NCBI GenBank assembly: GCA_004193285.1
Contig: SECP01000001.1
Coordinates: 186,001-250,000 of the forward strand
DNA length: 64,000 nt
DNA from: Myxococcales bacterium
Lineage (GTDB): Bacteria; Myxococcota_A; Polyangia; Polyangiales; Polyangiaceae
Direction: 5' to 3'
Position numbers and translations under genes: made by a program. Below, in pieces: positions 1 to 64,000 of this stretch. Below the pieces are notes generated by a model that was not told the DNA's origin, did no database searches, and worked only from the letters and a program-made list of their open reading frames with translations. Each line of letters begins with the position of its first letter. Positions within the stretch are counted from its first letter, which is position 1.

Positions 1-462
1 GGAAACGGGGGCGGTGATGGAGTGCTTGATGTTCATCTGCGACTTACCTCGGATAGTGTGGGGCTGGACGGTTGGACGGGGGAACCACTTCTCTATTCAG
101 ATTGAGGCGGCTGGCGTCGAGCCCGCTTGCATACGGAGAAGTGTTACCTTGGAGAGCAAACAAGTCAGAAATTGTTCCGGGCTCGCTTGGACCTTCATCC
201 CATCGAGCTTCTGATTGAATGTACGGGGCGGCCGGTTCGAATCTTCCTGATCTTTACGAACCGTGCCTCGGTGGGCGTTTGGCGCCGGAGCTCTGCCAGC
301 TCCACATGTAAGTGCCTGGAGGCCCCCAGATTTATCCGCTGGTCGACGCAGTACGAGCACTCCGTCGTGCAAATATCTGAAATCAATGATCATTTCGGAA
401 AGGCGGCCTTCCTCGTGACGCGGCGCTCCGTGGTCGCGGGCCGCCCGGCACCTCATGTCGAC
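1..462. other. Left-edge non-coding stretch
   Basis: I see no gene I can support here. The short open frames overlap each other on both strands, have no recognisable domain and lack convincing ribosome binding sites. The stretch is less GC-rich and less codon-periodic than the genes to its right. It contains a tRNA/tmRNA 3'-end-like string on the minus strand at 103-126 (see findings). The rsmG gene ends at its right edge on the minus strand, so any rsmG terminator should lie here, but I see no strong hairpin followed by a T-run. Confidence 0.5.
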
Positions 463-1119
463 TCATGTTCCCTGTACCGGCTGGCGGGCGTAACGCACTG
501 CGCGCCTTCGCCCGCCGGTGAGCGGCCAGTCGTAGCTGAGATCCAGATCGATGACCCATGACGAGTGCGCCGGGGGCTCGTCTTGACCGAGTAGGACCCA
601 AACGGCGCGCGTGGCGATACGAGCGCCTTCGCGAAGCCAGAGCGGCGGCGGCAGCGTGGCGCGCGAGATCGCCACGTCCGCAGAGTCGTTTTCTACCTCC
701 ATCGAGCGCGCGCGCAAGAGGCGCATGTCAGGACGAGACAGCGTGCCGAACGACGTGCGCAGAAACGCAGCGCGTCGCTCGCGGGGCTCGACCAAGGTCA
801 TGCTCAGCGCGGGGCGCAAGATCGCGAGGGGGATCGCGGGCGCGCCTACCCCGCTGCCGACGTCGACCACGGCTCCTGCGAGCGGCGTGCTCGCGAGCAG
901 GACGGCGTCCGCCAGCAACAAATCCACGAGCGTGTCCGAGTCCCGCGCGGCGGTGAGGTCTACGCGCTCGCTCCACGTGACGACGAGGTCCAGCCAGGTG
1001 ACGAGCTGCGCTCGCGCCCCTTCCTCGAGGGTGAGCGAGAGACCGCAAGACGCGGGCACCTCGCGAAGCACGCGCTCGATTCGAGGAAGCCAGCCTTGTC
1101 CGAGCCGGGCCAGGGGCAT
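463..1119 (-). CDS. rsmG: 16S rRNA (guanine-N7) methyltransferase RsmG (GidB)
   Basis: RsmG uses SAM to methylate N7 of G527 in 16S rRNA. The 218-residue length fits the family. Visible marks are the N-terminal helical part ending in WSERVDLTAARD (family: W...NLTAI.D), then ADAVLLA, and the SAM-binding motif VDVGSGVGAPAIPLAI, close to the family DIGSGxGxPGIPLAI. A V-E-P acidic loop (TLVEPRERRAAFL) follows. The C-terminal part (RATLPPPLWL) replaces the more usual SRA motif of the family. Its promoter should lie in the 89-base gap shared with the divergent kinase gene. The neighbours do not form the gid/par cluster often seen with this gene, at least within the window. Confidence 0.85.
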   Translation of the reverse strand: MPLARLGQGWLPRIERVLREVPASCGLSLTLEEGARAQLVTWLDLVVTWSERVDLTAARDSDTLVDLLLADAVLLASTPLAGAVVDVGSGVGAPAIPLAILRPALSMTLVEPRERRAAFLRTSFGTLSRPDMRLLRARSMEVENDSADVAISRATLPPPLWLREGARIATRAVWVLLGQDEPPAHSSWVIDLDLSYDWPLTGGRRRAVRYARQPVQGT

Positions 1120-1208
1120 GGGCTGCGCAGCATGCCTGAAACTTTTCGAAATTCAGCGGGTAACCGCCAAAATTTTGCCGGTCGGCGCGAACCAGGTACT
1201 CCCTTTTC
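1120..1208. promoter_or_regulatory. Divergent intergenic region, rsmG / AmgK-like kinase
   Basis: These 89 bases separate two divergent genes and must hold both promoters unless transcription starts inside a gene. The stretch is AT-richer than its surroundings (runs such as cttttcgaaattc and gccaaaattttgcc). It contains a small inverted repeat CGG-GTAA-CCG. I cannot assign -35 and -10 boxes with confidence. Confidence 0.35.
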
Positions 1209-2276
1209 GTGACGCTCCTGAAACCTCACGTCGGCTCTCCGCCGGTTGCCCTCGACGAGCTGGTCGGGAAGTGCCTCGGCGAGCCCCCGCCGGAGCTGGT
1301 CCGGCAACCGGGAGGGCTGTCACCGCGGCAATTTTTTCGTATGCGCCGCCAGTCCGGCGAGGCCGCGATGGTCATGTGGCTTCCGGACGACGCGCCGGAG
1401 CGAGAGCTGGCGCGGCGCCTCGGACGGCCGCTCCCGTTCCTCGAGCTGCGAGACTTGTTGGAAAAAAAGCGCGTGCGCGTCCCGCGCTTGTTCGGGGCGC
1501 TTCCCGAGCAGGGGCTGCTCGTCGTGGAGGACCTGGGCGAAACTTTGGCGGAACGTTGCGCGCGCGAGCCGGCGGCGCGGGCCGGCCTCTACCGGCGCGC
1601 GGTGAGCGACCTCGCGGCCGCGCAGCAGGCGCTGGCGGCGCTGCCGGAGGGAAGCATCGTCGCCACCCGCAGCTTGGATCGGAGCTTGCTCACCGGCGAG
1701 CTCGCTCAGTTCCGAGAGTGGGGCGTGGAGGCGCTCGGGGCGCCCCTCTCGTCCGAGGAGCTCGCGTGCTTCGAGCGAGTCACGGCGTTCCTGGTGGAAA
1801 CGATATTGCGGTTCCCGCAGGGCTTCACTCACCGCGACTACCAAAGTCGCAACCTGCTCGCGCTGCCGGACGACAGCATCGGGTGGATCGATTTCCAAGA
1901 CGCGCTCATCGGGCCGCGCGCCTACGACTTGGTCGCGCTACTGCGTGACAGCTACCAAGATTTCGACGAAGCCTTCGTCGACGCCCGCCTCGGCGACTAC
2001 GCGCTCGCAATGGCGCTCTCCGACTCGGAGAAGAGCGCGCTGCGCTTCGAGCTGGACGTCATCACCGTGCAGCGCAAGCTGAAGGACGCCGGGCGCTTCG
2101 TCTTCTTCGAGCGCTCGCGCGGGGACGCGAGCTACCTTCGCTACTTCGTGCCGACGCTGGAGATGGTGCGGGGCGCACTGTCACGCCTGGCTCATCGGGC
2201 GGAGCTCCGCGGCCTTTCCGAGATCGTGACGCGCCAGATCGAAATCGGCCGAAGCCGGGGTATGCTGCCCGTATGA
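1209..2276 (+). CDS. AmgK-like aminoglycoside-phosphotransferase-fold sugar kinase
   Basis: This 355-residue protein has the APH/choline-kinase fold. The catalytic loop THRDYQSRNLL places the base at Asp210 and the metal-binding Asn at 215. The metal-binding motif is IDFQDALIGPRAYDLVALLRD (Asp228). The combination HRDYxSRN plus DFQDAxxGPxxYDLxSLLRD is characteristic of AmgK, the anomeric N-acetylmuramate/N-acetylglucosamine kinase of cell-wall recycling, rather than of antibiotic-resistance enzymes. The start is GTG. No MurU-type nucleotidyltransferase lies next to it. The stop overlaps the start of the next gene (ATGA), so it heads a three-gene operon with an outer-membrane protein and a PrsW-like protease. 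The exact sugar substrate is inferred from motif similarity only. Confidence 0.75.
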   Translation: MTLLKPHVGSPPVALDELVGKCLGEPPPELVRQPGGLSPRQFFRMRRQSGEAAMVMWLPDDAPERELARRLGRPLPFLELRDLLEKKRVRVPRLFGALPEQGLLVVEDLGETLAERCAREPAARAGLYRRAVSDLAAAQQALAALPEGSIVATRSLDRSLLTGELAQFREWGVEALGAPLSSEELACFERVTAFLVETILRFPQGFTHRDYQSRNLLALPDDSIGWIDFQDALIGPRAYDLVALLRDSYQDFDEAFVDARLGDYALAMALSDSEKSALRFELDVITVQRKLKDAGRFVFFERSRGDASYLRYFVPTLEMVRGALSRLAHRAELRGLSEIVTRQIEIGRSRGMLPV

Positions 2277-3046
2277 AGAGCTCGCTCTTGCTTACCATCC
2301 CGGCGCTCTTGTGCTTCGGAGCGCCAGTGCTCGCGCAACAACCGGCGCCCGCGCCTGCCTCGAGCTTGGAGGCGGGCGGTTTGCGTCCGCCAGAGGCCGT
2401 CGACAGCAGCCAGCCCGCTCCAGCAGAGAACGCGGCGCCTTCCCCCGAGCAAGAGCTGGAAAAGGCCGATCGCGAGGACGCAGGCCGCGGCCTGGAGTGG
2501 ATCTGGCTCAATGCGGAGGTTGGCGCGCAGCACCTCGGCTTGCAAACGCTCAAGGCGGACGGCCTGGTCGACCCCAAGCTCGTCAAGACCACGCAGACGG
2601 GCTTGCTCTACGGCGCCGGTATCGGCGCGCGCATCTTGGTCTTCACGGTGGGCGCGCGTTTTCGTATGGGAACGTTCAAGGATTGGCAGCTGTGGACGCT
2701 CGACGCGGAAGGCGGCTTCCGGATCCCGATCGGGAGCTTGGAGCCGTACGTCAACGTTGCCGCCGGCTATGCGTCGCTCGGCTCGCCATCTACGGACGCC
2801 CCGGCCGCATCGAAGGCGAACGTGAGGGGCGTGCACGCGCGAGTCGGCGCGGGCGTCGACTACTACCTGAGCAACACTTTCTCGGTCGGCGGCAACCTCA
2901 GCGGTGACTTGCTGTTTCTGTCGCGCTCCAAGGTGGAAGGGGCGGAAGCGAGCACGAACGGTGACGAAGCCGCCGTCTACTCCAAGGACGGCTCGAGCAT
3001 CGGCGCGGGCACGAGCCTGACCGCGGTCGTTGGTCTCCACTTTTGA
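2273..3046 (+). CDS. Predicted outer-membrane beta-barrel protein
   Basis: 257 residues with a clear N-terminal signal peptide (hydrophobic LLLTIPALLCFGAPVLA, then AQQ). A Pro/Ala/Ser-rich, acidic linker follows to about residue 65. The rest alternates polar and hydrophobic residues, with many Gly/aromatic strands, and ends in VVGLHF; a terminal Phe is the usual Bam-recognised last-strand signal. This fits a small outer-membrane beta-barrel of the OmpW/OmpX-like or myxobacterial 'outer membrane beta-barrel' type, with no assignable substrate. The ATG overlaps the preceding kinase stop, and its own stop overlaps the TTG of the next gene, indicating co-translation. Confidence 0.7.
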   Translation: MKSSLLLTIPALLCFGAPVLAQQPAPAPASSLEAGGLRPPEAVDSSQPAPAENAAPSPEQELEKADREDAGRGLEWIWLNAEVGAQHLGLQTLKADGLVDPKLVKTTQTGLLYGAGIGARILVFTVGARFRMGTFKDWQLWTLDAEGGFRIPIGSLEPYVNVAAGYASLGSPSTDAPAASKANVRGVHARVGAGVDYYLSNTFSVGGNLSGDLLFLSRSKVEGAEASTNGDEAAVYSKDGSSIGAGTSLTAVVGLHF

Positions 3047-4170
3047 GCTTCGTCTTCGTTCCCCTGGTGGTGCTGCTCTCTGCGCTGCCCGTCTACTTCG
3101 TCTTTCGGCGCGTGAGCGGGCTCGGGCACGCTTCGCGCCGCCTCACGGCGTTGGTGTTCGGGTTGGGGGCAGCGGTCGCGGTCCTCTCTCAGTTGGTGGA
3201 GCGAGCCGTGCTGGCGTTCACGGAGCTGTCTTTCGAGGTTCGCTCCGCCGGGGTCGGCTCGGCCCTGCTCGCGAGCTTTTTGCTCGCCGCCCCGCTCGAG
3301 GAAGCGGGGAAAACGTTCGTGGTGTGGCCGCTCTACCGCATGCGGCGCATCGACGGGCCGCGCCTCGGCCTTTGCTACGCGGCGGCAACGGCGGGCGGCT
3401 TCGCGGCCGCCCTGGGCGTGTACCGCCTGCTGACGACGCCGTTCGACTGGGTGCTCGGGCTGCGGGTGCTGTGTCAAATCCCGGTGCACCTGTTCTTTAC
3501 CGGACTGTGGGGTTACGTGCTCGGTGCTCGCCGAGGCCAGAGCGGCGGTTGGTTTGCGATCACCTGGCTGGGCGCGGTCGCGATGCTGGGCCTGTACGGG
3601 CACATCGTTTGGGGACGAGGTCCGGGGTTTCTGGTGGCGGTCGTGCCGCTCTTGGTGTTCGTCGCGGTAGGAGCGGCGTCGGTGCTGCGCGAGGTGAGCC
3701 CCGATCGCGCCACCCTGGCCAGGCTGCATTTGCCGGAGGCGCCCCGGCTCAGCTTGGTGACGGACGCGCTCAACCCGCGTGACCAGCCGCTGATGCTGCG
3801 CTGGGTGGTGCTCGGCGCTTTCGTGAACATCGGGTTGATGTTCGTGCTGCTCGCTTCCGCGGTGGCGCTCGGCCACCGCCTAGGAGTGGACTTCTCCGCC
3901 GCGGACGAGACGGACATGACATCGGCGGGCCCGCTCGCTCTCCTCGGAGCGGCGCTGCTCGCGGCGTTTCCGCTCGCCGGCTACCTGGTGGCTCGCGCCA
4001 GCTCCTCGGTCGGAGTTTTGGAACCCGCGCTGGCGGCGGCGCTCGCCCTCGCGTGCATCGTCGCGATTCTGGCGCTCGTCGCGCCGCTCGGAGTGCTGTT
4101 TGCGCTGGCGGTGGCGCCGCTCGCCTTCGGCCTAGCGTGCGGCGGGGCCTGGATTGGGCTCGAGCGGTGA
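3043..4170 (+). CDS. PrsW-family intramembrane metalloprotease
   Basis: 375 residues with about ten hydrophobic segments. The PrsW marks are the EExxK motif in LAAPLEEAGKTFVVWP (about residues 84-99) and a later membrane His in IPVHLFFTGLWGYVLG, followed by a short basic loop. In the family these acidic and His residues bind zinc. PrsW of Bacillus cleaves the anti-sigma factor RsiW; the substrate here is unknown. The start is a TTG overlapping the stop of the beta-barrel gene, with no other start nearby in frame, so translation is probably coupled. The C-terminal third adds extra membrane segments beyond the core domain. The only membrane-bound anti-sigma candidate in this window is at 51079-51837, and no link between them can be shown. 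Confidence 0.75.
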   Translation: MSFVFVPLVVLLSALPVYFVFRRVSGLGHASRRLTALVFGLGAAVAVLSQLVERAVLAFTELSFEVRSAGVGSALLASFLLAAPLEEAGKTFVVWPLYRMRRIDGPRLGLCYAAATAGGFAAALGVYRLLTTPFDWVLGLRVLCQIPVHLFFTGLWGYVLGARRGQSGGWFAITWLGAVAMLGLYGHIVWGRGPGFLVAVVPLLVFVAVGAASVLREVSPDRATLARLHLPEAPRLSLVTDALNPRDQPLMLRWVVLGAFVNIGLMFVLLASAVALGHRLGVDFSAADETDMTSAGPLALLGAALLAAFPLAGYLVARASSSVGVLEPALAAALALACIVAILALVAPLGVLFALAVAPLAFGLACGGAWIGLER

Positions 4171-4171
4171 G

Positions 4172-5587
4172 TCAGGGGTGCTGCGCCTTGTACTTCGCGT
4201 ACTGGCCGCTGGTGAGGAGCTCGTCTTCGGGCAGCGTCTCGAGCGGGAGCGCGTCGCGCGCGGGATCGTAATCGGGCGCCAGGAGGCGCCGTAGGTCGAA
4301 GGCGCGGAATTTCCCGAGCAGATGAGGAGCGTCGCTCACCCACAGCACGCGTGGCCCGGTCTCGAGGATCACGCCGTGAGTTGCGATGAGCGCGTCGATG
4401 GCGCGGCGGTCACCGAGCGGCAGGGCTTCGCCGGAAGCCGCTCGCCGGTCACGGAGTAGCGCAGCCGCGCTCCGCGGTGAGATAGGCTCTGCCTGGGGGA
4501 GCGCAGCCACCAGCACGTCGCCGCGGGCCCTTCGCGGGAGGGTGGAGGTGCTCTCACGCACGCGCAGGTTCTTGGGGTCGTCGCGCAGCTCGGATTCGAA
4601 GTGGTTGGTGGTGGCGGCGCGCACCGGCAGGCGCCGCACCGCGTCCTGAAACCCCGGAGCGCGCTCGATGGCGACGGAATGACCGTGCGCGTCGGTCGCG
4701 ATCACGATGTGGCTCACCATCGGGGAACGCTCGCCGAGCAAGCGTATTGCGTCTTCGGTGGTGCGCGCTTCGGAGAGGACGCGACGGAGCGCGTGCACGA
4801 CTGGCTCACCGGAGGCGCGAGGCTCGCGCGCTCGACCGCCGTGCACCACCACCGCGACCCCCTCCAGATTCATGCCGCTCACGACGCCCACGAGCCCGGG
4901 CCAGGCGACGGAGGCGAACGGGATCTTGCCCTGCTCGCGCACGAGGAACACGGCTTTGCGGCGGTCGAAGATCTCGTCGACCTCGAAGTCGAAGGCGCGC
5001 GCCAGGACCCCCGAGCCGTCCGACGTGGCCGCGCCGTCGAACGTGAACGTCGTGCAGCCGATGAGCGGAGAGCCTTCGAAGGAGAGCGAAATGTCGTAGA
5101 GCGCGTTCAGGTACACGAAGCGCTGGTACGTGGGAAACAGGCGCTCGTATGGGTCCGGCTGAAAGCCGTAGGAGCCAGCCGCGATCTCCCGCAGGCGGTC
5201 CTGCGACATCTCCCGGTCGACCTCGCGATAGCGGAGCTGGGCCAGATCCATGAGCAGCGAGCGGGCGGCACGGAGCGGCACTTGCTGCTCGAAGCGGCCC
5301 AGCAGGATGCCCTCGTTCTCGACCATCTCGGGATAGAGCAGACGAGCGTGGGCGTAGCCTATGTCCACCGGTGTGCCGGCGAGCCCGACTTGAAGGATGC
5401 CTCCGACCTGGCGCGCATAGGCTTCGCCGAAGCGACGTAGCCCCGGCTCCTTCACCACTTGGCCCTGGGGTAGCGCGAGCCGAGGCGGGTCCAAGCGAGC
5501 GGCCCGCCCAACCGCGAAGTGAAAGATCAAGGCGCTGACGAACAGCGCAGCGAGCGCTACCAGCGCGACCCGAGCGACTCGCTTCAC
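4172..5587 (-). CDS. C45-type autoproteolytic acyltransferase/hydrolase (penicillin acyltransferase-like), membrane anchored
   Basis: 471 residues from a GTG that overlaps the stop of the upstream glycosyltransferase (GTGA). Residues 6-26 form a signal anchor (VALVALAALFVSALIFHFAVG). The core resembles the Ntn-hydrolase C45 family (acyl-CoA:6-aminopenicillanate acyltransferase-like). In this family the protein cuts itself before a Cys nucleophile; here the candidate is Cys178 in PLIGCTTFTF, followed by DGSGVLARAFDFEVD, which matches the family G-C-T-x-F ... RNFDF arrangement. Later marks include GMNLEGVAVVVHGG and TTNHFES. The likely activity is amide hydrolysis or acyl transfer on the outer face of the inner membrane. 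The substrate is unknown, but coupling to a GT2 enzyme suggests envelope lipids or glycans. Confidence 0.7.
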   Translation of the reverse strand: MKRVARVALVALAALFVSALIFHFAVGRAARLDPPRLALPQGQVVKEPGLRRFGEAYARQVGGILQVGLAGTPVDIGYAHARLLYPEMVENEGILLGRFEQQVPLRAARSLLMDLAQLRYREVDREMSQDRLREIAAGSYGFQPDPYERLFPTYQRFVYLNALYDISLSFEGSPLIGCTTFTFDGAATSDGSGVLARAFDFEVDEIFDRRKAVFLVREQGKIPFASVAWPGLVGVVSGMNLEGVAVVVHGGRAREPRASGEPVVHALRRVLSEARTTEDAIRLLGERSPMVSHIVIATDAHGHSVAIERAPGFQDAVRRLPVRAATTNHFESELRDDPKNLRVRESTSTLPRRARGDVLVAALPQAEPISPRSAAALLRDRRAASGEALPLGDRRAIDALIATHGVILETGPRVLWVSDAPHLLGKFRAFDLRRLLAPDYDPARDALPLETLPEDELLTSGQYAKYKAQHP

Positions 5588-6279
5588 GAAGCCTTGGACC
5601 TCGGCACCGTGAGCGCCGTGTGGACCAGGCGAGCCACGATGCGCGCCGGGTCCGAGACCACGCGGAAGTGAGAGACGCGTTGCTCCTTCGGTGGATAGAA
5701 TACCTGAACCGGCACCTCGACGATGAGGACGCCGCGCCGCGCCGCCCGCACCAGCATCTCGCATTCGAAGCCGTAGCCGCGCGCGTCCGAGCCCAGCGAA
5801 AGCGTCGTTGCGAGCGGGTACCGCCGAAGCCCACATTGCGTGTCGTGCAGGGGCTGCCCGGCGAAACGCGAGACCCACCAGTTCGAAAACCCGTTCGAGA
5901 ACCGGCTCGCTCGCGGCGCGCCGTCCCGCCGCAGATCACGCACCCCGAGCACGATGGCTCCTGCGGGCGCGCCGTGCTGGGCGAGCAAGAGGGCGTCCTC
6001 CGAGCGGTGCTGGCCGTCCGCGTCCACCGTGACCGCGGTCTCGAACCCTCGGTCTTTTAGCCAGGAAAAGCCGGTGCGCAGCGCCGCGCCTTTGCCGCGA
6101 TTGGCGTCGTGGGTCACCAGGTCCACCCCTAGCTTGCGAGCCACCTCGCCCGTGCCGTCGGTCGATCCGTCGTCCACCACGAGCAGAGCGCCCTCAGGGT
6201 CGACCGCACGCAGGCCTTGCAGCACCTGCTCGAGGCTTGCGGCCGCTTGGTAGGCTGGAATCAGGTAGGCGCGCTGCAC
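5584..6279 (-). CDS. Family 2 glycosyltransferase (polyprenyl-phosphate sugar transferase type)
   Basis: 231 residues, a compact GT-A enzyme. It opens with AYLIPAYQAAASLEQVL, then VVDDGSTDGTGEVA (nucleotide-sugar binding), ANRGKGAALRTGF, and the metal-binding VTVDADGQH. This is the DPM1/WcaA-like pattern of enzymes that load a sugar onto a polyprenyl phosphate. There is no C-terminal membrane domain, so it acts at the cytoplasmic membrane face as a soluble or peripheral enzyme. It is co-transcribed with the downstream C45-type hydrolase through a 4-base overlap. Donor and acceptor cannot be read from the sequence. Confidence 0.8.
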   Translation of the reverse strand: MQRAYLIPAYQAAASLEQVLQGLRAVDPEGALLVVDDGSTDGTGEVARKLGVDLVTHDANRGKGAALRTGFSWLKDRGFETAVTVDADGQHRSEDALLLAQHGAPAGAIVLGVRDLRRDGAPRASRFSNGFSNWWVSRFAGQPLHDTQCGLRRYPLATTLSLGSDARGYGFECEMLVRAARRGVLIVEVPVQVFYPPKEQRVSHFRVVSDPARIVARLVHTALTVPRSKAS

Positions 6280-6311
6280 CGGGGGAGGCTACCATCGCCC
6301 GACCGTTCGTC

Positions 6312-6938
6312 ATGCCCTTGTTCGATGTCACGCAAGTCACGGAGCTGGCCGAAGCCGCCAAGAAAGAGCTTCGTAAACGGATGCGCGCGGTGCGGACCGC
6401 GCTTCCGGCCGAAGCGCTGGCCGCGCGCAGCGCCCAGCTCGTCGCGCGCGCGATCGCCCTCCCGGCGTTTCAGGACGCCAGGAGCGTGGCGCTGTTTTAC
6501 CCGATGGAGGATCGCAAAGAGGTCGACTTGCGCGCGCTGGACGCAGCGGCGCGCGCGGCCGGAAAGCGCGTCTACTACCCATTTTTGGAGCAGCGGGAGC
6601 AGGGCGGCGTCTCCGGGCTTCGGCTCACGAGCTCACTCTCGGAGCTGGCGCCGGCCGGTAGCCGGTTCTTGGAGCCGCGGCTGGACGCAGAGCAGGCCGC
6701 GCGCGCAGACGTGGACCTGCTGTTCGTACCGGCGCTAGCGGTGGCGCCGACCGGTCACCGCCTCGGATACGGTGCGGGCTTTTACGATTCGCTCTTGCCG
6801 GACGTGTGCCCACCCGGCAAAGCGGTTGCGGTCGCGTTCGACTTCCAGCTCTTGGTCGAGCTGCCCACGCTCGCGCACGACGTGCCCTGCGACTTCGTCC
6901 TCACGGACGCGCGCGCGCTGGTGGCCACCCGGGCCTAG
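6312..6938 (+). CDS. 5-formyltetrahydrofolate cyclo-ligase
   Basis: 208 residues from the ATG at 6312; an in-frame upstream extension would overlap the divergent glycosyltransferase and adds nothing family-like. The enzyme converts 5-formyl-THF plus ATP to 5,10-methenyl-THF. Visible motifs are the N-terminal KKELRKRMRAVRTALP, the mid-protein SVALFYPMEDRKEVDLRAL, and the ATP/metal-binding PTGHRLGYGAGFYD near the C terminus. Its end overlaps the end of the convergent Fur-family gene by four bases. It appears monocistronic, with its promoter upstream inside or beside the glycosyltransferase start. Confidence 0.9.
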   Translation: MPLFDVTQVTELAEAAKKELRKRMRAVRTALPAEALAARSAQLVARAIALPAFQDARSVALFYPMEDRKEVDLRALDAAARAAGKRVYYPFLEQREQGGVSGLRLTSSLSELAPAGSRFLEPRLDAEQAARADVDLLFVPALAVAPTGHRLGYGAGFYDSLLPDVCPPGKAVAVAFDFQLLVELPTLAHDVPCDFVLTDARALVATRA

Positions 6939-7528
6939 CTTCGGCCGCGCGGGCTGCGGCCCGCCTTGGGCTTCTGACAATCCGCGCAGACGCCGTACAT
7001 CTCGTGCTTGTGAGCGCGCACCAAGAAGCCATGGCGCTTGGCCACGCGGTCCTGAAGCACCTCGATTTGAGGTTCTTCGAACTCGATGATCTTGTTGCAC
7101 TCCAGGCAGACGAGGTGGTCGTGGTGAGCGTCTTCGTCCGCCAGCTCGTAGCGGGTGAAGCCGTCCCCGAACTTGTGCTCTTGCACGACGCCGCTCTCCG
7201 AGAGCAGCTTCATCGTGCGGTACACGGTCGCGTAGCCGACCCGGGCGTCCACCGCGCGCACCTGCTTGAGGAGGCTGTCGATCGTGATGTGCTCGTCCGC
7301 GTCGAAGAAAGTATCGATGATGAGGCGGCGTTGCTCCGTGGAGCGTAGGCCGCGCTTCAGCATGTACTCGTTGAGATCGTGCCGCAGCCGCTCCTGGTCG
7401 GGCGGGCGGGGTTTGGGCTGGGTCTTGGTCATTTCCCCGCTCTTCACTGCCGTATCTATCCCCGGCGCCTGGGCCTGGGTCAAGGACTCCACGCTGGGAG
7501 CGGGTAGGGTCGGAGCTTGAGGCGTCAT
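6935..7528 (-). CDS. Fur-family metal-responsive transcriptional regulator
   Basis: 197 residues. The Fur winged helix spans about residues 50-125 (LKRGLRSTEQRRLIIDTFF ... GYATVYRTMKLLSESGVV). The dimer/metal domain has the DAHHDHLVCLECNKIIEF segment and a second CADC pair, giving two CxxC pairs for structural zinc plus the His-rich sensing site. The N-terminal 32 residues are a low-complexity extension. An internal ATG at 7432 would give a more typical 165-residue Fur, but the ATG at 7528 overlaps the upstream stop as TAATG, supporting coupled initiation. It is the last gene of an operon with argD and a degenerate P-type ATPase. Whether it senses iron, zinc or peroxide cannot be decided here. 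Confidence 0.85.
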   Translation of the reverse strand: MTPQAPTLPAPSVESLTQAQAPGIDTAVKSGEMTKTQPKPRPPDQERLRHDLNEYMLKRGLRSTEQRRLIIDTFFDADEHITIDSLLKQVRAVDARVGYATVYRTMKLLSESGVVQEHKFGDGFTRYELADEDAHHDHLVCLECNKIIEFEEPQIEVLQDRVAKRHGFLVRAHKHEMYGVCADCQKPKAGRSPRGRS

Positions 7529-9759
7529 TAGCGCTCGTTTCTGAGACGGGAAAGGGCCACGGCACTACCGAGGCAGGTGAGGATGGGGGCCAGAGCCGCC
7601 GGCGCGAACCCGAAGGCTGCCACCACCACGCCACACAGCGCCGGCGCGAGGATGAGGACGTAACCGAGCTGCGCCTCGCGGTGGGCACGGTGGGCGACTC
7701 GCAGCGAATAAGCGGCGTCCCTCACGTCGTCCGACGCGAGCTGCACGCTCCACTCCGCCGAGCTCGAGCCAGCCACCGACAGTGCCACCGAAACGTCTGC
7801 GGCGGACAGGGCGCTGTCGTCGATGGGGGTACGCCCGACTACGGCCACCACCGCGCCGCCGTCACGCAGACGGCGCACTTCGTCGCCTCGCTCTCCGGGC
7901 GGGACCTCGGGGCGAAGGTGGTCGATGTCCAGCGCGCGACCGAGCGCTTCGCAAGTGTCACGCGCGTCGCCGGAGAGCAGGATTGGCTCGACGTGCACGT
8001 CCAGCACGTGCTGCACCGCGGCGCGCGCGCCGGCGCGCAGGCCGTCTTGCAGCCCGATGACGCCGATGAGCCGGTTACCGAGCGCCACGAGCAGCACACT
8101 GCGGCCCATCGCCTCCAGCTCACTGATGCGCGCCTCGGCGCCGGCGACGCCAATGCGCTCCCGTAGCATCAGGGCGCGGCTACCCACCGCGAGGGTTTGG
8201 CCGCTGCCGGCGACGGCGGTGATGCCGAGACCGGGCACCGGAGTGGGGCTGCGCACGGCGTCGGGCCTGACGCTGCGCGCCCGCGCTGCTCGCAGCACCG
8301 CGGCGGCCGCAGGGTGCTCGACGCTAGCTTCCGCGCCGGCCGCGAACGACAGCACGCTCTCCGCGTCGTGGCCCGACAGCGCGTCGATGCTCGTCACCTC
8401 CGGCTCGCCGAGCAGCAGCGTGCCACGCGCGCAGAACGCGACGCTGGACACGCGCCCGGCGCGTTCCAGCGCCTCCGCGGAGCGGAACGCGATGCCGCGA
8501 CGCAGCGACGCGAGCACCGCTCGCATCAGCTGCAGCGACCCAATCTCCGCCAGCCCCGCTTGCGCGAAAGCGGCGTAGCTGGCGACGCCGAGCAACATGA
8601 CGCTCGGGCTCGAGCCGCTGCCGGCGAAGGCGAGCAGGGCGGCGAACCCAGCCACGAATGGAGCGGCCCGCTCGGCGAGGTGGCGACCCAGGCGCGCGAG
8701 CTTGCCGTGCACGTCCGCCCGCCGCCGCGGATCGTGTGCGAGCCGAACGAACGCGCGATCGTGACCAGCCCAGCCGACGATGGCCCGCAGCGTACCTTCC
8801 AGCACGGTCGCGCCCGCGACCAAGCTGTCACCCTCTTTGCGCTCCACCTGAGCCTTGGCGCCGAACCATGGCAGGACCAGCGCGGTGCCAGCGGTGACGG
8901 TGGCGTCCACCGGTAAGATGTCCCCCGGCTCCACGACGATTTCTTCGCCGGGCCGCAAATCGGCAGCGCTGGTGCTCTGGACCTCGCCGGCTACGATGCG
9001 CCGCCCTGGTTGGTCCAGCGCCGCGAGGAGCTGGAGCCTCTCCAGCTCCAAGGGCCGGCGAGCGCGCCGAACCATCAGCAGGCCCGTCGCCGCGCACAGC
9101 GTGACGATGCCGGCGAGGACGATGGCGCTCTCGGCCTCGACCTGCTCCGAAAGCCGCAGGCCAATGGCGGCCGCGGTCGCGACGACCGGGCCCGACAAGG
9201 TGGCGAGCGGGTTCAGCTCCGTGACGCTCCGGTGACCCATCGCGCACTCGGCCACGAGCGCGGCCGTGGCCACCGCGGCGACCACCAACCGCGCCGCGAG
9301 CGACAGCTCCGAGCTCCCGGTGAGCGCCAGCACGAGCGATAGCGCGGCGCCCAGAACGGAGAGCGACAGCAGCAGCGTTCCGGCATCCACCGAGAGAGCA
9401 GGATCGAACGGTAGATGAGCGGCATCCGAATCCGCTTCGCCTGGCTCCGGCTGACTCGTGCCCGCGGCCTCCTCGCTCCCGCCGGACGGCTCCGAAAGCG
9501 CTTCCGCTTCGTCCAGGCTGGGTAGCGGCTCAGCCCAGGACGGATCTTCGAACGAGGGGAGCGGGGCCGCGGCCGCGGTAGGGGTATGCCGCAGCCGGGC
9601 TTGCGAGCGCTCTGGCTCCCCGACGCGATACGTTTGCTCGCAGCTGACGCTGCAGAAGTAGCAAAAGCGTTCGTGAAAATGCGCGACGCGTGGCGCTCGA
9701 AGCGGATCGACCGGCGCGTGGCAGCTCGCGCACGGTAGCGTCTCCGCCGCGAGGCTCAT
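7528..9759 (-). CDS. Degenerate heavy-metal (P1B-type) ATPase-like protein with Cys-rich N-terminal domain
   Basis: 743 residues with P1B-ATPase architecture but without the catalytic signatures. Residues 10-40 hold CASC and CYFCSVSC, a TRASH/YHS-like metal site; a Ser/Glu-rich linker follows to about 115. Membrane segments lie near 125-148, 154-172, 187-203 and 211-230, then 365-400, and 698-737. The actuator region is present, but the TGE loop reads FGA (299-301). The membrane CPC reads AQA (399-401). The phosphorylation motif DKTGT reads CARGT, so the catalytic Asp is Cys443. GDGxND reads GRTPIDD (642-648). The nucleotide-domain HP (EHP, 481-483) and SGD (596-598) remain. The frame is intact and long, so it is not an obvious pseudogene. 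It is coupled to argD upstream (ATGA) and the Fur-family gene downstream (TAATG). It probably cannot pump; a metal-sensing or scaffold role is inference. Confidence 0.75.
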   Translation of the reverse strand: MSLAAETLPCASCHAPVDPLRAPRVAHFHERFCYFCSVSCEQTYRVGEPERSQARLRHTPTAAAAPLPSFEDPSWAEPLPSLDEAEALSEPSGGSEEAAGTSQPEPGEADSDAAHLPFDPALSVDAGTLLLSLSVLGAALSLVLALTGSSELSLAARLVVAAVATAALVAECAMGHRSVTELNPLATLSGPVVATAAAIGLRLSEQVEAESAIVLAGIVTLCAATGLLMVRRARRPLELERLQLLAALDQPGRRIVAGEVQSTSAADLRPGEEIVVEPGDILPVDATVTAGTALVLPWFGAKAQVERKEGDSLVAGATVLEGTLRAIVGWAGHDRAFVRLAHDPRRRADVHGKLARLGRHLAERAAPFVAGFAALLAFAGSGSSPSVMLLGVASYAAFAQAGLAEIGSLQLMRAVLASLRRGIAFRSAEALERAGRVSSVAFCARGTLLLGEPEVTSIDALSGHDAESVLSFAAGAEASVEHPAAAAVLRAARARSVRPDAVRSPTPVPGLGITAVAGSGQTLAVGSRALMLRERIGVAGAEARISELEAMGRSVLLVALGNRLIGVIGLQDGLRAGARAAVQHVLDVHVEPILLSGDARDTCEALGRALDIDHLRPEVPPGERGDEVRRLRDGGAVVAVVGRTPIDDSALSAADVSVALSVAGSSSAEWSVQLASDDVRDAAYSLRVAHRAHREAQLGYVLILAPALCGVVVAAFGFAPAALAPILTCLGSAVALSRLRNER

Positions 9760-10955
9760 GGCAGCGCGCCGAGCACTCGATCCACGATGTCCAGCGCGGC
9801 GCCCAGCTCCGCGGCGGTGATGTTGAGGGGCGGCGACACGCGCAGCGCTTGACCACCGGCGATCGTCACCAGCACGCCCGCGTCTTGCAGCTTGCCGAGC
9901 ACGTCTCGAGCGTCCACCTCGTCCTTCAGTACGAGCGCCTGCAGCAAGCCGCGACCGCGCGCGCTCGCCACCAGCTTGGGGTACTTGCTCCCGAGCGCGC
10001 CGAGGCGCTCCGCCAGCTGGGCGCCGCGCGCCTCCACGTTCTCGAGCAGCTTCTCCTGCTCGATGGTGCGGAGCACCGCGAGCGCGGCGGCGGAGGCGAG
10101 GGGATTGCCACCGAAAGTCGACCCGTGACTGCCCGGCGGAAGCGCCTCCGCTAGGTGCTCGATGCAGAGCATGGCTCCGATGGGCACGCCGCCGGCCAAG
10201 CCTTTGGCGAGCGCGACCACGTCTGGCTTCACGCCGGCTTGCTGAAAGCCGAGAAACTTGCCGGTCCGGCCGACGCCGGTCTGAATCTCGTCCGCCAAGA
10301 GGAGCGCGCCCGCTTCGTCCACGATGTCGCGAAGGGCTTGGAGGAAGCCGGCTGGGGCCGGCAAAACGCCGCCCTCTCCTTGGACCGCTTCGACCAAGAT
10401 GCCCGCGACGTCCGGACCCATTTCCTGGCGCACTCGCTCGACGTTGCCGAACGGTACGTGAGTCACCCCCGGCAGCGGACCGAAGCCGTCCTTGTACTTG
10501 GGCTGACCGGTGGCGGCGAGCGCGCCCAGGGTGCGACCGTGAAACGCGTTGTCGAACGCGATGATCCGGTAGCGGTCCTTCTCGCCCTTCGCGTAGTAGT
10601 GCCGGCGCGCGAGCTTGAGCGTCGCCTCGATGGCCTCCGTCCCGGAGTTACAGAAGAAGACGCGAGCCATGCCCGTGAGCTGCGTGAGCTTCGCCGCGAG
10701 CTCCACATTGGGCTGGTTGTAAAAGTAATTGGAGAGGTGGACGAGCTGCTTGGCTTGCTCCGCCACCGCGGCGGCGAGGGCCGGGTGCGCGTGCCCGAGC
10801 GTGCTCACGGCGATGCCCGCGAACAGATCGAAGTACTGTTTGCCGGACGCGTCCCACAGCCGCGAGCCTTCGCCACGGACGATGACGAACGGGGGCTGGC
10901 GGTAATTGGGGTAGAGGTGGTCGCGACCGAGCGCTACGAGAGCATCTTGGGACAT
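9756..10955 (-). CDS. argD: Acetylornithine aminotransferase (class III PLP aminotransferase)
   Basis: 399 residues, full family length. It catalyses the PLP-dependent conversion of N-acetylornithine and 2-oxoglutarate to N-acetylglutamate semialdehyde and glutamate in arginine synthesis. Visible marks are FDLFAGIAVSTLGHAHP, FFCNSGTEAIEATLKLAR, FHGRTLGALAATGQ, LLADEIQTGVGRTG, and the PLP lysine in DVVALAKGLAGGVPIGA. The C terminus (ALRVSPPLNIT) is typical of ArgD. Close relatives act on succinylornithine or other omega-amino substrates, so the exact substrate is inferred. It is the first gene of the argD / ATPase-like / Fur operon; its stop overlaps the next start by four bases. Confidence 0.85.
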   Translation of the reverse strand: MSQDALVALGRDHLYPNYRQPPFVIVRGEGSRLWDASGKQYFDLFAGIAVSTLGHAHPALAAAVAEQAKQLVHLSNYFYNQPNVELAAKLTQLTGMARVFFCNSGTEAIEATLKLARRHYYAKGEKDRYRIIAFDNAFHGRTLGALAATGQPKYKDGFGPLPGVTHVPFGNVERVRQEMGPDVAGILVEAVQGEGGVLPAPAGFLQALRDIVDEAGALLLADEIQTGVGRTGKFLGFQQAGVKPDVVALAKGLAGGVPIGAMLCIEHLAEALPPGSHGSTFGGNPLASAAALAVLRTIEQEKLLENVEARGAQLAERLGALGSKYPKLVASARGRGLLQALVLKDEVDARDVLGKLQDAGVLVTIAGGQALRVSPPLNITAAELGAALDIVDRVLGALP

Positions 10956-10974
10956 CTTCGGGGCGCCTCTTTTA

Positions 10975-11760
10975 TCACAGCTTGCGGCGAAGGCTCAGGA
11001 TGACCTCGGACGCCTCCACGACGCCGCTCCCCATCGGTCTAGCGGTGACGTAGCGGGGCCGAAGCGTGGACTTTCCGCGCAGATTCGCGACGCCGATGCT
11101 CACCGCGAACGCCGCGAAGCAGGAGGCGTCGTTCTCGCTGTCACCGAGGTAGGCGTAGGCGTGCCGGACCGCGGTGCTGTCCAGCCCGGAGTCTTTGGCG
11201 AGGAGCCGCACCGCCCCGCTCGCCTTGTCTGCGTAGTCGAAGGTCGCGTGGAGGTGCACGCTGGAGACGAACGTACGCGCGCCCTGCTCGCGCAGGAACG
11301 CCGACGCCTCCGCCACGCGGTCGGGCGCCACCTGCCGGTACTCGCCGATGTCGAAGGTGCGGTCGGAGACTCGCGCTCGCACGTCGTCCGCAGGCTCCAG
11401 ATCCGGGAACGAAAGCGCGAAGCGATGTAGCAGTTGCGTCAAACGCTCGTCCCGTTCGCGCCGCGTCGCCGCGTCCACCGAGTCTTCCACCAGGATGCGT
11501 TCGCCGCGCCGGGCGCACACGAGAGCGCCGTTCTCGGCCACGATCGCTTTGACTGGGAACAGCCGCGCGAGCACCTCCGCCCACCCAACCGGGCGCCCCG
11601 TGACTCCGTACAATTCCAGGCCCGCTTCGGTCAGGCGGAACAGAGCGCTGTAAGTGGCCTCTGCCAGCCGACCGTGGTCGAGCAGCGTGTCGTCCAGATC
11701 GAAGGCGACGCCGCGCAGCCTTGCGGCTTCGGTGGCGCTCAGCTCGGCGATCGGGCGCAT
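10975..11760 (-). CDS. HAD-superfamily hydrolase, Cof/type IIB-like
   Basis: 261 residues. HAD motif I is VAFDLDDTLLD (nucleophile and acid Asp at about 19 and 21). The late acidic motif is YLGDSENDASCFAAF, the classic GDxxND of Cof-like phosphatases. SIGVANLR after it matches the family pattern A.GVANA. The mid-protein region (GYxxVTGRP, then VAENGALV) matches the type IIB cap architecture. It probably dephosphorylates sugar phosphates or similar small metabolites; the substrate is unknown. Its ATG shares one base with the stop of the upstream RNA methyltransferase (TGATG), so the two are co-translated. Confidence 0.8.
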   Translation of the reverse strand: MRPIAELSATEAARLRGVAFDLDDTLLDHGRLAEATYSALFRLTEAGLELYGVTGRPVGWAEVLARLFPVKAIVAENGALVCARRGERILVEDSVDAATRRERDERLTQLLHRFALSFPDLEPADDVRARVSDRTFDIGEYRQVAPDRVAEASAFLREQGARTFVSSVHLHATFDYADKASGAVRLLAKDSGLDSTAVRHAYAYLGDSENDASCFAAFAVSIGVANLRGKSTLRPRYVTARPMGSGVVEASEVILSLRRKL

Positions 11761-12950
11761 CAGCCCTTACCAATCTCCGCGATCAGCGACGACAGGTAGA
11801 GGCCCTCCGGGAAGGCCGCGGGCACAGGATGATCCGGACCTTGAAAGAAGCGCTCGAGCACGATGGCCCGTAGCCCCACGTCCGCCGCGCCGAGGGAAAG
11901 AGCGCGGGTCAGCTCCGGCAGGCCGATGGCGGCCGAGCAGCTGCAGAGAACGAGGGTGCCGCCGGGGGTCGTCGCGCGGGCGGCTTGACCTGCGAGCTTG
12001 CGCATCATTCCGAGCGCACGGCCCCGCGCCGCGCGAGTGGGAGCGAGCTTCGGCGGATCACAGATCACTAGGTCGTAGCCGCCGCGTTTACCGGCTCGGT
12101 CCAGCGCCTGCACCGAGTCCTCGCACTCGAACCGGATCTTGCCCTCCAGCCCGTTGAGGCGCGCGGCCTCCGCGGCGACCGTGAGCGCGAGCGAGCTCTG
12201 GTCCACGGCCTCCACCTCGGTGGCTCCCGCTCGCGCAGCGCCGAGCGCGAAGGTGCCGACGAAGGCGTACGTGTCCAAGACGCGTCGCCCTCGCGCCAGC
12301 TGCTCGGCGCGCGCCCGCAGGTCGCGTTGGTCGACGTAGAAGCCGGTCTTCTGACCGAGCTCGAGCGGAATACGAAACTGCAAGCCGCGCTCGGAGACGT
12401 CGAAATGGGTCAGGCCCTCGTCGCCGCGCACGATGCCCTTGCCCGCTTCGAAGCCTTCGCTCTTGGCCGCTCGCTCCGAGGTCCGGTCCACGATGGCGCG
12501 CGGCTGCAGCAAACGCTCCAGCGCGTCCAAGATCGCCGTCTCGCGGCGCTTCATGCCGATGGTTCCGAACTGAACCGAGAGCACGTCACCGAGCTGGTCG
12601 ACCACCAACCCGGGAAGCTCGTCACCTTCCGCATGCACCAAGCGCACCGCGTTCGTCTCCCGAGACGGCAAGCCGAGGTGCCGCCGCCGCTCCACCGCCG
12701 CCTCCAAGCGGGCGCCGAGGAGCTTGGCGTCCACCCGGCGGTCCCGCTCGCGGGTGAGGATGCGGACCGGGATCGCGGAGCCGGGGGAATACAGGCCGCG
12801 GCCCAGGAAATTGCCGCGGACGTCCTTCACCTCGACCTCGTCGCCCGCCTGGGCGCCGCCCTCGATTCGCTCCACGGCCTGCGCAAACACCCAGGGGTGC
12901 CCGGCCCAGACCGGCTGGACATGCCCAGCTTTCAACACGACGCTTGCCAC
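11760..12950 (-). CDS. RlmI-like class I SAM-dependent rRNA methyltransferase
   Basis: 396 residues from the GTG at 12950 (VASVVLKAGH). A longer in-frame opening would run into the divergent outer-membrane gene and is Arg/Pro-rich noise. The order fits the RlmI family: an N-terminal PUA-like domain (GHPWVFAQAVERIEG ... VRGNFLGRGLYSPGS), a middle EEHEE-like domain (RLVHAEGDELPGLVVDQ), and a C-terminal Rossmann domain (RVLDTYAFVGTFALGAARAGA) with the DPP motif in VICDPPKLAPTR. RlmI makes m5C1962 in 23S rRNA. The LVLCSCSAAI segment matches the catalytic-Cys region of the family. It sits upstream of the HAD phosphatase in the same operon. Confidence 0.82.
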   Translation of the reverse strand: MASVVLKAGHVQPVWAGHPWVFAQAVERIEGGAQAGDEVEVKDVRGNFLGRGLYSPGSAIPVRILTRERDRRVDAKLLGARLEAAVERRRHLGLPSRETNAVRLVHAEGDELPGLVVDQLGDVLSVQFGTIGMKRRETAILDALERLLQPRAIVDRTSERAAKSEGFEAGKGIVRGDEGLTHFDVSERGLQFRIPLELGQKTGFYVDQRDLRARAEQLARGRRVLDTYAFVGTFALGAARAGATEVEAVDQSSLALTVAAEAARLNGLEGKIRFECEDSVQALDRAGKRGGYDLVICDPPKLAPTRAARGRALGMMRKLAGQAARATTPGGTLVLCSCSAAIGLPELTRALSLGAADVGLRAIVLERFFQGPDHPVPAAFPEGLYLSSLIAEIGKG

Positions 12951-12991
12951 GGGCGCGGTCGTAGCACTTCGGCTAGGCTCCGCCGAGAGCC

Positions 12992-13819
12992 ATGCGCCGC
13001 TTCGCCGTGTCTGCCGTCGCCGCCTCGCTCCTGGTCGCCATTGCCGTGCCCGCCCGGGCGGCGGGGGATTGCCCGGACGGGGACTGGTTCTGCGAGCCCG
13101 CTCCGAGTCCCGCGCCGGGGGAGGCCCCACCGCCCGTTCCGCCCGCGCCTTCTCGAGGCGGGCCCACGGACATGCCTCCGCCGCAGCCTGTTGCGGAAGC
13201 GCCGAGCCCGGCCCAAGGCGAGATGCGCCTGGACGTGCCGCAGATGGAGCCCGCGCGGCCTCGGCGCCGACGCGGCTATCGCGAGTGGGGGCTAAACCTC
13301 CACGCCAACCTCGGCCTCATGGGTGGCGACGACCGCAAGTCGCCGAACGCGGACATGAACGGCATCGGTGCGGCGCTCCGGTTCCGGCCGATTCCGCACA
13401 TCGCGATAGAAGGCTCGCTCGAGCTGCTCTGGGGCACCGACTACAACGGCTACGACCGGTTCGAGGACGCGCTGCTCGTCAACGGCCTGTTTTACGCCAA
13501 CCCGCGCAGCGCCGTTCAATTCTACGGCCTGGCCGGCTTCGGCTTCGGCGCTGCTCACCTGGACAGCGGGCTTGCCGCCGACGGGCAGCCCGTTTTGCGG
13601 GACGAGACGTACGCCTACGTCGGCGGGCAGCTGGGCGTCGGTGTCGAAGGCCGAGTGACGCGCCATTTCGCGCTCGGGGCCGATTTGATCGGCTTTCTGC
13701 GCTGGCGTAACGATCGCAACGCTCGGCGAGAGCCCGAGTTCGTCGACCCGGAGACGGGCAAGACGACGAACACTTCGGGCGGCGGTCTTCTGCGGCTCGG
13801 CGCGACGTTCTACTGGTGA
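12992..13819 (+). CDS. Predicted outer-membrane beta-barrel protein with Pro-rich linker
   Basis: 275 residues. A signal peptide (FAVSAVAASLLVAIAVPARAA) is followed by a Cys pair (GDCPDGDWFCEP) and a long Pro/Ala/Gly linker to about residue 85. A short Arg run (RPRRRRGYREWG) precedes the barrel-like domain. That domain is rich in Gly and aromatic residues in alternating strands and ends in GATFYW; a terminal aromatic residue fits outer-membrane insertion. The motif HIAIEGSLELLWGTDYNG resembles OmpA-like and myxobacterial beta-barrel families. It is divergent from the RlmI-like gene, with only 41 bases between starts, and ends at a strong hairpin shared with the convergent HU-like gene. Confidence 0.65.
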   Translation: MRRFAVSAVAASLLVAIAVPARAAGDCPDGDWFCEPAPSPAPGEAPPPVPPAPSRGGPTDMPPPQPVAEAPSPAQGEMRLDVPQMEPARPRRRRGYREWGLNLHANLGLMGGDDRKSPNADMNGIGAALRFRPIPHIAIEGSLELLWGTDYNGYDRFEDALLVNGLFYANPRSAVQFYGLAGFGFGAAHLDSGLAADGQPVLRDETYAYVGGQLGVGVEGRVTRHFALGADLIGFLRWRNDRNARREPEFVDPETGKTTNTSGGGLLRLGATFYW

Positions 13820-13851
13820 CGCGCGTTCACGGGCGTAGCCACAAAACGCGA

Positions 13852-13883
13852 GCGTCCCCGGCTCCGAAGAGAACCGGGGACGC
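13852..13883. terminator. Bidirectional hairpin terminator between OMP and HU-like genes
   Basis: A perfect 10-bp inverted repeat (gcgtccccgg / ccggggacgc) with a 12-base loop lies between two convergent stops. On the minus strand it is followed after a few bases by TTTT (plus-strand acaaaacgcg), which fits an intrinsic terminator for the HU-like gene. On the plus strand there is no T-run. Confidence 0.65.
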
Positions 13884-13903
13884 CAGGGCACGGACGCAGA
13901 GTC

Positions 13904-14215
13904 TTACTGGACCAGATCCTTCAGAGCCTTGAGCGCGGTCGCACGGACCTTCTTGCTCGCGGGCTTCGCCGGAATCGTGATCGGCTCCTTGGTGAACGGA
14001 TTGATGCCCTGGCGCTCTTTCGTCGCCGGCTTCTTCACCACGCGGAGCTTAACCAGGCCCGGCACCACGAACTCGCCCGGACCACGCGCCGAGAGCTGCT
14101 TGCGGATGAGCTCCTGCAGCGCCTCGAACGTGCGGCTCACGCTCTTCTTGTCCAGATCCGAAGCGTTCGCGATCTCAGCAACTACCTGCGCCTTCGTCAG
14201 TCTCTTCCCAGCCAT
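13904..14215 (-). CDS. HU/IHF-family DNA-binding protein
   Basis: 103 residues, slightly longer than typical HU (about 90). Visible marks are the N-terminal MAGKRLTKAQVVAEIANASDL, the conserved G-E-F of the beta-saddle (RGPGEFVVPGLVKLRVVKK) and the DNA-contacting arm, followed by INPFTKEPITIPAKPASKK and the C-terminal helix. The arm carries KKPATKERQGINPFT in place of the usual RxGRNPxTGE. The protein bends and compacts DNA in the nucleoid. The start is well supported by a GGAGGA ribosome binding site ending five bases upstream of the ATG. It is monocistronic and ends at the 13852-13883 hairpin. Confidence 0.9.
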   Translation of the reverse strand: MAGKRLTKAQVVAEIANASDLDKKSVSRTFEALQELIRKQLSARGPGEFVVPGLVKLRVVKKPATKERQGINPFTKEPITIPAKPASKKVRATALKALKDLVQ

Positions 14216-14531
14216 GTGCTTCCTCCTGATCTCAGTTGTCTAAAAACTTCGCCGTTTTCGTCGGCCTTTGGGCTCATTCCCGCGGGACGAGTCCCGAAGG
14301 CCGCCAAACAAGGCACGCGAACCGATAACAGGGATGGAACAGCTGAATCAAGGGGAAAGAAGCAGCGAGGGCGTCGGATTGAGCTTTTTTTATGGGAGTC
14401 AGTACAGGGGGGGTCACGGGGTCGCGGCCAGGAGGCCCGTTTCGTCGCCGGTCGCCACGCGTTGCCTTGTTCTCTGCTGCGCCAGCGCCTGTGGATATGC
14501 AGAGACGGATTTTTGTAGGAAAAGCTTGAGG
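14216..14531. promoter_or_regulatory. HU-like gene promoter region / 316-base intergenic stretch
   Basis: This stretch lies between the HU-like start and the ybeY stop, both on the minus strand, so it must carry the HU promoter and the ybeY 3' end. A strong ribosome binding site (GGAGGA on the minus strand, 14221-14226) is present. A small palindrome, tcccgcggga, lies near 14278. The stretch is AT-richer than coding DNA (runs such as taaaaacttc and ttttttatgg). A plus-strand open frame here has no domain, no ribosome site and atypical composition, so I do not call it. Confidence 0.45.
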
Positions 14532-15029
14532 TTAGCGGCGCTTCTTCGAGCTTTTCGACAGTTTGCGCGGCGACTTCGGCCGGCGCGGCGGGGCATCCGG
14601 CAGCGGTGCCAGACGCACCAGCTTCTTCGTCATCGTCACCATCTCCCGTTTTTCCTCGGGTTCTGCGTGATCGTAGCCGATGAGGTGCAAGACGCCGTGC
14701 GCGAGCAGGAAGCGCACCTCCTCGACCAACGGGCGCTTGCGCGAACGGGCCTGTCGCTCTGCGGTGTCGAGCGAAATCACCACGTCTCCCAAGATTCCGG
14801 CGGGATCTGGAACGCTTTCGTCCATCGCGAACGCCAGCACGTCAGTCGGTTTGTCTTTCTGCCGGTGCTCGCGGTTGAGGCGATGGATCTCGGCGTCGTC
14901 AGTGAGCAGCACGCTCAGCTCGGCGCTCGGCAGCTCCAGTGTCGCCAGCATGGCGTTACCCAGACTGGCGACGAGCCGCGCCGGCACGTCGTGCTTCAAA
15001 TTTCTCTTGCGGGTGACGAGGGTGGGCAT
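14532..15029 (-). CDS. ybeY: Endoribonuclease YbeY
   Basis: 165 residues from the ATG at 15029 (MPTLVTRKRNL); a start at 15047 would add only MRRREL. YbeY is a zinc-dependent single-strand endoribonuclease needed for 16S rRNA 3'-end maturation and ribosome quality control. The metal-binding signature HGVLHLIGYDHAEPEE (H-x3-H-x5-H) is complete. LNREHRQKDKPTDVLAFAMDE and GDVVISLDTAERQA are standard family segments. The C terminus adds a basic tail rich in Lys, Arg, Pro and Ser. It is not next to phoH or era here, which is the commoner arrangement. Confidence 0.92.
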   Translation of the reverse strand: MPTLVTRKRNLKHDVPARLVASLGNAMLATLELPSAELSVLLTDDAEIHRLNREHRQKDKPTDVLAFAMDESVPDPAGILGDVVISLDTAERQARSRKRPLVEEVRFLLAHGVLHLIGYDHAEPEEKREMVTMTKKLVRLAPLPDAPPRRPKSPRKLSKSSKKRR

Positions 15030-15116
15030 GAGTTCACGCCGTCGCACGGAGCGCTCGGCTGAGGCTTTCTTACACGACTTTCCAAGCTTCGGGTCGGGCG
15101 CTACGTTTCACCAACG

Positions 15117-15704
15117 ATGGCTCGCGCGTCTCGTCCTCCGGGCTTCGACATGACGTACCGTCCGACCGAGACGAGCTTCGGTCCGCCGCTGCTGATTCGC
15201 GTCCCCTCCATCCTTTACGGGCTCCTGGCGGTCACCGCGGTGGTGGTCGTGCTCGTGGCCGAGAGCAGCGCTCCGACGAGCTGGCTGTTCGTGCACGTGG
15301 TGCAGCGCGGGCTACGCGGCTTCATGAGCGCGCGGGTGTTCGCGGGCTGCTTGGTGGTGGGCGCGGTCGCGTCGCTGCTGCGCGCCAACATGCGCGGCGT
15401 TCGGGTGCGCCCGGACGGCGTGGAGTATCGGGACGTCGTGTCGCTGGGTATCCCCAAGCTGCGTCGCTTCAAATGGGCCCAGATCGATCGCGTCATTTTG
15501 GATGCGGGGCGCCACGTTGCGCTCGACCTGTGGGACGGCACCCGCGCGTTCTTGCCGGAGGTCTCCGATCGTCCTTCGCTCGCGGCGACGCTCGAGAAGG
15601 TCGCGCATGCTCGCGCTATCCCGGTACGCGGTGGTCTCGGTTTGGACGAGCTGCCGGACTCCGCCGAGTTCGCGGAGCAGGACGAGGAAGAAGCCGCGAG
15701 CTAA
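15117..15704 (+). CDS. Membrane protein with PH-like domain, function unknown
   Basis: 195 residues. Two hydrophobic segments (about 30-50, ILYGLLAVTAVVVVLVA, and about 78-94, FAGCLVVGAVASLL) form a hairpin. A C-terminal cytoplasmic domain follows, reading GVRVRPDGVEYRDVVSLGIPK, then FKWAQIDRVILDAGRHVALDLWDG. This arrangement resembles bacterial PH-like (bPH2/DUF304-type) domains, where R-W-xx-I marks the second strand pair. The extreme C terminus is acidic (EFAEQDEEEAAS). It is divergent from ybeY and overlaps the convergent lipoprotein stop by four bases. No specific role can be given. Confidence 0.55.
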   Translation: MARASRPPGFDMTYRPTETSFGPPLLIRVPSILYGLLAVTAVVVVLVAESSAPTSWLFVHVVQRGLRGFMSARVFAGCLVVGAVASLLRANMRGVRVRPDGVEYRDVVSLGIPKLRRFKWAQIDRVILDAGRHVALDLWDGTRAFLPEVSDRPSLAATLEKVAHARAIPVRGGLGLDELPDSAEFAEQDEEEAAS

Positions 15705-16897
15705 GGCGCCGCCGGGGCCGCGCGCTCGGCGGCAGCAGGCTCGGCTGTGGGCGGCGCCGCTTCAGCGTTGGGAGGCTGCGCGGGCGCGGCGGGCGCGGCC
15801 GGCTCTGCGGGCGCCGCGGCCTCACTGAGCGGTGCGGGGTTCGGCGCCGGCTGCCGCTCTTCGCGGTACGCCCCTTGGGTGAGCCAAGCCGGCGTCTGGG
15901 GGAGCGTGAGATCGTACTCGACGCCCAAGGCTCGTGTCTCGCCGGTGCCGGCGAAGCGGTACGGCTCCAAGACCTGGAGGGTGCAGCTCCGGCCCAGCCC
16001 TTCTGCGGAAGCAACCGACGCTTTGCCGGTTCCTGAAATCGAGAGCACCAGGCGCGCGTTGCTGCTTTTCCCGCCGCATTTGGAGAGCGCTTCGCCCAGG
16101 TAGCCCATCAGCATGTTGTCGCTGAGGGTGTGGGTCTTGTCGAGCAAGCGCACGAAGTCAGGGTACTGGGCCTCGAAATCTTGAGCCGTGTTCGTGTACT
16201 CCACCAGCAGCAGCACCGGGTAGCCATGGAGCTTGGCGTCCGCGCTGGCGCTCGGGCCTGCGGGCACGAAGTACTGGAAAGGCGCGTGCATGATGAACAA
16301 ACGTGAGCGTTGCCAGCGCATCTTCGGATCCAGCTGCAGCTGATCGAGGTCGGCGCGCTCCACCGTCGCCACGATACCCTTGCTGTCTCCGAGCGTGGCT
16401 TCGGCCGAATCCAGCAAGCGCGTGGCGAAGCGCTTCTGGACGCCCAGCGCCGCCCGCCCGAATCCGACGAAGAGAGAGCGCGTGCCGCTACGACTGTCGA
16501 TCACGTCCTGAAGGAGGACTCGAAGCTCCTTGTTCGCCAGCTTTTCCCCGAGCACCAAGGTGCTGACCTCGAGCCGCGCGTTCGTGCGGCGATGCACGAA
16601 GACCAGATCCGGAAAGGGCAGGGTAGCAGTGGCGTCTGCCTTGTCGTCGTCGTTGTAGTCGAACTCGTACTTCAGCTCGTAGCCCTGCTTCCGCTCGAGA
16701 TCGCCAGAGACCTCCTTGCGCCGGTAGTTTTCCAGGCGCCAGTCATCCCCGAGGACCGAACGTGCTTTGTCGTCGTCGTACGTGACGGCGTAGGGGAAGG
16801 TCGGGTGCACCAATGCTCGACCGGCCGTGGTCGACCCCTTCACGCAACCCGCCGCCAATATCCCCAAGCTCAAGGCAAGCCACACCGGCGCTTTCAT
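15701..16897 (-). CDS. Predicted lipoprotein with Ala/Pro-rich C-terminal tail
   Basis: 398 residues. The signal sequence WLALSLGILAAGC gives a lipobox Cys at 18, so it is probably lipidated and exported. The body (about 19-340) has no domain I recognise. It includes an acidic DYNDDDKADATATLPF segment and a typical soluble alpha/beta composition. The last 55 residues are low-complexity Ala/Pro/Glu, perhaps a surface or peptidoglycan-spanning linker. The gene ends convergently on the PH-like gene with a 4-base overlap. The small protein gene ending at 16951 lies upstream in the same direction, 53 bases away. Confidence 0.6.
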   Translation of the reverse strand: MKAPVWLALSLGILAAGCVKGSTTAGRALVHPTFPYAVTYDDDKARSVLGDDWRLENYRRKEVSGDLERKQGYELKYEFDYNDDDKADATATLPFPDLVFVHRRTNARLEVSTLVLGEKLANKELRVLLQDVIDSRSGTRSLFVGFGRAALGVQKRFATRLLDSAEATLGDSKGIVATVERADLDQLQLDPKMRWQRSRLFIMHAPFQYFVPAGPSASADAKLHGYPVLLLVEYTNTAQDFEAQYPDFVRLLDKTHTLSDNMLMGYLGEALSKCGGKSSNARLVLSISGTGKASVASAEGLGRSCTLQVLEPYRFAGTGETRALGVEYDLTLPQTPAWLTQGAYREERQPAPNPAPLSEAAAPAEPAAPAAPAQPPNAEAAPPTAEPAAAERAAPAAP

Positions 16898-16950
16898 TCT
16901 TTTCCGACCTCGGCCGGATGAAAAGCGCGGGCAGACGAAAAGGCAAGCCG

Positions 16951-17466
16951 CTAAGGGGCGGCCGGCGCGTCGAAATAGCTGTCGTCCGGGTCCAGCAGCA
17001 GGATTATGGCGCGGCGCGCGCCGAGGGCTGGCACGTCGGTCTGGGGGCGACGCACGACGTACAGACCCTCCTCTCGCGTGGAGCGTTTGACCGCGACCTC
17101 GACGGCGCGCCCCGACTCGAGCAGCTGCCGGATCGCGGCGTCTTCCGCAGCGCGGCGGCCGCCTGCCGCAGGCGCGACGATGCTCGCGGGGGGCGCGACG
17201 GGCGCCACCGCCGGCGGCGCGGCAGAGCTGCCGACTTCGGTCGCCAAATCGGCTGCGGCGCGGGCTAGTGCCACCGCGCGCTGCTCGCTACCAGCTTGGT
17301 CTGCGCCGTCGGCGGCTCGACGCAGGTGATTGAGAGCCTCGCGCAGCTCACCGCGCTCGAGCTCACTGCGCGCTCGAGCGAGGCTGCTCTTCACGGGCTC
17401 GGGGTCGCTACGCTCGGAGCTGGGAATGACGAAAGAGACGAGGGAGTGCGGGATGGATAGGGTCAT
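16951..17466 (-). CDS. Small protein of unknown function downstream of the giant TPR gene
   Basis: 171 residues from the ATG at 17466, seven bases past the TPR gene stop; an in-frame upstream extension lies wholly inside the TPR gene and is Ser/Arg noise. Residues 25-70 form a helical repeat-like segment (ARARSELERGELREALNHLRRAADGADQAGSEQ) resembling one or two TPR-type helices. An Ala/Pro-rich linker follows, then a C-terminal part with REEGLYVVRRPQTDVPALG and an acidic PDDSYFD end. No signal peptide. Position suggests co-transcription with, and perhaps a partner role for, the TPR protein. Confidence 0.6.
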   Translation of the reverse strand: MTLSIPHSLVSFVIPSSERSDPEPVKSSLARARSELERGELREALNHLRRAADGADQAGSEQRAVALARAAADLATEVGSSAAPPAVAPVAPPASIVAPAAGGRRAAEDAAIRQLLESGRAVEVAVKRSTREEGLYVVRRPQTDVPALGARRAIILLLDPDDSYFDAPAAP

Positions 17467-17473
17467 GCGGTAC

Positions 17474-20400
17474 TCAATGCAGCGCGAGCTCGTCGAGCAG
17501 TTGCTTGGCGGCAGCGAGGTGGGGGTTTTCTTCCAACGCGCGGAGCGCCATCCGTTTGGCGTTGGTCTTTTTTCCGTGGTGCTGCTCGATGCGCGCGAGC
17601 TGGAAGTAGCCCCGAGCGAAGTCCAAGGCTCGCGCCTCCGCTCCCTCTCGGGCGCCTTGCTCACGCTGGGCGATGAGCACACGCAGCGCGCCCGCCGCCG
17701 TCTCCAGCCGATCCATGTCGATGGCGAGCAGACCCAGCAGCAGCGCCGTATCCAGATCGGTCTTGTCGAGCTGATGAGCCTCGGTGAGCAGCGGGAGCGC
17801 TTCGGCCAGCTCGTCTTGCTCGAGCCACAGATCCGCAGCCAAACGGAGGCAGCGCGAGAGCCCTTTGCCGCGCCTCCTCTCCTTGCTCCCCAGGTAATCG
17901 TCGAGCAGAGCTCGAGCCGCCGTGCGGTCGCCGGCGCCGAGCCTCAGCCGAGCTAGCACGAGCGTTGCCTCCGCGGATGCCGGGTCGACAGCGCGCGCCT
18001 CGTCCGCGAGCTCGCGCGCCGATTCCACGTCACCGGCCGCCAGCCGCAGCTCCGCCGCCTCCACCAATAGCGCGGCGCGCTTCTGTGGTCTCGGCTCCTG
18101 GTCCGCGACTCGTCGCAGCAGCGGCGCCGCGAGCTCCGGCTTTCCGCAATCCACGCAAAGCGCGCTCAATCTTACGACGAGCTCGGGAGCGACCTCCGCA
18201 CCCTCATGCTGCAGGCGTTGAAAGAGCGAAAGCGCCTGCTCGAGGTCCGAACGCGTCAGCGAAAGCTCGAGCGCGCGCCCGAGCACGCTGCGGTCGTGAG
18301 GGTAGCGCGATAGCCAGCCTTCGAGGGCAGCGGCCAAGCCGGTGGTCGCTCCCGAAAGCTCGCAGGCTCGAGCCAGTTGTTGCCAGGCGGCACTCGGCGC
18401 GTCCGGATGGGTGACCAGCGCTTCCAGGCGCGTCGTGGCTTTTGCAACGCTTTCTTCGTCACCGAGCTCGAGCAAGCGCCGCGCCAGCTCCAGGCGACCT
18501 TTTGCAGCATCTGCTGGAGCCAGGTCCTCCTCGGCTCGCGACAACAGTTGCTCTGCTTCCGCAAGCGGTAGGAAAGCGAGGCTCGCCGCCAGCAACTTCG
18601 AGCGCGCTGCGCCACCGGGCTCGCCGGGGCGGTCCACTACCGCCCCAACCGCAGCGCGCTCGGCGCGCTCCTGGGACGCCGTGGAGATGGCGCGCCCGTG
18701 GTGGCGCAGCTCCGAGAGCGCTACCAGCGCCTCCGCGACGGCGCGCGCGTCCCCCTCGCGCGCCAGCAGCTCCGCGGCAGCGCGTTCCGCCGGCTCCCAC
18801 AGCTCGTGAACGAGCAGCGCTCGAGTGAGCGCGAGCAGCTCCTCCACGTCGTCCAGCGCCGCCTCGAAGCCGGACTCCAGGAGCTGCGTGGCGGCTGCGT
18901 CGTCCTCACGCCGGCGCTTGATCACCGCAAGCTCCACGTACACCGTCGCGCGCCGTAACTCGGCCGCGTTGCCGCCTCCGTGGAGCAGGAGCAGCAGCGT
19001 CCGGTAGCCTTGCTCGGCGCGCTCCCATTCCTGGCGCGCGGCGGCTCCGGCGGCCCCCGCGCGCTGAGCTTCCACGTCCGTCGGGTAGCGCTTGGCGGCC
19101 TCGGTGAGCAGCTCGTGGGCCGCGTCGCGGTCTCCCGAGGCTTCCAGCGCGTGCGCCAGCGCTAGCTGCACCGGCTTCCGCGTGGGCGGAAATTGCTCGC
19201 CGAAGAAGTCGAGCTGATGCCGAAGGACGCGCAGCCCGCCCTCCGGGAGACCCACCGAGTCCAGCAACGTGGCGAGCTTGAGCGCGCGAGCGGTATCCTC
19301 GCGGAACACCGACGGCTGCCGCAGGAAGACCTCGCCCGCGGCGCGAGCGTCGCTCGCTCGAAGGTGCGACTCAATCGCCGCGAGGGGATCCTTTAGCTCG
19401 TCAACCTGTAGGCGTGCGAGCCGGGAGTAGAGCGAAGGCTCCGCGAGCGAGGCGGCCCGCGCCTGCAGGGCTTTCGCGAGCTGCTCGAAGCGACCGGTCC
19501 GGGTCAGCACGCGGGCGAGCGCCTCGAACGCGGCAGAGTCCGAGATGCCGAGCTCAGCGAACGTGTCGAGCGCGGCGTCTGGCTCGAGCGCGAAGAGCGC
19601 CTCGTAGCAGTGGGTCGTGCGGGTCGTGTCCTCGAGCCGCTCGCTCGCTATATCCGCCGCGCGCCGGAGTAGCCGGCGCTGGGCTGTGCGCTCCAGCTCC
19701 GAGTCGGCCGCTTCCAGGTAAGCTTCGACCAGCTCCGCCCAGGCGCCGAGCTTTTGCGCCAGCTTCTCCAGACGCTTGCGCTCCGGCTCCGCTAGGGTTG
19801 CCCAAAACGCGAGCCGCGCCGCTGCAAAAGCGGCTGGCACATCGCCGAGCTCACGCTCACAGAGCCGCGACAGCGCGCTGAGCCTCGCGCAGCGGTCTCG
19901 GAAATCCAGCTCCAGGGCAAGCTCTGCGCGGAGGACGCGCGCGACCTCTTCCGGCTTAGCTTGCTCCGAGTAGGCAGCGCGCAGCAGCTCCGCGCAGCGC
20001 TCTCCGCATGCGCGGCAGGCCGGCTCCGACCAAAGCTCGGTGCAGCGCGCGAACGTCGCTTCGAAGAGCGGTTCGGCGGCGGCTGGGTCCAGCTCCTTGA
20101 GGCGACCGACGGCCGCGAGCGCTTCCTCCATCGCGCCGAGCTCGAGGGCGAGGCGGCAGATTCGGGCTTCGATGACGGCGCGCTGCTCTGGCTTCGACCG
20201 CGCCGCACGGCGCTCCAGGTGGGCCATCTGCGAAGCTCGATCGCCCGCCTGCTGGTAGAGCCGTTCGAGCGCGTGGTCGACGCGGGCGTCCTCCGGCGTG
20301 AGCTCGAGGAAAGCTTCCCAGTAACGCACCGCGCGGCTTCGATCTTGGGCGACGTCGCGCGCGGCGATGGCCGCTTCGTCGAGCCAGCGGGCGCGCTCCT

Positions 20401-22138
20401 CCGTGCTGGCCGCGCCCCCCATCGCGCGCTCGTAAAGCTCGAAGAGCTCTGGCCAACGACCCTCGGCGCTGTGCGTGAGCTTCAGCCGGTCCACCGCCCA
20501 TCGCGCGCTCGGGTCGTGCTCCAGCACTCCCTCGAGTAGCTCCGGGTCGAGCTCGTGGCCGAGGTCCCGGAGGTGATTGGCCGCGAGGAGCCCGCCGCCG
20601 CCATCGCCAGCCGCGAAGCGCAAACGGGCGAGCTTGTGCCAAATGTCCACCCGCTCCGGCGCGAGCTCTGCGGCTCGGGTCAGCACGCCCGCAGCCGCTG
20701 CGGGGTCCCCGACTTCCGTCTCCTCGAAGCCCGCCCACTCGAACAAGACCGTCGCGCGATCCGCGCCGTGGTGCTCCCGCCATTCGAAGAGCCAGCGCTG
20801 CTGCCCCTGCCGCCAGTCGCTCGCCGAGTTCGCGTCGATGAGGGATTGGAAAGCGTGGACGTCCTCGGCGGCGGCGCTGTCCCCGATGAGCCGGCGGTAG
20901 ATTTCGGCTGCCTCGTCGTCACGATCTTGGGCCGCGAACAGACGCGCGCTCTCGCGAAGTAGCCGTGCGGAGAGCGCGCCCTCCTCCGGCGTGAGTCGCC
21001 ACAGCACGCTGTCGACCAGCTCGGAGAGCTCGTCGGCCGCGCAGGCGCGCTCGGCGTCCGGCGCGATGCTCAGTAGTAGCTCGGCCGCTTGGGTTGCGGC
21101 TGCATCCGCGCGAAGCAGCACGCTGAACGCCTCCGTCACTCCTGCGAAGTTGCCCACGCTGGCGCGCAGCTCCACCAGGCGTGCCGCCGCGTTCAAATGG
21201 TCCGGCAGCATGTTCAACAGCCGTTCGTACGCGCGCTCGGCGTCGTCGCGCTCGCCAGCCTCCAAGAAAGCTTGGGCGGAAGCGAGCCAGGCGCCGGCCG
21301 CGGCCGCGAGATCCGCGCGCCTCGTGTGCTGGAGCTCCGCCAGCTGGTCCAGCGCCCGCCCGCGCGCTTGGCTGCTCGCCGCCACCTCCACCCGCTTTTG
21401 CAGCACCTGGGTCAGACGCGGCACGTCTTCGGCTCGATCGAACAAGCGCTCCAATAGGTCCAGCGAGGCGTCGCTTTGGAACGCGCTCAGGTCTGCCGGT
21501 ATGGCCCGCGCGCCCTCGTCGGCGCGGCCCTCTTTGAGCCAGCGCTCGCCGAGCTTGAGGAGCGCGGCGCGAGCGTCCTCGCCCCCGCTCTTCAGTACGG
21601 ACAGCAGCGACTCCTCCGCGTCGCGCAGCCGAGGCAGCTGCGCGAGCCGCTCCGTGAGCCCCACCACCGCTGGCGTCGCGGCGGGTGAGCCCTGCAGCAT
21701 GTGCAGCGCGCGCTCGAGCAATTGACGAGCGCGCTCGTCGCTGCCCGCCGAGGTCGCTGCGAGCGCGTAGCGGTCCGCCAGCTCCGCGAACGACTCGCTC
21801 GCGAGCCAGAGCGGCTCGGCGATGGCGAGAGCTCGTTCGTTGGCTGGCTCGAGCTCGAGCGCGCGCGTGGCCGCGCTCAACGTGAGCTCTTCGTCTTCGC
21901 GCTCCGACGCGAGCCACGCGGCTTGAAGCGACGTTTCCACGCGCACGGCGGGAGGAAGTGACGCCCACTGCTCGGATTCGAAGAGCGCCGCAGGCTCCGT
22001 GCCTTCGAGCAGCGTCTCCGCGATTTGCTCTGGGTCGGTGCCCGCCGCCGCCATCACCGCCGCGCTGTCGAGGCGCTGACGCAAATCGTCGCTCGACCGG
22101 GAAAATTCTGACTGGAGCGCACTCGCCAAGTCGTCCAC
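17474..22138 (-). CDS. Giant tetratricopeptide-repeat protein
   Basis: 1,554 residues made almost entirely of helical TPR-like repeats from end to end (e.g. SAATRALELEPANERALAIAE, LTEAAKRYPTDVEAQRAGAAG, LTEAHQLDKTDLDTALLLGLL). It has no signal peptide or membrane segment, so it should be cytoplasmic. TPR solenoids of this size act as protein-binding scaffolds. Similar large TPR proteins are common in myxobacteria, some linked to motility or the cell envelope, but no specific orthologue is claimed. Start choice: a GAGGAGG site lies directly before a TTG at 22144 but is ideally spaced (6 bases) from the GTG at 22138, so I take the latter. The next gene follows within seven bases. Confidence 0.8.
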   Translation of the reverse strand: MDDLASALQSEFSRSSDDLRQRLDSAAVMAAAGTDPEQIAETLLEGTEPAALFESEQWASLPPAVRVETSLQAAWLASEREDEELTLSAATRALELEPANERALAIAEPLWLASESFAELADRYALAATSAGSDERARQLLERALHMLQGSPAATPAVVGLTERLAQLPRLRDAEESLLSVLKSGGEDARAALLKLGERWLKEGRADEGARAIPADLSAFQSDASLDLLERLFDRAEDVPRLTQVLQKRVEVAASSQARGRALDQLAELQHTRRADLAAAAGAWLASAQAFLEAGERDDAERAYERLLNMLPDHLNAAARLVELRASVGNFAGVTEAFSVLLRADAAATQAAELLLSIAPDAERACAADELSELVDSVLWRLTPEEGALSARLLRESARLFAAQDRDDEAAEIYRRLIGDSAAAEDVHAFQSLIDANSASDWRQGQQRWLFEWREHHGADRATVLFEWAGFEETEVGDPAAAAGVLTRAAELAPERVDIWHKLARLRFAAGDGGGGLLAANHLRDLGHELDPELLEGVLEHDPSARWAVDRLKLTHSAEGRWPELFELYERAMGGAASTEERARWLDEAAIAARDVAQDRSRAVRYWEAFLELTPEDARVDHALERLYQQAGDRASQMAHLERRAARSKPEQRAVIEARICRLALELGAMEEALAAVGRLKELDPAAAEPLFEATFARCTELWSEPACRACGERCAELLRAAYSEQAKPEEVARVLRAELALELDFRDRCARLSALSRLCERELGDVPAAFAAARLAFWATLAEPERKRLEKLAQKLGAWAELVEAYLEAADSELERTAQRRLLRRAADIASERLEDTTRTTHCYEALFALEPDAALDTFAELGISDSAAFEALARVLTRTGRFEQLAKALQARAASLAEPSLYSRLARLQVDELKDPLAAIESHLRASDARAAGEVFLRQPSVFREDTARALKLATLLDSVGLPEGGLRVLRHQLDFFGEQFPPTRKPVQLALAHALEASGDRDAAHELLTEAAKRYPTDVEAQRAGAAGAAARQEWERAEQGYRTLLLLLHGGGNAAELRRATVYVELAVIKRRREDDAAATQLLESGFEAALDDVEELLALTRALLVHELWEPAERAAAELLAREGDARAVAEALVALSELRHHGRAISTASQERAERAAVGAVVDRPGEPGGAARSKLLAASLAFLPLAEAEQLLSRAEEDLAPADAAKGRLELARRLLELGDEESVAKATTRLEALVTHPDAPSAAWQQLARACELSGATTGLAAALEGWLSRYPHDRSVLGRALELSLTRSDLEQALSLFQRLQHEGAEVAPELVVRLSALCVDCGKPELAAPLLRRVADQEPRPQKRAALLVEAAELRLAAGDVESARELADEARAVDPASAEATLVLARLRLGAGDRTAARALLDDYLGSKERRRGKGLSRCLRLAADLWLEQDELAEALPLLTEAHQLDKTDLDTALLLGLLAIDMDRLETAAGALRVLIAQREQGAREGAEARALDFARGYFQLARIEQHHGKKTNAKRMALRALEENPHLAAAKQLLDELALH

Positions 22139-22252
22139 CGGCAACCTCCTCGCGGGGCGCGCTCACGGAGCGCACCAAGAGCCAAACGACGCAGTGATCG
22201 AAGCCTGTAGATGGAGGAGTGTCCGGAGCGGCTTTCCACGGCGCGCTTTACC

Positions 22253-22272
22253 AAAATCGAAGAAAATCGAAG
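22253..22272. repeat. Tandem AAAATCGAAG x2
   Basis: Two perfect head-to-tail copies of a 10-base AT-rich unit lie in the divergent region between the TPR gene and the pectinesterase gene. The helical period suggests a possible regulator-binding site. It may also be chance. Confidence 0.4.
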
Positions 22273-22357
22273 GCTCAGCGGATGTGAGTTGCGCGAGCGA
22301 CGCGGCTCGTGCATACATCCTCTTCACAACTCAGCGGGTGTCAGGAGCTACTGCTCG

Positions 22358-23872
22358 ATGTCTACGCCCGCGTTCCGAGTTTCATACTTTCGCCCGCTGT
22401 TTTTCGCGCTCACTGCGTCTGCCTGCGGCGGCGTTTGCCTCACCACGTCCGCTTGCGGAGAGAGTGAGCCGTCTTCACCAGCGCCCAGCGGCGCAAGCGG
22501 GTCCACCAGCGTCGGTGGAAGTGCGAGCGGCGCCGCGACGGGGGGCGGCGCCGCGGGCACTGCTTCCGCGGGCGGTGCGGCGGCGGGCAGCACGGCGGCA
22601 GGTACGGCTGGTCAGAGCGCCGGCACGGGCGGCAGCGGTGGTAGCGGCGGCACGGCCGGCACCGCGAGCAGCGGCGGCTCCGCGGGCAACGCTACCGGCG
22701 GCGCCGGGGGCGCAGGAGGCACCGGCGGCGCCGGAGGCACCGGCGGGGGAGTACCGACGACGGGCACGGCGACGCGCCCCCTGCTGACCGCGGAGGCGGC
22801 GGCAGGTTTCACGGTGGCCAAGTACCTGGAAAAGGCGGGGCCGGTAACGGCGCCGGTTGCGGACAACTGGGATCCGACGGCCGGGGTCGACATCACGAGC
22901 CTCACGCCCACCTACCGAGTCGCCGCGACGGGCGGGACCGACACGACGATTCAGGGAGCGATCACCAAGGCGGTCACCGCGGGCGGCACCGCACGCGTGG
23001 CGATCGAGGTGGCGGACGGCACGTACCGGGAGGTCGTGTGCGTCCCGAGCGCCGCGCCCCCCATCACCCTGTACAGTAAGAACCCCAATGCGAGCGCGAC
23101 GCGCATCGTGTTCGACAACTACAACGGCAAGCCCAAGGACGCGCAGACCCCTGCGAACCCGTGCAACCCCGCGCTCGGTGACCTCACCCACGGGACCAGC
23201 GGCAGCCCCACCTTCGCCGCCTACGCGGCCGGATTTCAGGCCAAAAACCTGACCATCGAGAACGACACGGACGAGACCGGCATCACGAGCAACGTGCAAG
23301 CGGTGGCGCTCGCGACCCAGGGCGACAAGCAAATTTACGACAACGTGCGGCTGCTCGGAAATCAAGACACGTTCTTCGTGAAGTCGCCCAACGCCGCCAC
23401 CATCACCCGCGTCTACGTGACGAAGAGCTTCATCCAGGGTGATACGGATTTCGTCTTTGGTCGCGGCACCCTCGTGATCGACGCCTCCGAGATTCACTTC
23501 GTCAGCTCGCGCCAAGGCTCCAAGGGCTACCCGATCGTGCCGAGCACGGACGCGCGCAACCCCTTCGGCATCTTGGTGAACAAGAGCAAGTTCACCGCGG
23601 ACGCCGCCACGACCGCGAGCGCGGTCCACCTCGGGCGAGCTTGGGACGAGAGCGGCAAGGACGTCGCTACCTACGCTACCCTCGTCGCCAGCGGCGTTTA
23701 TCCGAACGGCCAAGCCGTGATCCGCGAGTCCGAGCTCGGGGCTCACGTGCGGCTCGCGGACCCGTGGGCGCCGGCCGCCACGACGAGCCGCCCGTACAGC
23801 GCGGTGGCAGGCGCGCTGCCTGCCAACCGCCTGTACGAGTACGCCAACACCGGCCCCGGCGCGGCTCCCTGA
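22358..23872 (+). CDS. Secreted pectinesterase-family (CE8) carbohydrate esterase
   Basis: 504 residues from the ATG at 22358, preceded by an AGGAG site; upstream in-frame sequence is not signal-like. An N-terminal hydrophobic signal has Cys residues at 23, 27 and 33 but only weak lipobox context, so secretion is clear and lipidation is not. A Gly/Ser/Ala/Thr-rich linker runs from about 40 to 135. The right-handed beta-helix domain follows, with the family catalytic set: GNQDTFF (Gln/Asp, near 334-340), GDTDFVFG (Asp, near 361) and HLGRAW (Arg, near 425; usually LGRPW). The enzyme removes methyl esters from pectin, implying contact with plant-derived material or a related polymer. Confidence 0.85.
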   Translation: MSTPAFRVSYFRPLFFALTASACGGVCLTTSACGESEPSSPAPSGASGSTSVGGSASGAATGGGAAGTASAGGAAAGSTAAGTAGQSAGTGGSGGSGGTAGTASSGGSAGNATGGAGGAGGTGGAGGTGGGVPTTGTATRPLLTAEAAAGFTVAKYLEKAGPVTAPVADNWDPTAGVDITSLTPTYRVAATGGTDTTIQGAITKAVTAGGTARVAIEVADGTYREVVCVPSAAPPITLYSKNPNASATRIVFDNYNGKPKDAQTPANPCNPALGDLTHGTSGSPTFAAYAAGFQAKNLTIENDTDETGITSNVQAVALATQGDKQIYDNVRLLGNQDTFFVKSPNAATITRVYVTKSFIQGDTDFVFGRGTLVIDASEIHFVSSRQGSKGYPIVPSTDARNPFGILVNKSKFTADAATTASAVHLGRAWDESGKDVATYATLVASGVYPNGQAVIRESELGAHVRLADPWAPAATTSRPYSAVAGALPANRLYEYANTGPGAAP

Positions 23873-23890
23873 GGCTCGCCTGCGGCGCCT

Positions 23891-25495
23891 TCAAGCGCCG
23901 GCGGCCGCGGACACACCAAGGCGTGGAAACAGCGGCGGGCCGCTTTTAGGACGGAAGCGGCCCTCGAGACCAAACCGCGCGAGCGAGAGATCTCGCCGCT
24001 GCGCCGCCGAAACGCCTAGCCGCTGCAGGATTTCTGCAGCGCCTTTGGGCAAGAATGGGGCGAGCAGCACGGCGGTGACGCGCAGCGCTTCGCACAGGCG
24101 CCACAAGACGTGCGCGAGCTGCGCCTTCAGGTCCGCCGCGGCCTCCCGCGTCCTTGCGGAGGCTACCCGTCGGCAGAGCGTCCACGGCTCCTGAGCGTCT
24201 GCGTAGCGGTTCGCCGACGCCACCAGCTCGAAGACGCCGCCGAGAGCGCGATGAAGGGCAAAGTCGTCGAAGCCGCTCTTCACGGTCGCGAGCGCGCTCT
24301 CCGCCGCTTCGCGCAAGGCTCGGTCCGCGTCGCTCTCGGCGGCGACGCCGACGTGCACGTCGAGGTCGGGGTAGCGGAGCGCGAGCGCGATGGTCCGCTG
24401 CAGCAGGTTGCCGAGCTTGCCCGCGAGCTCGACATCGTGAGCCTGGACCAGCCGGGCCAAGTCGAAGTCGCTGTCTTTGGTGCTGTGCAAGTGCCGCAAG
24501 AAATAGAAGCGCACCGCGGAAACGCCGACCTGCTCCACCAGCTCGAAGGGACTCACGGTGTTGCCGAGTGACTTGCCAATCTTCACGCCCTGCGCGGTAA
24601 CGAAGCCGTGAGTCTTGATCGCGGTGGGGAGGGTCAGGCCGGCGCTCAGCAAGATTGCCGGCCAATACACGGCGTGGAAGCGCAGCACGTCTTTACCGAT
24701 GAGGTGCTCGCGTGCGCTTCCGGGCTCGTAAAACCCAGAAAATTTGGCGTAATTCTCCGGAAATTCCGAGAGCGATAGGTAGCTTGCCAGCGCGTCGAAC
24801 CACACGTAGATGACCTGGGAAGGGTCGCCCGGTACCAGCAAGCCCCAGCCCCTCGCGCGGCTTTGGCTGCGCGAGACGCTGAAGTCCGACAAGCCCGAAC
24901 GCACGAAGCTCAGCACCTCCGCGTGCCGCTCGCGCGGCTCGACGCGCAACGCGCCGCTCTCCAGCGCCGCGAGCAGGGGCGCTTGGTACCGCGACAAGCG
25001 GAAGAACCAATTTCTTTCTGCGATTGGCTCCGGCTCCTCGCGGTGGGCAGTGCACTTGCCGTCGACCAGCTCCTCTTCGGCGACGAAGGCTTCGCAGCCC
25101 GCGCAGTACAGGCCCCGGTACTCGCTTTGATACAGGTCCCCCGCGTCGTGGCAGCGGCGCCATAGCTCTTGCACGCACGGCGCGTGGCGCGCGTCACGCG
25201 AGGTGTGCAGGTAGTCGTCGAAGCGAACCCCGAGCGCCTTGGAGAGCGCGCGGAAGTGGTCGCCGTGCTCGCGGACGAGCTCGCTCGTGGCGATGCCGCG
25301 CGCCTCGGCCGCGCGTGCGTTCTTGGTGCTGTGGTCGTCGGTGCCGCCGGTGAAGCGCACGGCGCGCCCACGCTGCCGTGCGTGGCGGGCGAGCGCGTCA
25401 CCGAGCAAGAGCTCGAGCGCGTGCCCGATGTGGGGCCGAGCGTTGACGTACGGGATGGCGGTGGTCAAAAATAGCGGAAAATGAGCGTCGTTCAT
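23891..25495 (-). CDS. metG: Methionyl-tRNA synthetase
   Basis: 534 residues. It charges tRNA-Met with methionine. Visible marks are the class I HIGH motif in ARPHIGHALE, GTDDHSTKN, a zinc knuckle (YCAGCEAF ... GKCTAH), YVWFDALASYLS, and the KMSKS-type loop, here reading VKIGKSLGN. The anticodon-binding helix has NRYADAQEPW. It lacks the C-terminal tRNA-binding (Arc1p/EMAP) domain found in longer MetG, so it is of the short type. A GAGGA site precedes the ATG. Its leader holds a strong hairpin with an alternative partner (see 25525-25577). It ends just past the convergent pectinesterase stop. Confidence 0.92.
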   Translation of the reverse strand: MNDAHFPLFLTTAIPYVNARPHIGHALELLLGDALARHARQRGRAVRFTGGTDDHSTKNARAAEARGIATSELVREHGDHFRALSKALGVRFDDYLHTSRDARHAPCVQELWRRCHDAGDLYQSEYRGLYCAGCEAFVAEEELVDGKCTAHREEPEPIAERNWFFRLSRYQAPLLAALESGALRVEPRERHAEVLSFVRSGLSDFSVSRSQSRARGWGLLVPGDPSQVIYVWFDALASYLSLSEFPENYAKFSGFYEPGSAREHLIGKDVLRFHAVYWPAILLSAGLTLPTAIKTHGFVTAQGVKIGKSLGNTVSPFELVEQVGVSAVRFYFLRHLHSTKDSDFDLARLVQAHDVELAGKLGNLLQRTIALALRYPDLDVHVGVAAESDADRALREAAESALATVKSGFDDFALHRALGGVFELVASANRYADAQEPWTLCRRVASARTREAAADLKAQLAHVLWRLCEALRVTAVLLAPFLPKGAAEILQRLGVSAAQRRDLSLARFGLEGRFRPKSGPPLFPRLGVSAAAGA

Positions 25496-25524
25496 GGGGT
25501 CCTCGGTTCGGTGGAGGAGCCGCC

Positions 25525-25577
25525 CACGAGCCGCCGTAGGGACGAAGCCGCACGAGCCGCTCGCGGGCGGCTCGTGC
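25525..25577 (-). promoter_or_regulatory. metG leader hairpin with two competing 3' arms
   Basis: On the minus strand, upstream of metG, the arm gcacgagccgc (25577-25567) can pair perfectly over 11 bp with gcggctcgtgc (25560-25550) across a 6-base loop. It can also pair over 10 bp with a second copy, gcggctcgtg, at 25534-25525. The two pairings exclude each other. No U-run follows. It may be an attenuator-like leader for metG, a terminator for the upstream SanA-like gene, or duplicated DNA without function. Confidence 0.5.
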
Positions 25578-25718
25578 TTGGGTTCGATACGGGCGACGTT
25601 TATCGCTCAGCTCATCGAATACACGGCGGCCCGGCGCTGAAAGCGCATCATGGCGGCCATTCGAAGAGCGAGAGTACTCACGAAAGGATCTGCAGCCTAA
25701 GCCCGCGGCGGCGGCTCG

Positions 25719-26372
25719 TCAACCAGTGAGCCGCGGCTCGGGGGGACCACCGAAGCGCGCGCGGGTGCCGAAAACGCGCACGTCTAGCACTGCAAAGATG
25801 CGCGACGCGACCTCGCGCACCTTGGGCCAGGCTCCGCCCAAGCCGCCGACCTCCGCGGCGTCGTAGCCGAACGCTTCGAGCCCGCGCGCGCGCGCGAGGT
25901 ACACGGCGCGCACGTTGTGGAAGTGCTGGGAGACGACGATCACCCGCTTGACGCCGAAGACCTCCTTGGCCCGCACGACCGAATCCAACGTGCGGAAGCC
26001 AGCGTAGTCCAGCACGAGGCGCTCGCTCGGCACGCCCAGCCCTTCCAGCGCGAGCTTCATTTCGGTCGGTTCGTCGTAGCTCGGGCGCGAGTTGTCGCCG
26101 CTCAAAAGCAGGTAGGAGGCCTTGCCGGAGTGGTAGAGCTCTGCGGCCGCCGCCATGCGCGCGATGAAGAATTGATTGCGCCGCCCGCCGGCGACTCGCG
26201 GTGAGCAACCGAGCACGAGCGCGACCCGCGCCGCCGGCAGCTCGCTGGCGCGGGCGTAAACGAACGGCGCGGAGCGGCCTTCGATACGTGCGGCTTCCAC
26301 GCCGACCGCGAGGCAGGCGAGGCTCACCGCGGCCGCGACCGCCCGCCGCCAATTCAAGCTCGTCCGCCGCAT
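25719..26372 (-). CDS. SanA/YdcF-like (DUF218) membrane-anchored protein
   Basis: 217 residues from the ATG at 26372 (MRRTSLNW); a longer frame upstream is basic noise. A signal anchor is present near residues 8-28. The DUF218 core shows ALVLGCSPRVAGG, LYHSGKASYLLLSGDN, the acidic YDEPTEMKLALEGLGVP, LDYAGFRTLDSVVRAKEVFGV and IVVSQHFHNVRAVYLAR, which is the SanA arrangement. SanA in enteric bacteria affects envelope permeability; its biochemical activity is unknown. The family's buried charged residues (E, D, H) are all present. It is upstream of metG, separated by 223 bases, with the hairpin at 25525-25577 between them. Confidence 0.75.
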   Translation of the reverse strand: MRRTSLNWRRAVAAAVSLACLAVGVEAARIEGRSAPFVYARASELPAARVALVLGCSPRVAGGRRNQFFIARMAAAAELYHSGKASYLLLSGDNSRPSYDEPTEMKLALEGLGVPSERLVLDYAGFRTLDSVVRAKEVFGVKRVIVVSQHFHNVRAVYLARARGLEAFGYDAAEVGGLGGAWPKVREVASRIFAVLDVRVFGTRARFGGPPEPRLTG

Positions 26373-26543
26373 CGCTCCAAAAGACAAACGCCCAATCGGG
26401 TGAGAACCATTCCGCGCGGCCCCGGAAAGCAGCCGCACGCGCCGCAGCGGAACCTGGAGCCGGCACGGTAGTTTCTGCGAGTTGGGCCGCGTCGCGGCAG
26501 CCCCGCTCTTCCTCGGCACGATGGCTGGTAACAGCGCCGAGCG

Positions 26544-27467
26544 ATGATGCTAGGATTTGCTTCCGTGCGAGCGCTTCGTGACCGGCTCTTAGGCCTTGCG
26601 GGCATCGCTGCCGCGTTGGTGGCGGCGTGTTCGGTGTTTCCGGACGAAGCGGTGCTACCGCCGCAGGCCGGGGGCTCACAGAGTGAGGGTGGTCGCCCCG
26701 CATCGGAAGGAGGAGCCGGGCTCGGTGGGGGCGTCACGGCCGGAGCCGCGGCCGGTGAGACCGGTGAGCTGCCGCCCGGAGGCGCCGCGGCGGGCGGTTC
26801 CAGTACGTCCGGAAGCGGCGGGGCGCCGGAGGGCGGGCAGGCGGCGGGACAAGGCGGCGGAGGCGAGGTGACGCCGGTCTGCGCGGACCCCCAAGAAGAC
26901 TCCGTCTCCACCAAGTTGGACCTGTGGATAGGCTCCGCGCAGTACGACGCCAATCACGGCAAGGAAGGGGTGCTGCGCGTGAGCGGAGGAGCGGACGAGC
27001 GGCGCGCGCTGTTCGAGCTTACGGTCCCCGCAGCGCCGGCAGGCTCGTCGCTGCTCTCGGCCGAGGTCGTGCTGAGCTTGGAGTCCAACGCGGACGCCTC
27101 GCTGTCCGCGCGGCGCCTGGGACTGTACCTGCAGGCTCCCCTCCGCCCCGTGGTGGAGACCAAGGCGACCTGGCTTCAATACGGCTCGAGCAAGACCCAA
27201 GACGCTTGGGAGGACGCGGGTGGTGACCTGAGTGAGGTGGTCACCGTTACCGACATCCCCCCCGGTACTGCCAGCGGGCTCGTGCGCTTCGACGTGACCG
27301 ACATCGTGCGCTCCGCGCTCAGAGCGAGCCCGCAAGTCTACGGGATAGTCATACTGGAAGAGGGCGACGCGCCGGCGGCCCCCGCGGAGCTGGCGTTCAC
27401 GTCGCGCGAGGGCAATGCTTCCCTGTCCCCCGCGCCCGGGCTGCGGCTCCGTTACTGCCAGCCATGA
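26544..27467 (+). CDS. DNRLRE-domain lipoprotein
   Basis: 307 residues. The lipobox Cys is at 29 (GIAAALVAAC). A Gly/Ser/Pro/Ala-rich linker follows to about residue 110, then a DNRLRE-type beta domain: STKLDLWIGSAQYDANHGKEG, RALFELTVPAAPAGSSLLSAE, WLQYGSSKTQDAWEDAGGD and GLVRFDVTDIVRSALR. DNRLRE domains occur in extracellular and spore or adhesion proteins. The stop overlaps the start of the kinase gene by four bases (ATGA), so it is probably made together with the kinase and may be its surface partner or input; that link is inferred from position. Confidence 0.7.
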   Translation: MMLGFASVRALRDRLLGLAGIAAALVAACSVFPDEAVLPPQAGGSQSEGGRPASEGGAGLGGGVTAGAAAGETGELPPGGAAAGGSSTSGSGGAPEGGQAAGQGGGGEVTPVCADPQEDSVSTKLDLWIGSAQYDANHGKEGVLRVSGGADERRALFELTVPAAPAGSSLLSAEVVLSLESNADASLSARRLGLYLQAPLRPVVETKATWLQYGSSKTQDAWEDAGGDLSEVVTVTDIPPGTASGLVRFDVTDIVRSALRASPQVYGIVILEEGDAPAAPAELAFTSREGNASLSPAPGLRLRYCQP

Positions 27468-29005
27468 CGACTCCTGCTCTCGACGAAGACGAGCTCGCCG
27501 GGCCGCCCAGTGATTGGATGCGGCGGCGGCGCCTTGGGCAGCCGCTCGGGCGCTACGTGCTCGGAACGCTCTTGGGCCAGGGCGGGGCCGCCTCCGTGTA
27601 CATGGCGCGTCTGGACGGTCCGCACGGCTTCGAGCGCGTCGTGGCGGTGAAGCTGGTGCACGAGCACCTGATGGGCGATCGCGATTTTCTCGCGATGTTC
27701 TTGGACGAGGCGAACCTCGCGTGCCGCCTCCAGCACCCCAACATCGTTCACTGCTACGAGCTGTGCCGCGACGATCCGTCGCTCTACTTGGCGATGGAGT
27801 TCCTGCAGGGGCAGCCGCTCTCGCGGCTTTACCAGCGCGCGCAGGAGCGGCGGCAGCCACTGCCGTATAGCCTGGTGGCATGGATCGGGGCGCGCGCCGC
27901 GGACGCGCTGGGCTACGCGCACGAGCTGCGCGACGATGCGGGCCAGCCGCTCGGGGTCGTGCACCGCGACGTGAGCCCCGATAACCTCTTCGTCACGTAC
28001 GACGGGCAGGTCAAGCTGCTGGATTTCGGCATCGCGCGCGCGGCGGGCCGTCGGTCGCAGACCAACCTCGGGCAGCTCAAGGGCAAGTTCCGCTACATGG
28101 CTCCGGAATATGCGCTTGGGCTCGAGTTCGACGGCGCGATGGACATCTTCGCGCTCGGCGCGACGCTCTACGAGGCCGCTACCGGCATCCCTGCGTTCGG
28201 TGGGGACGAGCAGGCCGCGCTGCGCAAGATCGTAGCGGGTGAGCTTTCGGACCCGCGTGAGATCCGGCCTGACTTTCCCGCCCCGCTTTGGAAGCTTTTG
28301 CAGCAAGCGATGGCTACCCAGCCGGAACAGCGCCCCCGCCCGGCCGCGCAGCTCGCCAAAGCCCTCGATGCGAACGCGGGGCTCACGCAGGCGCAAGGGC
28401 GCGCGCTGCTCAGCAGCGCGATCAGGCGACTGTTTCCCGACGAGCTGGGCGCGGAAGCGAGTGAGATCGCCGAGCTCCGGCGGCTGAGCCGTAACCCCGA
28501 GGAGCCGACCGCGCAGGGTGGGCATACGGTCACCCGCGTCCGCAGCGAACGGCCGCGGGCGCGCGCCAGCACGGTGGCGTGGACGCTCGGCTTCGTGCTC
28601 GCGGGCGGCGCGGTCGCCGTCGCGCTGAGCCGGGCTGAGCCACCGAAGACCGTCGCGAGCGCGCCCGCCGTCGCCTCGGAGGCGACTCACGTGGACGTGT
28701 CGGTGCAGGCGACGCCGTCGGATGCGCCCGGTCTGCAACTGACCATCGGCGGCGTGCCGGTGCCGGCGGACGCGCCTCACCTGCGCGTGCCGCGCGGTGC
28801 GGGCGCGCTGAGCGTGGAAGCTTCGGCCCCCGGCTACCGAAGCGTGGCCTCGAAGGTCGTGCCGGATCGCGATCGCTCGGTGGTCATCACGCTGGCGGCC
28901 TTGCCCGTCGCCGCCCCGCCGTCGTCGGTGGCCGCGGAGCCTCCGAAACCCACGACGGTCCCTCGCCCCGCTTCGAGTGGCGTGATTCGCCGCTACCCTT
29001 TCTGA
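27464..29005 (+). CDS. Membrane Ser/Thr protein kinase with PEGA-like tail
   Basis: 513 residues. The Hanks-type kinase domain (about 29-320) has the Gly loop LLGQGGAASVYMA, VAVK with Lys63, the catalytic loop HRDVSPDNLF, DFG in LLDFGIARAAG, and the APE-type YMAPEYA. HRDVSPxN is the form common in myxobacterial kinases. A single membrane segment lies near 365-385 (VAWTLGFVLAGGAVAVAL). The outer part contains a PEGA-like beta segment (GLQLTIGGVPVPADAPHLRVPRGAGALSVEASAPGYRS) and a Pro-rich end. The gene sits between the DNRLRE lipoprotein (4-base overlap) and a PEGA/TPR membrane protein, all on one transcript. It likely phosphorylates FHA-type partners; one lies nearby at 30044-30997. Confidence 0.9.
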   Translation: MTTPALDEDELAGPPSDWMRRRRLGQPLGRYVLGTLLGQGGAASVYMARLDGPHGFERVVAVKLVHEHLMGDRDFLAMFLDEANLACRLQHPNIVHCYELCRDDPSLYLAMEFLQGQPLSRLYQRAQERRQPLPYSLVAWIGARAADALGYAHELRDDAGQPLGVVHRDVSPDNLFVTYDGQVKLLDFGIARAAGRRSQTNLGQLKGKFRYMAPEYALGLEFDGAMDIFALGATLYEAATGIPAFGGDEQAALRKIVAGELSDPREIRPDFPAPLWKLLQQAMATQPEQRPRPAAQLAKALDANAGLTQAQGRALLSSAIRRLFPDELGAEASEIAELRRLSRNPEEPTAQGGHTVTRVRSERPRARASTVAWTLGFVLAGGAVAVALSRAEPPKTVASAPAVASEATHVDVSVQATPSDAPGLQLTIGGVPVPADAPHLRVPRGAGALSVEASAPGYRSVASKVVPDRDRSVVITLAALPVAAPPSSVAAEPPKPTTVPRPASSGVIRRYPF

Positions 29006-29010
29006 GCGGC

Positions 29011-30024
29011 GTGATAAACAAACGGACCGTGGTGCTGCGCCTTTGCTCGCTCCCGTGGCTCGCCACGCTGCTGTTGGTCTCCGGTCCGCTCCTAGCAGCA
29101 GAGCCGGCGCCGGACTGTCCCGAGGGCGACGCCACGGTGTGCGGACGCAAACACTTCGAGCGCGGCGCGCAGGCCTTCGAGAAGGGTGACTTCGCGGGCT
29201 CGGCAACGGAGTTCGAAGCCGCGCTGGCGCAGCGGCCGCACCCCGTGATCCGCTTCAACTTCGCGCTCGCTTTGGCGCGGCTCGGCCGGCCGAGCGCCGC
29301 GATCGCTCAGCTGCGGCAGGTGATCGAGGATCCTGCGACGGACAAGGAGCTGCGCGGGCGCGCGGAGCGCGAGCGAAAGAGCGCCGAGCAAGCGCTCTCG
29401 CGCGTCACCTTCCGCCTCTCGGATCCCACCCGCGAGCGCGTGGAGCTGGACGGCGCAAGGGTGGACCTCGCGGGGCAGGGCGAGCTCTCCATCGACCCCG
29501 GGATGCACCACGTACGCGTCATCTCGAACAGCTCGGTCGTGCTGGATCAAGACCTGGACCTTGCACCAGGCGAGCGGGTGGAGCTACGCGTTGGTGAGCG
29601 CTCGCGCCGCATCGACGTCGTGGTGGTGCCAGACGCCGCGCCGGCGGCGCCATCCGCGACCCCGCCCGTCGTCGTGCCCGCTCCGCAGCCGGCGGACTCG
29701 GGGAAGCTCCCCCCTACGTGGTTTTTCGTTGGCGTTGGGGCCACCGTCGCGCTCGGCGGGCTCACGGTGTGGAGCGGGCTGGACACCCAGCGCGCTCACG
29801 ACGACTACGAGCGTGACCTCCCGCGGCTCACGCAGGGGGAAGCGGACGAGCGCGTGAAAGACGGTCACTCGCTGGAGCTGCGCACGAACCTGCTGCTCGC
29901 CGGCACGCTCGTCGCCGGCGCCGGTACGGCCGTCCTCGGAGTCTGGTTTACCAGCTTCTCCGGCAAGGCCCAGGCTGCGGTCGGAGTGGCGCCCGGTCGG
30001 CTCTTCGTCTCCGGGCGCTTCTGA
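29011..30024 (+). CDS. TPR/PEGA-like membrane protein in kinase operon
   Basis: 337 residues from a GTG five bases after the kinase stop. It has a signal peptide (WLATLLLVSGPLLAAE), then a TPR-like helical part (ARKHFERGAQAFEKGDFAGS in sense, with FNFALALARLGRPSAAIAQLRQV). A PEGA-like beta domain follows (RVELDGARVDLAGQGELSIDPGMHHVRVIS). Two membrane segments come near 230-250 and 288-310, separated by a charged stretch (DTQRAHDDYERDL). This layout recurs in myxobacterial kinase loci, where the periplasmic part is thought to sense or bind envelope components. I infer a shared pathway with the kinase from the operon only. Confidence 0.6.
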   Translation: MINKRTVVLRLCSLPWLATLLLVSGPLLAAEPAPDCPEGDATVCGRKHFERGAQAFEKGDFAGSATEFEAALAQRPHPVIRFNFALALARLGRPSAAIAQLRQVIEDPATDKELRGRAERERKSAEQALSRVTFRLSDPTRERVELDGARVDLAGQGELSIDPGMHHVRVISNSSVVLDQDLDLAPGERVELRVGERSRRIDVVVVPDAAPAAPSATPPVVVPAPQPADSGKLPPTWFFVGVGATVALGGLTVWSGLDTQRAHDDYERDLPRLTQGEADERVKDGHSLELRTNLLLAGTLVAGAGTAVLGVWFTSFSGKAQAAVGVAPGRLFVSGRF

Positions 30025-30043
30025 GCCCAGCCTGCGGGCGCGC

Positions 30044-30997
30044 TCAGCGCTCTTCGGCCAAGAACCGGAGCCGCTCGACGCGGCGCCGCTCGTCTGGCTC
30101 GAGCTGGTCGAGCCGGCTCTTCAGGCCGTCCACGTAGTAGCCGAGCAGCATGCGGTCGAAATCCAGCCGCGAGGCGACGTCCTCGAAGGAGGCGAGCGTC
30201 ACCGCGTTCATCACCAGGCGCGCAGAGAGATGCAGCTCCACCACGTAGTCCACCCAGAGCGGCTGCTTGGTCCAGCGGGCCAAGGTGAGCGCGTGGTGGG
30301 ACGCGGAAGCGGCCACGTCTGGCGGAACCAGGAGGCCGGTGTTGGCACCCTTCAAAATGCGTCGCAGATGACCGGACAGGACCTGGGCCGCCTCTTCCAG
30401 ATTGCCAGTCGCGGCGAGGCGATCTGCCAAACCGCCGATCATCTTGAGCGCGTCGGCTCGGGCGGTGGAGGGTATGTTCTCCGCCCGCACCGGCACGCGC
30501 ATGGGCGGTGATGGCGGCCTCGCGACGGGCGCCGGAGGCGTCAGGCGTTCTTCGGAGAGCTCCGGCTGCACGCGCGCGACGCGTAGACGCTGCAAGCTGG
30601 AGTCGCGCGTCTCGAACAACGAAAATTCGGTGGTGCCGATCAGGATGCGATCGCCTTCGCGCAGTACCGTGCTGTGGCCGACGCGCAGCCCATTCACGTA
30701 GACGCCGTTCGTGCTGTGCAAATCTTCCACGACGACGCTCTCGCCCTGCACGCTGAGGCGGGCGTGCATGCGGCTCACCAGGTTGTCCTGCAGCAGCACG
30801 TCACACTCCGGCAGGCGCCCGATGAGGAGCGAGCCGCTCCCGAGCTCCAGGTCGCCGACCGGTGTTATCACCGTCACTGGGGCGACGAGCTCGGGCGAAA
30901 GGCGTGCGTCGCGAGCCCGGTCTGCGGACGAGCGCTCCGGCGCGGGAACCACTGGCGTCGCAGTGGGCGTGTAAGTGGGCACCGTCAGATACTGCAC
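30044..30997 (-). CDS. FHA-domain protein
   Basis: 317 residues, no signal or membrane segment. The FHA domain is near residues 42-130. The phosphothreonine-binding residues are in LLIGRLPECDVLLQDNLVSRMHARL (G-R ... S-R-x-H) and HSTNGVYVNG. A Pro-rich stretch follows, then an all-helical C-terminal domain (170-317) with no family I recognise, ending VERLRFLAEER. FHA domains bind phosphothreonine on kinase-modified proteins, and the convergent kinase operon next door makes a pairing plausible. Similar FHA proteins in myxobacteria associate with type VI-like or kinase pathways, but nothing here decides that. Confidence 0.82.
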   Translation of the reverse strand: MQYLTVPTYTPTATPVVPAPERSSADRARDARLSPELVAPVTVITPVGDLELGSGSLLIGRLPECDVLLQDNLVSRMHARLSVQGESVVVEDLHSTNGVYVNGLRVGHSTVLREGDRILIGTTEFSLFETRDSSLQRLRVARVQPELSEERLTPPAPVARPPSPPMRVPVRAENIPSTARADALKMIGGLADRLAATGNLEEAAQVLSGHLRRILKGANTGLLVPPDVAASASHHALTLARWTKQPLWVDYVVELHLSARLVMNAVTLASFEDVASRLDFDRMLLGYYVDGLKSRLDQLEPDERRRVERLRFLAEER

Positions 30998-31088
30998 GAA
31001 AAATGCCTATGCCGCAGTGAAATTCGCGGGCTTTAGCCACGGGGCGCCGCGACACGCGTAATCAAAGCGCTGACTTTTCGAGTGGGAG

Positions 31089-32261
31089 TCAGATGCCGCC
31101 CGTAGGGGCCTTCAGCACCTTCACTTTGTCTTTCACGCGTTCGCTGAAGAAGACTTGGTTGTTTGCGTCGACAATCACGGCCCCGACGCCATCCAGGGAT
31201 TCCACCAGCGCAAGCCCCCGCTCGGGGCCGAGGATGAACACGGCGTCGTCTACCGCGTCCGCGGTGGTCGCGTCAGGCGCCCACACCGTGACGCTGCGGC
31301 AGGCGGTGGCGGGGTAGCCGGTGTGCGGATCGATGATGTGGTGGTAGCGCCTACCGCCGACGACATAAGCCCGCGCGTAGTCACCCGCCGTGGAGAACGC
31401 GTGGTCCGTCAGCTGCAGCACCGCAAAGTACCCTTCGGCCCGGGGGTCTCGAATGCCGCTCACCCAAGGAGAGCCGTCCGGCTTGAGGCCGGCGCCGTAC
31501 AGATCTCCACCCGCTTGCGCGAGGAAGCTCCGTACGCCGCCTTCCTTCAGGGTTCGGGCTGCTTGATCCACGATGTAGCCCTTGGCGATGCCGCCCAGGC
31601 CAATCTGCTGGTCCCTACCGATGCGCACGCGACCCTTCGCCAGGTCCAGCTCCACGCGCCGGTAGTCCACGCGCCGCTTCAGCCTTGCGATATCCAGCGC
31701 GCTCGGCGGCTTGGGGTCGACCTCCCGCGCGCTCCCGAACTTCCACACTCGAGAGAGGGACTGGAAGGTGATGTCGAAGCTACCGCTCGACAGCTTGCCC
31801 GCCCAGAGCCCGCGCTCCAGCACCGCGGCGGCTTCGGCTCCGACCTTGACCCAGTCGCCCGGGTGCGCGTTCACTTGGCCGATCTCGCTCTCCGGCTTCC
31901 ATTCGCTGAGCAGGGCTTCCAGGCGACGAATCTCGGCGATGGCGCGCGCGATGGCGGCGCGCGTCTCCGGCTCACCCGCCTGCGGTGAGGTGTAGGCGAC
32001 GAAGTGCAAGCTCGTCCCCATGGCTTCGTCTTGTACTTCCACCTTCAGCGGCTCGAACGGCGCGCTCGGCGCCGGCGCGCTGCTCGCGCTCCCGGGTACG
32101 GAGGGCGGCGCTGCAGGAGGCCCGGTCACCGCCTGGGCGGGCTCCGCAGAGCCGCTGTGCGAGTGCGCGTCGCACCCCAGGAGCGACGAAGCGCACACAA
32201 ATGTCACGAAGTAGCCGCAGAAATTCACTATTTTTCGGCTATTTCGCCCACAACCAACCAT
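31089..32261 (-). CDS. apbE: FAD:protein FMN transferase (ApbE), lipoprotein
   Basis: 390 residues from the ATG at 32261. The signal sequence with lipobox (CASSLLGC, Cys30) places it on the outer face of the membrane. A Ser/Pro/Ala linker is followed by the ApbE domain: EAMGTSLHFVAYTS, RLEALLSEWKPESEIGQVN, IGLGGIAKGYIVDQAARTL, AQAGGDLYGAG, and the FAD/Mg-binding HHIIDPHTGYPA with the later ADAVDDAVFILG. ApbE attaches FMN covalently to Thr or Ser of partner proteins such as NqrB/C or RnfD/G. No such partner gene is in this window. The M20 amidohydrolase is divergent, 48 bases away. Confidence 0.88.
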   Translation of the reverse strand: MVGCGRNSRKIVNFCGYFVTFVCASSLLGCDAHSHSGSAEPAQAVTGPPAAPPSVPGSASSAPAPSAPFEPLKVEVQDEAMGTSLHFVAYTSPQAGEPETRAAIARAIAEIRRLEALLSEWKPESEIGQVNAHPGDWVKVGAEAAAVLERGLWAGKLSSGSFDITFQSLSRVWKFGSAREVDPKPPSALDIARLKRRVDYRRVELDLAKGRVRIGRDQQIGLGGIAKGYIVDQAARTLKEGGVRSFLAQAGGDLYGAGLKPDGSPWVSGIRDPRAEGYFAVLQLTDHAFSTAGDYARAYVVGGRRYHHIIDPHTGYPATACRSVTVWAPDATTADAVDDAVFILGPERGLALVESLDGVGAVIVDANNQVFFSERVKDKVKVLKAPTGGI

Positions 32262-32309
32262 CGCTCCCGTATGCTTACCACGCCCTCCAAGGCAAGGGAG
32301 ACAGCCGCC

Positions 32310-33479
32310 ATGATCGACCGTGAGAACATCGACCGCCACGTGGACTCCGTCGCTCCGCAGGTCATCGAGCTCTCCAAGAAGATCCACGAGCATCCAGAGC
32401 TGCGGTTCGAAGAGCACCGCGCCGCGGCCTGGCTCACCGAGACGGTCGAAAAGGCGGGCGTCCCGGTGGAGCGCGGAGTGGGAGATCTACCCACCGCGTT
32501 TCGAGCGCGGCTCGGTAACGGCTCGGGGCCGCGCATCGCCATCCTCGCCGAGTACGACGCCCTACCGGAGATTGGCCACGCCTGCGGTCACAACCTGATC
32601 GCCGGCGGCGCGCTGGGCGCATTCCTCGCGCTCGTCCGAGCCTCCAAAGAGGGCCGGCTCCCCGGCAACGTAGACTTGATCGGCACGCCCGCAGAGGAGG
32701 GCGGGGGCGGTAAGATTCGCCTCCTCGGCGCGGGAGTGTTCGAGGGAGTCGACGCGGCGATGATGTTCCACCCGTACGACCGGGACATCCTCGCCCATCC
32801 GGCGCTCGCGAGCCGCTGGCTCACGATCAAGTTCCACGGCACGCCCGCCCACGCCGCCGCCGCACCGTGGGACGGCAATAGCGCGCTCACGGCGTGCCTG
32901 GAAACATTCCGGCTCGTGGACTCGCAGCGCGTGCACTTTCGGGACGGCGTGCGCGTCCACGGCATGGTCACGAACGGTGGCCAGGCCGTCAACATCATCC
33001 CCGAGCACGCCGCTTGTGAATTCTCGGTGCGCGCGCCGTTCAAAGCCGAGCTGGAGCGCGTTGCCGCCATCGTGGAGCGCTGCGCCCGCGGCGCGGCCCT
33101 CGCGTGCGGGGTGGAGGTTTCGCTCTCCATCCGCCAGGGCTACCGCGAGATGAAGAACAACCTGGCCATCGCGCGCCGCTTTGGCGCCGCCATGGCCGCG
33201 CTCGGCCGCCCCGCGCGCGAGACGGATCCGCGCGTCGGCTCCGGGAGCACGGATATGGGCGACCTCTCCCAAGCCGTCCCCAGCATCCACCCGTACCTCG
33301 CCATCTGCGAGGAGGGCGAAACCCTGTGCCACCAGCACGCCTTCGCCGCCTGCGCGGCCTCGGACCGCGGGTTCCAGACCATGCTCACCGCGGCCAAAGC
33401 GATGGCTCGCACCACGCTGGATCTGCTGGAGGATCAGAAGCTCCTGGAGAGCGTCAAAGCCGAGTTCGCCCAGGCCTGA
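32310..33479 (+). CDS. M20-family metal-dependent amidohydrolase (AbgB-like)
   Basis: 389 residues from the ATG at 32310, with a GGGAG site about 10 bases upstream; longer frames run into the divergent apbE. The zinc ligands of the M20D group are visible: IGHACGHNLIAGG (His), TPAEEGGGGKIRLL (Glu pair), MMFHPYDRD (His) and the late ETLCHQHAFA. The dimerisation domain has GTPAHAAAAPWDGNSALTAC. The late VGSGSTDMGDLSQAVPSIHPYL and HPYDRD features match the p-aminobenzoyl-glutamate hydrolase subunit B group more than IAA-amino-acid hydrolases. The likely reaction is hydrolysis of an N-acyl or N-aryl amino acid; the substrate is not determined. No signal peptide, so cytoplasmic. Confidence 0.85.
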   Translation: MIDRENIDRHVDSVAPQVIELSKKIHEHPELRFEEHRAAAWLTETVEKAGVPVERGVGDLPTAFRARLGNGSGPRIAILAEYDALPEIGHACGHNLIAGGALGAFLALVRASKEGRLPGNVDLIGTPAEEGGGGKIRLLGAGVFEGVDAAMMFHPYDRDILAHPALASRWLTIKFHGTPAHAAAAPWDGNSALTACLETFRLVDSQRVHFRDGVRVHGMVTNGGQAVNIIPEHAACEFSVRAPFKAELERVAAIVERCARGAALACGVEVSLSIRQGYREMKNNLAIARRFGAAMAALGRPARETDPRVGSGSTDMGDLSQAVPSIHPYLAICEEGETLCHQHAFAACAASDRGFQTMLTAAKAMARTTLDLLEDQKLLESVKAEFAQA

Positions 33480-33557
33480 GCAGGAAGGGCTGGGGGGCGT
33501 CCGGCGCGCGGCCCGGTGGCGGTGGCCGCGGCGGCTCCGCGCACGGCTTTTCGTGCT

Positions 33558-36500
33558 ATGCCGCCGCCTTTCGTGTCCGGCTCACCCCCCACTAAAGAGC
33601 GCTCGCGCATTCGGTTTCCCGCCGAGCTGCCCATCTCTGCGCGGGTGCCGGACATCATTGCTGCTCTGGAGCAGCACCAAGTAGTGATCGTCGCGGGCGC
33701 TACCGGTTCCGGTAAGACGACGCAGCTGCCGAAGATCATGCTGGAGATGGGGCGGGGCGGTAAGCGGCGCATCGGCGTCACTCAGCCGCGCCGCATCGCG
33801 GCCACGAGCGTCGCGACCCGCGTCGCGAAAGAGCTCGAGTGTGAGCTGGGGCAAGAAGTCGGCTATCAGATTCGCTTCGAAGATCGAGTGTCGGACGCCA
33901 CCTGGGTCAAGTTCATGACCGACGGCATCCTCCTCGCGGAGATTCAAGGGGACCGGCTGCTCGGCGGCTACGACACGCTGATCGTGGACGAGGCGCACGA
34001 ACGCAGCCTGACGATCGACTTCTTGCTGGGCTGGCTCAAGCGCATCTTGCCGGAGCGCCCCGATCTCAAGCTCGTGATCAGCTCCGCGACGATCGAGACG
34101 GAGCGCTTCTCCCAGTTCTTCGGCGGCGCGCCGGTGATTCAGGTGGAGGGGCGAACGTTTCCGGTCGAGGTGCTCTACGAGCCGCCCGCGGACGAGCTGG
34201 ATTTGGCGGACGCGGTGGCGGCGGCGGTGGAGAACGTCACCGGGCTCGATCCGCGGGGGGACGTGCTCGTCTTTCTTCCTGGTGAGCGCGAGATTCGAGA
34301 GAGTGAGCAGGCTCTCTTGGCTCGCAAGCTGCGACACACGGTCGTGCAGCCGCTCTACGCGCGGCTCTCGGCGGGTGAGCAGGCCAAGGTGTTCGCGAGC
34401 ATCCCCCAGCGCCGCGTGATCTTGGCCACCAACGTCGCGGAGACCTCGCTCACCATCCCCGGCATCGTGTACGTCGTGGACACCGGTATCGCTCGTCTCT
34501 CTCGCTACGACCCGAGGACGGGCACGACGCGGCTGCAAATCGAGGCCATCTCTCAAGCCAGCGCCGACCAACGCAAGGGGCGCTGCGGGCGCGTGCGCGA
34601 CGGCATTTGCGTGCGCTTGTTCGATGAGCAGAGCTTCGCGGCGCGGCCGGCCTTCACCGACCCGGAGATGAGGCGCACCGGATTGGCGGGGGTCATTTTG
34701 CGCATGAAGTCGCTGGGCCTCGGCGACGTAGAAGACTTTCCGTTCTTGGACCCGCCGAATGGCCGCGCCATCAGCGAGGGCTACCGGGTACTGCAAGAGC
34801 TCGGTGCGTTGGACGACGACAAGAACCTCACCCCAGTGGGGCGGAAGCTCGCCCACCTGCCGGTGGACCCGCGCATCGGGCGCATGATTCTGGCCGGCGC
34901 GGAGCACGACTGTCTCGCCGAGGTGCTGGCGCTGGCGGCGGCCTTGAACGTGCAAGATCCACGGGAGCGGCCGCGGGGGCTGGAAGCGAAGGCAGATCAA
35001 CTGCACGCCAAGTTTCGCGACGAGCGGTCGGATTTTGCGGGCCTCCTCAAGCTGTGGGCGTTCGTCCGCGAGCAAGAGGCTCGCGGCACGGGGCAGCTAC
35101 GGCGGGCTTGCAAGGAGGGCTTTCTCAACTTCTTGCGCGTGCGTGAGTGGCTCGAGGTGCATCGACAGCTGGAGCAGGGGGTCAAGGAGCTCGGCGTCGG
35201 TGCACGCGCCGCCAAGCGCGCCCCCTTGCCGAACGTGGAAGGCGCGCGCGCCGATGCGATCCACCGAGCGCTGCTCACCGGTTTGCTCTCGCGCATCGGC
35301 ATGTACAGCTCCGAGCAGCGCGCCTACCTGGGGGCGCGGCAGACGCGCTTCGTGCTCCATCCCTCCTCCGGCTTGGCCAAGAAGCCGCCGGCGTGGGTGA
35401 TGGCTTTCGAGCTTGTGGAGACTTCGCAGCTCTTCGGGCGGACCGCGGCCAAGATCGAGCCCGTATGGCTGGATACGCTGGGGGCGCACCTGCTGAAGCG
35501 AAGCTACTCCGAGCCCCACTGGTCGGAAAAGTCCGCGCGCGCTTCCGTGCGCGAGCACGCGACGCTGTTCGGCCTCCCGGTGCTGAAAGATCACAGCGTG
35601 GACTACGCGACGCTCGCGCCGACGCGCGCGCGCCTGATGTTTCTCGAGCACGCGCTGGTTCGCGGCGAGTACCGAAGTCGCGGCGCCTTTCAGGAGCACA
35701 ACCGGCAGCTGCTGGCGGAGGTGGCACGCCTGCGAGACAAGGCGCGCCAGAGCGATATGCTCGCCGACGACGAGCTCCTGCTCTCCTTCTTCGATCGCCG
35801 AGTGCCGGAGACCGTAGTCAACGGCAAGATGTTCGAGACCTGGCGCGAGGAGGCGGAGAAGCAGCAGCCGGACCTGCTCTGCTTGGCGCTCGCGGACGTG
35901 CTCGCCGGCGAGCGCGAGCTGAGGCCCGAGGATTACCCGGACGCATTGACGCTGCAGGGAGTGAAAGTGGCGGCCACTTATCGCTTCGAGCCGGGAGCAG
36001 ACGACGACGGCGTGACTCTGAGTATCCCGCTCGCGCTCTTGCCTCAGCTCGGGGGCGGCGAGCTGACCTGGACCATCCCGCCGTGGCTCAAGACCAAGGT
36101 CTCGGCTCTGCTGCAGGAGCTTCCGCGAGCGCTGCGCCGTGACTTGTCCGCGACGCCGGACTTGGCAGCGAAGGTGCACGAACGGCTGCAGCCGTTCCAA
36201 GGCGCGCTCGGGCCCGCGCTGGTCCAAGCGATCGAGGAGCTGACGGGGGTGGAGGTGCCGGAGGAGGCTCTTCGGTTCGATGCCATCCCCGCTTACTTGA
36301 ACTTCAACTGCCGAGTCGTCGGCGAGCGCGGGCAGGTCGTCGCTCAAAGCCGCGATATCACTGCTCTGCTGGAGCAACACGCGGGGCGCGCGCGCGAGCT
36401 TCTGCGCGCGGCCGCCCCGCCCGCGCAGTTTCAACGTAGCGGTCTCGTGGCCTGGGATTTCGAGGCGCTGCCCGCGGTCGTGACGCGCAAGCTGCTGGGT

Positions 36501-37295
36501 ACGGAGGTCCGCTCGTATCCCGCCTTGGTCGACCGACAGAAGGCGGTCGACCTCGAGCTGTTCGAGACGGAGGAGGCCGCGCGCACCGCGCATCGCGGCG
36601 GCGTCGGGCGGCTGCTTCAGCTCGCTTTGAAGAGCCAGCTCACGGCGCTCGGTAAACGCGCGCCCGCACCGTTCACGCGCCGGCCGGGCTTGCCCCCCCC
36701 GCGCGCCGAGTCGGAGGCCTTCCGAGAGCTCGTGCTGCAACGAGTAGTGACCGAGGCGTTCGGCCTGGCCGAGCTCTCGCCCCTGCCGCGCGACAAGGCG
36801 GCGTTTCAGCGGCTGCTCGTCGCCGGCTCTCCGCGCCTGCCGGCGGTATTCGAGCAGACCTCTCGCATCATCGCCGCCAGCAATGCGGAGCTCGAGAAGA
36901 CCCTTCGGGCGTTGGATGCGGCCGCCAAACAGCCGAGCGCCCTCGCCGCGAGCCAGGACATCCGCGCCCAATTGGAGCAGCTGTTTCCGCCCGATCTGCT
37001 GCGCCACGTCGCGCTGGCCCGCCTGGAGCAATACCCTCGCTACTTGCGCGCGGCGCAGGCCCGGCTCGCCCGAGCCATCCACGACCCCCGCAAAGATTCC
37101 AGTAAAGCCGAGCCGTTTCAGCCGGTTTGGCAGGCGTTCTTGGCGAAGCGCACGGCGGCGCGGGACCAGGCCGCAGCGCAGAGCCTGCACTTCGCGCTGG
37201 AGGAGCTGCGCGTGGCGCTGTTCGCACCGGAGTTGAAGCCACTGATATCCATCTCGGTGGCTTCGGCGGCGAGCGCGGTCAAAGAGCTACGCTGA
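33558..37295 (+). CDS. hrpA: DEAH-box ATP-dependent RNA helicase HrpA
   Basis: 1,245 residues from the ATG at 33558; an upstream in-frame start at 33516 would add an Ala-rich 14 residues. HrpA-type helicases unwind RNA and rescue stalled ribosomes. Visible marks are the Walker A GATGSGKTTQLPK (near 47-58), TQPRRIAATSVA, the DEAH box in LIVDEAHERSLTIDF, SSATIETERFSQFF, TNVAETSLTIPG, and QRKGRCGRVRDG (motif VI). The ratchet/HA2 region follows, then the long C-terminal domains (DUF3418 region, PPWLKTKVSALLQELPRALRR) that set HrpA apart from shorter DEAH proteins. Length fits HrpA (about 1,300). It stands alone on its strand. Confidence 0.93.
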   Translation: MPPPFVSGSPPTKERSRIRFPAELPISARVPDIIAALEQHQVVIVAGATGSGKTTQLPKIMLEMGRGGKRRIGVTQPRRIAATSVATRVAKELECELGQEVGYQIRFEDRVSDATWVKFMTDGILLAEIQGDRLLGGYDTLIVDEAHERSLTIDFLLGWLKRILPERPDLKLVISSATIETERFSQFFGGAPVIQVEGRTFPVEVLYEPPADELDLADAVAAAVENVTGLDPRGDVLVFLPGEREIRESEQALLARKLRHTVVQPLYARLSAGEQAKVFASIPQRRVILATNVAETSLTIPGIVYVVDTGIARLSRYDPRTGTTRLQIEAISQASADQRKGRCGRVRDGICVRLFDEQSFAARPAFTDPEMRRTGLAGVILRMKSLGLGDVEDFPFLDPPNGRAISEGYRVLQELGALDDDKNLTPVGRKLAHLPVDPRIGRMILAGAEHDCLAEVLALAAALNVQDPRERPRGLEAKADQLHAKFRDERSDFAGLLKLWAFVREQEARGTGQLRRACKEGFLNFLRVREWLEVHRQLEQGVKELGVGARAAKRAPLPNVEGARADAIHRALLTGLLSRIGMYSSEQRAYLGARQTRFVLHPSSGLAKKPPAWVMAFELVETSQLFGRTAAKIEPVWLDTLGAHLLKRSYSEPHWSEKSARASVREHATLFGLPVLKDHSVDYATLAPTRARLMFLEHALVRGEYRSRGAFQEHNRQLLAEVARLRDKARQSDMLADDELLLSFFDRRVPETVVNGKMFETWREEAEKQQPDLLCLALADVLAGERELRPEDYPDALTLQGVKVAATYRFEPGADDDGVTLSIPLALLPQLGGGELTWTIPPWLKTKVSALLQELPRALRRDLSATPDLAAKVHERLQPFQGALGPALVQAIEELTGVEVPEEALRFDAIPAYLNFNCRVVGERGQVVAQSRDITALLEQHAGRARELLRAAAPPAQFQRSGLVAWDFEALPAVVTRKLLGTEVRSYPALVDRQKAVDLELFETEEAARTAHRGGVGRLLQLALKSQLTALGKRAPAPFTRRPGLPPPRAESEAFRELVLQRVVTEAFGLAELSPLPRDKAAFQRLLVAGSPRLPAVFEQTSRIIAASNAELEKTLRALDAAAKQPSALAASQDIRAQLEQLFPPDLLRHVALARLEQYPRYLRAAQARLARAIHDPRKDSSKAEPFQPVWQAFLAKRTAARDQAAAQSLHFALEELRVALFAPELKPLISISVASAASAVKELR

Positions 37296-37338
37296 AGAGC
37301 CGTTGTTCCGCTCGCGCCGCCGGTTTATCTTCGCGGGG

Positions 37339-38073
37339 ATGAAGAGCTGCGCGGTCGTCGGCGTCGGGGTTCAGGTCTTGCTCGGTGCGTGGCTGTTCGG
37401 CTCGTCCGTCGGAGGGTGCGGCGGAGAAGCGACGCCGGAGCCGCAGAGCGCGGACGTCGTCTCCAGCCCAGCCGTGCAGGCGGCGCCGACGCCGCCGCCC
37501 GCGGAGGCCCCGGCGGACGCGGAGCCAACCCCAGCGGCGGAGGTGAGCGAAGAAAGCCCCGCGCCCGCTCCGGTCAAAGATCCGAACGCCCAGCGTGAAG
37601 TGAAGTACGTCGTCTCGCCCGAGGGGCTGAAGGTCGAGGTGGCGGGAGTGCGCTTCATGGTCTCGGCGGAGGCGAAGCAAATCGCCCAGGGTTGGGGCGC
37701 CAAAATCAACGTCAGGGCCGAGGCGACGGATGGCAAGCAGCACGTGCTCCTGAGCCCCAAGAACGGCCCGCTGGCGTTCGCGGCGGCGGTGTTCAAGAAG
37801 GGCAGCACCGAGGCCGAGCGCATCCCTGACTCGCGCGAGGGGGAAGGGGAGCTCACGATTGGCGCGAGCTCCACCACCTTTTCTCGCGAATTTCCGAATA
37901 AGGGCGGTCGCGTGCTCGCCATCGGCGAGACGCTGGATATGGAAGTCGCGCTGTGGGGGCTGGGGGAAACGAAGGACGATCGGCGCCCCCTCAAGCAGTT
38001 CGTTCACGTGAAGATGAAGGTGGAGAAGGGCAAGCCCAAGGCCATCGTCGAGCCGCCCTCCTCCGCCAAATAG
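37339..38073 (+). CDS. Predicted lipoprotein of unknown function
   Basis: 244 residues from the ATG at 37339 (MKSCAVVGVG). The lipobox-like end GSSVGGC places the lipid-bearing Cys at 27. An acidic Pro/Ala linker runs to about residue 90. The C-terminal beta-rich domain (VKYVVSPEGLKVEVAGVRFMVSAEAKQI ... DMEVALWGLGETKDDRRPLKQFVHVKMKVEKG) has no family I recognise; the alternating hydrophobic pattern suggests an Ig-like or beta-sandwich fold. It is 43 bases downstream of hrpA and may share its transcript. It ends convergently on the enoyl-CoA hydratase gene. Confidence 0.55.
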   Translation: MKSCAVVGVGVQVLLGAWLFGSSVGGCGGEATPEPQSADVVSSPAVQAAPTPPPAEAPADAEPTPAAEVSEESPAPAPVKDPNAQREVKYVVSPEGLKVEVAGVRFMVSAEAKQIAQGWGAKINVRAEATDGKQHVLLSPKNGPLAFAAAVFKKGSTEAERIPDSREGEGELTIGASSTTFSREFPNKGGRVLAIGETLDMEVALWGLGETKDDRRPLKQFVHVKMKVEKGKPKAIVEPPSSAK

Positions 38074-38083
38074 GCGCCGGGCT

Positions 38084-38869
38084 TCAGCGCCCCTGGTAGA
38101 CCGGCTTGCGCTTCTCGTTGAAGGCCGCCAGCGCCTCGAGCCGATCTTCACTCCTCAAGCACACCTCGTACGCGTCGCGCTCCAGAGCGAGGCCCTCCCG
38201 CAGCTCGCGGGTCGCGGCGCCGCGCACCGCCCGCAGCGCGGCGCGGACGGCCAGCGGCGCGCCGGCCAGGATGGGCTCCGCCCAAGCCATCACCTCGTGT
38301 AAGAAGCTGTCGCTCTTCGGCATCAGCTGATTCACGAGCCCCAGCATCAGCGCCTCGGGCGCGGTCAGGCGTGCGGCGCGCAAGATCAGCTCTTTGGCGC
38401 GCATCTCCCCGAGGAGCTTGGCGAGCCGCTGGGTGCCGCCGGCACCGGGGATCACCCCTAGGCTCGTTTCGGGCAGTCCCAGCACCGCGTGCTGCGCGGC
38501 GATGCGAAAGTCGCACAGCAACGCAAGCTCGAGCCCGCCGCCGAGCGCGGCGCCGTTGATGGCCGCCAGCGTCGGCACGGGACACGTCTCCAGCCAGCCG
38601 AGCTCGGTCTCGTAAGCCAGGAGCAGCGCGCGCACTTCTTCTTGGCTCATGGCGGCGCGCTCCTTCAAGTCCGCGCCGGCGCAGAAGGCCTTGTCCCCGC
38701 TGCCGGTGACGATCACGAGCCGGACCGCTTCGTCAGCCGCTACCTCACGTCCGATCTCTCCGAAACGCGCGACCAGCGCGCGCGACAAGGCGTTCATGCG
38801 CTCTGGGCGGTCCAGCGTGACCAGCGCGATGCTGCCCCGCCGCTGCCACGCGACGCCCGCTTCGCTCAT
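38084..38869 (-). CDS. Enoyl-CoA hydratase/isomerase family protein (AUH/LiuC-like)
   Basis: 261 residues, full crotonase length. The oxyanion-hole segments are KAFCAGADLKERAAMS and NGAALGGGLELALLCDFRIAA. The second catalytic acid lies in LPETSLGVIPGAGGTQRL, so both Glu positions of a true hydratase are present. The C terminus ends in the crotonase pattern EDRLEALAAFNEKRKPVYQGR. The sequence pattern resembles methylglutaconyl-CoA hydratases (AUH/LiuC) of leucine breakdown, but no other liu gene is adjacent. It overlaps the stop of the M1 aminopeptidase gene by four bases (ATGA) and is probably co-expressed with it. Confidence 0.82.
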   Translation of the reverse strand: MSEAGVAWQRRGSIALVTLDRPERMNALSRALVARFGEIGREVAADEAVRLVIVTGSGDKAFCAGADLKERAAMSQEEVRALLLAYETELGWLETCPVPTLAAINGAALGGGLELALLCDFRIAAQHAVLGLPETSLGVIPGAGGTQRLAKLLGEMRAKELILRAARLTAPEALMLGLVNQLMPKSDSFLHEVMAWAEPILAGAPLAVRAALRAVRGAATRELREGLALERDAYEVCLRSEDRLEALAAFNEKRKPVYQGR

Positions 38870-41505
38870 CGCTTCGCCTTGCTCGCTTTCTTGATGACCT
38901 TGGCCTTCTTCTTTTTCGGCGCGGGCTTCGCCATCGGCTTACTCACGGCCTTCGGCTTTTCCTCTTTCGTCTTCGGCGCCTCGGTCTTGCGCCCCTCCAG
39001 CTTGGCCAGGCGCGTCTTCAGCTCCGTGAGCTCGTCCTTGACCGACTCGAGCTCGTCGTTGAGGCGCTTCTTCTCCTGCGCGGGGCCCTCGGACATGTCG
39101 CGCAGGGCTTCTCGCAAGCGGCGCGACACGCGCCCGTCGAGCTCGTGCTCCAGGGCGCGGCGCATCGCTCCACGGCTCTTGGCGTCGCCCAGGGTGGTGA
39201 GGGCGGAGACGACGTCGATCTTGAAGTGGGGGTCTTTGTCGTCCAGCAGGTCTTCCAGCTGCTCGCGCGTCTTTCGGCCGTCCCCGAGCGCGGCCAGCGC
39301 GTGCACGGCGGCGCGACGACCGCGCGTAGGGATGCCGTAACGAGTGCGCTTGACGACTGCCTCCAGGGCCGCGTCGTCGCGGAGCGCGGCCATGCCGTCT
39401 AGCGCGCCCGCGCGCACCACGTCTGCCCACGAGGGCTGGTCCACGATCGACTTGAGCGTGTCCAGCGCCCCCGGCTGGCGCGTGCGGCCGAGCGCGCGGG
39501 CCGCGTCCGCCATGACGAGGTAGCTCGGCTCTTTGCGCAGCAGCTCCTGCAGGGCCTTGGCTGCCTCCGGCTTCTTGAACGCGCCGAGCGCGCCCGCGAC
39601 CGCGCGCCGAACCTTGGGGTGTGAGGTCTTCAGCGCGGCGCTGAGCGCGGTGAACGCCTCCTCCGAGCGAATCTTGCCGAGCGCGCGGGCCGCTTCCAGA
39701 CGGACCATCCACGCCTCGCTCTCGCGCGCCAGCGTTTCCGAAAGCGACGTCACGGTGGCGGGATCTTGCTTCTTGGAGAGAGCGTCGGCGGCCGTCCACC
39801 GAAGCAGCGCGTTCGACCCCTCCGCCAGCTGGTGGCGAAGCATGTCGCCAGGAGCCTCGAACGTGAGCTTGCCGACCATACGCTGCTCCGGATCCAGCCC
39901 GACGTGCTGCGGACGCTTCTCGAGCTTGACCGTGAGCACGTCGTGCGCCTGAGTCATCAGCTTTTGATGGCGAGTTCGGACCCCGTCCGCGCTCATCACC
40001 TCGATCTCCACCGGGAGCGCAAATGCCGCCGTTTCCCCCGTCTTTTGCGTCTGTTTGAGGGCAACGCTGAGCAGGCCGTCGTCATAGCTCACCTTGCAGG
40101 TGAGCTCGGGGTGACCTGGGCGGTACACCCACTGGTCGAAGAAGCGCTCGAGCGAGCGACCGGACGCTTCCTCCAGCGCGCGCATCAAATCCGTCGTCTC
40201 CACGATGCCGAACGCGTGACGCGCGAGGTAGCGTCGGGCGCCTTCGAAGAAGACCTCGTCGGTCAGCTCGCGCCTCAGCATGTGAAGAACCAGGCCACCC
40301 TTCTCGTACAGGTGACGATCGAACAGATCGATGGGCTCTTCGTAATCTCGGCAAACGATGGGCCGCTGGTAGCGCCCGCTCGCTTCGTTCAAGTAAGTGT
40401 CCACGTCGCCCGCCACGCCGTAGTCGTACTCGTCACGGCCGAGGCGCTGCTCGCGCTCCAGGTGCTCGCAGAAGGTAGCGAAGCCCTCGTTCAGCCACGC
40501 ATGCGACCAGTCCCGGCAGGTGACGTAGTCGCCGAACCACTGATGCGCGAGCTCGTGCGCGACGAGGTCCGTCGAAGCGACGTCCAGCGCGGCCCGCTCG
40601 TCCAGCATGACGTGCTCGTAGAGCGTGGTCGCGGTGGTGTTCTCCATGCCACCGAAAATGAAGTCGCTCACGACGACCTGCGAGTAGCGGCGCCAAGGAA
40701 ACGGCGTACCGAAGCGCTTCGAGAAAAACTCCAGCATGCGCGGCGTTTCGCCCAAACTTCGCGCCGCCGCCTTCGCCTGGCCGACGGGCACCAAGTACTG
40801 AATCGGCACCTCCCCTTCCGCGAGCTTGGCGGGGCGGTCGGTTACGACGTCGAAATGACCCGCCACCAACGTCAGCAGATAGCTCGGGTGCGGTTGGTCC
40901 AACTTGAAGCGGTAGCTCCACGGCCCCTTGCCTCGGGTTTCGGACGCGATGAGCTCGCCGTTCGACAAAACCTGAAAGCCGGACGGCACCGTCGCCGAAA
41001 GCTCGGTGGTCATCTTCATGTGCGGCTTGTCGACGCAGGGGATGAAGTGACGCGCGTCCTCGTCTTGGCACTGCGTCCACGCTTGCAGCGGGCGATGCTT
41101 GACTTGCTCGTCCGGCGCCAGAAAGTAGAGGCCGCGTTGAGGCGTCGCTTCGTAGTCGATGCGCAGCTGCCCACGTTCGGGCAGGTCCTGCAGCTCGATG
41201 ACCTCGCCATCGTAGCTGTAGGTTGCGGGCTTGAGGCCGCCGCCATCATCCACCCGCACGCTGGTGAGCACGAAGCCGGTCGCGTCCACTTGCATGCTCG
41301 TCGCCTCGGCCGCGACCCGCTGGAAGTCCAGCACGGCGCGGCCCCGCACGGACTTGGTCTCGAAGTCCAGGGTCAGGTCGACGAACAGGTGGTCGATGCG
41401 GTACGGGCGAGACCGCTCGTACTTGCGCTCGGTCCCGGCCAGGCTGAAGGGGCTGCGAGCCGCGCCGCAGCCGCAGCGTTCGTGGAGTCTCTGCGAAGCC
41501 GTCAT
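38866..41505 (-). CDS. M1-family aminopeptidase fused to HEAT repeats
   Basis: 879 residues. The N-terminal beta domain (to about 230) leads to the exopeptidase motif FGGMENTTATTLYEHV (GxMEN) and the zinc site VAHELAHQWFGDYV (HEXXH, near 316-320), with the third ligand in WLNEGFATFCEHL. Residues about 560-800 are HEAT/PBS-type helical repeats (e.g. EAARALGKIRSEEAFTALSAALKTSHPKVRRAV). A coiled coil follows, then a Lys/Ala/Pro-rich basic tail. No signal peptide is visible, so it is likely cytoplasmic. Classical M1 enzymes have an ERAP1_C-type C-terminal domain, so the HEAT-plus-basic-tail ending is a distinct architecture. It is co-transcribed with the enoyl-CoA hydratase. Confidence 0.88.
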   Translation of the reverse strand: MTASQRLHERCGCGAARSPFSLAGTERKYERSRPYRIDHLFVDLTLDFETKSVRGRAVLDFQRVAAEATSMQVDATGFVLTSVRVDDGGGLKPATYSYDGEVIELQDLPERGQLRIDYEATPQRGLYFLAPDEQVKHRPLQAWTQCQDEDARHFIPCVDKPHMKMTTELSATVPSGFQVLSNGELIASETRGKGPWSYRFKLDQPHPSYLLTLVAGHFDVVTDRPAKLAEGEVPIQYLVPVGQAKAAARSLGETPRMLEFFSKRFGTPFPWRRYSQVVVSDFIFGGMENTTATTLYEHVMLDERAALDVASTDLVAHELAHQWFGDYVTCRDWSHAWLNEGFATFCEHLEREQRLGRDEYDYGVAGDVDTYLNEASGRYQRPIVCRDYEEPIDLFDRHLYEKGGLVLHMLRRELTDEVFFEGARRYLARHAFGIVETTDLMRALEEASGRSLERFFDQWVYRPGHPELTCKVSYDDGLLSVALKQTQKTGETAAFALPVEIEVMSADGVRTRHQKLMTQAHDVLTVKLEKRPQHVGLDPEQRMVGKLTFEAPGDMLRHQLAEGSNALLRWTAADALSKKQDPATVTSLSETLARESEAWMVRLEAARALGKIRSEEAFTALSAALKTSHPKVRRAVAGALGAFKKPEAAKALQELLRKEPSYLVMADAARALGRTRQPGALDTLKSIVDQPSWADVVRAGALDGMAALRDDAALEAVVKRTRYGIPTRGRRAAVHALAALGDGRKTREQLEDLLDDKDPHFKIDVVSALTTLGDAKSRGAMRRALEHELDGRVSRRLREALRDMSEGPAQEKKRLNDELESVKDELTELKTRLAKLEGRKTEAPKTKEEKPKAVSKPMAKPAPKKKKAKVIKKASKAKR

Positions 41506-41537
41506 AGTCGCCGGTACTATACTAAGATGCAGAGGCC
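41506..41537. promoter_or_regulatory. Divergent promoter region, M1 aminopeptidase / recD2
   Basis: A 32-base gap separates the two starts. TATACT at 41518-41523 is a good -10-like element for the plus strand, leaving only about 7-10 bases of leader before the GTG of recD2. The same bases read TAGTAT/TATAGT on the minus strand, facing the aminopeptidase. I see no TTGACA-like -35. Short overlapping promoters are possible, but the call rests on the AT-rich hexamer alone. Confidence 0.35.
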
Positions 41538-43697
41538 GTGCCGATCACGCTGACCGGAGAAGTCGAACGCATCACCTACGAAAGTGAGGCCACCGGTTTT
41601 CGCGTGCTGAAAGTCGGCTCGCTCGAGGGTCCGGCCGGCAAGCGGAGCAGCGTGACCGTCGTCGGCATGCTACCCCCGGTCGGAAGTGGGACTCGGGTGA
41701 GGGTTACCGGGGAGTTTCGGCAAGACCCGCGACACGGCGAGCAATTTCGCGCCGACACGCTGGTCACGCTGGCTCCGGAGACGCTGGTGGGGCTCGAGCG
41801 CTACCTGGGGTCCGGGCTCATTCCCGGCATCGGCCCCGCCTTCGCCAAGCGGATTGTCTCCGCCTTCGGCATGGACAGCCTGACCATGCTCGACCACGAG
41901 CCGGACCGGCTGAAGCTGATTCCCGGCATGGGCGAGCGGCGCATCGAGGAGGTGAAGAAGGCGTGGGCCTCGCAGCGCGCGATCAGCAACGTCATGTTGC
42001 TGCTGCAAACGCACGGCGCCTCGCCCGCGCTCGCCGCGCGCATCTACAAGCACTACGGGGACCGGGCCGCGAGCATCGTCCAGGAGGCGCCGTACCGGCT
42101 CGCGATGGACGTGCGCGGCATTGGCTTCAAGACCGCCGATCGCATCGCCAAGTCGCTCGGCATCGCGGGGGACCATCCGGATCGCGTTCAGGCTGGGGTG
42201 CTGCACGAGCTCGGCGGGCTCGCCGATCAGGGGCACGTGCTGTTCGACCGAGACGCGCTGTCGGAGCGTGCGGCCGCGATGCTGGAGGTGGACGTGGGGC
42301 ACGTTGGGCCTGCCATCGACAAGCTGTGGGCGAGCGGCCTGGTGGTGGTGGAGGAGCGCTGCGTCTACTTGACTCGCCTGCATCGCGCCGAAACCGCGCT
42401 CGCGAGCGGCCTTTCGCGCCTACTTTCGCGGCCGGGGCGCGTCCTCGCCGGCATCGAGAGCACGATCCAGCGCTTCGAGGCTCAGGCGAAGGTGAAGCTT
42501 GCGCCCGCTCAGCGTGCGGCGGTGCAGGGGGCGGCCGAGAACAAGCTCATCGTCGTCACGGGCGGGCCCGGCGTCGGTAAGACCACGATCGTGCGCGCGA
42601 TTTTGGACGTCATGAAGCGGGCGCATCTGAACGTGCGCCTCGCGGCGCCGACGGGCCGCGCCGCCAAGCGCCTCCACGAAGCGACGTCGCACGAGGCAAC
42701 CACCCTTCACCGGCTGCTCGAGTTCGATCCTCGTGCCGGAGGCTTTCAGCTCAGCGAGCAGAAACCGCTCGAGGCGGACGTGGTGATCGTGGACGAGGCG
42801 TCGATGATCGACGTGCCGCTGGGCGCCGCGCTGCTCTCCGCCCTGCCGGACGCCGCGCGGCTCGTCATCGTGGGCGATGCGGACCAGCTGCCGTCCGTCG
42901 GCCCCGGCGCGCTGCTGCGCGACATCATCGACTCCGGCGTGGTCACGACCGTGCGTCTGAACGAGATCTTTCGGCAAGCTGGCGAGAGCCGCATCGTCCA
43001 AAACGCGCACCGCATCCTCGCGGGGGAGATGCCCGAGAGCGCGGATCCGGACTCACCGCGCGCCGACTTCTTCGTCGTGACCCGCCGCGAAGCGGAAGAG
43101 GCCGCCCAGACGGTGAAGGAGCTCGTAACTGCTCGAATCCCAAAGCGTTTCGGCTTCGACCCATCGCGGGACGTGCAGGTGCTCACGCCGATGCACCGCG
43201 GCCCCGCAGGGACCACCGCGCTCAATCAACTGCTGCAGTCCGCGCTGAACCCGACCGGGGACTCCCTGGAGCACCACGGCCAGACGTTTCGCGTTCGGGA
43301 CAAGGTGCTCCAACTCAAAAACGACTACGACCGCGAAGTTTACAACGGGGACCTCGGTGTCGTGGAGCGCGTGAGCGCCGAGGACCGCCGCGTTACCGTG
43401 CGCTTCGAGGGGCGGGACGTGGACTACCAGGACGCCGATCTGGACATGCTCACCCTGGCGTACGCGACGAGCATTCACAAGAGCCAGGGCAGTGAGTACC
43501 CGGCGGTCGTGATTCCGCTGCTCACGTCGCACTTCGTCATGCTGTCGCGGAACCTCGTCTACACGGCCGTGACGCGCGGAAAGAAACTGTGCGTGCTGGT
43601 CGCGGACCCCCGCGCGCTCAAGCTGGCGCTCGGTGAGGTCCGCCGGGAGGAGCGCCAGACGCGATTGGCGGAGCGGCTGCGTCTTGCCATGCGCTGA
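41538..43697 (+). CDS. recD2: ATP-dependent DNA helicase RecD2
   Basis: 719 residues from a GTG. RecD2 is a 5'-3' superfamily 1B helicase that works without RecBC, in recombination and replication repair. The N-terminal OB-like part (ITLTGEVERITYESEATGFRVLKVGS) precedes helix-hairpin-helix segments (GLIPGIGPAFAKRIVSAFG, LIPGMGERRIEEV). The helicase core has Walker A VTGGPGVGKTTIVRAIL (near 341-357), Walker B VVIVDEASMID, VGDADQLPSVGPGALL, and the C-terminal LAYATSIHKSQGSEYPAV with YTAVTRGKKL. All motor motifs are intact. Confidence 0.93.
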   Translation: MPITLTGEVERITYESEATGFRVLKVGSLEGPAGKRSSVTVVGMLPPVGSGTRVRVTGEFRQDPRHGEQFRADTLVTLAPETLVGLERYLGSGLIPGIGPAFAKRIVSAFGMDSLTMLDHEPDRLKLIPGMGERRIEEVKKAWASQRAISNVMLLLQTHGASPALAARIYKHYGDRAASIVQEAPYRLAMDVRGIGFKTADRIAKSLGIAGDHPDRVQAGVLHELGGLADQGHVLFDRDALSERAAAMLEVDVGHVGPAIDKLWASGLVVVEERCVYLTRLHRAETALASGLSRLLSRPGRVLAGIESTIQRFEAQAKVKLAPAQRAAVQGAAENKLIVVTGGPGVGKTTIVRAILDVMKRAHLNVRLAAPTGRAAKRLHEATSHEATTLHRLLEFDPRAGGFQLSEQKPLEADVVIVDEASMIDVPLGAALLSALPDAARLVIVGDADQLPSVGPGALLRDIIDSGVVTTVRLNEIFRQAGESRIVQNAHRILAGEMPESADPDSPRADFFVVTRREAEEAAQTVKELVTARIPKRFGFDPSRDVQVLTPMHRGPAGTTALNQLLQSALNPTGDSLEHHGQTFRVRDKVLQLKNDYDREVYNGDLGVVERVSAEDRRVTVRFEGRDVDYQDADLDMLTLAYATSIHKSQGSEYPAVVIPLLTSHFVMLSRNLVYTAVTRGKKLCVLVADPRALKLALGEVRREERQTRLAERLRLAMR

Positions 43698-43736
43698 GCG
43701 CTCGCTCGTCGACGCGCCGGGCGCGCGACTCGGACC

Positions 43737-44909
43737 CTAGATGAACATCGCCTCGACGAGCGTGAGCAGGGTCCGTTTTTCCTTACCGAGCACGTCACTC
43801 TCGAGCTCCCAGCTCTGCTCCGCGCGTGGCTCCGCGAGCTCGGGCAGCCGCTCCACCAAGCGCTCCACGCCGAGTAGGTCCTTCGGCTCGCCGACGGCCG
43901 ATTTTTGCCCGTTTGGACCCCGCTGCAGCTCCACTTCGCTCACCGCGCTGACCAAGAGGGCCGCTTTGGCGCGGCGCACCAGCGCGTGCACGTGGTGTTG
44001 CACGAGCCAGACGCTCAAAAGCTCCAGCTCGGCCTCCAGGCTCGAGGTCGCCCCGAAGCCCTTGCTCGCCAGCGATTCCATCACGCAGGCGCGGAAGCCC
44101 TCGCCGACGCGGGAGAGCACCATCGCGGAGACGGCTAGGTCCGGCTTTTCCGACGCGGCGCTGAGGCCGGCGCTGCCGGAGGTCACGTCGTAGCTCTGCA
44201 AGAGCTCCACGAGCGCCTGCTCCGCGTGAGCGGCGCTCGGCGCCTCCTCGACGCGGCTCTTCACGGCGCGCTGAAACGTCGCCGCGCAGCCGGTAAGGTC
44301 GTAGCGCTCCAGCTGAACGCGCGCCCGGAGCGGCTCTGGTACGTGCTCGCGCACGAGCTCTTCCAGCCGCGGCAGGTCCACGTCACTCAGTGTGACCCGA
44401 GCAAACCGCTCGCACAGCGCGCTCCACGGCAGTGAGGGCTCCGCCAACGCGCCGACCACCAACAGCGAGCCGGGCTCCACCTGCGAAGCGGAGCTGAGCA
44501 CGAAGCGGGAGAGCTGCTGCCGGTGCTCGCTCGAGGACGGCCGCGCGCTGAGCGCGAAGCGGGTGATCTCCGCCGCGGCTTCGTTCGTTAGCTCGCCCTC
44601 GAACTCCCAGTGCTGGGGGTCTTTTTGACGCCTTTCGGCCTGCGACTCTTCGATGGCGAGCAAGGCGTCCCCAAAGCTGTAGTCCCCGAATTCGGGCGGC
44701 AGCTGACCGCTCTGCAGCAGGTTCGTGAAGGCGGCGAGGGGCTCCAGCAGATCCGGCGTGAACGACCGCTCCGCCTTCAGCACCGCCGTGAGCGCGGCAA
44801 GGTGGGCGATGCCGTCGCGCGCGGAGGGGGCGCCGCCCCGCCGCCGCGCCGTCTCCTCCGAGAACTTGTGAAATAGGCGTACGCTCTTCTGAAATCCCAA
44901 GCGGCTCAT
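43737..44909 (-). CDS. Methyltransferase-fold-like protein of unknown function, end of ABC exporter operon
   Basis: 390 residues, no signal or membrane segment. The middle (about 148-270) reads like a SAM-binding Rossmann fold in which the first motif is degenerate: LLVVGALAEPSLPWSALCERF in place of VxDxGxGxG, then VTLSDVDLPRLEELVREHVP (acidic loop), ERYDLTG, and a late DLAVSAMVLSRVGEGFR (motif IV position). The N-terminal 130 residues are helical (FQKSVRLFHKFSEETARRR). It ends with GKEKRTLLTLVEAMFI. The ATG overlaps the adaptor gene stop by four bases, so it is part of the exporter operon. Its role, and whether it still binds SAM, are unknown. Confidence 0.6.
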   Translation of the reverse strand: MSRLGFQKSVRLFHKFSEETARRRGGAPSARDGIAHLAALTAVLKAERSFTPDLLEPLAAFTNLLQSGQLPPEFGDYSFGDALLAIEESQAERRQKDPQHWEFEGELTNEAAAEITRFALSARPSSSEHRQQLSRFVLSSASQVEPGSLLVVGALAEPSLPWSALCERFARVTLSDVDLPRLEELVREHVPEPLRARVQLERYDLTGCAATFQRAVKSRVEEAPSAAHAEQALVELLQSYDVTSGSAGLSAASEKPDLAVSAMVLSRVGEGFRACVMESLASKGFGATSSLEAELELLSVWLVQHHVHALVRRAKAALLVSAVSEVELQRGPNGQKSAVGEPKDLLGVERLVERLPELAEPRAEQSWELESDVLGKEKRTLLTLVEAMFI

Positions 44910-46021
44910 GGCTTCTTTGCTTTCGCCTCCGTGGGCGCCTCGGTGTGCGGCTTCTTCAAGCGTGTCTTCGCGTCCACCCCCGACAAAACCTCCACGTGGA
45001 GGCCGTCCGAGATGCCGAGCTTGACCTCGCGCCGCGCGAACTGCTGAGGCTTGAGCTCTACCTCCACGAACGTCTTGCCCTTTTCGAACGTGACGAGGCT
45101 CTCCTCGATGGCGAGCGCGTTCTTACGGGTGTCCAAGATGATGTCCGCATTGGCGCTGTAGTTGGCGCGAACGGTGATGTCTTGCTTGAGAGTCACCGCC
45201 GCCTTGACCTCGAATTCGATGGTGCCCTCCTTTTCTTTGCCCTTGGGCGCAATGTACTCGAGCTTGCCTTCCAAGCGCTGCTCGCCCAGCGCGCCGACCA
45301 AGATAGACACCGGCATGCCCTCGGTCAGCTTGCCGACCTCCGACTCGTCCACGCGGCCCTGGAAGATCATGTCCCCCATGTCGGCGATGGAGGCGATGGT
45401 GGTGCCTTCGTTGAAGTTGTTGGCCTCGATCACGCTGGAGCCTTCCTTGACCGGCACGTCCAAAACCATGCCGTCCACGGTGGAGGCGACGATGTTGCTC
45501 ACTTTGCCGGTGCGCTTCGACGCGCCTTCTTTGATGAGCTCGCGGTTGCTCTGCGCGGTCTCCAGCTCTTGCCGCTTGAGGTCGAACGCTAGCTTGAACT
45601 GATTGAACTCGGTCTCGTTCATCAGCTTCTGATCGAACAGCTGCTGGTAGCGTTTCATCTGCGTCTGCGCGTTCTCCAGCCCGATTTGCGCAGACCGAAT
45701 CGCGGACTCCGCGTTGTTGAGCGCGACCACGTTGGGGATGATCTGGATCTTCGCCAGCATCTGCCGGTCCTTCACCTTCTGGCCGGCGGCGACGTACAGC
45801 TTTTCCAGGACCCCGGAGACGCGTGGCTTGATCGTGACCTCGCGGCGCGGCACGAGCGCCCCCGGAGCGACCGTCTTTTTTACGATGTCCATGGTCACGG
45901 GGGTGACGGTCTCGAACGTTTGAGGAGTCGCCTGCGACTTGTCGTAGAGGAAGAGCAGGGTGAGCACGAAGGCGCCGACCACGCCGAGCGCGAGCAGCAG
46001 GGGGACGATGCGGCGGATCAT
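44906..46021 (-). CDS. MacA/HlyD-type periplasmic adaptor protein
   Basis: 371 residues. An N-terminal membrane anchor (IVPLLLALGVVGAFVLTLLFLYDK) is followed by the membrane-fusion-protein layout. The lipoyl-like half-motif PRREVTIKPRVSGVLEKLYVAAGQKVKDRQMLAKI is followed by a helical hairpin (about 100-175; NAESAIRSAQIGLENAQTQMKRYQQLFDQKLM), the second half-motif STVDGMVLDVPVKEGSSVIEA, then beta-barrel and membrane-proximal parts. It links the inner-membrane exporter to an outer-membrane channel; no TolC-type gene is in the operon. Both flanking genes overlap it by four bases. Confidence 0.85.
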   Translation of the reverse strand: MIRRIVPLLLALGVVGAFVLTLLFLYDKSQATPQTFETVTPVTMDIVKKTVAPGALVPRREVTIKPRVSGVLEKLYVAAGQKVKDRQMLAKIQIIPNVVALNNAESAIRSAQIGLENAQTQMKRYQQLFDQKLMNETEFNQFKLAFDLKRQELETAQSNRELIKEGASKRTGKVSNIVASTVDGMVLDVPVKEGSSVIEANNFNEGTTIASIADMGDMIFQGRVDESEVGKLTEGMPVSILVGALGEQRLEGKLEYIAPKGKEKEGTIEFEVKAAVTLKQDITVRANYSANADIILDTRKNALAIEESLVTFEKGKTFVEVELKPQQFARREVKLGISDGLHVEVLSGVDAKTRLKKPHTEAPTEAKAKKP

Positions 46022-47271
46022 TCGGACCTCAGAGCCTCAACCGGGTGGACACGCGCGGCGTGCCTGGCGGGCATGATGGCAGCTATCAGCCCCGCGGCAA
46101 TGAGCAGACTTTGTGCGATGAGCGCGGCCTTGAGGTCGACGCCAGGCCGCGAAACCGGGGCCTCCGGCAAGGTGGCCAAGAAGCGAGCGAAGCCCTCGAG
46201 CGCGGCGACCGCGCCCACCAGCCCGAGGTAGCCGGCGAGCACCGTGAGCACGACCGACTCTTTGACCACCATGAGCACGATGGAGCTCGGAGTCGCCCCC
46301 AGTGCTTTCCGGATGCCTATCTCCTTGGTGCGTTCCTTCACCGTGATGAGCAAGATGTTGCTGACGCCGAGCATCCCGGCCCCGAGCGTGAGCGCGCCTA
46401 CCAACCACACGAACCAGCGGATGCCCCGAAACAAGCCTTGCAGCTTCTCGAACTTGTCCGCCGCGTTGAACGAGCCGAAGGCCTGATTGTCGGCCGGGTG
46501 GATGCGGTGCTTCTCCGCGAGCGCTTGCTTGATTGACTCCTCCACCCAGACCGCCGGGTAAGTCGGGTCCGTACCGACCGTGAACCATCCGACGCGATCC
46601 TTGTAGTTGAAAGCGGTCTGGAAGGTCGAGAACGGGACGAACACGGTCGCGCTGAGCTTTTCGCCTTCGTCGCCGGACTTCAGGCTCTTCACTTCACCGA
46701 CGATGCGGAAGTTCACCCCTTTGACCTGGATGTACGCGCCGATCGGATCCTCCCCCGGCTCGAACAGCTCGCGCGTCACCGCCTCGCCGACCACGACCAT
46801 CTTGCGCTCCTCGGCCATGTCACGCGCGTTGAAGAAGCGGCCCCGCGTCTGCACGAGCGGCTCGACGAGCGGAAACTCCGGTACGTCGCCCACCACGTTG
46901 AAGTTGCCCGTCTTCGGGCCGCGCGTGATGTTGATGCCTTCGCGCCAGCCCCCGAGCTGGAGCCGCGGCGCGACGTACCTCACGCCCGGAACTCGCCCTA
47001 TCTCGACGATGTCTTGGTTCGTGAACTTGATGTAGCGCCCCGGCTGCAGCCCCCGGTACGGCAAGCTCGTGCGCTGAGCCCACACGTACACGCTGTGGAG
47101 CGCCAGCCCTCCCAGGCTCCGCACGACGCCGCGCTCCAGCCCTGCGCCCAGCCCGAGCAGCACCATGAGCATGAACATGCCCCAAAATACGCCGCAGGCG
47201 GTCAACACCGCGCGCAGCTTGTTCTTGCGCAGCGTGGACCAGATTTCTTGCCAGGAATCGAGGTCGAACAT
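46018..47271 (-). CDS. MacB-like ABC exporter permease, second copy
   Basis: 417 residues, no ATPase domain. One membrane segment near residues 17-38 is followed by a large periplasmic MacB_PCD-type domain (about 45-285), then three membrane segments of the FtsX domain (near 290-315, 335-360, 385-405). The coupling segment ERTKEIGIRKALGATPSSIVLMVVKESV is the signature of this family. It is 2 bases downstream of the first permease and related to it, so the pair probably forms a heterodimer in the membrane with the ATPase encoded upstream. It ends in the shared pattern RHAARVHPVEALRSE. Confidence 0.85.
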   Translation of the reverse strand: MFDLDSWQEIWSTLRKNKLRAVLTACGVFWGMFMLMVLLGLGAGLERGVVRSLGGLALHSVYVWAQRTSLPYRGLQPGRYIKFTNQDIVEIGRVPGVRYVAPRLQLGGWREGINITRGPKTGNFNVVGDVPEFPLVEPLVQTRGRFFNARDMAEERKMVVVGEAVTRELFEPGEDPIGAYIQVKGVNFRIVGEVKSLKSGDEGEKLSATVFVPFSTFQTAFNYKDRVGWFTVGTDPTYPAVWVEESIKQALAEKHRIHPADNQAFGSFNAADKFEKLQGLFRGIRWFVWLVGALTLGAGMLGVSNILLITVKERTKEIGIRKALGATPSSIVLMVVKESVVLTVLAGYLGLVGAVAALEGFARFLATLPEAPVSRPGVDLKAALIAQSLLIAAGLIAAIMPARHAARVHPVEALRSE

Positions 47272-47273
47272 GG

Positions 47274-48500
47274 CTATTCGCTGCGCAGCGCGACGGTGGG
47301 GTTGACTCGAGCCGCGCGGTACGCCGGAAAGAAGCCCGCCAGCGCGCCCGAGGCCATGATGATCGCGGTCGCGCTGAGCGCGACGTCTAGGCTGACGCTC
47401 GGGTGGCGGAAGAAGGGAGCGTCCGGGAACTTGCTCGCGACGAGCTCCACCACGCCGACCCCCGCCACGAGCCCGGCGTAGCCGCTGACGCCCGTGAGCA
47501 CCAAGGCCTCTCCCAAGATCATGCGGATGATCGAGCCCGGCGTCGCTCCGAGCGCTTTACGAATGCCAATCTCCTTCGTTCGCTCCGCGACCGAGATGAG
47601 CATGATGTTGCCGATGCCGACGATACCGGCCAGCAGCGTCCCAACCCCTACCGCCCAGACGAAGATGCGGATCCAGCGGAAAACACCGGTCAGGCGGGTG
47701 AACTGCTCCAGGTTGTTGCCGACTCTTAGCGCGCGACGATCGTCGACGGAGAAGCCGTGGCTCTTGGCGACGGCCGCGCGGGCCTGGTCCGCCATCGCTT
47801 GGCTCTCCCCCACCGATGCGTCACCGACCGTGAAGATGAGCTGGTGAATGACGTTCGGCTGGCTGTACACCAGCTGCGCGGTGCTGATCGGCACGTAGAT
47901 CTTGCGCAGCTCGTTCTCCCCACCCACGTCTTCGAACTCGCCGACGACCTTGTAGGCCAGGCCCCGGATGTTGATGTACTCACCGAGCGGATCGCGGCTG
48001 CCGAACAGCATCTCCCGCACCTTGCTGCCGATCACGCACATCTTCCTCCGCTGGAGCTGGTCCGCGTCGTTGAGGAAGCGCCCGCGGGTCATCAGCGTCT
48101 TTTCCAGGAAGCGATGGTCCGGGTGCACGCCCATGATGTTGAAAGAGGAGCGCTTGCTGCCGTAGCTCACGCTGAACTCGCCCCACAGCCAGTAGCGCCC
48201 CGAGAGGTGCTCGATACCCGGCACGCGCCGCGGCAAATCGTCGAAGTCCTGATTCTTGAACAAGATGGCGCGCCCCGGGCTCCGGCCCCCGTAGGGCACG
48301 GAGGTCTTGCCGCCGCTCATCCAGATCGAGTTCTGAGCGTCGTCGCGAAACTCCCAATCTGCGCCGTTTTGCAGCCCCTCTCCGGCGCCCAGCAGCACCA
48401 CGAGCATGAACACGCCCCACGCCACCGATAGGCCGGTGAGCAGCGTTCGAAGCGCGTTGCGGCTCAGCACGTCCCACAGCTCGAGGAGCGCCTCGATCAT
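47274..48500 (-). CDS. MacB-like ABC exporter permease, first copy
   Basis: 408 residues, the same layout as the next gene: a membrane segment near 20-38, a periplasmic domain to about 280, and three C-terminal segments with ERTKEIGIRKALGATPGSIIRMILGE. The closing motif RAARVNPTVALRSE is shared with the second copy, showing duplication. The periplasmic domain differs clearly between the two (here RVPGIEHLSGRYWLWGEFSV). The start overlaps the ATPase gene stop by four bases. The exporter probably moves peptides, lipids or antibiotics, as MacB and LolC/E-type relatives do; the substrate is unknown. Confidence 0.85.
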   Translation of the reverse strand: MIEALLELWDVLSRNALRTLLTGLSVAWGVFMLVVLLGAGEGLQNGADWEFRDDAQNSIWMSGGKTSVPYGGRSPGRAILFKNQDFDDLPRRVPGIEHLSGRYWLWGEFSVSYGSKRSSFNIMGVHPDHRFLEKTLMTRGRFLNDADQLQRRKMCVIGSKVREMLFGSRDPLGEYINIRGLAYKVVGEFEDVGGENELRKIYVPISTAQLVYSQPNVIHQLIFTVGDASVGESQAMADQARAAVAKSHGFSVDDRRALRVGNNLEQFTRLTGVFRWIRIFVWAVGVGTLLAGIVGIGNIMLISVAERTKEIGIRKALGATPGSIIRMILGEALVLTGVSGYAGLVAGVGVVELVASKFPDAPFFRHPSVSLDVALSATAIIMASGALAGFFPAYRAARVNPTVALRSE

Positions 48501-49177
48501 GAGCTTGCCGGGTCGGGCTGATCGATGCGGCCGTCTTTGAGGCGGATCGTGCGCGAGGTCATGTCCGCGATGTCGTGCTCGTGCGTCACGACGACGACGG
48601 TCATGCCCTGCGAGTTGATCTCGCGCAGCAAGTCCATCAGCTGGTAGGAAGTGGCGGTGTCGAGCGCGCCGGTGGGCTCGTCCGCGAGCAGCAGCTTGGG
48701 GCGAGTGATGAGCGCCCGCGCGACCGCGACGCGCTGGCGCTCACCCCCAGAGAGCTCGCTGGGCAGATGATCGGCGCGCTTTCCCAGGCCCACCCGCTCC
48801 AGGTACTCTCGCGCGAGCTTGTTGCGGGCTCGGCGAGCCACGCCCTGATAGTAGAGTGGCAGCGCGACGTTCTCTTCCGCGGTCTTGAAGCCGAGCAGAT
48901 TGAAGGACTGAAAGACGAAGCCGATGAGCCGATTGCGATAGTGAGCGGCCTCTCGCTCGCTCAGGTGTCGAATCAGTTTGTCGTCCAGGTAGTAGGCGCC
49001 CTGATCGTAGTCATCCAAGATGCCCAGGATGTTGAGCAGGGTGGACTTGCCCGAGCCGGACGAGCCCATGATGCTGACGAGCTCGCCCGTCTCCACCCGC
49101 AAGCTCACGTCGCGCAGCACGTGCACGGCCGCGTCCCCTCGGCCGTACTGTTTCTGAATGCCTTCGATACGGATCAC
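48497..49177 (-). CDS. ABC exporter ATPase (MacB/LolD type)
   Basis: 226 residues, a stand-alone nucleotide-binding subunit. Visible marks are Walker A SIMGSSGSGKSTLLNILG (near 35-52), the Q-loop in FVFQSFNLLGFKTAEENVALPL, the signature LSGGERQRVAVARAL, Walker B LLLADEPTGALDTAT, and the switch His in VVVVTHEHDIA. This is the LolD/MacB/FtsE subgroup, which powers permeases with the FtsX fold. It heads the five-gene operon ATPase, permease 1, permease 2, adaptor, methyltransferase-like protein. The start at 49177 leaves 59 bases to the GltJ-like gene stop upstream. Confidence 0.92.
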   Translation of the reverse strand: MIRIEGIQKQYGRGDAAVHVLRDVSLRVETGELVSIMGSSGSGKSTLLNILGILDDYDQGAYYLDDKLIRHLSEREAAHYRNRLIGFVFQSFNLLGFKTAEENVALPLYYQGVARRARNKLAREYLERVGLGKRADHLPSELSGGERQRVAVARALITRPKLLLADEPTGALDTATSYQLMDLLREINSQGMTVVVVTHEHDIADMTSRTIRLKDGRIDQPDPASS

Positions 49178-49236
49178 CGGAGCCCCCAGGATCTAGCACC
49201 AGGGGCTCGGCGACGGCACGCGGCGCCGAACCGGGC

Positions 49237-50850
49237 TCAGTTGATGGCGAAGGACTTGGACACCGTCACGGGGGAGCCGGCGAAAGCGGGCACCTTGGCC
49301 GCACGGAATCGGCTCGCGACGCACCCGCCGACGGCCGTACCCGCGAAAGGCGAGCCCATCACGGTCGCGCTCGTCACGCGACCGCTCGGCGCAAACGTGA
49401 CCTGCACCTTGCCCGTACCCGTCGGACCGCCGGCCTTCTTGCAGCCAGCGGCGGACGATGCCGCGCCACCGAGGGCCGAGATGGCAGAGGCCTTGCTGAA
49501 CGGAGGAGCGGTGCTGGGACCCGGCGTCGCCGGCTCTTCCTTCTTCGTCGCGGCCGTGGAGGTGGAGTGAGTGCCCGTTTTGCCCGGGTCCGTCTTCGCC
49601 GCTTCCGCCTTGGGCTCTTCCTTCTTCTCGTCCGGAGCCGCGGAAGCAGCCGGCGCTGGCTCTTCCTTCTTTTCCTCGGCCTTGGGCTCTTCCTTCTTTT
49701 CTTCGGCCTTGGGCTCTTCCTTCCTGTCCGCGGCGGCCGCGGAGGAGGACGCGGCCGCGGTCTCCTCGGATTCACTCTTACCGCCGAAGAGCAGCGCGCC
49801 GAGGAGCACCAAGATGACGGCGCCCGCGCCCAAGCCGCCGAGCATGACGAGCCGCTTGGTCTTCGCGTCCATGCCGGCGGCTGCAGCCCCGCTGGCCGGG
49901 GCAAAAGCGGGCACCACCACGGGCTTCGGCTCCGGCGGTGCGGGCGCCGTGAGCAAGGCCTGGTTGGCGTTCAACGAGAAGCCGGTACCGATGCCTCCGA
50001 GACCCGGGCTCCCGCCCATGCCGAACGGATCGTCGGGGTTGGAGGGTTGGGTGCTGCGCGGCGCAGGCTTCGGCGCGGCTGGCATGGCTCGGTCCGGCGG
50101 GGCGCCAGATGGCGAGCTCCCGACGAAGCCGGCCTTCATCGCGTCGAGCGAGAAGAGGACCGAATTTTCGTTGCGCGCACCGGTGGGCTTGTCGTCGTAA
50201 GCGGTGGAGCCGGGCATCACGGGCAGCCCGCGCGGCGCGCTGGTCGCGACGTCCACGTCTTCCCCCTCGCTGCCTGCGGTGGCGATATCACCGAAGAGAT
50301 CCGCCGCGGACTGAGGCTTGGCGCTCGCCGCGCGCGCGCCGCTGGCCGCCGCTGGTTGCGCGCCCGCGAGCATCGGCACGCCGCCGACCTTCGGCGCAGC
50401 GGCGGGGGCCACCGCGGGTGCAAACGGTGTTTGGCCTGCCACTGGCGCGGGCGGATCCGTCGGACCTTGGAGGAGCGGCGCGAGCTCGACGCAATCCATG
50501 ATCGCGACCCAATCCGTCATGCCGTCCTTCCAGACGAAGGCGTCCGTCGTCACGACGCCGGCGCGGAAGCTTTCGATCACCTCGGCGGTGGTCATCGTCC
50601 GCGAGTCCGTGTCGGTCAGGTTGACGTTCCAAACGTCAGCGTCATTCGACATCGCAGTTTCCGGTGCGAACGGATCTAGCGAGGGCGGGGCCTCCGACTG
50701 TCCGCTGCCAACGGACTCTGCGGGCGGATTTTGACCATCCACGACGATGGGCGTCTGGCACGCTTTACAGCGTATCTTGACCTTCCTGCCTTTAACCTTG
50801 TCGTCGGCGATCGTGTACTGCGCGCTGCACGCCTGGCAGGTGACTTTCAT
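49237..50850 (-). CDS. GltJ/AgmX-like protein (zinc ribbon, GYF, membrane segment, TonB/AgmX-type C terminus)
   Basis: 537 residues. Domain order: an MJ0042-type zinc ribbon with Cys5, Cys8, Cys28 and Cys31; a GYF_2-like domain near 73-116 (WNVNLTDTDSRTMTTAEVIESF then DAFVWKDGMTDWVAI); a long low-complexity linker; one membrane segment near 330-350 (LVMLGGLGAGAVILVLLGALLF); a periplasmic Lys/Glu/Pro-rich run; and a C-terminal AgmX/PglI-TonB-like domain (GKVQVTFAPSGRVTSATV ... GGCVASRF ... SKSFAIN). This order matches GltJ (AgmX) of the myxobacterial gliding machinery, in which the zinc ribbon and GYF domains are cytoplasmic regulators of adhesion complexes. No other glt genes are adjacent, so it may be a paralogue with another client. 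Confidence 0.75.
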   Translation of the reverse strand: MKVTCQACSAQYTIADDKVKGRKVKIRCKACQTPIVVDGQNPPAESVGSGQSEAPPSLDPFAPETAMSNDADVWNVNLTDTDSRTMTTAEVIESFRAGVVTTDAFVWKDGMTDWVAIMDCVELAPLLQGPTDPPAPVAGQTPFAPAVAPAAAPKVGGVPMLAGAQPAAASGARAASAKPQSAADLFGDIATAGSEGEDVDVATSAPRGLPVMPGSTAYDDKPTGARNENSVLFSLDAMKAGFVGSSPSGAPPDRAMPAAPKPAPRSTQPSNPDDPFGMGGSPGLGGIGTGFSLNANQALLTAPAPPEPKPVVVPAFAPASGAAAAGMDAKTKRLVMLGGLGAGAVILVLLGALLFGGKSESEETAAASSSAAAADRKEEPKAEEKKEEPKAEEKKEEPAPAASAAPDEKKEEPKAEAAKTDPGKTGTHSTSTAATKKEEPATPGPSTAPPFSKASAISALGGAASSAAGCKKAGGPTGTGKVQVTFAPSGRVTSATVMGSPFAGTAVGGCVASRFRAAKVPAFAGSPVTVSKSFAIN

Positions 50851-51078
50851 CGCGGGCGGGACTGTATCAACTCTGTTGCCGATTCGCCGCCAATTCTGGG
50901 GACTTTTCCCGCGCTAAGCGCGCTTCTCACCTTTCACTTTTGAACGGTTCGAGCCCAAAAACCGCGTCGGTTCATGACGCGACTGCTTGGCGCAGCGCGG
51001 CGTAGTCGGGATCTTGAAATGAGGCGCGAAAGCGATGCTGTCGCTGCAATCGGTAGCGAGCGTGCAAAGGACGCGCGG

Positions 51079-51837
51079 CTAGTCGCCGATTCGGCAGGCG
51101 CTCCGCAGGCGGGGCGCCAGCGGCGAACGGGGCGTTCGCGCCAGGAAGCGTTCCGCGACCGCAGTGCTCGCGGGCGCGCCGAGCTGGCAATTGGCGATGG
51201 CGCGCAAACCTTCGCGCTCGTGCGCCAATGACGCCTGAGGATGGTCTGCTTGATGTTGCGCCAGAAGTGCGAGCGCTTCTGTGGTGCGGCCGGCACGCAG
51301 CGCAGAGTCCGCGCCACGAATCAGCCTCATCTCCGCGTCCAGGTCCGCGGGGCCGGGCGCCACCTTGACCGGCGCCAAAGCGGGCTGCGGCTTGTCCGCG
51401 AGGCGGGGAGGGCGCACCGGGCTGCGCGGGCTCCTGACGGCGGGAGCCGGCTCTCGCGTCGGCGCCTCTCGAGGAGGAGAGACCGACTCGGACGGAGCGG
51501 CAGAGTCGGAGCGCGCCGGAGCTGCTACCGGCGCGCTGCGCGTGACCGCAGCGGGGGCGCTCACCGCGAGCTCATCGCGGTGACTGACGTAGGTCCACGC
51601 CGCAGCGACCGTGCCAGCGGTGACCGCGAGCGCGGCCGTGAGCTTTACCGCGATGGAGACGAGCGAAGCTGCCTTCGCCTGAGTCGACCCAGCCGTGACG
51701 ACGGCTGCGGTGAGCCCCAGCGCACCAACGTGGGTCAGCACCGCCCTTCGTACGCGCGCTGCGTCTTCCGCGGTTGGCTCTTCGGACATCTCCGCCGCTG
51801 CAAGCAGCGAGCGGGCGCGGTGGCTCAGCTCATCCAT
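51079..51837 (-). CDS. Membrane protein downstream of ECF sigma factor, likely anti-sigma or partner
   Basis: 252 residues from the ATG at 51837, which has a GGAGG site six bases upstream; a GTG three bases further up is possible. The short cytoplasmic N-terminal part (DELSHRARSLLAAAEMSEE) leads to one membrane segment near 60-88 (SIAVKLTAALAVTAGTVAAAW). A long Pro/Ala/Arg linker and a C-terminal helical TPR-like domain follow (GADSALRAGRTTEALALLAQHQADHP, then GLRAIANCQLG). It lacks the zinc-binding anti-sigma HxxxCxxC motif. Similar proteins sit beside ECF sigma genes in myxobacteria. The start overlaps the sigma gene, supporting coupling, and makes it the best candidate for the sigma factor's regulator. 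Confidence 0.6.
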   Translation of the reverse strand: MDELSHRARSLLAAAEMSEEPTAEDAARVRRAVLTHVGALGLTAAVVTAGSTQAKAASLVSIAVKLTAALAVTAGTVAAAWTYVSHRDELAVSAPAAVTRSAPVAAPARSDSAAPSESVSPPREAPTREPAPAVRSPRSPVRPPRLADKPQPALAPVKVAPGPADLDAEMRLIRGADSALRAGRTTEALALLAQHQADHPQASLAHEREGLRAIANCQLGAPASTAVAERFLARTPRSPLAPRLRSACRIGD

Positions 51838-52474
51838 CACTCGCCTCCCTCCGCAGCGCGCGTTGCTTCAGGCTCCGCTCGAATTCCTTCCGCGCCGCGC
51901 GCAGCCGCGAATACACCGTATTGACGTTGGTGTCGGTAGCCTCGGCGATCTCGGGCACGGTGAGGCCTTCGATCTCGGCCAGCACGAACACCGCTGCCTT
52001 GCCCTCATCGAGGGTGGCGAGCACCTCGTTCAAGATACGCCCCGCTTCGCTCCGGCTCGCGAGCTCCAGCGGATCCGCGCCGCTATCCACCACGATGTCG
52101 GGATCGCCGACCACCGAAGAGGTGGCGTGCCCCGCGCCTTTGCGACGGCGCGTGCGGCGGTAGTTGTTCACGACCCGCATCAAGATGCCAAAGACCCAAG
52201 TCTTGAGCGCGCAGCGGCCCTCGAATTGGTCGAGCCGGCGGTAGACGGTGACGAAGACTTCCTGGACGACGTCGTCCACCGCGCTTTCCACCACGCCGAG
52301 CCGGCGTGCGGTTCGCCAAACTGCCGGAAAGGTGTCGGCGTAGACCTGGTCGAACGTGGGACGGACGAAATGGGCGCGAGGCAAAGCCCGCGAGGTGACC
52401 TCTGCCGCCGGTTCAGGCGCGATATCGCGCCGGGACGACGCGAACATGGAAAACCTGGCGGTAAGCAGCTTCAT
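51830..52474 (-). CDS. ECF-family RNA polymerase sigma factor
   Basis: 214 residues from the ATG at 52474 (MKLLTARF); an upstream start would add ten residues. The sigma-2 region (near 45-115; FDQVYADTFPAVWRTARRLGV, DDVVQEVFVTVYRRLDQFEGRCALKTWVFGILMRVVNNYRR) and the sigma-4 region (near 150-205; LDEGKAAVFVLAEIEGLTVPEIAEATDTNVNTVYSRLRAARKEF) are complete. The N-terminal 40 residues are an extra segment. It is followed by a membrane partner gene, and both are divergent from a secreted protein gene at 52734 that is a likely target. The intergenic region contains a perfect TGTTGCAACA palindrome. Confidence 0.88.
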   Translation of the reverse strand: MKLLTARFSMFASSRRDIAPEPAAEVTSRALPRAHFVRPTFDQVYADTFPAVWRTARRLGVVESAVDDVVQEVFVTVYRRLDQFEGRCALKTWVFGILMRVVNNYRRTRRRKGAGHATSSVVGDPDIVVDSGADPLELASRSEAGRILNEVLATLDEGKAAVFVLAEIEGLTVPEIAEATDTNVNTVYSRLRAARKEFERSLKQRALRREASDG

Positions 52475-52733
52475 TTCGCGGCCGCCGAACGGGCCGCGCC
52501 TCACTCCTCGAGTGCGTGTCCGGGCGGACGTTGGCCCATCTGGATATGTTGCGTCGTTGGGGTGGGGCGGGCGAGTCGAGTAGCGACGATACTCCCAGTA
52601 GGGATAATTGTTGCAACAGTGAAACGGCCCTGAGAGCGGCCAACCCTACTTGTCGGTGCCCCGCCGCCGAGCTCGTCGCCGCGAGCGCGCGGAAATCGAC
52701 GGGATCAAAGGACTTCCGTTCCGACGCCAGGGG
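52475..52733. promoter_or_regulatory. Divergent region upstream of ECF sigma gene
   Basis: The 259 bases between the sigma gene and the divergent secreted-protein gene include a 10-base perfect palindrome TGTTGCAACA at 52609-52618. A short inverted repeat TCCC-AGTA-GGGA lies near 52593-52604, inside an unusually AT-rich block for this genome. Self-regulated ECF genes usually carry their own promoter here, but I cannot fix the -35/-10 pair. A plus-strand frame reaching back to 52650 is basic-rich, and I treat it as non-coding. Confidence 0.4.
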
Positions 52734-53660
52734 GTGCGAGGATCGAAATCCCTCGTGAAGTGCTGCCTAGCTACGATCGGGGCCCTCTCGGCCCTGCTCT
52801 GGACTGCACGGTCGGCGGCCGCAGCGGAAGCGTCGCACTCGATCGCGCTGCGTTGGCAGGCGCCGGAAGGCTGCCCCACCCAGCCGCAGGTAGATGAGGA
52901 GATCCGCTCGGCCTTGGCGCAGCTCCAGGGGCACGGTGAGGTCGAAGTCAGCGCCGTGGTCAGCCGCCGTGAGGCAGATGCGGCTGGGTTTTCGCTGCGG
53001 GTCCGAGTGGCGCACGAAGGGCAGACCGGTGAGCGCGTGCTGCCTCTCGAGGATTGCCAGGACGCGTCTCGCGCCGCTGCGTTGCTCGTCGCGCTTTCGG
53101 TCAGCAATCCACCGCCACTACCGGCGCCGCCGCCGCCGCCACCAGCGCGTCCGGAGCTCAGGTGGACGCTCGGTGCCGGGCCGCGTTTGGCCCTCGGTAT
53201 CGCGCCCGAGGTCAGCGCCGGCTTCGGTCTCTCGGCGTCGTATAGCCGCTCGTTTTGGCGCTTGTCCGCGCGCGGCGGAGCGTTCGCACCCTCCCATCAC
53301 GCTATCCCGGGGAGGCCGCTCGGCGGCTCTTTCCAGCTCTTTACGGGAGGCGTGTTCGCGTGCGCTGGCTACCCGGGAGCGGTCACCTTTTACGGCTGCT
53401 TCGGCGGCCGCGTGGATCGCCTCCGGGGTAGAGGCACCGGCGGAAGCGCGAGCTTCCAACAATCCACGAACATCGCCTCTCTCGCGGCGGGCGTCACCTT
53501 GGAGTGGAGCTTGACCCGGCGCTTTCGGCTCCGCACCGAGGTGGAAGCGGGCTACCCGCTGGCCGACGCGCGCTTCACGATCCGCAACGAGACAACGCCG
53601 GTGCACGAGGTGGACGCCCTGCGCGGCGAAGCGGCGCTCGAGCTCGCGGTCGCGTTCTGA
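52734..53660 (+). CDS. Secreted/outer-membrane protein of unknown function, divergent from ECF sigma gene
   Basis: 308 residues from a GTG at 52734, chosen because it gives a normal signal peptide (SLVKCCLATIGALSALLWTARSAAAAE); a TTG at 52650 would add 28 basic residues before it. The N-terminal domain (about 35-130) has ALRWQAPEGCPTQPQVDEEI and a later LEDCQDASRAAALLVALSV, a Cys-pair domain seen often in myxobacterial exported proteins. A Pro stretch leads to a C-terminal beta-barrel-like domain that ends in AALELAVAF with a terminal Phe. It may be an ECF-regulated outer-membrane protein; the family is otherwise unknown to me. Confidence 0.6.
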   Translation: MRGSKSLVKCCLATIGALSALLWTARSAAAAEASHSIALRWQAPEGCPTQPQVDEEIRSALAQLQGHGEVEVSAVVSRREADAAGFSLRVRVAHEGQTGERVLPLEDCQDASRAAALLVALSVSNPPPLPAPPPPPPARPELRWTLGAGPRLALGIAPEVSAGFGLSASYSRSFWRLSARGGAFAPSHHAIPGRPLGGSFQLFTGGVFACAGYPGAVTFYGCFGGRVDRLRGRGTGGSASFQQSTNIASLAAGVTLEWSLTRRFRLRTEVEAGYPLADARFTIRNETTPVHEVDALRGEAALELAVAF

Positions 53661-53709
53661 CGCAGCAGCGTGCGACTCGTTTTGGCCGCCGCCGTTCGCC
53701 TTCGAACGC

Positions 53710-55203
53710 TCAGTTGATGGGAACGACGGCCGCGCCGCACTCGCCGCAAAAGCGAATTTCACCGCCATATTGCTTGCCGCAGAGCGGGCAGATGGTGCGC
53801 GTCACGACCAACGTGGGAGCGCGGACCGGCACGAATGCGGCCGCCGGCACGAGCTCCTCCCCGTGCTCGGGGCAAATGCTCGTCCCCGGGTTGAAGCCGC
53901 GCCCGCACACCGGGCACACGGCGCCGCCGGGCCCGACGCTGAGGGCGCTCTGCGACACCAAACGGTTGCCGTCGTTGGGGCAGAACTCCGCCTCCGGGGG
54001 GAACTCTTCGCGGCAGGTCGGACAAGCCTTCGCCGTGTCTGGTGGCAGGCTGGCGCGGGGAGTCGACGGGGGCTCTTCGCGAGGTGGCGCGTTCGCGGCC
54101 GCGCGCGAGCGCCTGACCAGCCAAAGCCCCAGCAGCCCGAGGACCAGTGCGCTGGCGCCAGCGACAGCGACGATCCAGCGAGACTGACTCGGCGCCTCGT
54201 CTCGGGCCACGACCTCACGCGCGCCCATCGACTCCGAGGCGACCCGCAGCACGGCCGCCTCCTTGGACTCGCCGGTCTCGCTGAGCCCCTGCGCCTGCAG
54301 GACCGCGTCGTAGCGCTCTTTGGAGGCGATCTCGACGTCCACCCGTACGGAGCGGTCGCCCAGGGTTACCTCCAGGGTCGCCTTGGACTCACCGGCGGTG
54401 GGGCTCGCGGTCACCTTGCCCGGCGCCGTCACGCTGAGCAGCGAGGCGCCGGAAACGACTCGCCATGTGGGGGTGACGGGCAGCGCGCACCCACGCGCGT
54501 CGAGCACGATCGTCCTGAATTCGAAGGATTCGCCGGGCCGCATGAGCTTGTGCGAGGGCCGCACCTCCAGTCGCTCGGGCAGGCCCGCGTTTTCGCAGGG
54601 CTTGGCGGGGCGCGGGGTGGGTGTCGGGGCGGGGCTGGGCGTCTCCACGCTCGGCGCGGGCGCTACTTCCTCACCGAGCCTTCTGACGAGAGTGTAGCTG
54701 CGCGTGCGACGCACGCTGGCGGTGCAGTTCTGCCCTTCGATGACGAACTGGTACTGACCGGTCTCGTCGAAGTTGATGCGATTATCGGTGGCCGAGAGGG
54801 TCGTGACAAGCTTGGTTTGGCGCGGGTCGCCCGCGGCCGTCTTGCAGACGTTTTGGAAGCTGCGCGCAGAGGCGCTGTGGCTGATGCGCTGGATGCCCGG
54901 GTATTGCTCCCAGCATTCGCTCGTCGTGTAGCTCCGGCCCGCCCCCGCGAAAGCGAGCTCGTTACCGCTCTGAGTGATGGTCACGGTGCCGCCCCCCTCG
55001 CCGCCGCCGCTCGGAGCGGGGCCGCAGGCCTTACCCCAATCGCCCAGCTGCCAGCTGACAGCCAGCGGGCTCGCGGTCCACGTACCGGCCAACGTGGGCG
55101 CTTGTGCGTACGCGCTCGTGCAGGTAGCGAGCATGGCCGCCAAAGCCGCGAGCGCGATCAGCGCCCGTCGTGAAAATCGCCAGAGACCCTGGAAAACACC
55201 CAT
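53710..55203 (-). CDS. Membrane protein with periplasmic domain and cytoplasmic zinc-ribbon tail
   Basis: 497 residues from the ATG at 55203 (a GTG at 55218 is an alternative). The signal or first membrane segment is FSRRALIALAALAAMLATC. The outer part (about 30-320) has a lipocalin-like opening (LAGTWTASPLAVSWQLGDWG) and an Ig-like stretch (RLEVRPSHKLMRPGESFEFRTIVLDARG). A membrane segment near 345-365 (WIVAVAGASALVLGLLGLWLV) precedes a cytoplasmic tail with six CxxC-type knots (CPTC, CPNDG, CPVC, CPEH, CPLC, CGEC), probably binding three zinc ions. Zinc-ribbon tails of this kind often pair with regulators. Function unknown. It is divergent from the OmpA/TSP3 gene. Confidence 0.6.
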   Translation of the reverse strand: MGVFQGLWRFSRRALIALAALAAMLATCTSAYAQAPTLAGTWTASPLAVSWQLGDWGKACGPAPSGGGEGGGTVTITQSGNELAFAGAGRSYTTSECWEQYPGIQRISHSASARSFQNVCKTAAGDPRQTKLVTTLSATDNRINFDETGQYQFVIEGQNCTASVRRTRSYTLVRRLGEEVAPAPSVETPSPAPTPTPRPAKPCENAGLPERLEVRPSHKLMRPGESFEFRTIVLDARGCALPVTPTWRVVSGASLLSVTAPGKVTASPTAGESKATLEVTLGDRSVRVDVEIASKERYDAVLQAQGLSETGESKEAAVLRVASESMGAREVVARDEAPSQSRWIVAVAGASALVLGLLGLWLVRRSRAAANAPPREEPPSTPRASLPPDTAKACPTCREEFPPEAEFCPNDGNRLVSQSALSVGPGGAVCPVCGRGFNPGTSICPEHGEELVPAAAFVPVRAPTLVVTRTICPLCGKQYGGEIRFCGECGAAVVPIN

Positions 55204-55438
55204 GACGAGCAGCTGCACTTAGTGAAGACCCCGGCCGGTGGCGGCGCGGAGCCCCGAGCCCGAGGTAGAACGGTAGCGGTGGAGCCTACGTTGACACGCC
55301 AATTTTGGCGATGCTAGCGTGCGCAAACGCTGGATTTGCCAGCTTTTTAAGCGTGACCTCGGCTTTTGGAGAGCGCCCTTTCCCCCGCTCCCGGAAGCCG
55401 ACCCGAACACTATTGCTCGACCCATGGAGACGACCAGG

Positions 55439-57487
55439 ATGCTGAAGGCGTTCGAACGCTGGGGTGCGAAGACGAGCCGAGCGGCAATTATCGTTTCAAT
55501 CCTCGGCTCCTCGGCGGTCGCCTCCGCGCAGGCGAGGGACGTGCGCGCGCCCGAGGGCAACGGCGACGGCATGGACACCCATTTGTTCCGCCCCGCCGTC
55601 GACTCGAAGGGCTTCTTCAGCGTCAACGGCTCGGACATCTTGGGCGCCAACAACATCAGCTTCGGCTTGGTGCTGGACTACGGGCGCAACCTGATGCGAA
55701 CGCGCTCGGACCGCGTGCCTCACGGCACGAACGACCCGGAAACCGAGGAGCCGGAGTGCAAAGACGAGAAATGCGTCGTCGATGAAGACGAGAGCGGCAC
55801 GGGCGTGAAGTCGCTCGTCCCCAACTCGCTGCAGGGCACCTTCGGCTTCAACTACGGCATTGCCAACGTCGGCGTCGTGGGTCTGAGCATCCCGGTGATC
55901 TTGATGACCGGCGACCAGGCCTACGGCATCGGCCCGACCGGCGCGACGTACAACTCGGCTGCGCTCAACGCGCAGAAGATTTCCACCATCGCCCTCCACG
56001 GCAAGTTCCGCATCACGCGCGTGGACCGCACGGTGGGGCTCGCGGCGGTGATTCAGGCGGGCATCCCGGTCGCGAGCGCGCCGCGTGACTTGGGCGCGGA
56101 CCCTGGCTTTTGGTACTGGCCGCAGCTCGTCCTGGAGAATCAGTTCGGTGCCACCCGGCGCTTTCACGTCGGCGTGAACGTCGGCTACCGCGGCCACACC
56201 GGGGACAACCCGCGCTTCGGTCGAGCGCCTGACGGCCGGCTGCAGTTGAAAGAGGGCTTGTTCGAGGCGAGCAACCTCGGCACCTTCAGCCTCGGCCTCT
56301 CGTACCGCGTGCTGGACGCGCTGGACCTCGTCGCGGAAACCTACGGCTCCTACCAGCTCGGTGGGGACTCGGACAGCGATCAGAAGCTCTCCCAAGAGTT
56401 CGTCGGCGGCTTCAAGCTGTTCGTGGAGCGCAACAGCTACCTGATGATGGGCGGCGGCAGCCGCGCCTTCTCCACGGGCTACGAGGCCGCGGACCTGCGC
56501 CTCATCTTGGGCTTCGTGTTCGAGCCCTCCATCGGCGACCGCGACGGCGACGGCTACAAGGACGACCAAGACCAGTGCCCGGACGAGCCGGAAGATTTCG
56601 ACGGCTTCCAAGACGGTGACGGCTGCCCCGACCCGGACAACGACAACGACGGCATCCTGGACGTTGACGACCGCTGCCCGAACATCGCCGAGGACCGCGA
56701 CGGCGACCACGACGAAGACGGCTGCCCGGAGGCGAACCGCGACGGCGATCGCGACGGCGACGGCATCCCGGACTCCAAAGACAAGTGCCCCGACGATCCG
56801 GAAGACAAGGACGGCTTCGAGGATCTGGACGGCTGCCCCGAATACGACAACGACAAGGACGGCATCCCGGACAAGGAAGACCAATGCCCGGACGACGCCG
56901 AGGACAAAGACAAGTTCGAGGACGAGGACGGCTGCCCGGATCCCGACAACGACAAGGATCAGATCCCGGACGTCCGCGACAAGTGCCCCAACGACCCTGA
57001 AACCTACAACGGCTTCCAGGACGAGGACGGCTGCCCCGACAAGGGGAAGGTCATCATCGAAGGCTCGGACATCGTGATTTTGGAGAAGGTGCAGTTCGAG
57101 ACGAACAGCGCGAAGATCCTCCCCCAAAGTAACGAGATCTTGGACGCGGTGGCCGCGACCATGAAGGGGCACCCGGAGTTCCTCGTCATGGAGGTCGCCG
57201 GTCACGCGGACGAGCGTTCGAGCGACGAGCACAACTTGCAGCTCACGAAGGCGCGCGCGCAGTCCGTCATGGAGGCTCTGCAAAAGCGCGGCGTGAGCAA
57301 CCGGCGCCTCGTCTCGCAAGGCTACGGCGAGTACTGCCCGCTGGACAGCGCGTCGACTCCCGCGGCCTGGGAGAAGAACCGCCGCGTGGACTTCAAGGTC
57401 GTGAAGACGGAAGAGGGCAACACCGGCGTCGCTCGGGGCTGCGAGACCGCGCGGAGCAAGGGCGTCATCCCGCCCGTCGTGCAGTAA
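55439..57487 (+). CDS. OmpA-family protein with thrombospondin type-3 calcium repeats
   Basis: 682 residues. I take the ATG at 55439, which has GGAG ten bases upstream; an in-frame ATG at 55424 lacks one. A signal peptide (SRAAIIVSILGSSAVASAQA) precedes a beta-barrel domain (about 40-360) with DYGRNLMRTRS and many Gly/aromatic strands. Residues about 360-540 are TSP3-type acidic repeats of the form D-x-D-x-D-G-x-x-D with Cys at fixed places (DGDGYKDDQDQCPDEPEDFDG, and five further CP units), which bind calcium. The C-terminal OmpA domain (VQFETNSAKILPQSNEILD, GHADERSSDEHNLQLTKARA, NRRLVSQGYGE, ENRRVDF-type end) grips peptidoglycan. Such proteins are outer-membrane anchors and porins. Confidence 0.88.
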   Translation: MLKAFERWGAKTSRAAIIVSILGSSAVASAQARDVRAPEGNGDGMDTHLFRPAVDSKGFFSVNGSDILGANNISFGLVLDYGRNLMRTRSDRVPHGTNDPETEEPECKDEKCVVDEDESGTGVKSLVPNSLQGTFGFNYGIANVGVVGLSIPVILMTGDQAYGIGPTGATYNSAALNAQKISTIALHGKFRITRVDRTVGLAAVIQAGIPVASAPRDLGADPGFWYWPQLVLENQFGATRRFHVGVNVGYRGHTGDNPRFGRAPDGRLQLKEGLFEASNLGTFSLGLSYRVLDALDLVAETYGSYQLGGDSDSDQKLSQEFVGGFKLFVERNSYLMMGGGSRAFSTGYEAADLRLILGFVFEPSIGDRDGDGYKDDQDQCPDEPEDFDGFQDGDGCPDPDNDNDGILDVDDRCPNIAEDRDGDHDEDGCPEANRDGDRDGDGIPDSKDKCPDDPEDKDGFEDLDGCPEYDNDKDGIPDKEDQCPDDAEDKDKFEDEDGCPDPDNDKDQIPDVRDKCPNDPETYNGFQDEDGCPDKGKVIIEGSDIVILEKVQFETNSAKILPQSNEILDAVAATMKGHPEFLVMEVAGHADERSSDEHNLQLTKARAQSVMEALQKRGVSNRRLVSQGYGEYCPLDSASTPAAWEKNRRVDFKVVKTEEGNTGVARGCETARSKGVIPPVVQ

Positions 57488-57497
57488 CGATGGGCTA

Positions 57498-57522
57498 GGG
57501 GAGCGGGCGACTGCCGCTCCCC
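57498..57522 (+). terminator. Hairpin after OmpA/TSP3 gene
   Basis: A perfect 9-bp stem (ggggagcgg / ccgctcccc) with a 7-base loop begins 11 bases past the stop codon. No T-run follows, so it may end transcription weakly or protect the 3' end of the message. Confidence 0.5.
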
Positions 57523-57605
57523 CGCCACCGAGGGCAGAGCGCGCGAGCCGTGCTTTGCCCTCGTTTCCATTCGCAACTGCCGCGCGCGGCGTCCGACCAG
57601 TGGCC

Positions 57606-58007
57606 ATGCCCAAAGGCCAAGAGAAGACCTCGCTCCCCCACTCGAAGCTCCAAGCCGCGAGCCTTCGCGCGCTCGCCGCGCTCCGGCCCCTGGTGGAACA
57701 GTTGCGGCAGAGCGACGCGGTCGTGGCCGAGCAGCTGATGCGCGCGGCGACGCACGTTGCGCTGGAGATTTTTAGCGCGGAGCGCTGGGCGCCGCGCTCG
57801 CCACGACCGCACCTGCTCGCCAGCCTGACCGCGACGAGCGAGGCGATGACGCTCCTGCGGCTGATGGTGGATTCGCGCCATTGCACTTGGGACGTGGCCA
57901 GGCCCACCTACCTGGAGCTGAGCGCTACCTACCTGGAGCTGATGAAGCGCGTCGCTCCGAAGCGTCGCTCGCGCGTGAAGCGCGATGGGCGAGGCCGCGC
58001 TGCCTAG
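57606..58007 (+). CDS. Four-helix-bundle protein, 23S rRNA-intervening-sequence-protein-like
   Basis: 133 residues from the ATG at 57606 (MPKGQEK); a start at 57555 would add 17 residues. The pattern LRALAALRPLVEQLRQSDAVVAEQLMRAATHVALEIFSAERW, then HLLASLTATSEAMTLLRLMV and ELSATYLELMKRV resembles the S23/IVP four-helix bundle family (family: Q-I-R-R-A-A-x-S-I ... A-x-G-S-L-x-E-L). The tail is basic. In other bacteria such proteins are encoded inside 23S rRNA inserts or near mobile DNA, but a free-standing copy like this is also common; the function is unknown. Confidence 0.5.
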   Translation: MPKGQEKTSLPHSKLQAASLRALAALRPLVEQLRQSDAVVAEQLMRAATHVALEIFSAERWAPRSPRPHLLASLTATSEAMTLLRLMVDSRHCTWDVARPTYLELSATYLELMKRVAPKRRSRVKRDGRGRAA

Positions 58008-58021
58008 CAGCGCGTGGACCC

Positions 58022-58543
58022 TCACGAGGCGCACTTGGCGACCGTGTCCCACGTGCGCGTGGTGATGTTCTTGCCGAACGTCTTTTCTAGCAAGGTCATG
58101 AACACGGGGCCCTTGGGGCTGCGAACGTAGGCGGTGAACACCGCGCTACCCGCGGTCGCCAGGATGCGCGCTCCGTCGACCTCCACTGGGAGCTTGAGCT
58201 TGCGCGGCGGCGGCTCGCTCAGGAAGGTGACGACGCGCTTGGCGTCTGCCGCTAGCTGGAAGCGTTCGAACGGAGCCGCGTCCAGCAGCTCTCGCAAATA
58301 GGCGACCGAACGTACCTGCGTGAAGAACGACCTCCCCAGGTGCTCGTTCATCGCCTCTTCCACGCGTCTGGCAAGCGCGGCTTCCGCGGTGGTGCGCGCC
58401 ATGAAGAGCGCGTTACCGCTCGAGAGCACCGTTTTTACGCTCGTAAAGCCGCCTTGCTCCAGCGCGCGCTGGAGCTCCGCCATCTTGCAGTTCAGCGGGC
58501 TGACGCCGCGGAGGAAGGCCACGTAGCGCTGCGTGCCGGCCAT
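58022..58543 (-). CDS. DUF1697 family protein
   Basis: 173 residues, full family length. Opening QRYVAFLRGVSPLNCKMAELQRALEQGGFTSVKTVLSSGNALFMA is the DUF1697 signature (family: Y-A-F-L-R-G-I-N-V-G ... L-x-x-x-G-F-x-x-V-x-T-Y-I-Q-S-G-N). Here the usual GG/GKN after RG is replaced by SPLNCKM. The C terminus (EKTFGKNITTRTWDTVAKCAS) also matches (family: E-K-x-L-G-x-x-x-T-T-R-N-W-N-T-V). No signal or membrane segment. No function is established for the family. The gene is probably monocistronic, with a strong hairpin just upstream of its start that ends the neighbouring lipoprotein transcript. Confidence 0.82.
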   Translation of the reverse strand: MAGTQRYVAFLRGVSPLNCKMAELQRALEQGGFTSVKTVLSSGNALFMARTTAEAALARRVEEAMNEHLGRSFFTQVRSVAYLRELLDAAPFERFQLAADAKRVVTFLSEPPPRKLKLPVEVDGARILATAGSAVFTAYVRSPKGPVFMTLLEKTFGKNITTRTWDTVAKCAS

Positions 58544-58579
58544 GCCCGTTCATAGTACGCGGAGCCGCCCGCAACAATG

Positions 58580-58613
58580 CGCGGCGCGTCGCCAACCCCG
58601 GCGACGCGCCGCG
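58580..58613 (-). terminator. 14-bp hairpin terminator of lipoprotein gene
   Basis: A perfect 14-bp stem (cgcggcgcgtcgcc / ggcgacgcgccgcg) with a 6-base loop lies eight bases after the stop of the minus-strand lipoprotein gene and before the DUF1697 promoter. No T-run follows, but the stem is the strongest I noticed in the window. Confidence 0.6.
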
Positions 58614-58620
58614 GCCTCCT

Positions 58621-59094
58621 TCAGCGTGGTAGCTCGGCCTCGAGCTCGTTGATGCACTCGCTCAGCGCGTCGTAAAAAGCGGGCTGCAGCGACTGATAGC
58701 CGCTGGCGGACGTGACGACGAGCGAAGCGAACCCGCTGAAGCCATGGGTCGTGCAGCGGCGCCGGTAGCGGGGCGCTGGCGTCTCGTCCACGCGCGGGAT
58801 GATATCCAACTTCAGCGTGCATGTGCCGTTGCTGGCGGCGCTGCCAGCGCCGGCTCGGCACTTGAGCGCCAAAAAGGCGAAGTTGTTGTCGCCTTCACAC
58901 CAGGTGTCCCCGCAGATGTCGTCGATCAGCTTGAGGGCCGTCTTCTCTTGCGTGGCGGAGAGCGCGCCTTGGCACAGCGCGCTCTCCGCTTCCCCCAGCT
59001 CTTCCGCTTCCAGCGCGCCGTCTGGAGCGACCTCGGCCGCGCAACCGCCGAGGAGAATGGTAAATAGAATGCTTAACTTGTTGCGAATACCCAT
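58621..59094 (-). CDS. Predicted small lipoprotein
   Basis: 157 residues from the ATG at 59094 (MGIRNKLSILFTILLGGC), where the lipobox gives Cys18. An upstream in-frame extension is Arg/Pro noise. The mature part has an acidic opening (DGALEAEELGEAES) and six further Cys residues (LCQGAL, DICGDTWCEGDNNF, LKCRAG, GTCTLKL, RRCTTHGF, SECINEL), so disulphides are likely. No family recognised. The acidic start followed by EAESALC resembles many Polyangiaceae exported proteins. Terminated by the hairpin at 58580-58613. Confidence 0.6.
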   Translation of the reverse strand: MGIRNKLSILFTILLGGCAAEVAPDGALEAEELGEAESALCQGALSATQEKTALKLIDDICGDTWCEGDNNFAFLALKCRAGAGSAASNGTCTLKLDIIPRVDETPAPRYRRRCTTHGFSGFASLVVTSASGYQSLQPAFYDALSECINELEAELPR

Positions 59095-59325
59095 GTCTGC
59101 CCTCCACGCGCCGGCTTTGAATGGGGGCCGGCGCAGGCCCGTCCATCGGTCAGGGCGAGAAGCGAGTTGCGCAGCTCCTTCAGCGGCGCGGGCGGCGGGG
59201 CGGCGCGGCGGCGCGGCGGCGCGGGGCCGGTGGGCGAGCAGCTGCGAGCCCGTCATGGGGCCTGCCCCCTGGGAGGAGGGGTATCACGGGCTTGACGAAG
59301 CTCGCGCCGGTACCATTTCCTTGCG

Positions 59326-59994
59326 GTGAGCAAACGCCGAACAGCTCTGCTCGGGCTACGTCTAGGCGTGCTCTTCGCGTCTGCTCTCGCGGTCGGTTCG
59401 CTGGGGGCCGCGCCGGCGCCCCCGTGGCAATTGCCGGTGCAAGGCTTCCGGCTCGTGAGTCGCGTGAGCGGGCCGGTCAACTACTACAAGGTGCAGCCCG
59501 GTCCGCCGGCTCACATCCGCAGCCGCTACGAGCCCGGCTTCAAGACCGCGGTCGTGGGCTACGACGTGAAAGATTGGCAAACGCGGGCGACGCGGCTCCG
59601 CTGGCGCTGGAGAGCATTGGACCTTCCTCGCGGCGGCGACGAGTGTGCCCGCGGCAAGGGGGACTCGGCAGCGGTAGTGTACGTCTCGTGGAAGCGCGGC
59701 CTCCGCTACTACACGCTCAAGTACGTGTGGAGCGCGGTCGGTCAGCGTGGGGCGGTGTGTGACAAGAAGCGCAACCCGTTCCTGGCTCAAGATACCGTCA
59801 TCGTAGAAACCGGGGCGCCGCTGTCCGAGTGGCGCCCGGTGGACTTGGACCTCCCCGCCGAATTCCGAAAGCATTTCGAAGGGGGTGATGCTTCGGCAGA
59901 GGTGCCGGATCTCTTCGGTATCGGGCTAATGAGCGACGGCGACCAAACCGGGAGCGTCAGTAGCGCGGACTTCGCCGACTTCACCCTGCAGTGA
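59326..59994 (+). CDS. DUF3047 domain protein, exported
   Basis: 222 residues from a GTG. A signal peptide covers about 8-29 (LGLRLGVLFASALAVGSLGAA). The DUF3047 body shows LRWRWRALDLPRGGDECAR, AAVVYVSWKRGLRYYTLKYVWS, FLAQDTVIVETG, EWRPVDLDLPAEFRKHFE and the closing DLFGIGLMSDGDQTGSVSSADFADFTL, which match the family consensus. Function of the family is unknown; the fold is a lectin-like beta sandwich in appearance. A hairpin terminator follows 30 bases after the stop. The 231-base gap before it, shared with the divergent lipoprotein gene, should hold both promoters. Confidence 0.75.
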   Translation: MSKRRTALLGLRLGVLFASALAVGSLGAAPAPPWQLPVQGFRLVSRVSGPVNYYKVQPGPPAHIRSRYEPGFKTAVVGYDVKDWQTRATRLRWRWRALDLPRGGDECARGKGDSAAVVYVSWKRGLRYYTLKYVWSAVGQRGAVCDKKRNPFLAQDTVIVETGAPLSEWRPVDLDLPAEFRKHFEGGDASAEVPDLFGIGLMSDGDQTGSVSSADFADFTLQ

Positions 59995-60023
59995 TAGCGG
60001 CCCGCTGCGGCAAAAGCGCAAAA

Positions 60024-60044
60024 GCCGCGCGTGTTCTGCGCGGC
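60024..60044 (+). terminator. Hairpin terminator after DUF3047 gene
   Basis: A 7-bp perfect stem (gccgcgc / gcgcggc) with a 7-base loop, preceded by AAAA and followed by GTTT, 30 bases after the stop. This is the most intrinsic-terminator-like element on the plus strand here. Confidence 0.55.
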
Positions 60045-60252
60045 GTTTCCAAAGCGGCGACCTGACGCTCGTCACCTGTCAGCGCTGCCGCCTCGCTACG
60101 CGGTGGAGCAGCGGCGCGCGCGCGAGCGCGAGCGGGATAACGCCGCGCCGCGCACTTTCGGCCTTCCGGACGGGGCGCGAAAGGAGGTACAGTAAAGCTA
60201 GTCTTTGCTGCTGTCTCTACAGCTGCTGCGGGTTCGGAAAGGTCGGTAACGA
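60045..60252. promoter_or_regulatory. Upstream region of the DUF4215 lipoprotein gene
   Basis: About 210 bases between the DUF3047 terminator and the next start. I see no further gene. A weak ribosome site (GGAAAGG) lies some 10 bases before the GTG. The block near 60190 (acagtaaagctagtctttgctg) is AT-richer and the likeliest promoter area, but no clear -35/-10 pair can be named. Confidence 0.35.
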
Positions 60253-63200
60253 GTGCACAACAGATGGTCCGCTCTGGGTCTGGCAACTTGGCTGGTGCTG
60301 GGAACTATCTCGGCTTGCGGCGGCAACCCTAGCGTCAATAACGATGACCCGGGCACGGACGGTGGCTCTGCCGGCAAGGGAAACGGCGCCGCCGGTAGCA
60401 CCTCCACCGGCCTGCAACCGGACCTTGGCTTCGGGGGTGATAACGGGACCGACCCGAACGGCACCGGCGGCGAGGTAGATCCCTGTGCGGGCGACGAGCC
60501 ACCGCCCGAGTGCTTCATGCTCGAGCCCTCCGGGCCCGCGTGCGGCGACGGTGAGCTCAATCAAGACGCGGAGCTGTGCGACGACGGCAATAGCTTGCCG
60601 GGCGACGGCTGCTCGGGCGCCTGCTTGGTGGAAACCTATTGGGAGTGTCTGGAGCCGGGCAAACCCTGCCAGCTCACGTTCTCGTGCGGCGACGGTGAGG
60701 TGAACCCCGGCGAGGTGTGCGACGACAAGAACACCGTCGACGCGGACGGCTGTAGCAGCGAGTGCCTCCAAGACCCCAGATGGGTCTGTAAGGAGGGCGA
60801 GCCGTGCACGCAGCTCTACGTGTGCGGCGACGGCCGCGTCAACGCGGACGAGAAGTGCGACGACAAGAACACGGCGAGCGGGGACGGCTGCGACTCCAAC
60901 TGCCTCAAGGAAGACGGCTGGGAATGCAGCAAGCCGGGGCTGCCCTGTAAGAAGCTGCCGGAGTGCGGCAACGGGGTCAAAGAGCTCGGCGAGCAATGCG
61001 ACGACGACAACGCCACCGGTGGTGACGGTTGCTCGGCGCTCTGTAAAATCGAGGGCGGCTACGATTGCCCGCCCCCTGGAACCTCGTGCGAGCCGCTGTA
61101 CCAGTGCGGTAACGGCGACATCGAGCCGGGCGAGCTCTGCGACGACAAGAACACGGCCAATAATGACGGCTGTAGCGCGGACTGCCTGATTCAGGATCCG
61201 AACTACGTCTGCGTCGAGGGCCAGCCGTGCGTGAAGGTCATCAGCTGCGGCGACGGCCGGGTCAACGGCACGGAAAAGTGCGACGACAAGAACACCACCA
61301 GCGGCGACGGCTGCAGCTCGACTTGCCAGCTCGAGGCTGGCTACACGTGCAAGACGCCAGGCACGCCGTGCCAGCCGGTGGTCGTTACCTACTGCGGTGA
61401 TGGCAAGGTCACGGCCGGTGAAGCCTGTGACGACGGCGGCGGCATGACTCCTCTAGGTGGGGACGGCTGCAGCGCGGCGTGCAAGATCGAGGCTGACTAC
61501 AGCTGCCCGGTGCAGGGCGGCAAGTGCACCTACCTGCCCAAGTGCGGCGACGGCCTGATCAGCGGCAAGGAAGTGTGCGACGACGGCAACGTCGCGATGG
61601 GCGACGGCTGCAGCATGAACTGCCTCATGGTGGAGACGGGCTGGAGCTGCGCGCGCCCCGGCAAACCCTGCAAGACCATCTGTGGGGACGGCCTGAAGCT
61701 CGGCACCGAGCAGTGCGACGACAAGAACATCGTCAACGGCGACGGCTGCAGCGACGCTTGCAAGATCGAGCCAGGCAAGACCTGCGACACCAACGTACCG
61801 CAGAACTGCAACAGCAACGCGGTGTGCGGCAACGGCATCAAGGAAGGCAACGAGCCGTGCGACGACGGCAACGCCGATTGGCGCGACGGCTGCACTCCGG
61901 ATTGCAAGAAGGAGCCGACCTGCGCGGCCGGCGCGTGCACGGACATCTGCGGCGACGGCATCTTGCTGCCCAACGCTCCGGCGACCGACTGCGACGACGG
62001 TAACGTGGTCTCGGGCGACGGCTGCAGCGCGACCTGCAAGGTGGAGTCCGGCTACGAGTGCAAGGTGACGCCGACGAGCATGGTCTTGCCGATGACCATT
62101 CGCGACTTCATCGGCTGGTGCCCCACGAGCTACGACACCGCCACGAGCAACGCGGCCTGTGACAACAACCTCACCGCCGACCCGATGGGTCACTTCGACT
62201 TCGAGATTCAGCCGAGCGGCACCCAGATCGACGGGACCGTGAACGCGCAGTTGGACGCGGCCGGAAAGCCCGTGAACGCACACGGCAACGGCTTCATCAC
62301 GCCCAGCGACGCGAATGGCTGGACCACCGGGCAGAACAATTTCCAATGGTGGTACCGGGATAATTCCAAGTACAACAAGACGCTCCGCACCTTCATCACG
62401 CTGGTGGAGACTCCGGCGGGCTCCGGCAACTTCGTGTACACGCGCAACCCCTGGTGGCCGCTGGACACGACCCCAACCCCGGCTACGGACCCGAAGCTGC
62501 AGAGCTTGACGGTCACGGGCGCGGAGAAGACGCAGGACTCCGGCCACAACTTCTACTTCACGAGCGAGACTCGGTACTGGTTCCAGTACAAGCCGGATAC
62601 GAACGGGGCGGACCCTCGGCTGGAGTTCTTCGGCGACGATGACGTGTGGGTGTTCATCAAGAACACGCTCACCGCGGACATCGGCGGCATCCACGGTCAG
62701 GTTCGGGAGAGCGTGACCATCAAGGATGACGGCGACGCCACCGTCACGCGCGCCAACAACACCACGTACAACGTGGACCTGAACCTGGTCCCGAACAGCG
62801 TGTACGAGATCGTGGTGTTCCAAGCCGAGCGCCACGTCACCGGCTCGAACTACCAGCTCACGCTGCAAGGCTTCAGCGCCGGTACCTCCACCTGCTCTTC
62901 CAAGTGCGGCAACGGTATCGTCACCGCGGACGAAGAGTGCGACGACGGCGCGGGCAACGTGGCCAACCCCGGCTACGGGCAGTGCCAGACCAATACCTGC
63001 CTTCTCGGCGGTTATTGTGGCGACGCGGTCAAGAACGGCCCCGAGACCTGCGACAACGGGACCAACACCAGCAGCTACGGCGATACGGCCGCGAACGCTT
63101 GCGCCGCTGGCTGCGTGAAGCCGCACATCTGCGGTGACACCAAGGTGGACCCGCCGAGCGAGGAGTGCGACCTCGGCGGTAACAACTCGCAGAGCGGATA

Positions 63201-64000
63201 CGCCGGCTGCACGCTCACGTGCCAATCCGGCCCGTACTGCGGCGACAGCATCAAGAACGGCAACGAGTCGTGCGACGACGGCTTGAACGACGGCACCTAC
63301 GGCACCTGCGGCGCTGGCTGCACGCCTCCGCCGCGCTGCGGCGACAACCTCGTCCAAAAGGACTGGGGCGAGGAGTGCGACAACGCCGCGGACGCCAACT
63401 GCAAGAACTGCAAGCTGGGCGCGCAGTGCGGCAACGGCGTGAAGGACGCCGGTGAAGAGTGCGACGACGGCTCGAACAACGGCGGCTACGACCAATGCTG
63501 GCCGATGTGCAAGCTGGGGCCGCGCTGCGGCGACATGGTCGTTCAGATCGACGACGGCGAAGAGTGCGACCTCGGGCCAGGCAACAACACCGGCGCCTAC
63601 GGCGGCTGCACCGCGGAGTGCTTGAACGGCCCGTACTGCGGCGACGGCGTGAAGAACGGCACGGAGACGTGCGACGACGGCGTGAACGACGGCCTCTACG
63701 GCAGCTGCACCCCGGACTGCAAGCCGGCCGCCAGCTGCGGCGACGGCATCCTGCAAGAGGAGTGGGGCGAGGTCTGCGACGACAAGCTGCAGCCCGACGT
63801 CTGCAAGCTCTGCAAATTGGCTGCGTGCGGCAACAACATCAAAGAGCCCGAGCTGGGCGAGGAGTGCGATAACGGGAAGAACCTTGGCGGGTACGGCGAG
63901 TGCTGGCCGGGATGCAAGTGGGGCCCACGCTGCGGCGACGGCATCAAGCAAGAGCAAGAGCAGTGCGACGACGGCAAGAGCAAGGCCGACACCACCGTGA
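60253..64000 (+). CDS. Giant Cys-rich DUF4215-repeat lipoprotein with fibro-slime domain (partial, runs off window)
   Basis: At least 1,249 residues, open at the right edge. A GTG start gives a signal sequence with lipobox Cys22 (LVLGTISAC), followed by a Gly/Asn/Thr-rich linker. Residues about 95-600 carry eleven DUF4215 repeats of the form CGDG ... E-x-C-D-D-G/K-N ... GDGC-S-x-x-C, about 47 residues apart. A fibro-slime (PA14-like) domain spans about 612-876 (MTIRDFIGWCP ... FEIQPSGTQIDG ... RLEFFGDDDVWVFIKNTL ... DIGGIHGQ). From 885 onward at least eleven more repeats follow, shorter (about 33 residues) and of the form CGD-x-I/V-KNG-x-E-x-C-DDG ... YG-x-C-x-x-xC. All repeats are disulphide-rich. 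The protein is probably a long surface fibre or adhesin stalk. Confidence 0.85.
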   Translation, partial: MHNRWSALGLATWLVLGTISACGGNPSVNNDDPGTDGGSAGKGNGAAGSTSTGLQPDLGFGGDNGTDPNGTGGEVDPCAGDEPPPECFMLEPSGPACGDGELNQDAELCDDGNSLPGDGCSGACLVETYWECLEPGKPCQLTFSCGDGEVNPGEVCDDKNTVDADGCSSECLQDPRWVCKEGEPCTQLYVCGDGRVNADEKCDDKNTASGDGCDSNCLKEDGWECSKPGLPCKKLPECGNGVKELGEQCDDDNATGGDGCSALCKIEGGYDCPPPGTSCEPLYQCGNGDIEPGELCDDKNTANNDGCSADCLIQDPNYVCVEGQPCVKVISCGDGRVNGTEKCDDKNTTSGDGCSSTCQLEAGYTCKTPGTPCQPVVVTYCGDGKVTAGEACDDGGGMTPLGGDGCSAACKIEADYSCPVQGGKCTYLPKCGDGLISGKEVCDDGNVAMGDGCSMNCLMVETGWSCARPGKPCKTICGDGLKLGTEQCDDKNIVNGDGCSDACKIEPGKTCDTNVPQNCNSNAVCGNGIKEGNEPCDDGNADWRDGCTPDCKKEPTCAAGACTDICGDGILLPNAPATDCDDGNVVSGDGCSATCKVESGYECKVTPTSMVLPMTIRDFIGWCPTSYDTATSNAACDNNLTADPMGHFDFEIQPSGTQIDGTVNAQLDAAGKPVNAHGNGFITPSDANGWTTGQNNFQWWYRDNSKYNKTLRTFITLVETPAGSGNFVYTRNPWWPLDTTPTPATDPKLQSLTVTGAEKTQDSGHNFYFTSETRYWFQYKPDTNGADPRLEFFGDDDVWVFIKNTLTADIGGIHGQVRESVTIKDDGDATVTRANNTTYNVDLNLVPNSVYEIVVFQAERHVTGSNYQLTLQGFSAGTSTCSSKCGNGIVTADEECDDGAGNVANPGYGQCQTNTCLLGGYCGDAVKNGPETCDNGTNTSSYGDTAANACAAGCVKPHICGDTKVDPPSEECDLGGNNSQSGYAGCTLTCQSGPYCGDSIKNGNESCDDGLNDGTYGTCGAGCTPPPRCGDNLVQKDWGEECDNAADANCKNCKLGAQCGNGVKDAGEECDDGSNNGGYDQCWPMCKLGPRCGDMVVQIDDGEECDLGPGNNTGAYGGCTAECLNGPYCGDGVKNGTETCDDGVNDGLYGSCTPDCKPAASCGDGILQEEWGEVCDDKLQPDVCKLCKLAACGNNIKEPELGEECDNGKNLGGYGECWPGCKWGPRCGDGIKQEQEQCDDGKSKADTTV

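Follow-up and report, generated by a model that had tools for sequence, protein, structure and literature searches.

Textbooks present P-type ATPases as an example of catalytic motifs that are conserved. The locus described here raises the question of what a pump gene that has lost them can still be: a decaying copy, or a protein kept for something other than pumping. The gene lies in a 64,000-nucleotide stretch of DNA, here called the window.

The gene and its protein

The gene and the parts of its product are listed below, with the basis for each assignment.

7528..9759, minus strand: gene for a P1B-type ATPase that is almost certainly catalytically dead; 743 aa, ATG start, TAA stop (Pfam, NCBIfam)
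9640..9732, minus strand: N-terminal Cys4 finger, treble-clef/TRASH-like, residues 10-40 (C10, C13, C36, C40) (Cys conservation)
9031..9384, minus strand: membrane helices 1-4, residues 126-243 (AlphaFold: 126-147, 151-174, 184-203, 209-248)
8725..9030, minus strand: actuator domain, residues 244-345 (Pfam PF00122 at 253-381)
8857..8865, minus strand: FGA replacing TGE (alignment, DNA re-read)
8488..8703, minus strand: membrane helices 5-6, equivalent to M3-M4, residues 353-424 (AlphaFold)
8557..8565, minus strand: AQA replacing CPC (CopA alignment, DNA re-read)
7690..8487, minus strand: P and N domains, a HAD-like module, residues 425-690 (Pfam PF00702 at 446-654)
8419..8433, minus strand: CARGT replacing DKTGT (C443, R445) (CopA alignment, DNA re-read)
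7966..7974, minus strand: SGD, the TGD motif, kept (alignment, DNA re-read)
7816..7836, minus strand: GRTPIDD replacing GDGxND (R643; last Asp, D647, retained) (alignment, DNA re-read)
7537..7689, minus strand: final two membrane helices, residues 691-741 (AlphaFold)

Sequence and domain homology place the 743-aa protein, in descent and in fold, within the P1B-type ATPase superfamily. Pfam E1-E2_ATPase (E = 5.9e-13) and Hydrolase (3.4e-08) both match past their cut-offs. The heavy-metal P-type ATPase model TIGR01525 of NCBIfam gives 193.9 bits against a cut-off of 346.25, so the protein is recognisably P1B yet falls under that threshold. By sequence profile, the closest solved relatives are CopA-type Cu+ P1B-1 ATPases (PDB 3j08/3j09, 3rfu; E = 3.5e-85 for 3j08), with which the pseudo-pump shares its domain order and its eight predicted helices. 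The P-type architecture originally recognised from the sequence alone is borne out by the domain matches and the CopA alignment.

A full-length AlphaFold model (mean pLDDT 60.1) shows eight membrane helices and renders the actuator domain fairly well, with an unusable P/N module (pLDDT below 50 at residues 422-523 and 569-683). Modelled alone, the P/N module reaches a pLDDT of 38.6, and we draw no conclusion from this part of either model. Foldseek on the full model returns Zn and Cu P1B ATPases as top matches (best E = 4.2e-17). Their TM-scores are low, which we put down to the poorly modelled P/N part.

Motif losses

Re-reading the DNA confirmed FGA, AQA, CARGT, SGD and GRTPIDD as well as C10, C13, C36 and C40. 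The alignment to CopA (PDB 3j08) sets CARGT on DKTGT and AQA on CPC, and reveals no canonical motif displaced by a few residues; a catalytic Asp or CPC close by had been named as an observation that would overturn the reading. The statement that every catalytic motif is lost went too far. It stands for TGE, CPC, DKTGT and the first Asp of GDGxND, but the window protein retains SGD (D598), D647, the N-domain HP and GxG.

To count these losses we used 96 aligned copies (the window, locus L009 and 94 fetched loci; 94 or 95 copies where fewer align). A further 11 members were aligned separately (L145-L148, the divergent L162 and L179-L184). Contig-end fragments (L149, L163, L186) and broken copies (L150, L151) stayed outside the 96. 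Three of ten loci fetched together (L185, L187, L188) carry DKTGT and are pumps.

The catalytic Asp, position 443, is D in 0 of the 96 copies: C is found in 68, S in 11, L in 7 and A in 4, plus others. The 11 further members have C, P, Q, E, N, G or L there and again no D. Orthologues with intact motifs, which would have made the window copy a local lesion, are therefore absent from both sets, and we rejected that explanation. T445 has become R in 81/96 copies. The Mg2+ Asp 643, the first of GDGxND, is kept in 0/95 (R in 44, H in 34), and the catalytic Lys is R in 86/95. The canonical Glu of TGE survives in 1/94 copies. At the CPx site of the M4-equivalent helix, Cys occurs at 399 in 2/96 and at 401 in 0/96. 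Other positions persist: D647 in 94/95 copies, D or E at 598 in 86/95, and H482 of the N-domain HP in 58/96. Since the motifs for phosphorylation, Mg2+ binding, dephosphorylation and the metal path are all lost, a pump cycle is almost certainly impossible by established P-type logic, and the protein is almost certainly non-pumping.

Family extent and origin

Counts refer to one order, which we infer to be Polyangiales. Searching with the single protein finds a match at E<=1e-45 in 148 of 183 genomes of the order, and a 21-row family profile finds one at E<=1e-98 in 149. Of the 34 genomes that lack such a match, at least nine nevertheless have a copy, divergent or cut off at a contig end (G040, G048, G159, G160, G219, G223, G253, G291, G292). 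In a 282-genome sample of the phylum, all 37 matches of at least 457 bits belong to the order. The best match outside it in that sample scores 327 bits and is an intact pump, as are all five of the best outside matches (L189-L193). Only three to five candidates per genome were scored in the order and phylum profile searches and in the search that yielded the outside-family matches described below. Phyla beyond this one were covered by a close-relative scan of 84,980 species, which returned 11 loci in records named Polyangiaceae, Polyangia, Myxococcales, Sorangium and, once, Proteobacteria.

A FastTree phylogeny of the 96 members and 15 canonical pumps, rooted on one of the latter, places 96/96 members in one pump-free clade (support 0.959, stem 1.30). 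We also looked for a half-degenerate intermediate and discarded the idea: all 18 outside-family matches that were fetched have DKTGT, CPC and GDGxND. These comprise L189-L193 and 13 high matches from a longer list (L132-L144; eight from other orders, five second copies within the order). Searches and tree together indicate that the pseudo-pumps are an order-wide, P1B-derived family of single origin.

Conservation and selection

We compared mean column entropy between 15 random family members (50 draws) and 15 canonical pumps. The largest differences are in the M3-M4 helices (family 2.11, pumps 1.04) and the last two helices (1.95 vs 0.87), followed by the actuator (1.76 vs 1.25) and P1 (1.46 vs 1.24). 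N (1.52 vs 1.70) and P2 (1.22 vs 1.27) show no excess in the family. Apart from the linker, the membrane helices are the least conserved part of the family protein. Conservation is inverted: the helices of the metal path drift, and the P/N module matches real pumps in its degree of conservation.

In some members the actuator domain is largely gone. Coverage of its columns is 21% in G061, 37% in G040, 33% in G159, 19% in G160 and 29% in G253, genomes of four genera in families f1, f2 and f3. All five retain the finger, the P/N module and the arginine-gene neighbour described below. The first helix block also aligns poorly in G040 and G253 (31-32%). For G219, the profile omits the actuator and a second alignment covers 70% of the domain.

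Selection was assessed on the 40 pairs of lowest dS. The 12 within-genus pairs (dS 0.16-0.66) have dN/dS of 0.037-0.225 over the gene and 0.02-0.19 over the P/N module; the linker reaches 1.53 in one such pair. Another 20 pairs, between genera, give 0.34-0.75. The remaining eight exceed 1, all between distant lineages with dN of 0.69-0.82, and were set aside because a shared extreme GC3 bias probably compresses dS. Two genomes, G202 and G287, have a broken frame, through sequencing error or decay, and only these are flagged for internal stops by the single-protein search. The profile search prints a stop in 16 rows; one of them, G000, is a match that overruns the gene's own stop.

Relaxed selection with stops in close relatives had been named as evidence against retention. 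The within-genus ratios (0.04-0.23 when rounded) speak against such relaxation; the two broken frames count against retention. The ratios indicate that the protein is maintained under purifying selection. With no orthologue keeping the Asp and low dN/dS within genera, the view of a retained pseudo-pump as opposed to a decaying gene is upheld. The two broken frames are what decay has in its favour; against it stand the same losses in 96/96 copies, the within-genus ratios and the single origin, and we regard a local lesion or decaying gene as nearly negligible.

The Cys4 finger

The N-terminal finger has a C-x2-C / C-x3-C Cys4 site, as in TRASH/YHS-like treble clefs. All four Cys (C10, C13, C36, C40) are present in 91/96 copies, and two more have CCCH. 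The remaining three (L057, L076, L087) sit at contig edges. The site is complete in 11/11 further members, and few residues of the protein are as well conserved as its four Cys. Pfam matches to the finger are weak and come from relatives (DUF7576 in 11/21 members; TRASH_HVO_1752_C in 5/21, best E = 2.3e-05; zf-FCS); the window protein gives none, and the best finger-only score is 25.1 against a cut-off of 27.

In Cys4 treble clefs, Zn is usually a structural ion and not an exchangeable one. PMC4626032 describes TRASH/YHS domains that bind transition metals, among them L24e, a TRASH domain that binds Cd through four Cys, and the YHS domain of the M. phlei cyclase, a probable Cu sensor. The finger resembles these domains, including the YHS domains of Cu-ATPases, in its four-ligand Cys arrangement. 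It differs from them in being fused to a dead pump and in its weak Pfam matches.

Gene neighbourhood

In the window, the co-directed order is RlmI-like methyltransferase, HAD phosphatase, argD, pseudo-pump and Fur.

11760..13130, minus strand: RlmI-like rRNA methyltransferase, earlier in the run; true start probably later (Pfam, NCBIfam)
10975..11760, minus strand: HAD-IIB phosphatase, earlier in the run (Pfam, NCBIfam)
9756..10955, minus strand: argD (acetylornithine aminotransferase), directly upstream; 4 nt overlap (ATGA) with the pseudo-pump start (Pfam, NCBIfam)
6935..7528, minus strand: Fur-family gene, directly downstream; TAATG, 1 nt overlap (Pfam)

Over 6700-13900, a promoter scan found 0 sites (0.1 expected) and a terminator scan 3 (3.0 expected). 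The original prediction put the gene in an operon with a Fur-family gene. At the window this fits, since the Fur gene, the best of three FUR matches in the genome, is co-directed and overlapping. As a key partner, however, Fur is not supported: a same-strand Fur gene follows within 1.5 kb in only 25/96 loci (f1 23/63, f27 2/2), against 69/96 for arginine genes, and we rejected it as the defining partner. In four more loci (L052, L062-L064) Fur is near on the opposite strand.

The commonest direct neighbour is argD/argF or argH, as scored by an automatic test that requires the same strand and either argD/argF at most 400 nt upstream of the finger codons or argH directly downstream. An upstream argD or argF is found in 50/63 f1 loci. 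Directly downstream, argH is found in 12/13 loci of f2, 4/4 of f29 and 1/1 each of f26, f30 and f31. By the same-strand test no arg neighbour is co-directed in f4 (0/7), f5 (0/4) or f27 (0/2). Five f1 misses (L021, L048, L049, L065, L066) do show an arg gene in a plain tblastn listing, which also places a divergent argH in two f5 loci (L032, L092). Copies in G040, G159 and G160 have argH on their 3' side as well. Altogether, seven families (f1, f2, f3, f26, f29, f30, f31) have the pseudo-pump flanked by arg genes, in one of two arrangements, and this set takes in the divergent copies of G040, G159, G160 and G253.

The window genome's own argH is on another contig. The pseudo-pump gene did not turn up in 12 argH-centred loci from other orders of the class; in six of these, lysA adjoins argH. 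An origin of the gene next to arginine genes, at the base of the order, is possible. The linkage may be an inherited position and not a function, given that f4, f5 and f27 have no co-directed arg neighbour and the arg genes differ between lineages.

Proposed role and its alternatives

We consider it somewhat better than an even bet (about 0.55) that these proteins are a family of membrane-anchored, non-pumping pseudoenzymes in which the finger and a Mg-free, locked P/N module act as a metal-responsive sensor or scaffold made with arginine/lysine enzymes. The helices would now serve mainly as a membrane anchor. The Cys4 finger would bind a metal, probably Zn(II), in a structural or sensing capacity. 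R445 and R/H643, at two Mg2+-holding positions of working pumps, would form internal salt bridges with the neighbouring D598 and D647. To judge from the alignment and known pump structures, these bridges may hold the P/N module locked without Mg. Together with the finger, the module could then serve at the membrane as a sensor or docking platform that is co-produced with enzymes of arginine (and lysine) biosynthesis and, in some lineages, with a Fur regulator. A role as sensor, anchor or regulator, as first proposed, would agree with this picture. The arginine link is both the best lead to a partner and the weakest step of the mechanism.

One alternative is a membrane metallochaperone or metal store, in which the finger passes on or holds metal and the pump fold is an anchor without signalling. 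The rank of the four Cys among the most conserved residues and the transition metals bound by TRASH/YHS domains suit this, yet Cys4 treble clefs usually keep Zn as a structural ion, and P/N conservation at the level of working pumps is left unexplained. We find it rather unlikely. The dead copy might instead pair with an active P1B pump and tune it. Canonical pumps are indeed encoded in the window genome and in others of the order, and a P-type pump can reportedly be a dimer (PMC10925321). But no ORF of at least 200 aa with a DKTGT signature occurs in the 96 surveyed loci (median 14.2 kb), and the helices, a likely contact face, are least conserved apart from the linker; such a partnership is unlikely.

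The protein could also still be an enzyme that binds or hydrolyses nucleotide by new chemistry, for example with Cys443 as nucleophile. C443 is the commonest residue at its position (68/96), and SGD, the last Asp, HP and GxG remain in the window protein. However, another residue stands at 443 in 28/96 copies, which makes the Cys nucleophile itself unlikely. The Mg2+ Asp is R/H in 78/95, the Lys is R in 86/95 and H482 is kept in only 58/96. We judge continued catalysis distinctly improbable. A function at the membrane that has nothing to do with metal or arginine, with the operon position a frozen accident, would fit the three families without a co-directed arg neighbour (f4, f5, f27) and arg genes that differ from family to family. 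It sits poorly with arg genes in two arrangements across seven families, divergent copies included, and we hold it improbable.

The sensor or scaffold reading has a bolder form, which we offer as a doubtful but possible extension. P-type ATPases that are receptors only may have their founding family here: in the order's ancestor a metal pump would have given up transport and turned into a membrane-bound sensor, which couples metal state to arginine/lysine synthesis by way of the Cys4 finger and a P/N module locked by arginines.

Relation to known systems

Pseudoenzymes as such are familiar, as are P-type ATPases without function. FUPA24 (CtpH, CtpI), reportedly described by Chan et al. 2010, keeps a non-functional P-type half beside a live one in its chain, and the pseudo-pumps are alike in keeping a dead one. 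In FUPA24 the working-pump motifs are in the C-terminal region (PMC3573892), whereas the pseudo-pump chain has no working motifs. Unlike CopA, the pseudo-pumps are without phosphorylation, Mg2+, dephosphorylation and metal-path motifs, have an N-terminal Cys4 finger with CxxC and, in some members, are missing most of the actuator. Among the matches listed from the open-licence literature, titles and abstracts name no pseudo-P-type ATPase or order-wide, wholly dead P1B family.

PMC10654040 asks whether eukaryotic P1B pumps are transceptors, that is, transporters that are also receptors. The pseudo-pump would differ in being a bacterial receptor with transport wholly lost, and the family would provide a natural separation-of-function set for that pump-as-receptor question. 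A single-origin family without the motifs, whose ATP module is constrained as in pumps, shows that selection can favour the P-type fold for something other than pumping.

Domain loss and interrupted frames

The actuator domain (residues 244–345 in the window copy) is mostly absent from five loci of the pseudo-pump, a catalytically dead P1B-type ATPase, in three families of the order: L028 (genome G061), L162 (G040), L179 (G160), L180 (G159) and L184 (G253). Despite this loss, all five keep the N-terminal Cys4 finger and the module of P and N domains. L181 (G219) is an ambiguous case. Loss of the actuator domain possibly occurred in more than one event. Separately, the pseudo-pump reading frame is interrupted in L151/L124 (G202) and L150 (G287), reflecting either decay or sequencing error.

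Neighboring genes

Outside family f1, a 450–864 aa protein (cluster 13), which we take to resemble an L,D-transpeptidase-type lipoprotein, repeatedly adjoins the pseudo-pump (L029, L090, L093, L094 and other non-f1 loci). Other genes of the window include:

2273–4170 (+), outer-membrane-like protein (weak CglE match), then PrsW-like protease
4172–5878 (-), C45-type autoproteolytic acyltransferase

Relatives of the acyltransferase lie close to the pseudo-pump locus in several f1 genomes, and the PrsW-like protease is likewise close to it in relatives.

The genome has three FUR-family matches. The strongest is the Fur gene of the pseudo-pump operon (6935–7528, -), which may therefore encode the main Fur of this genome.
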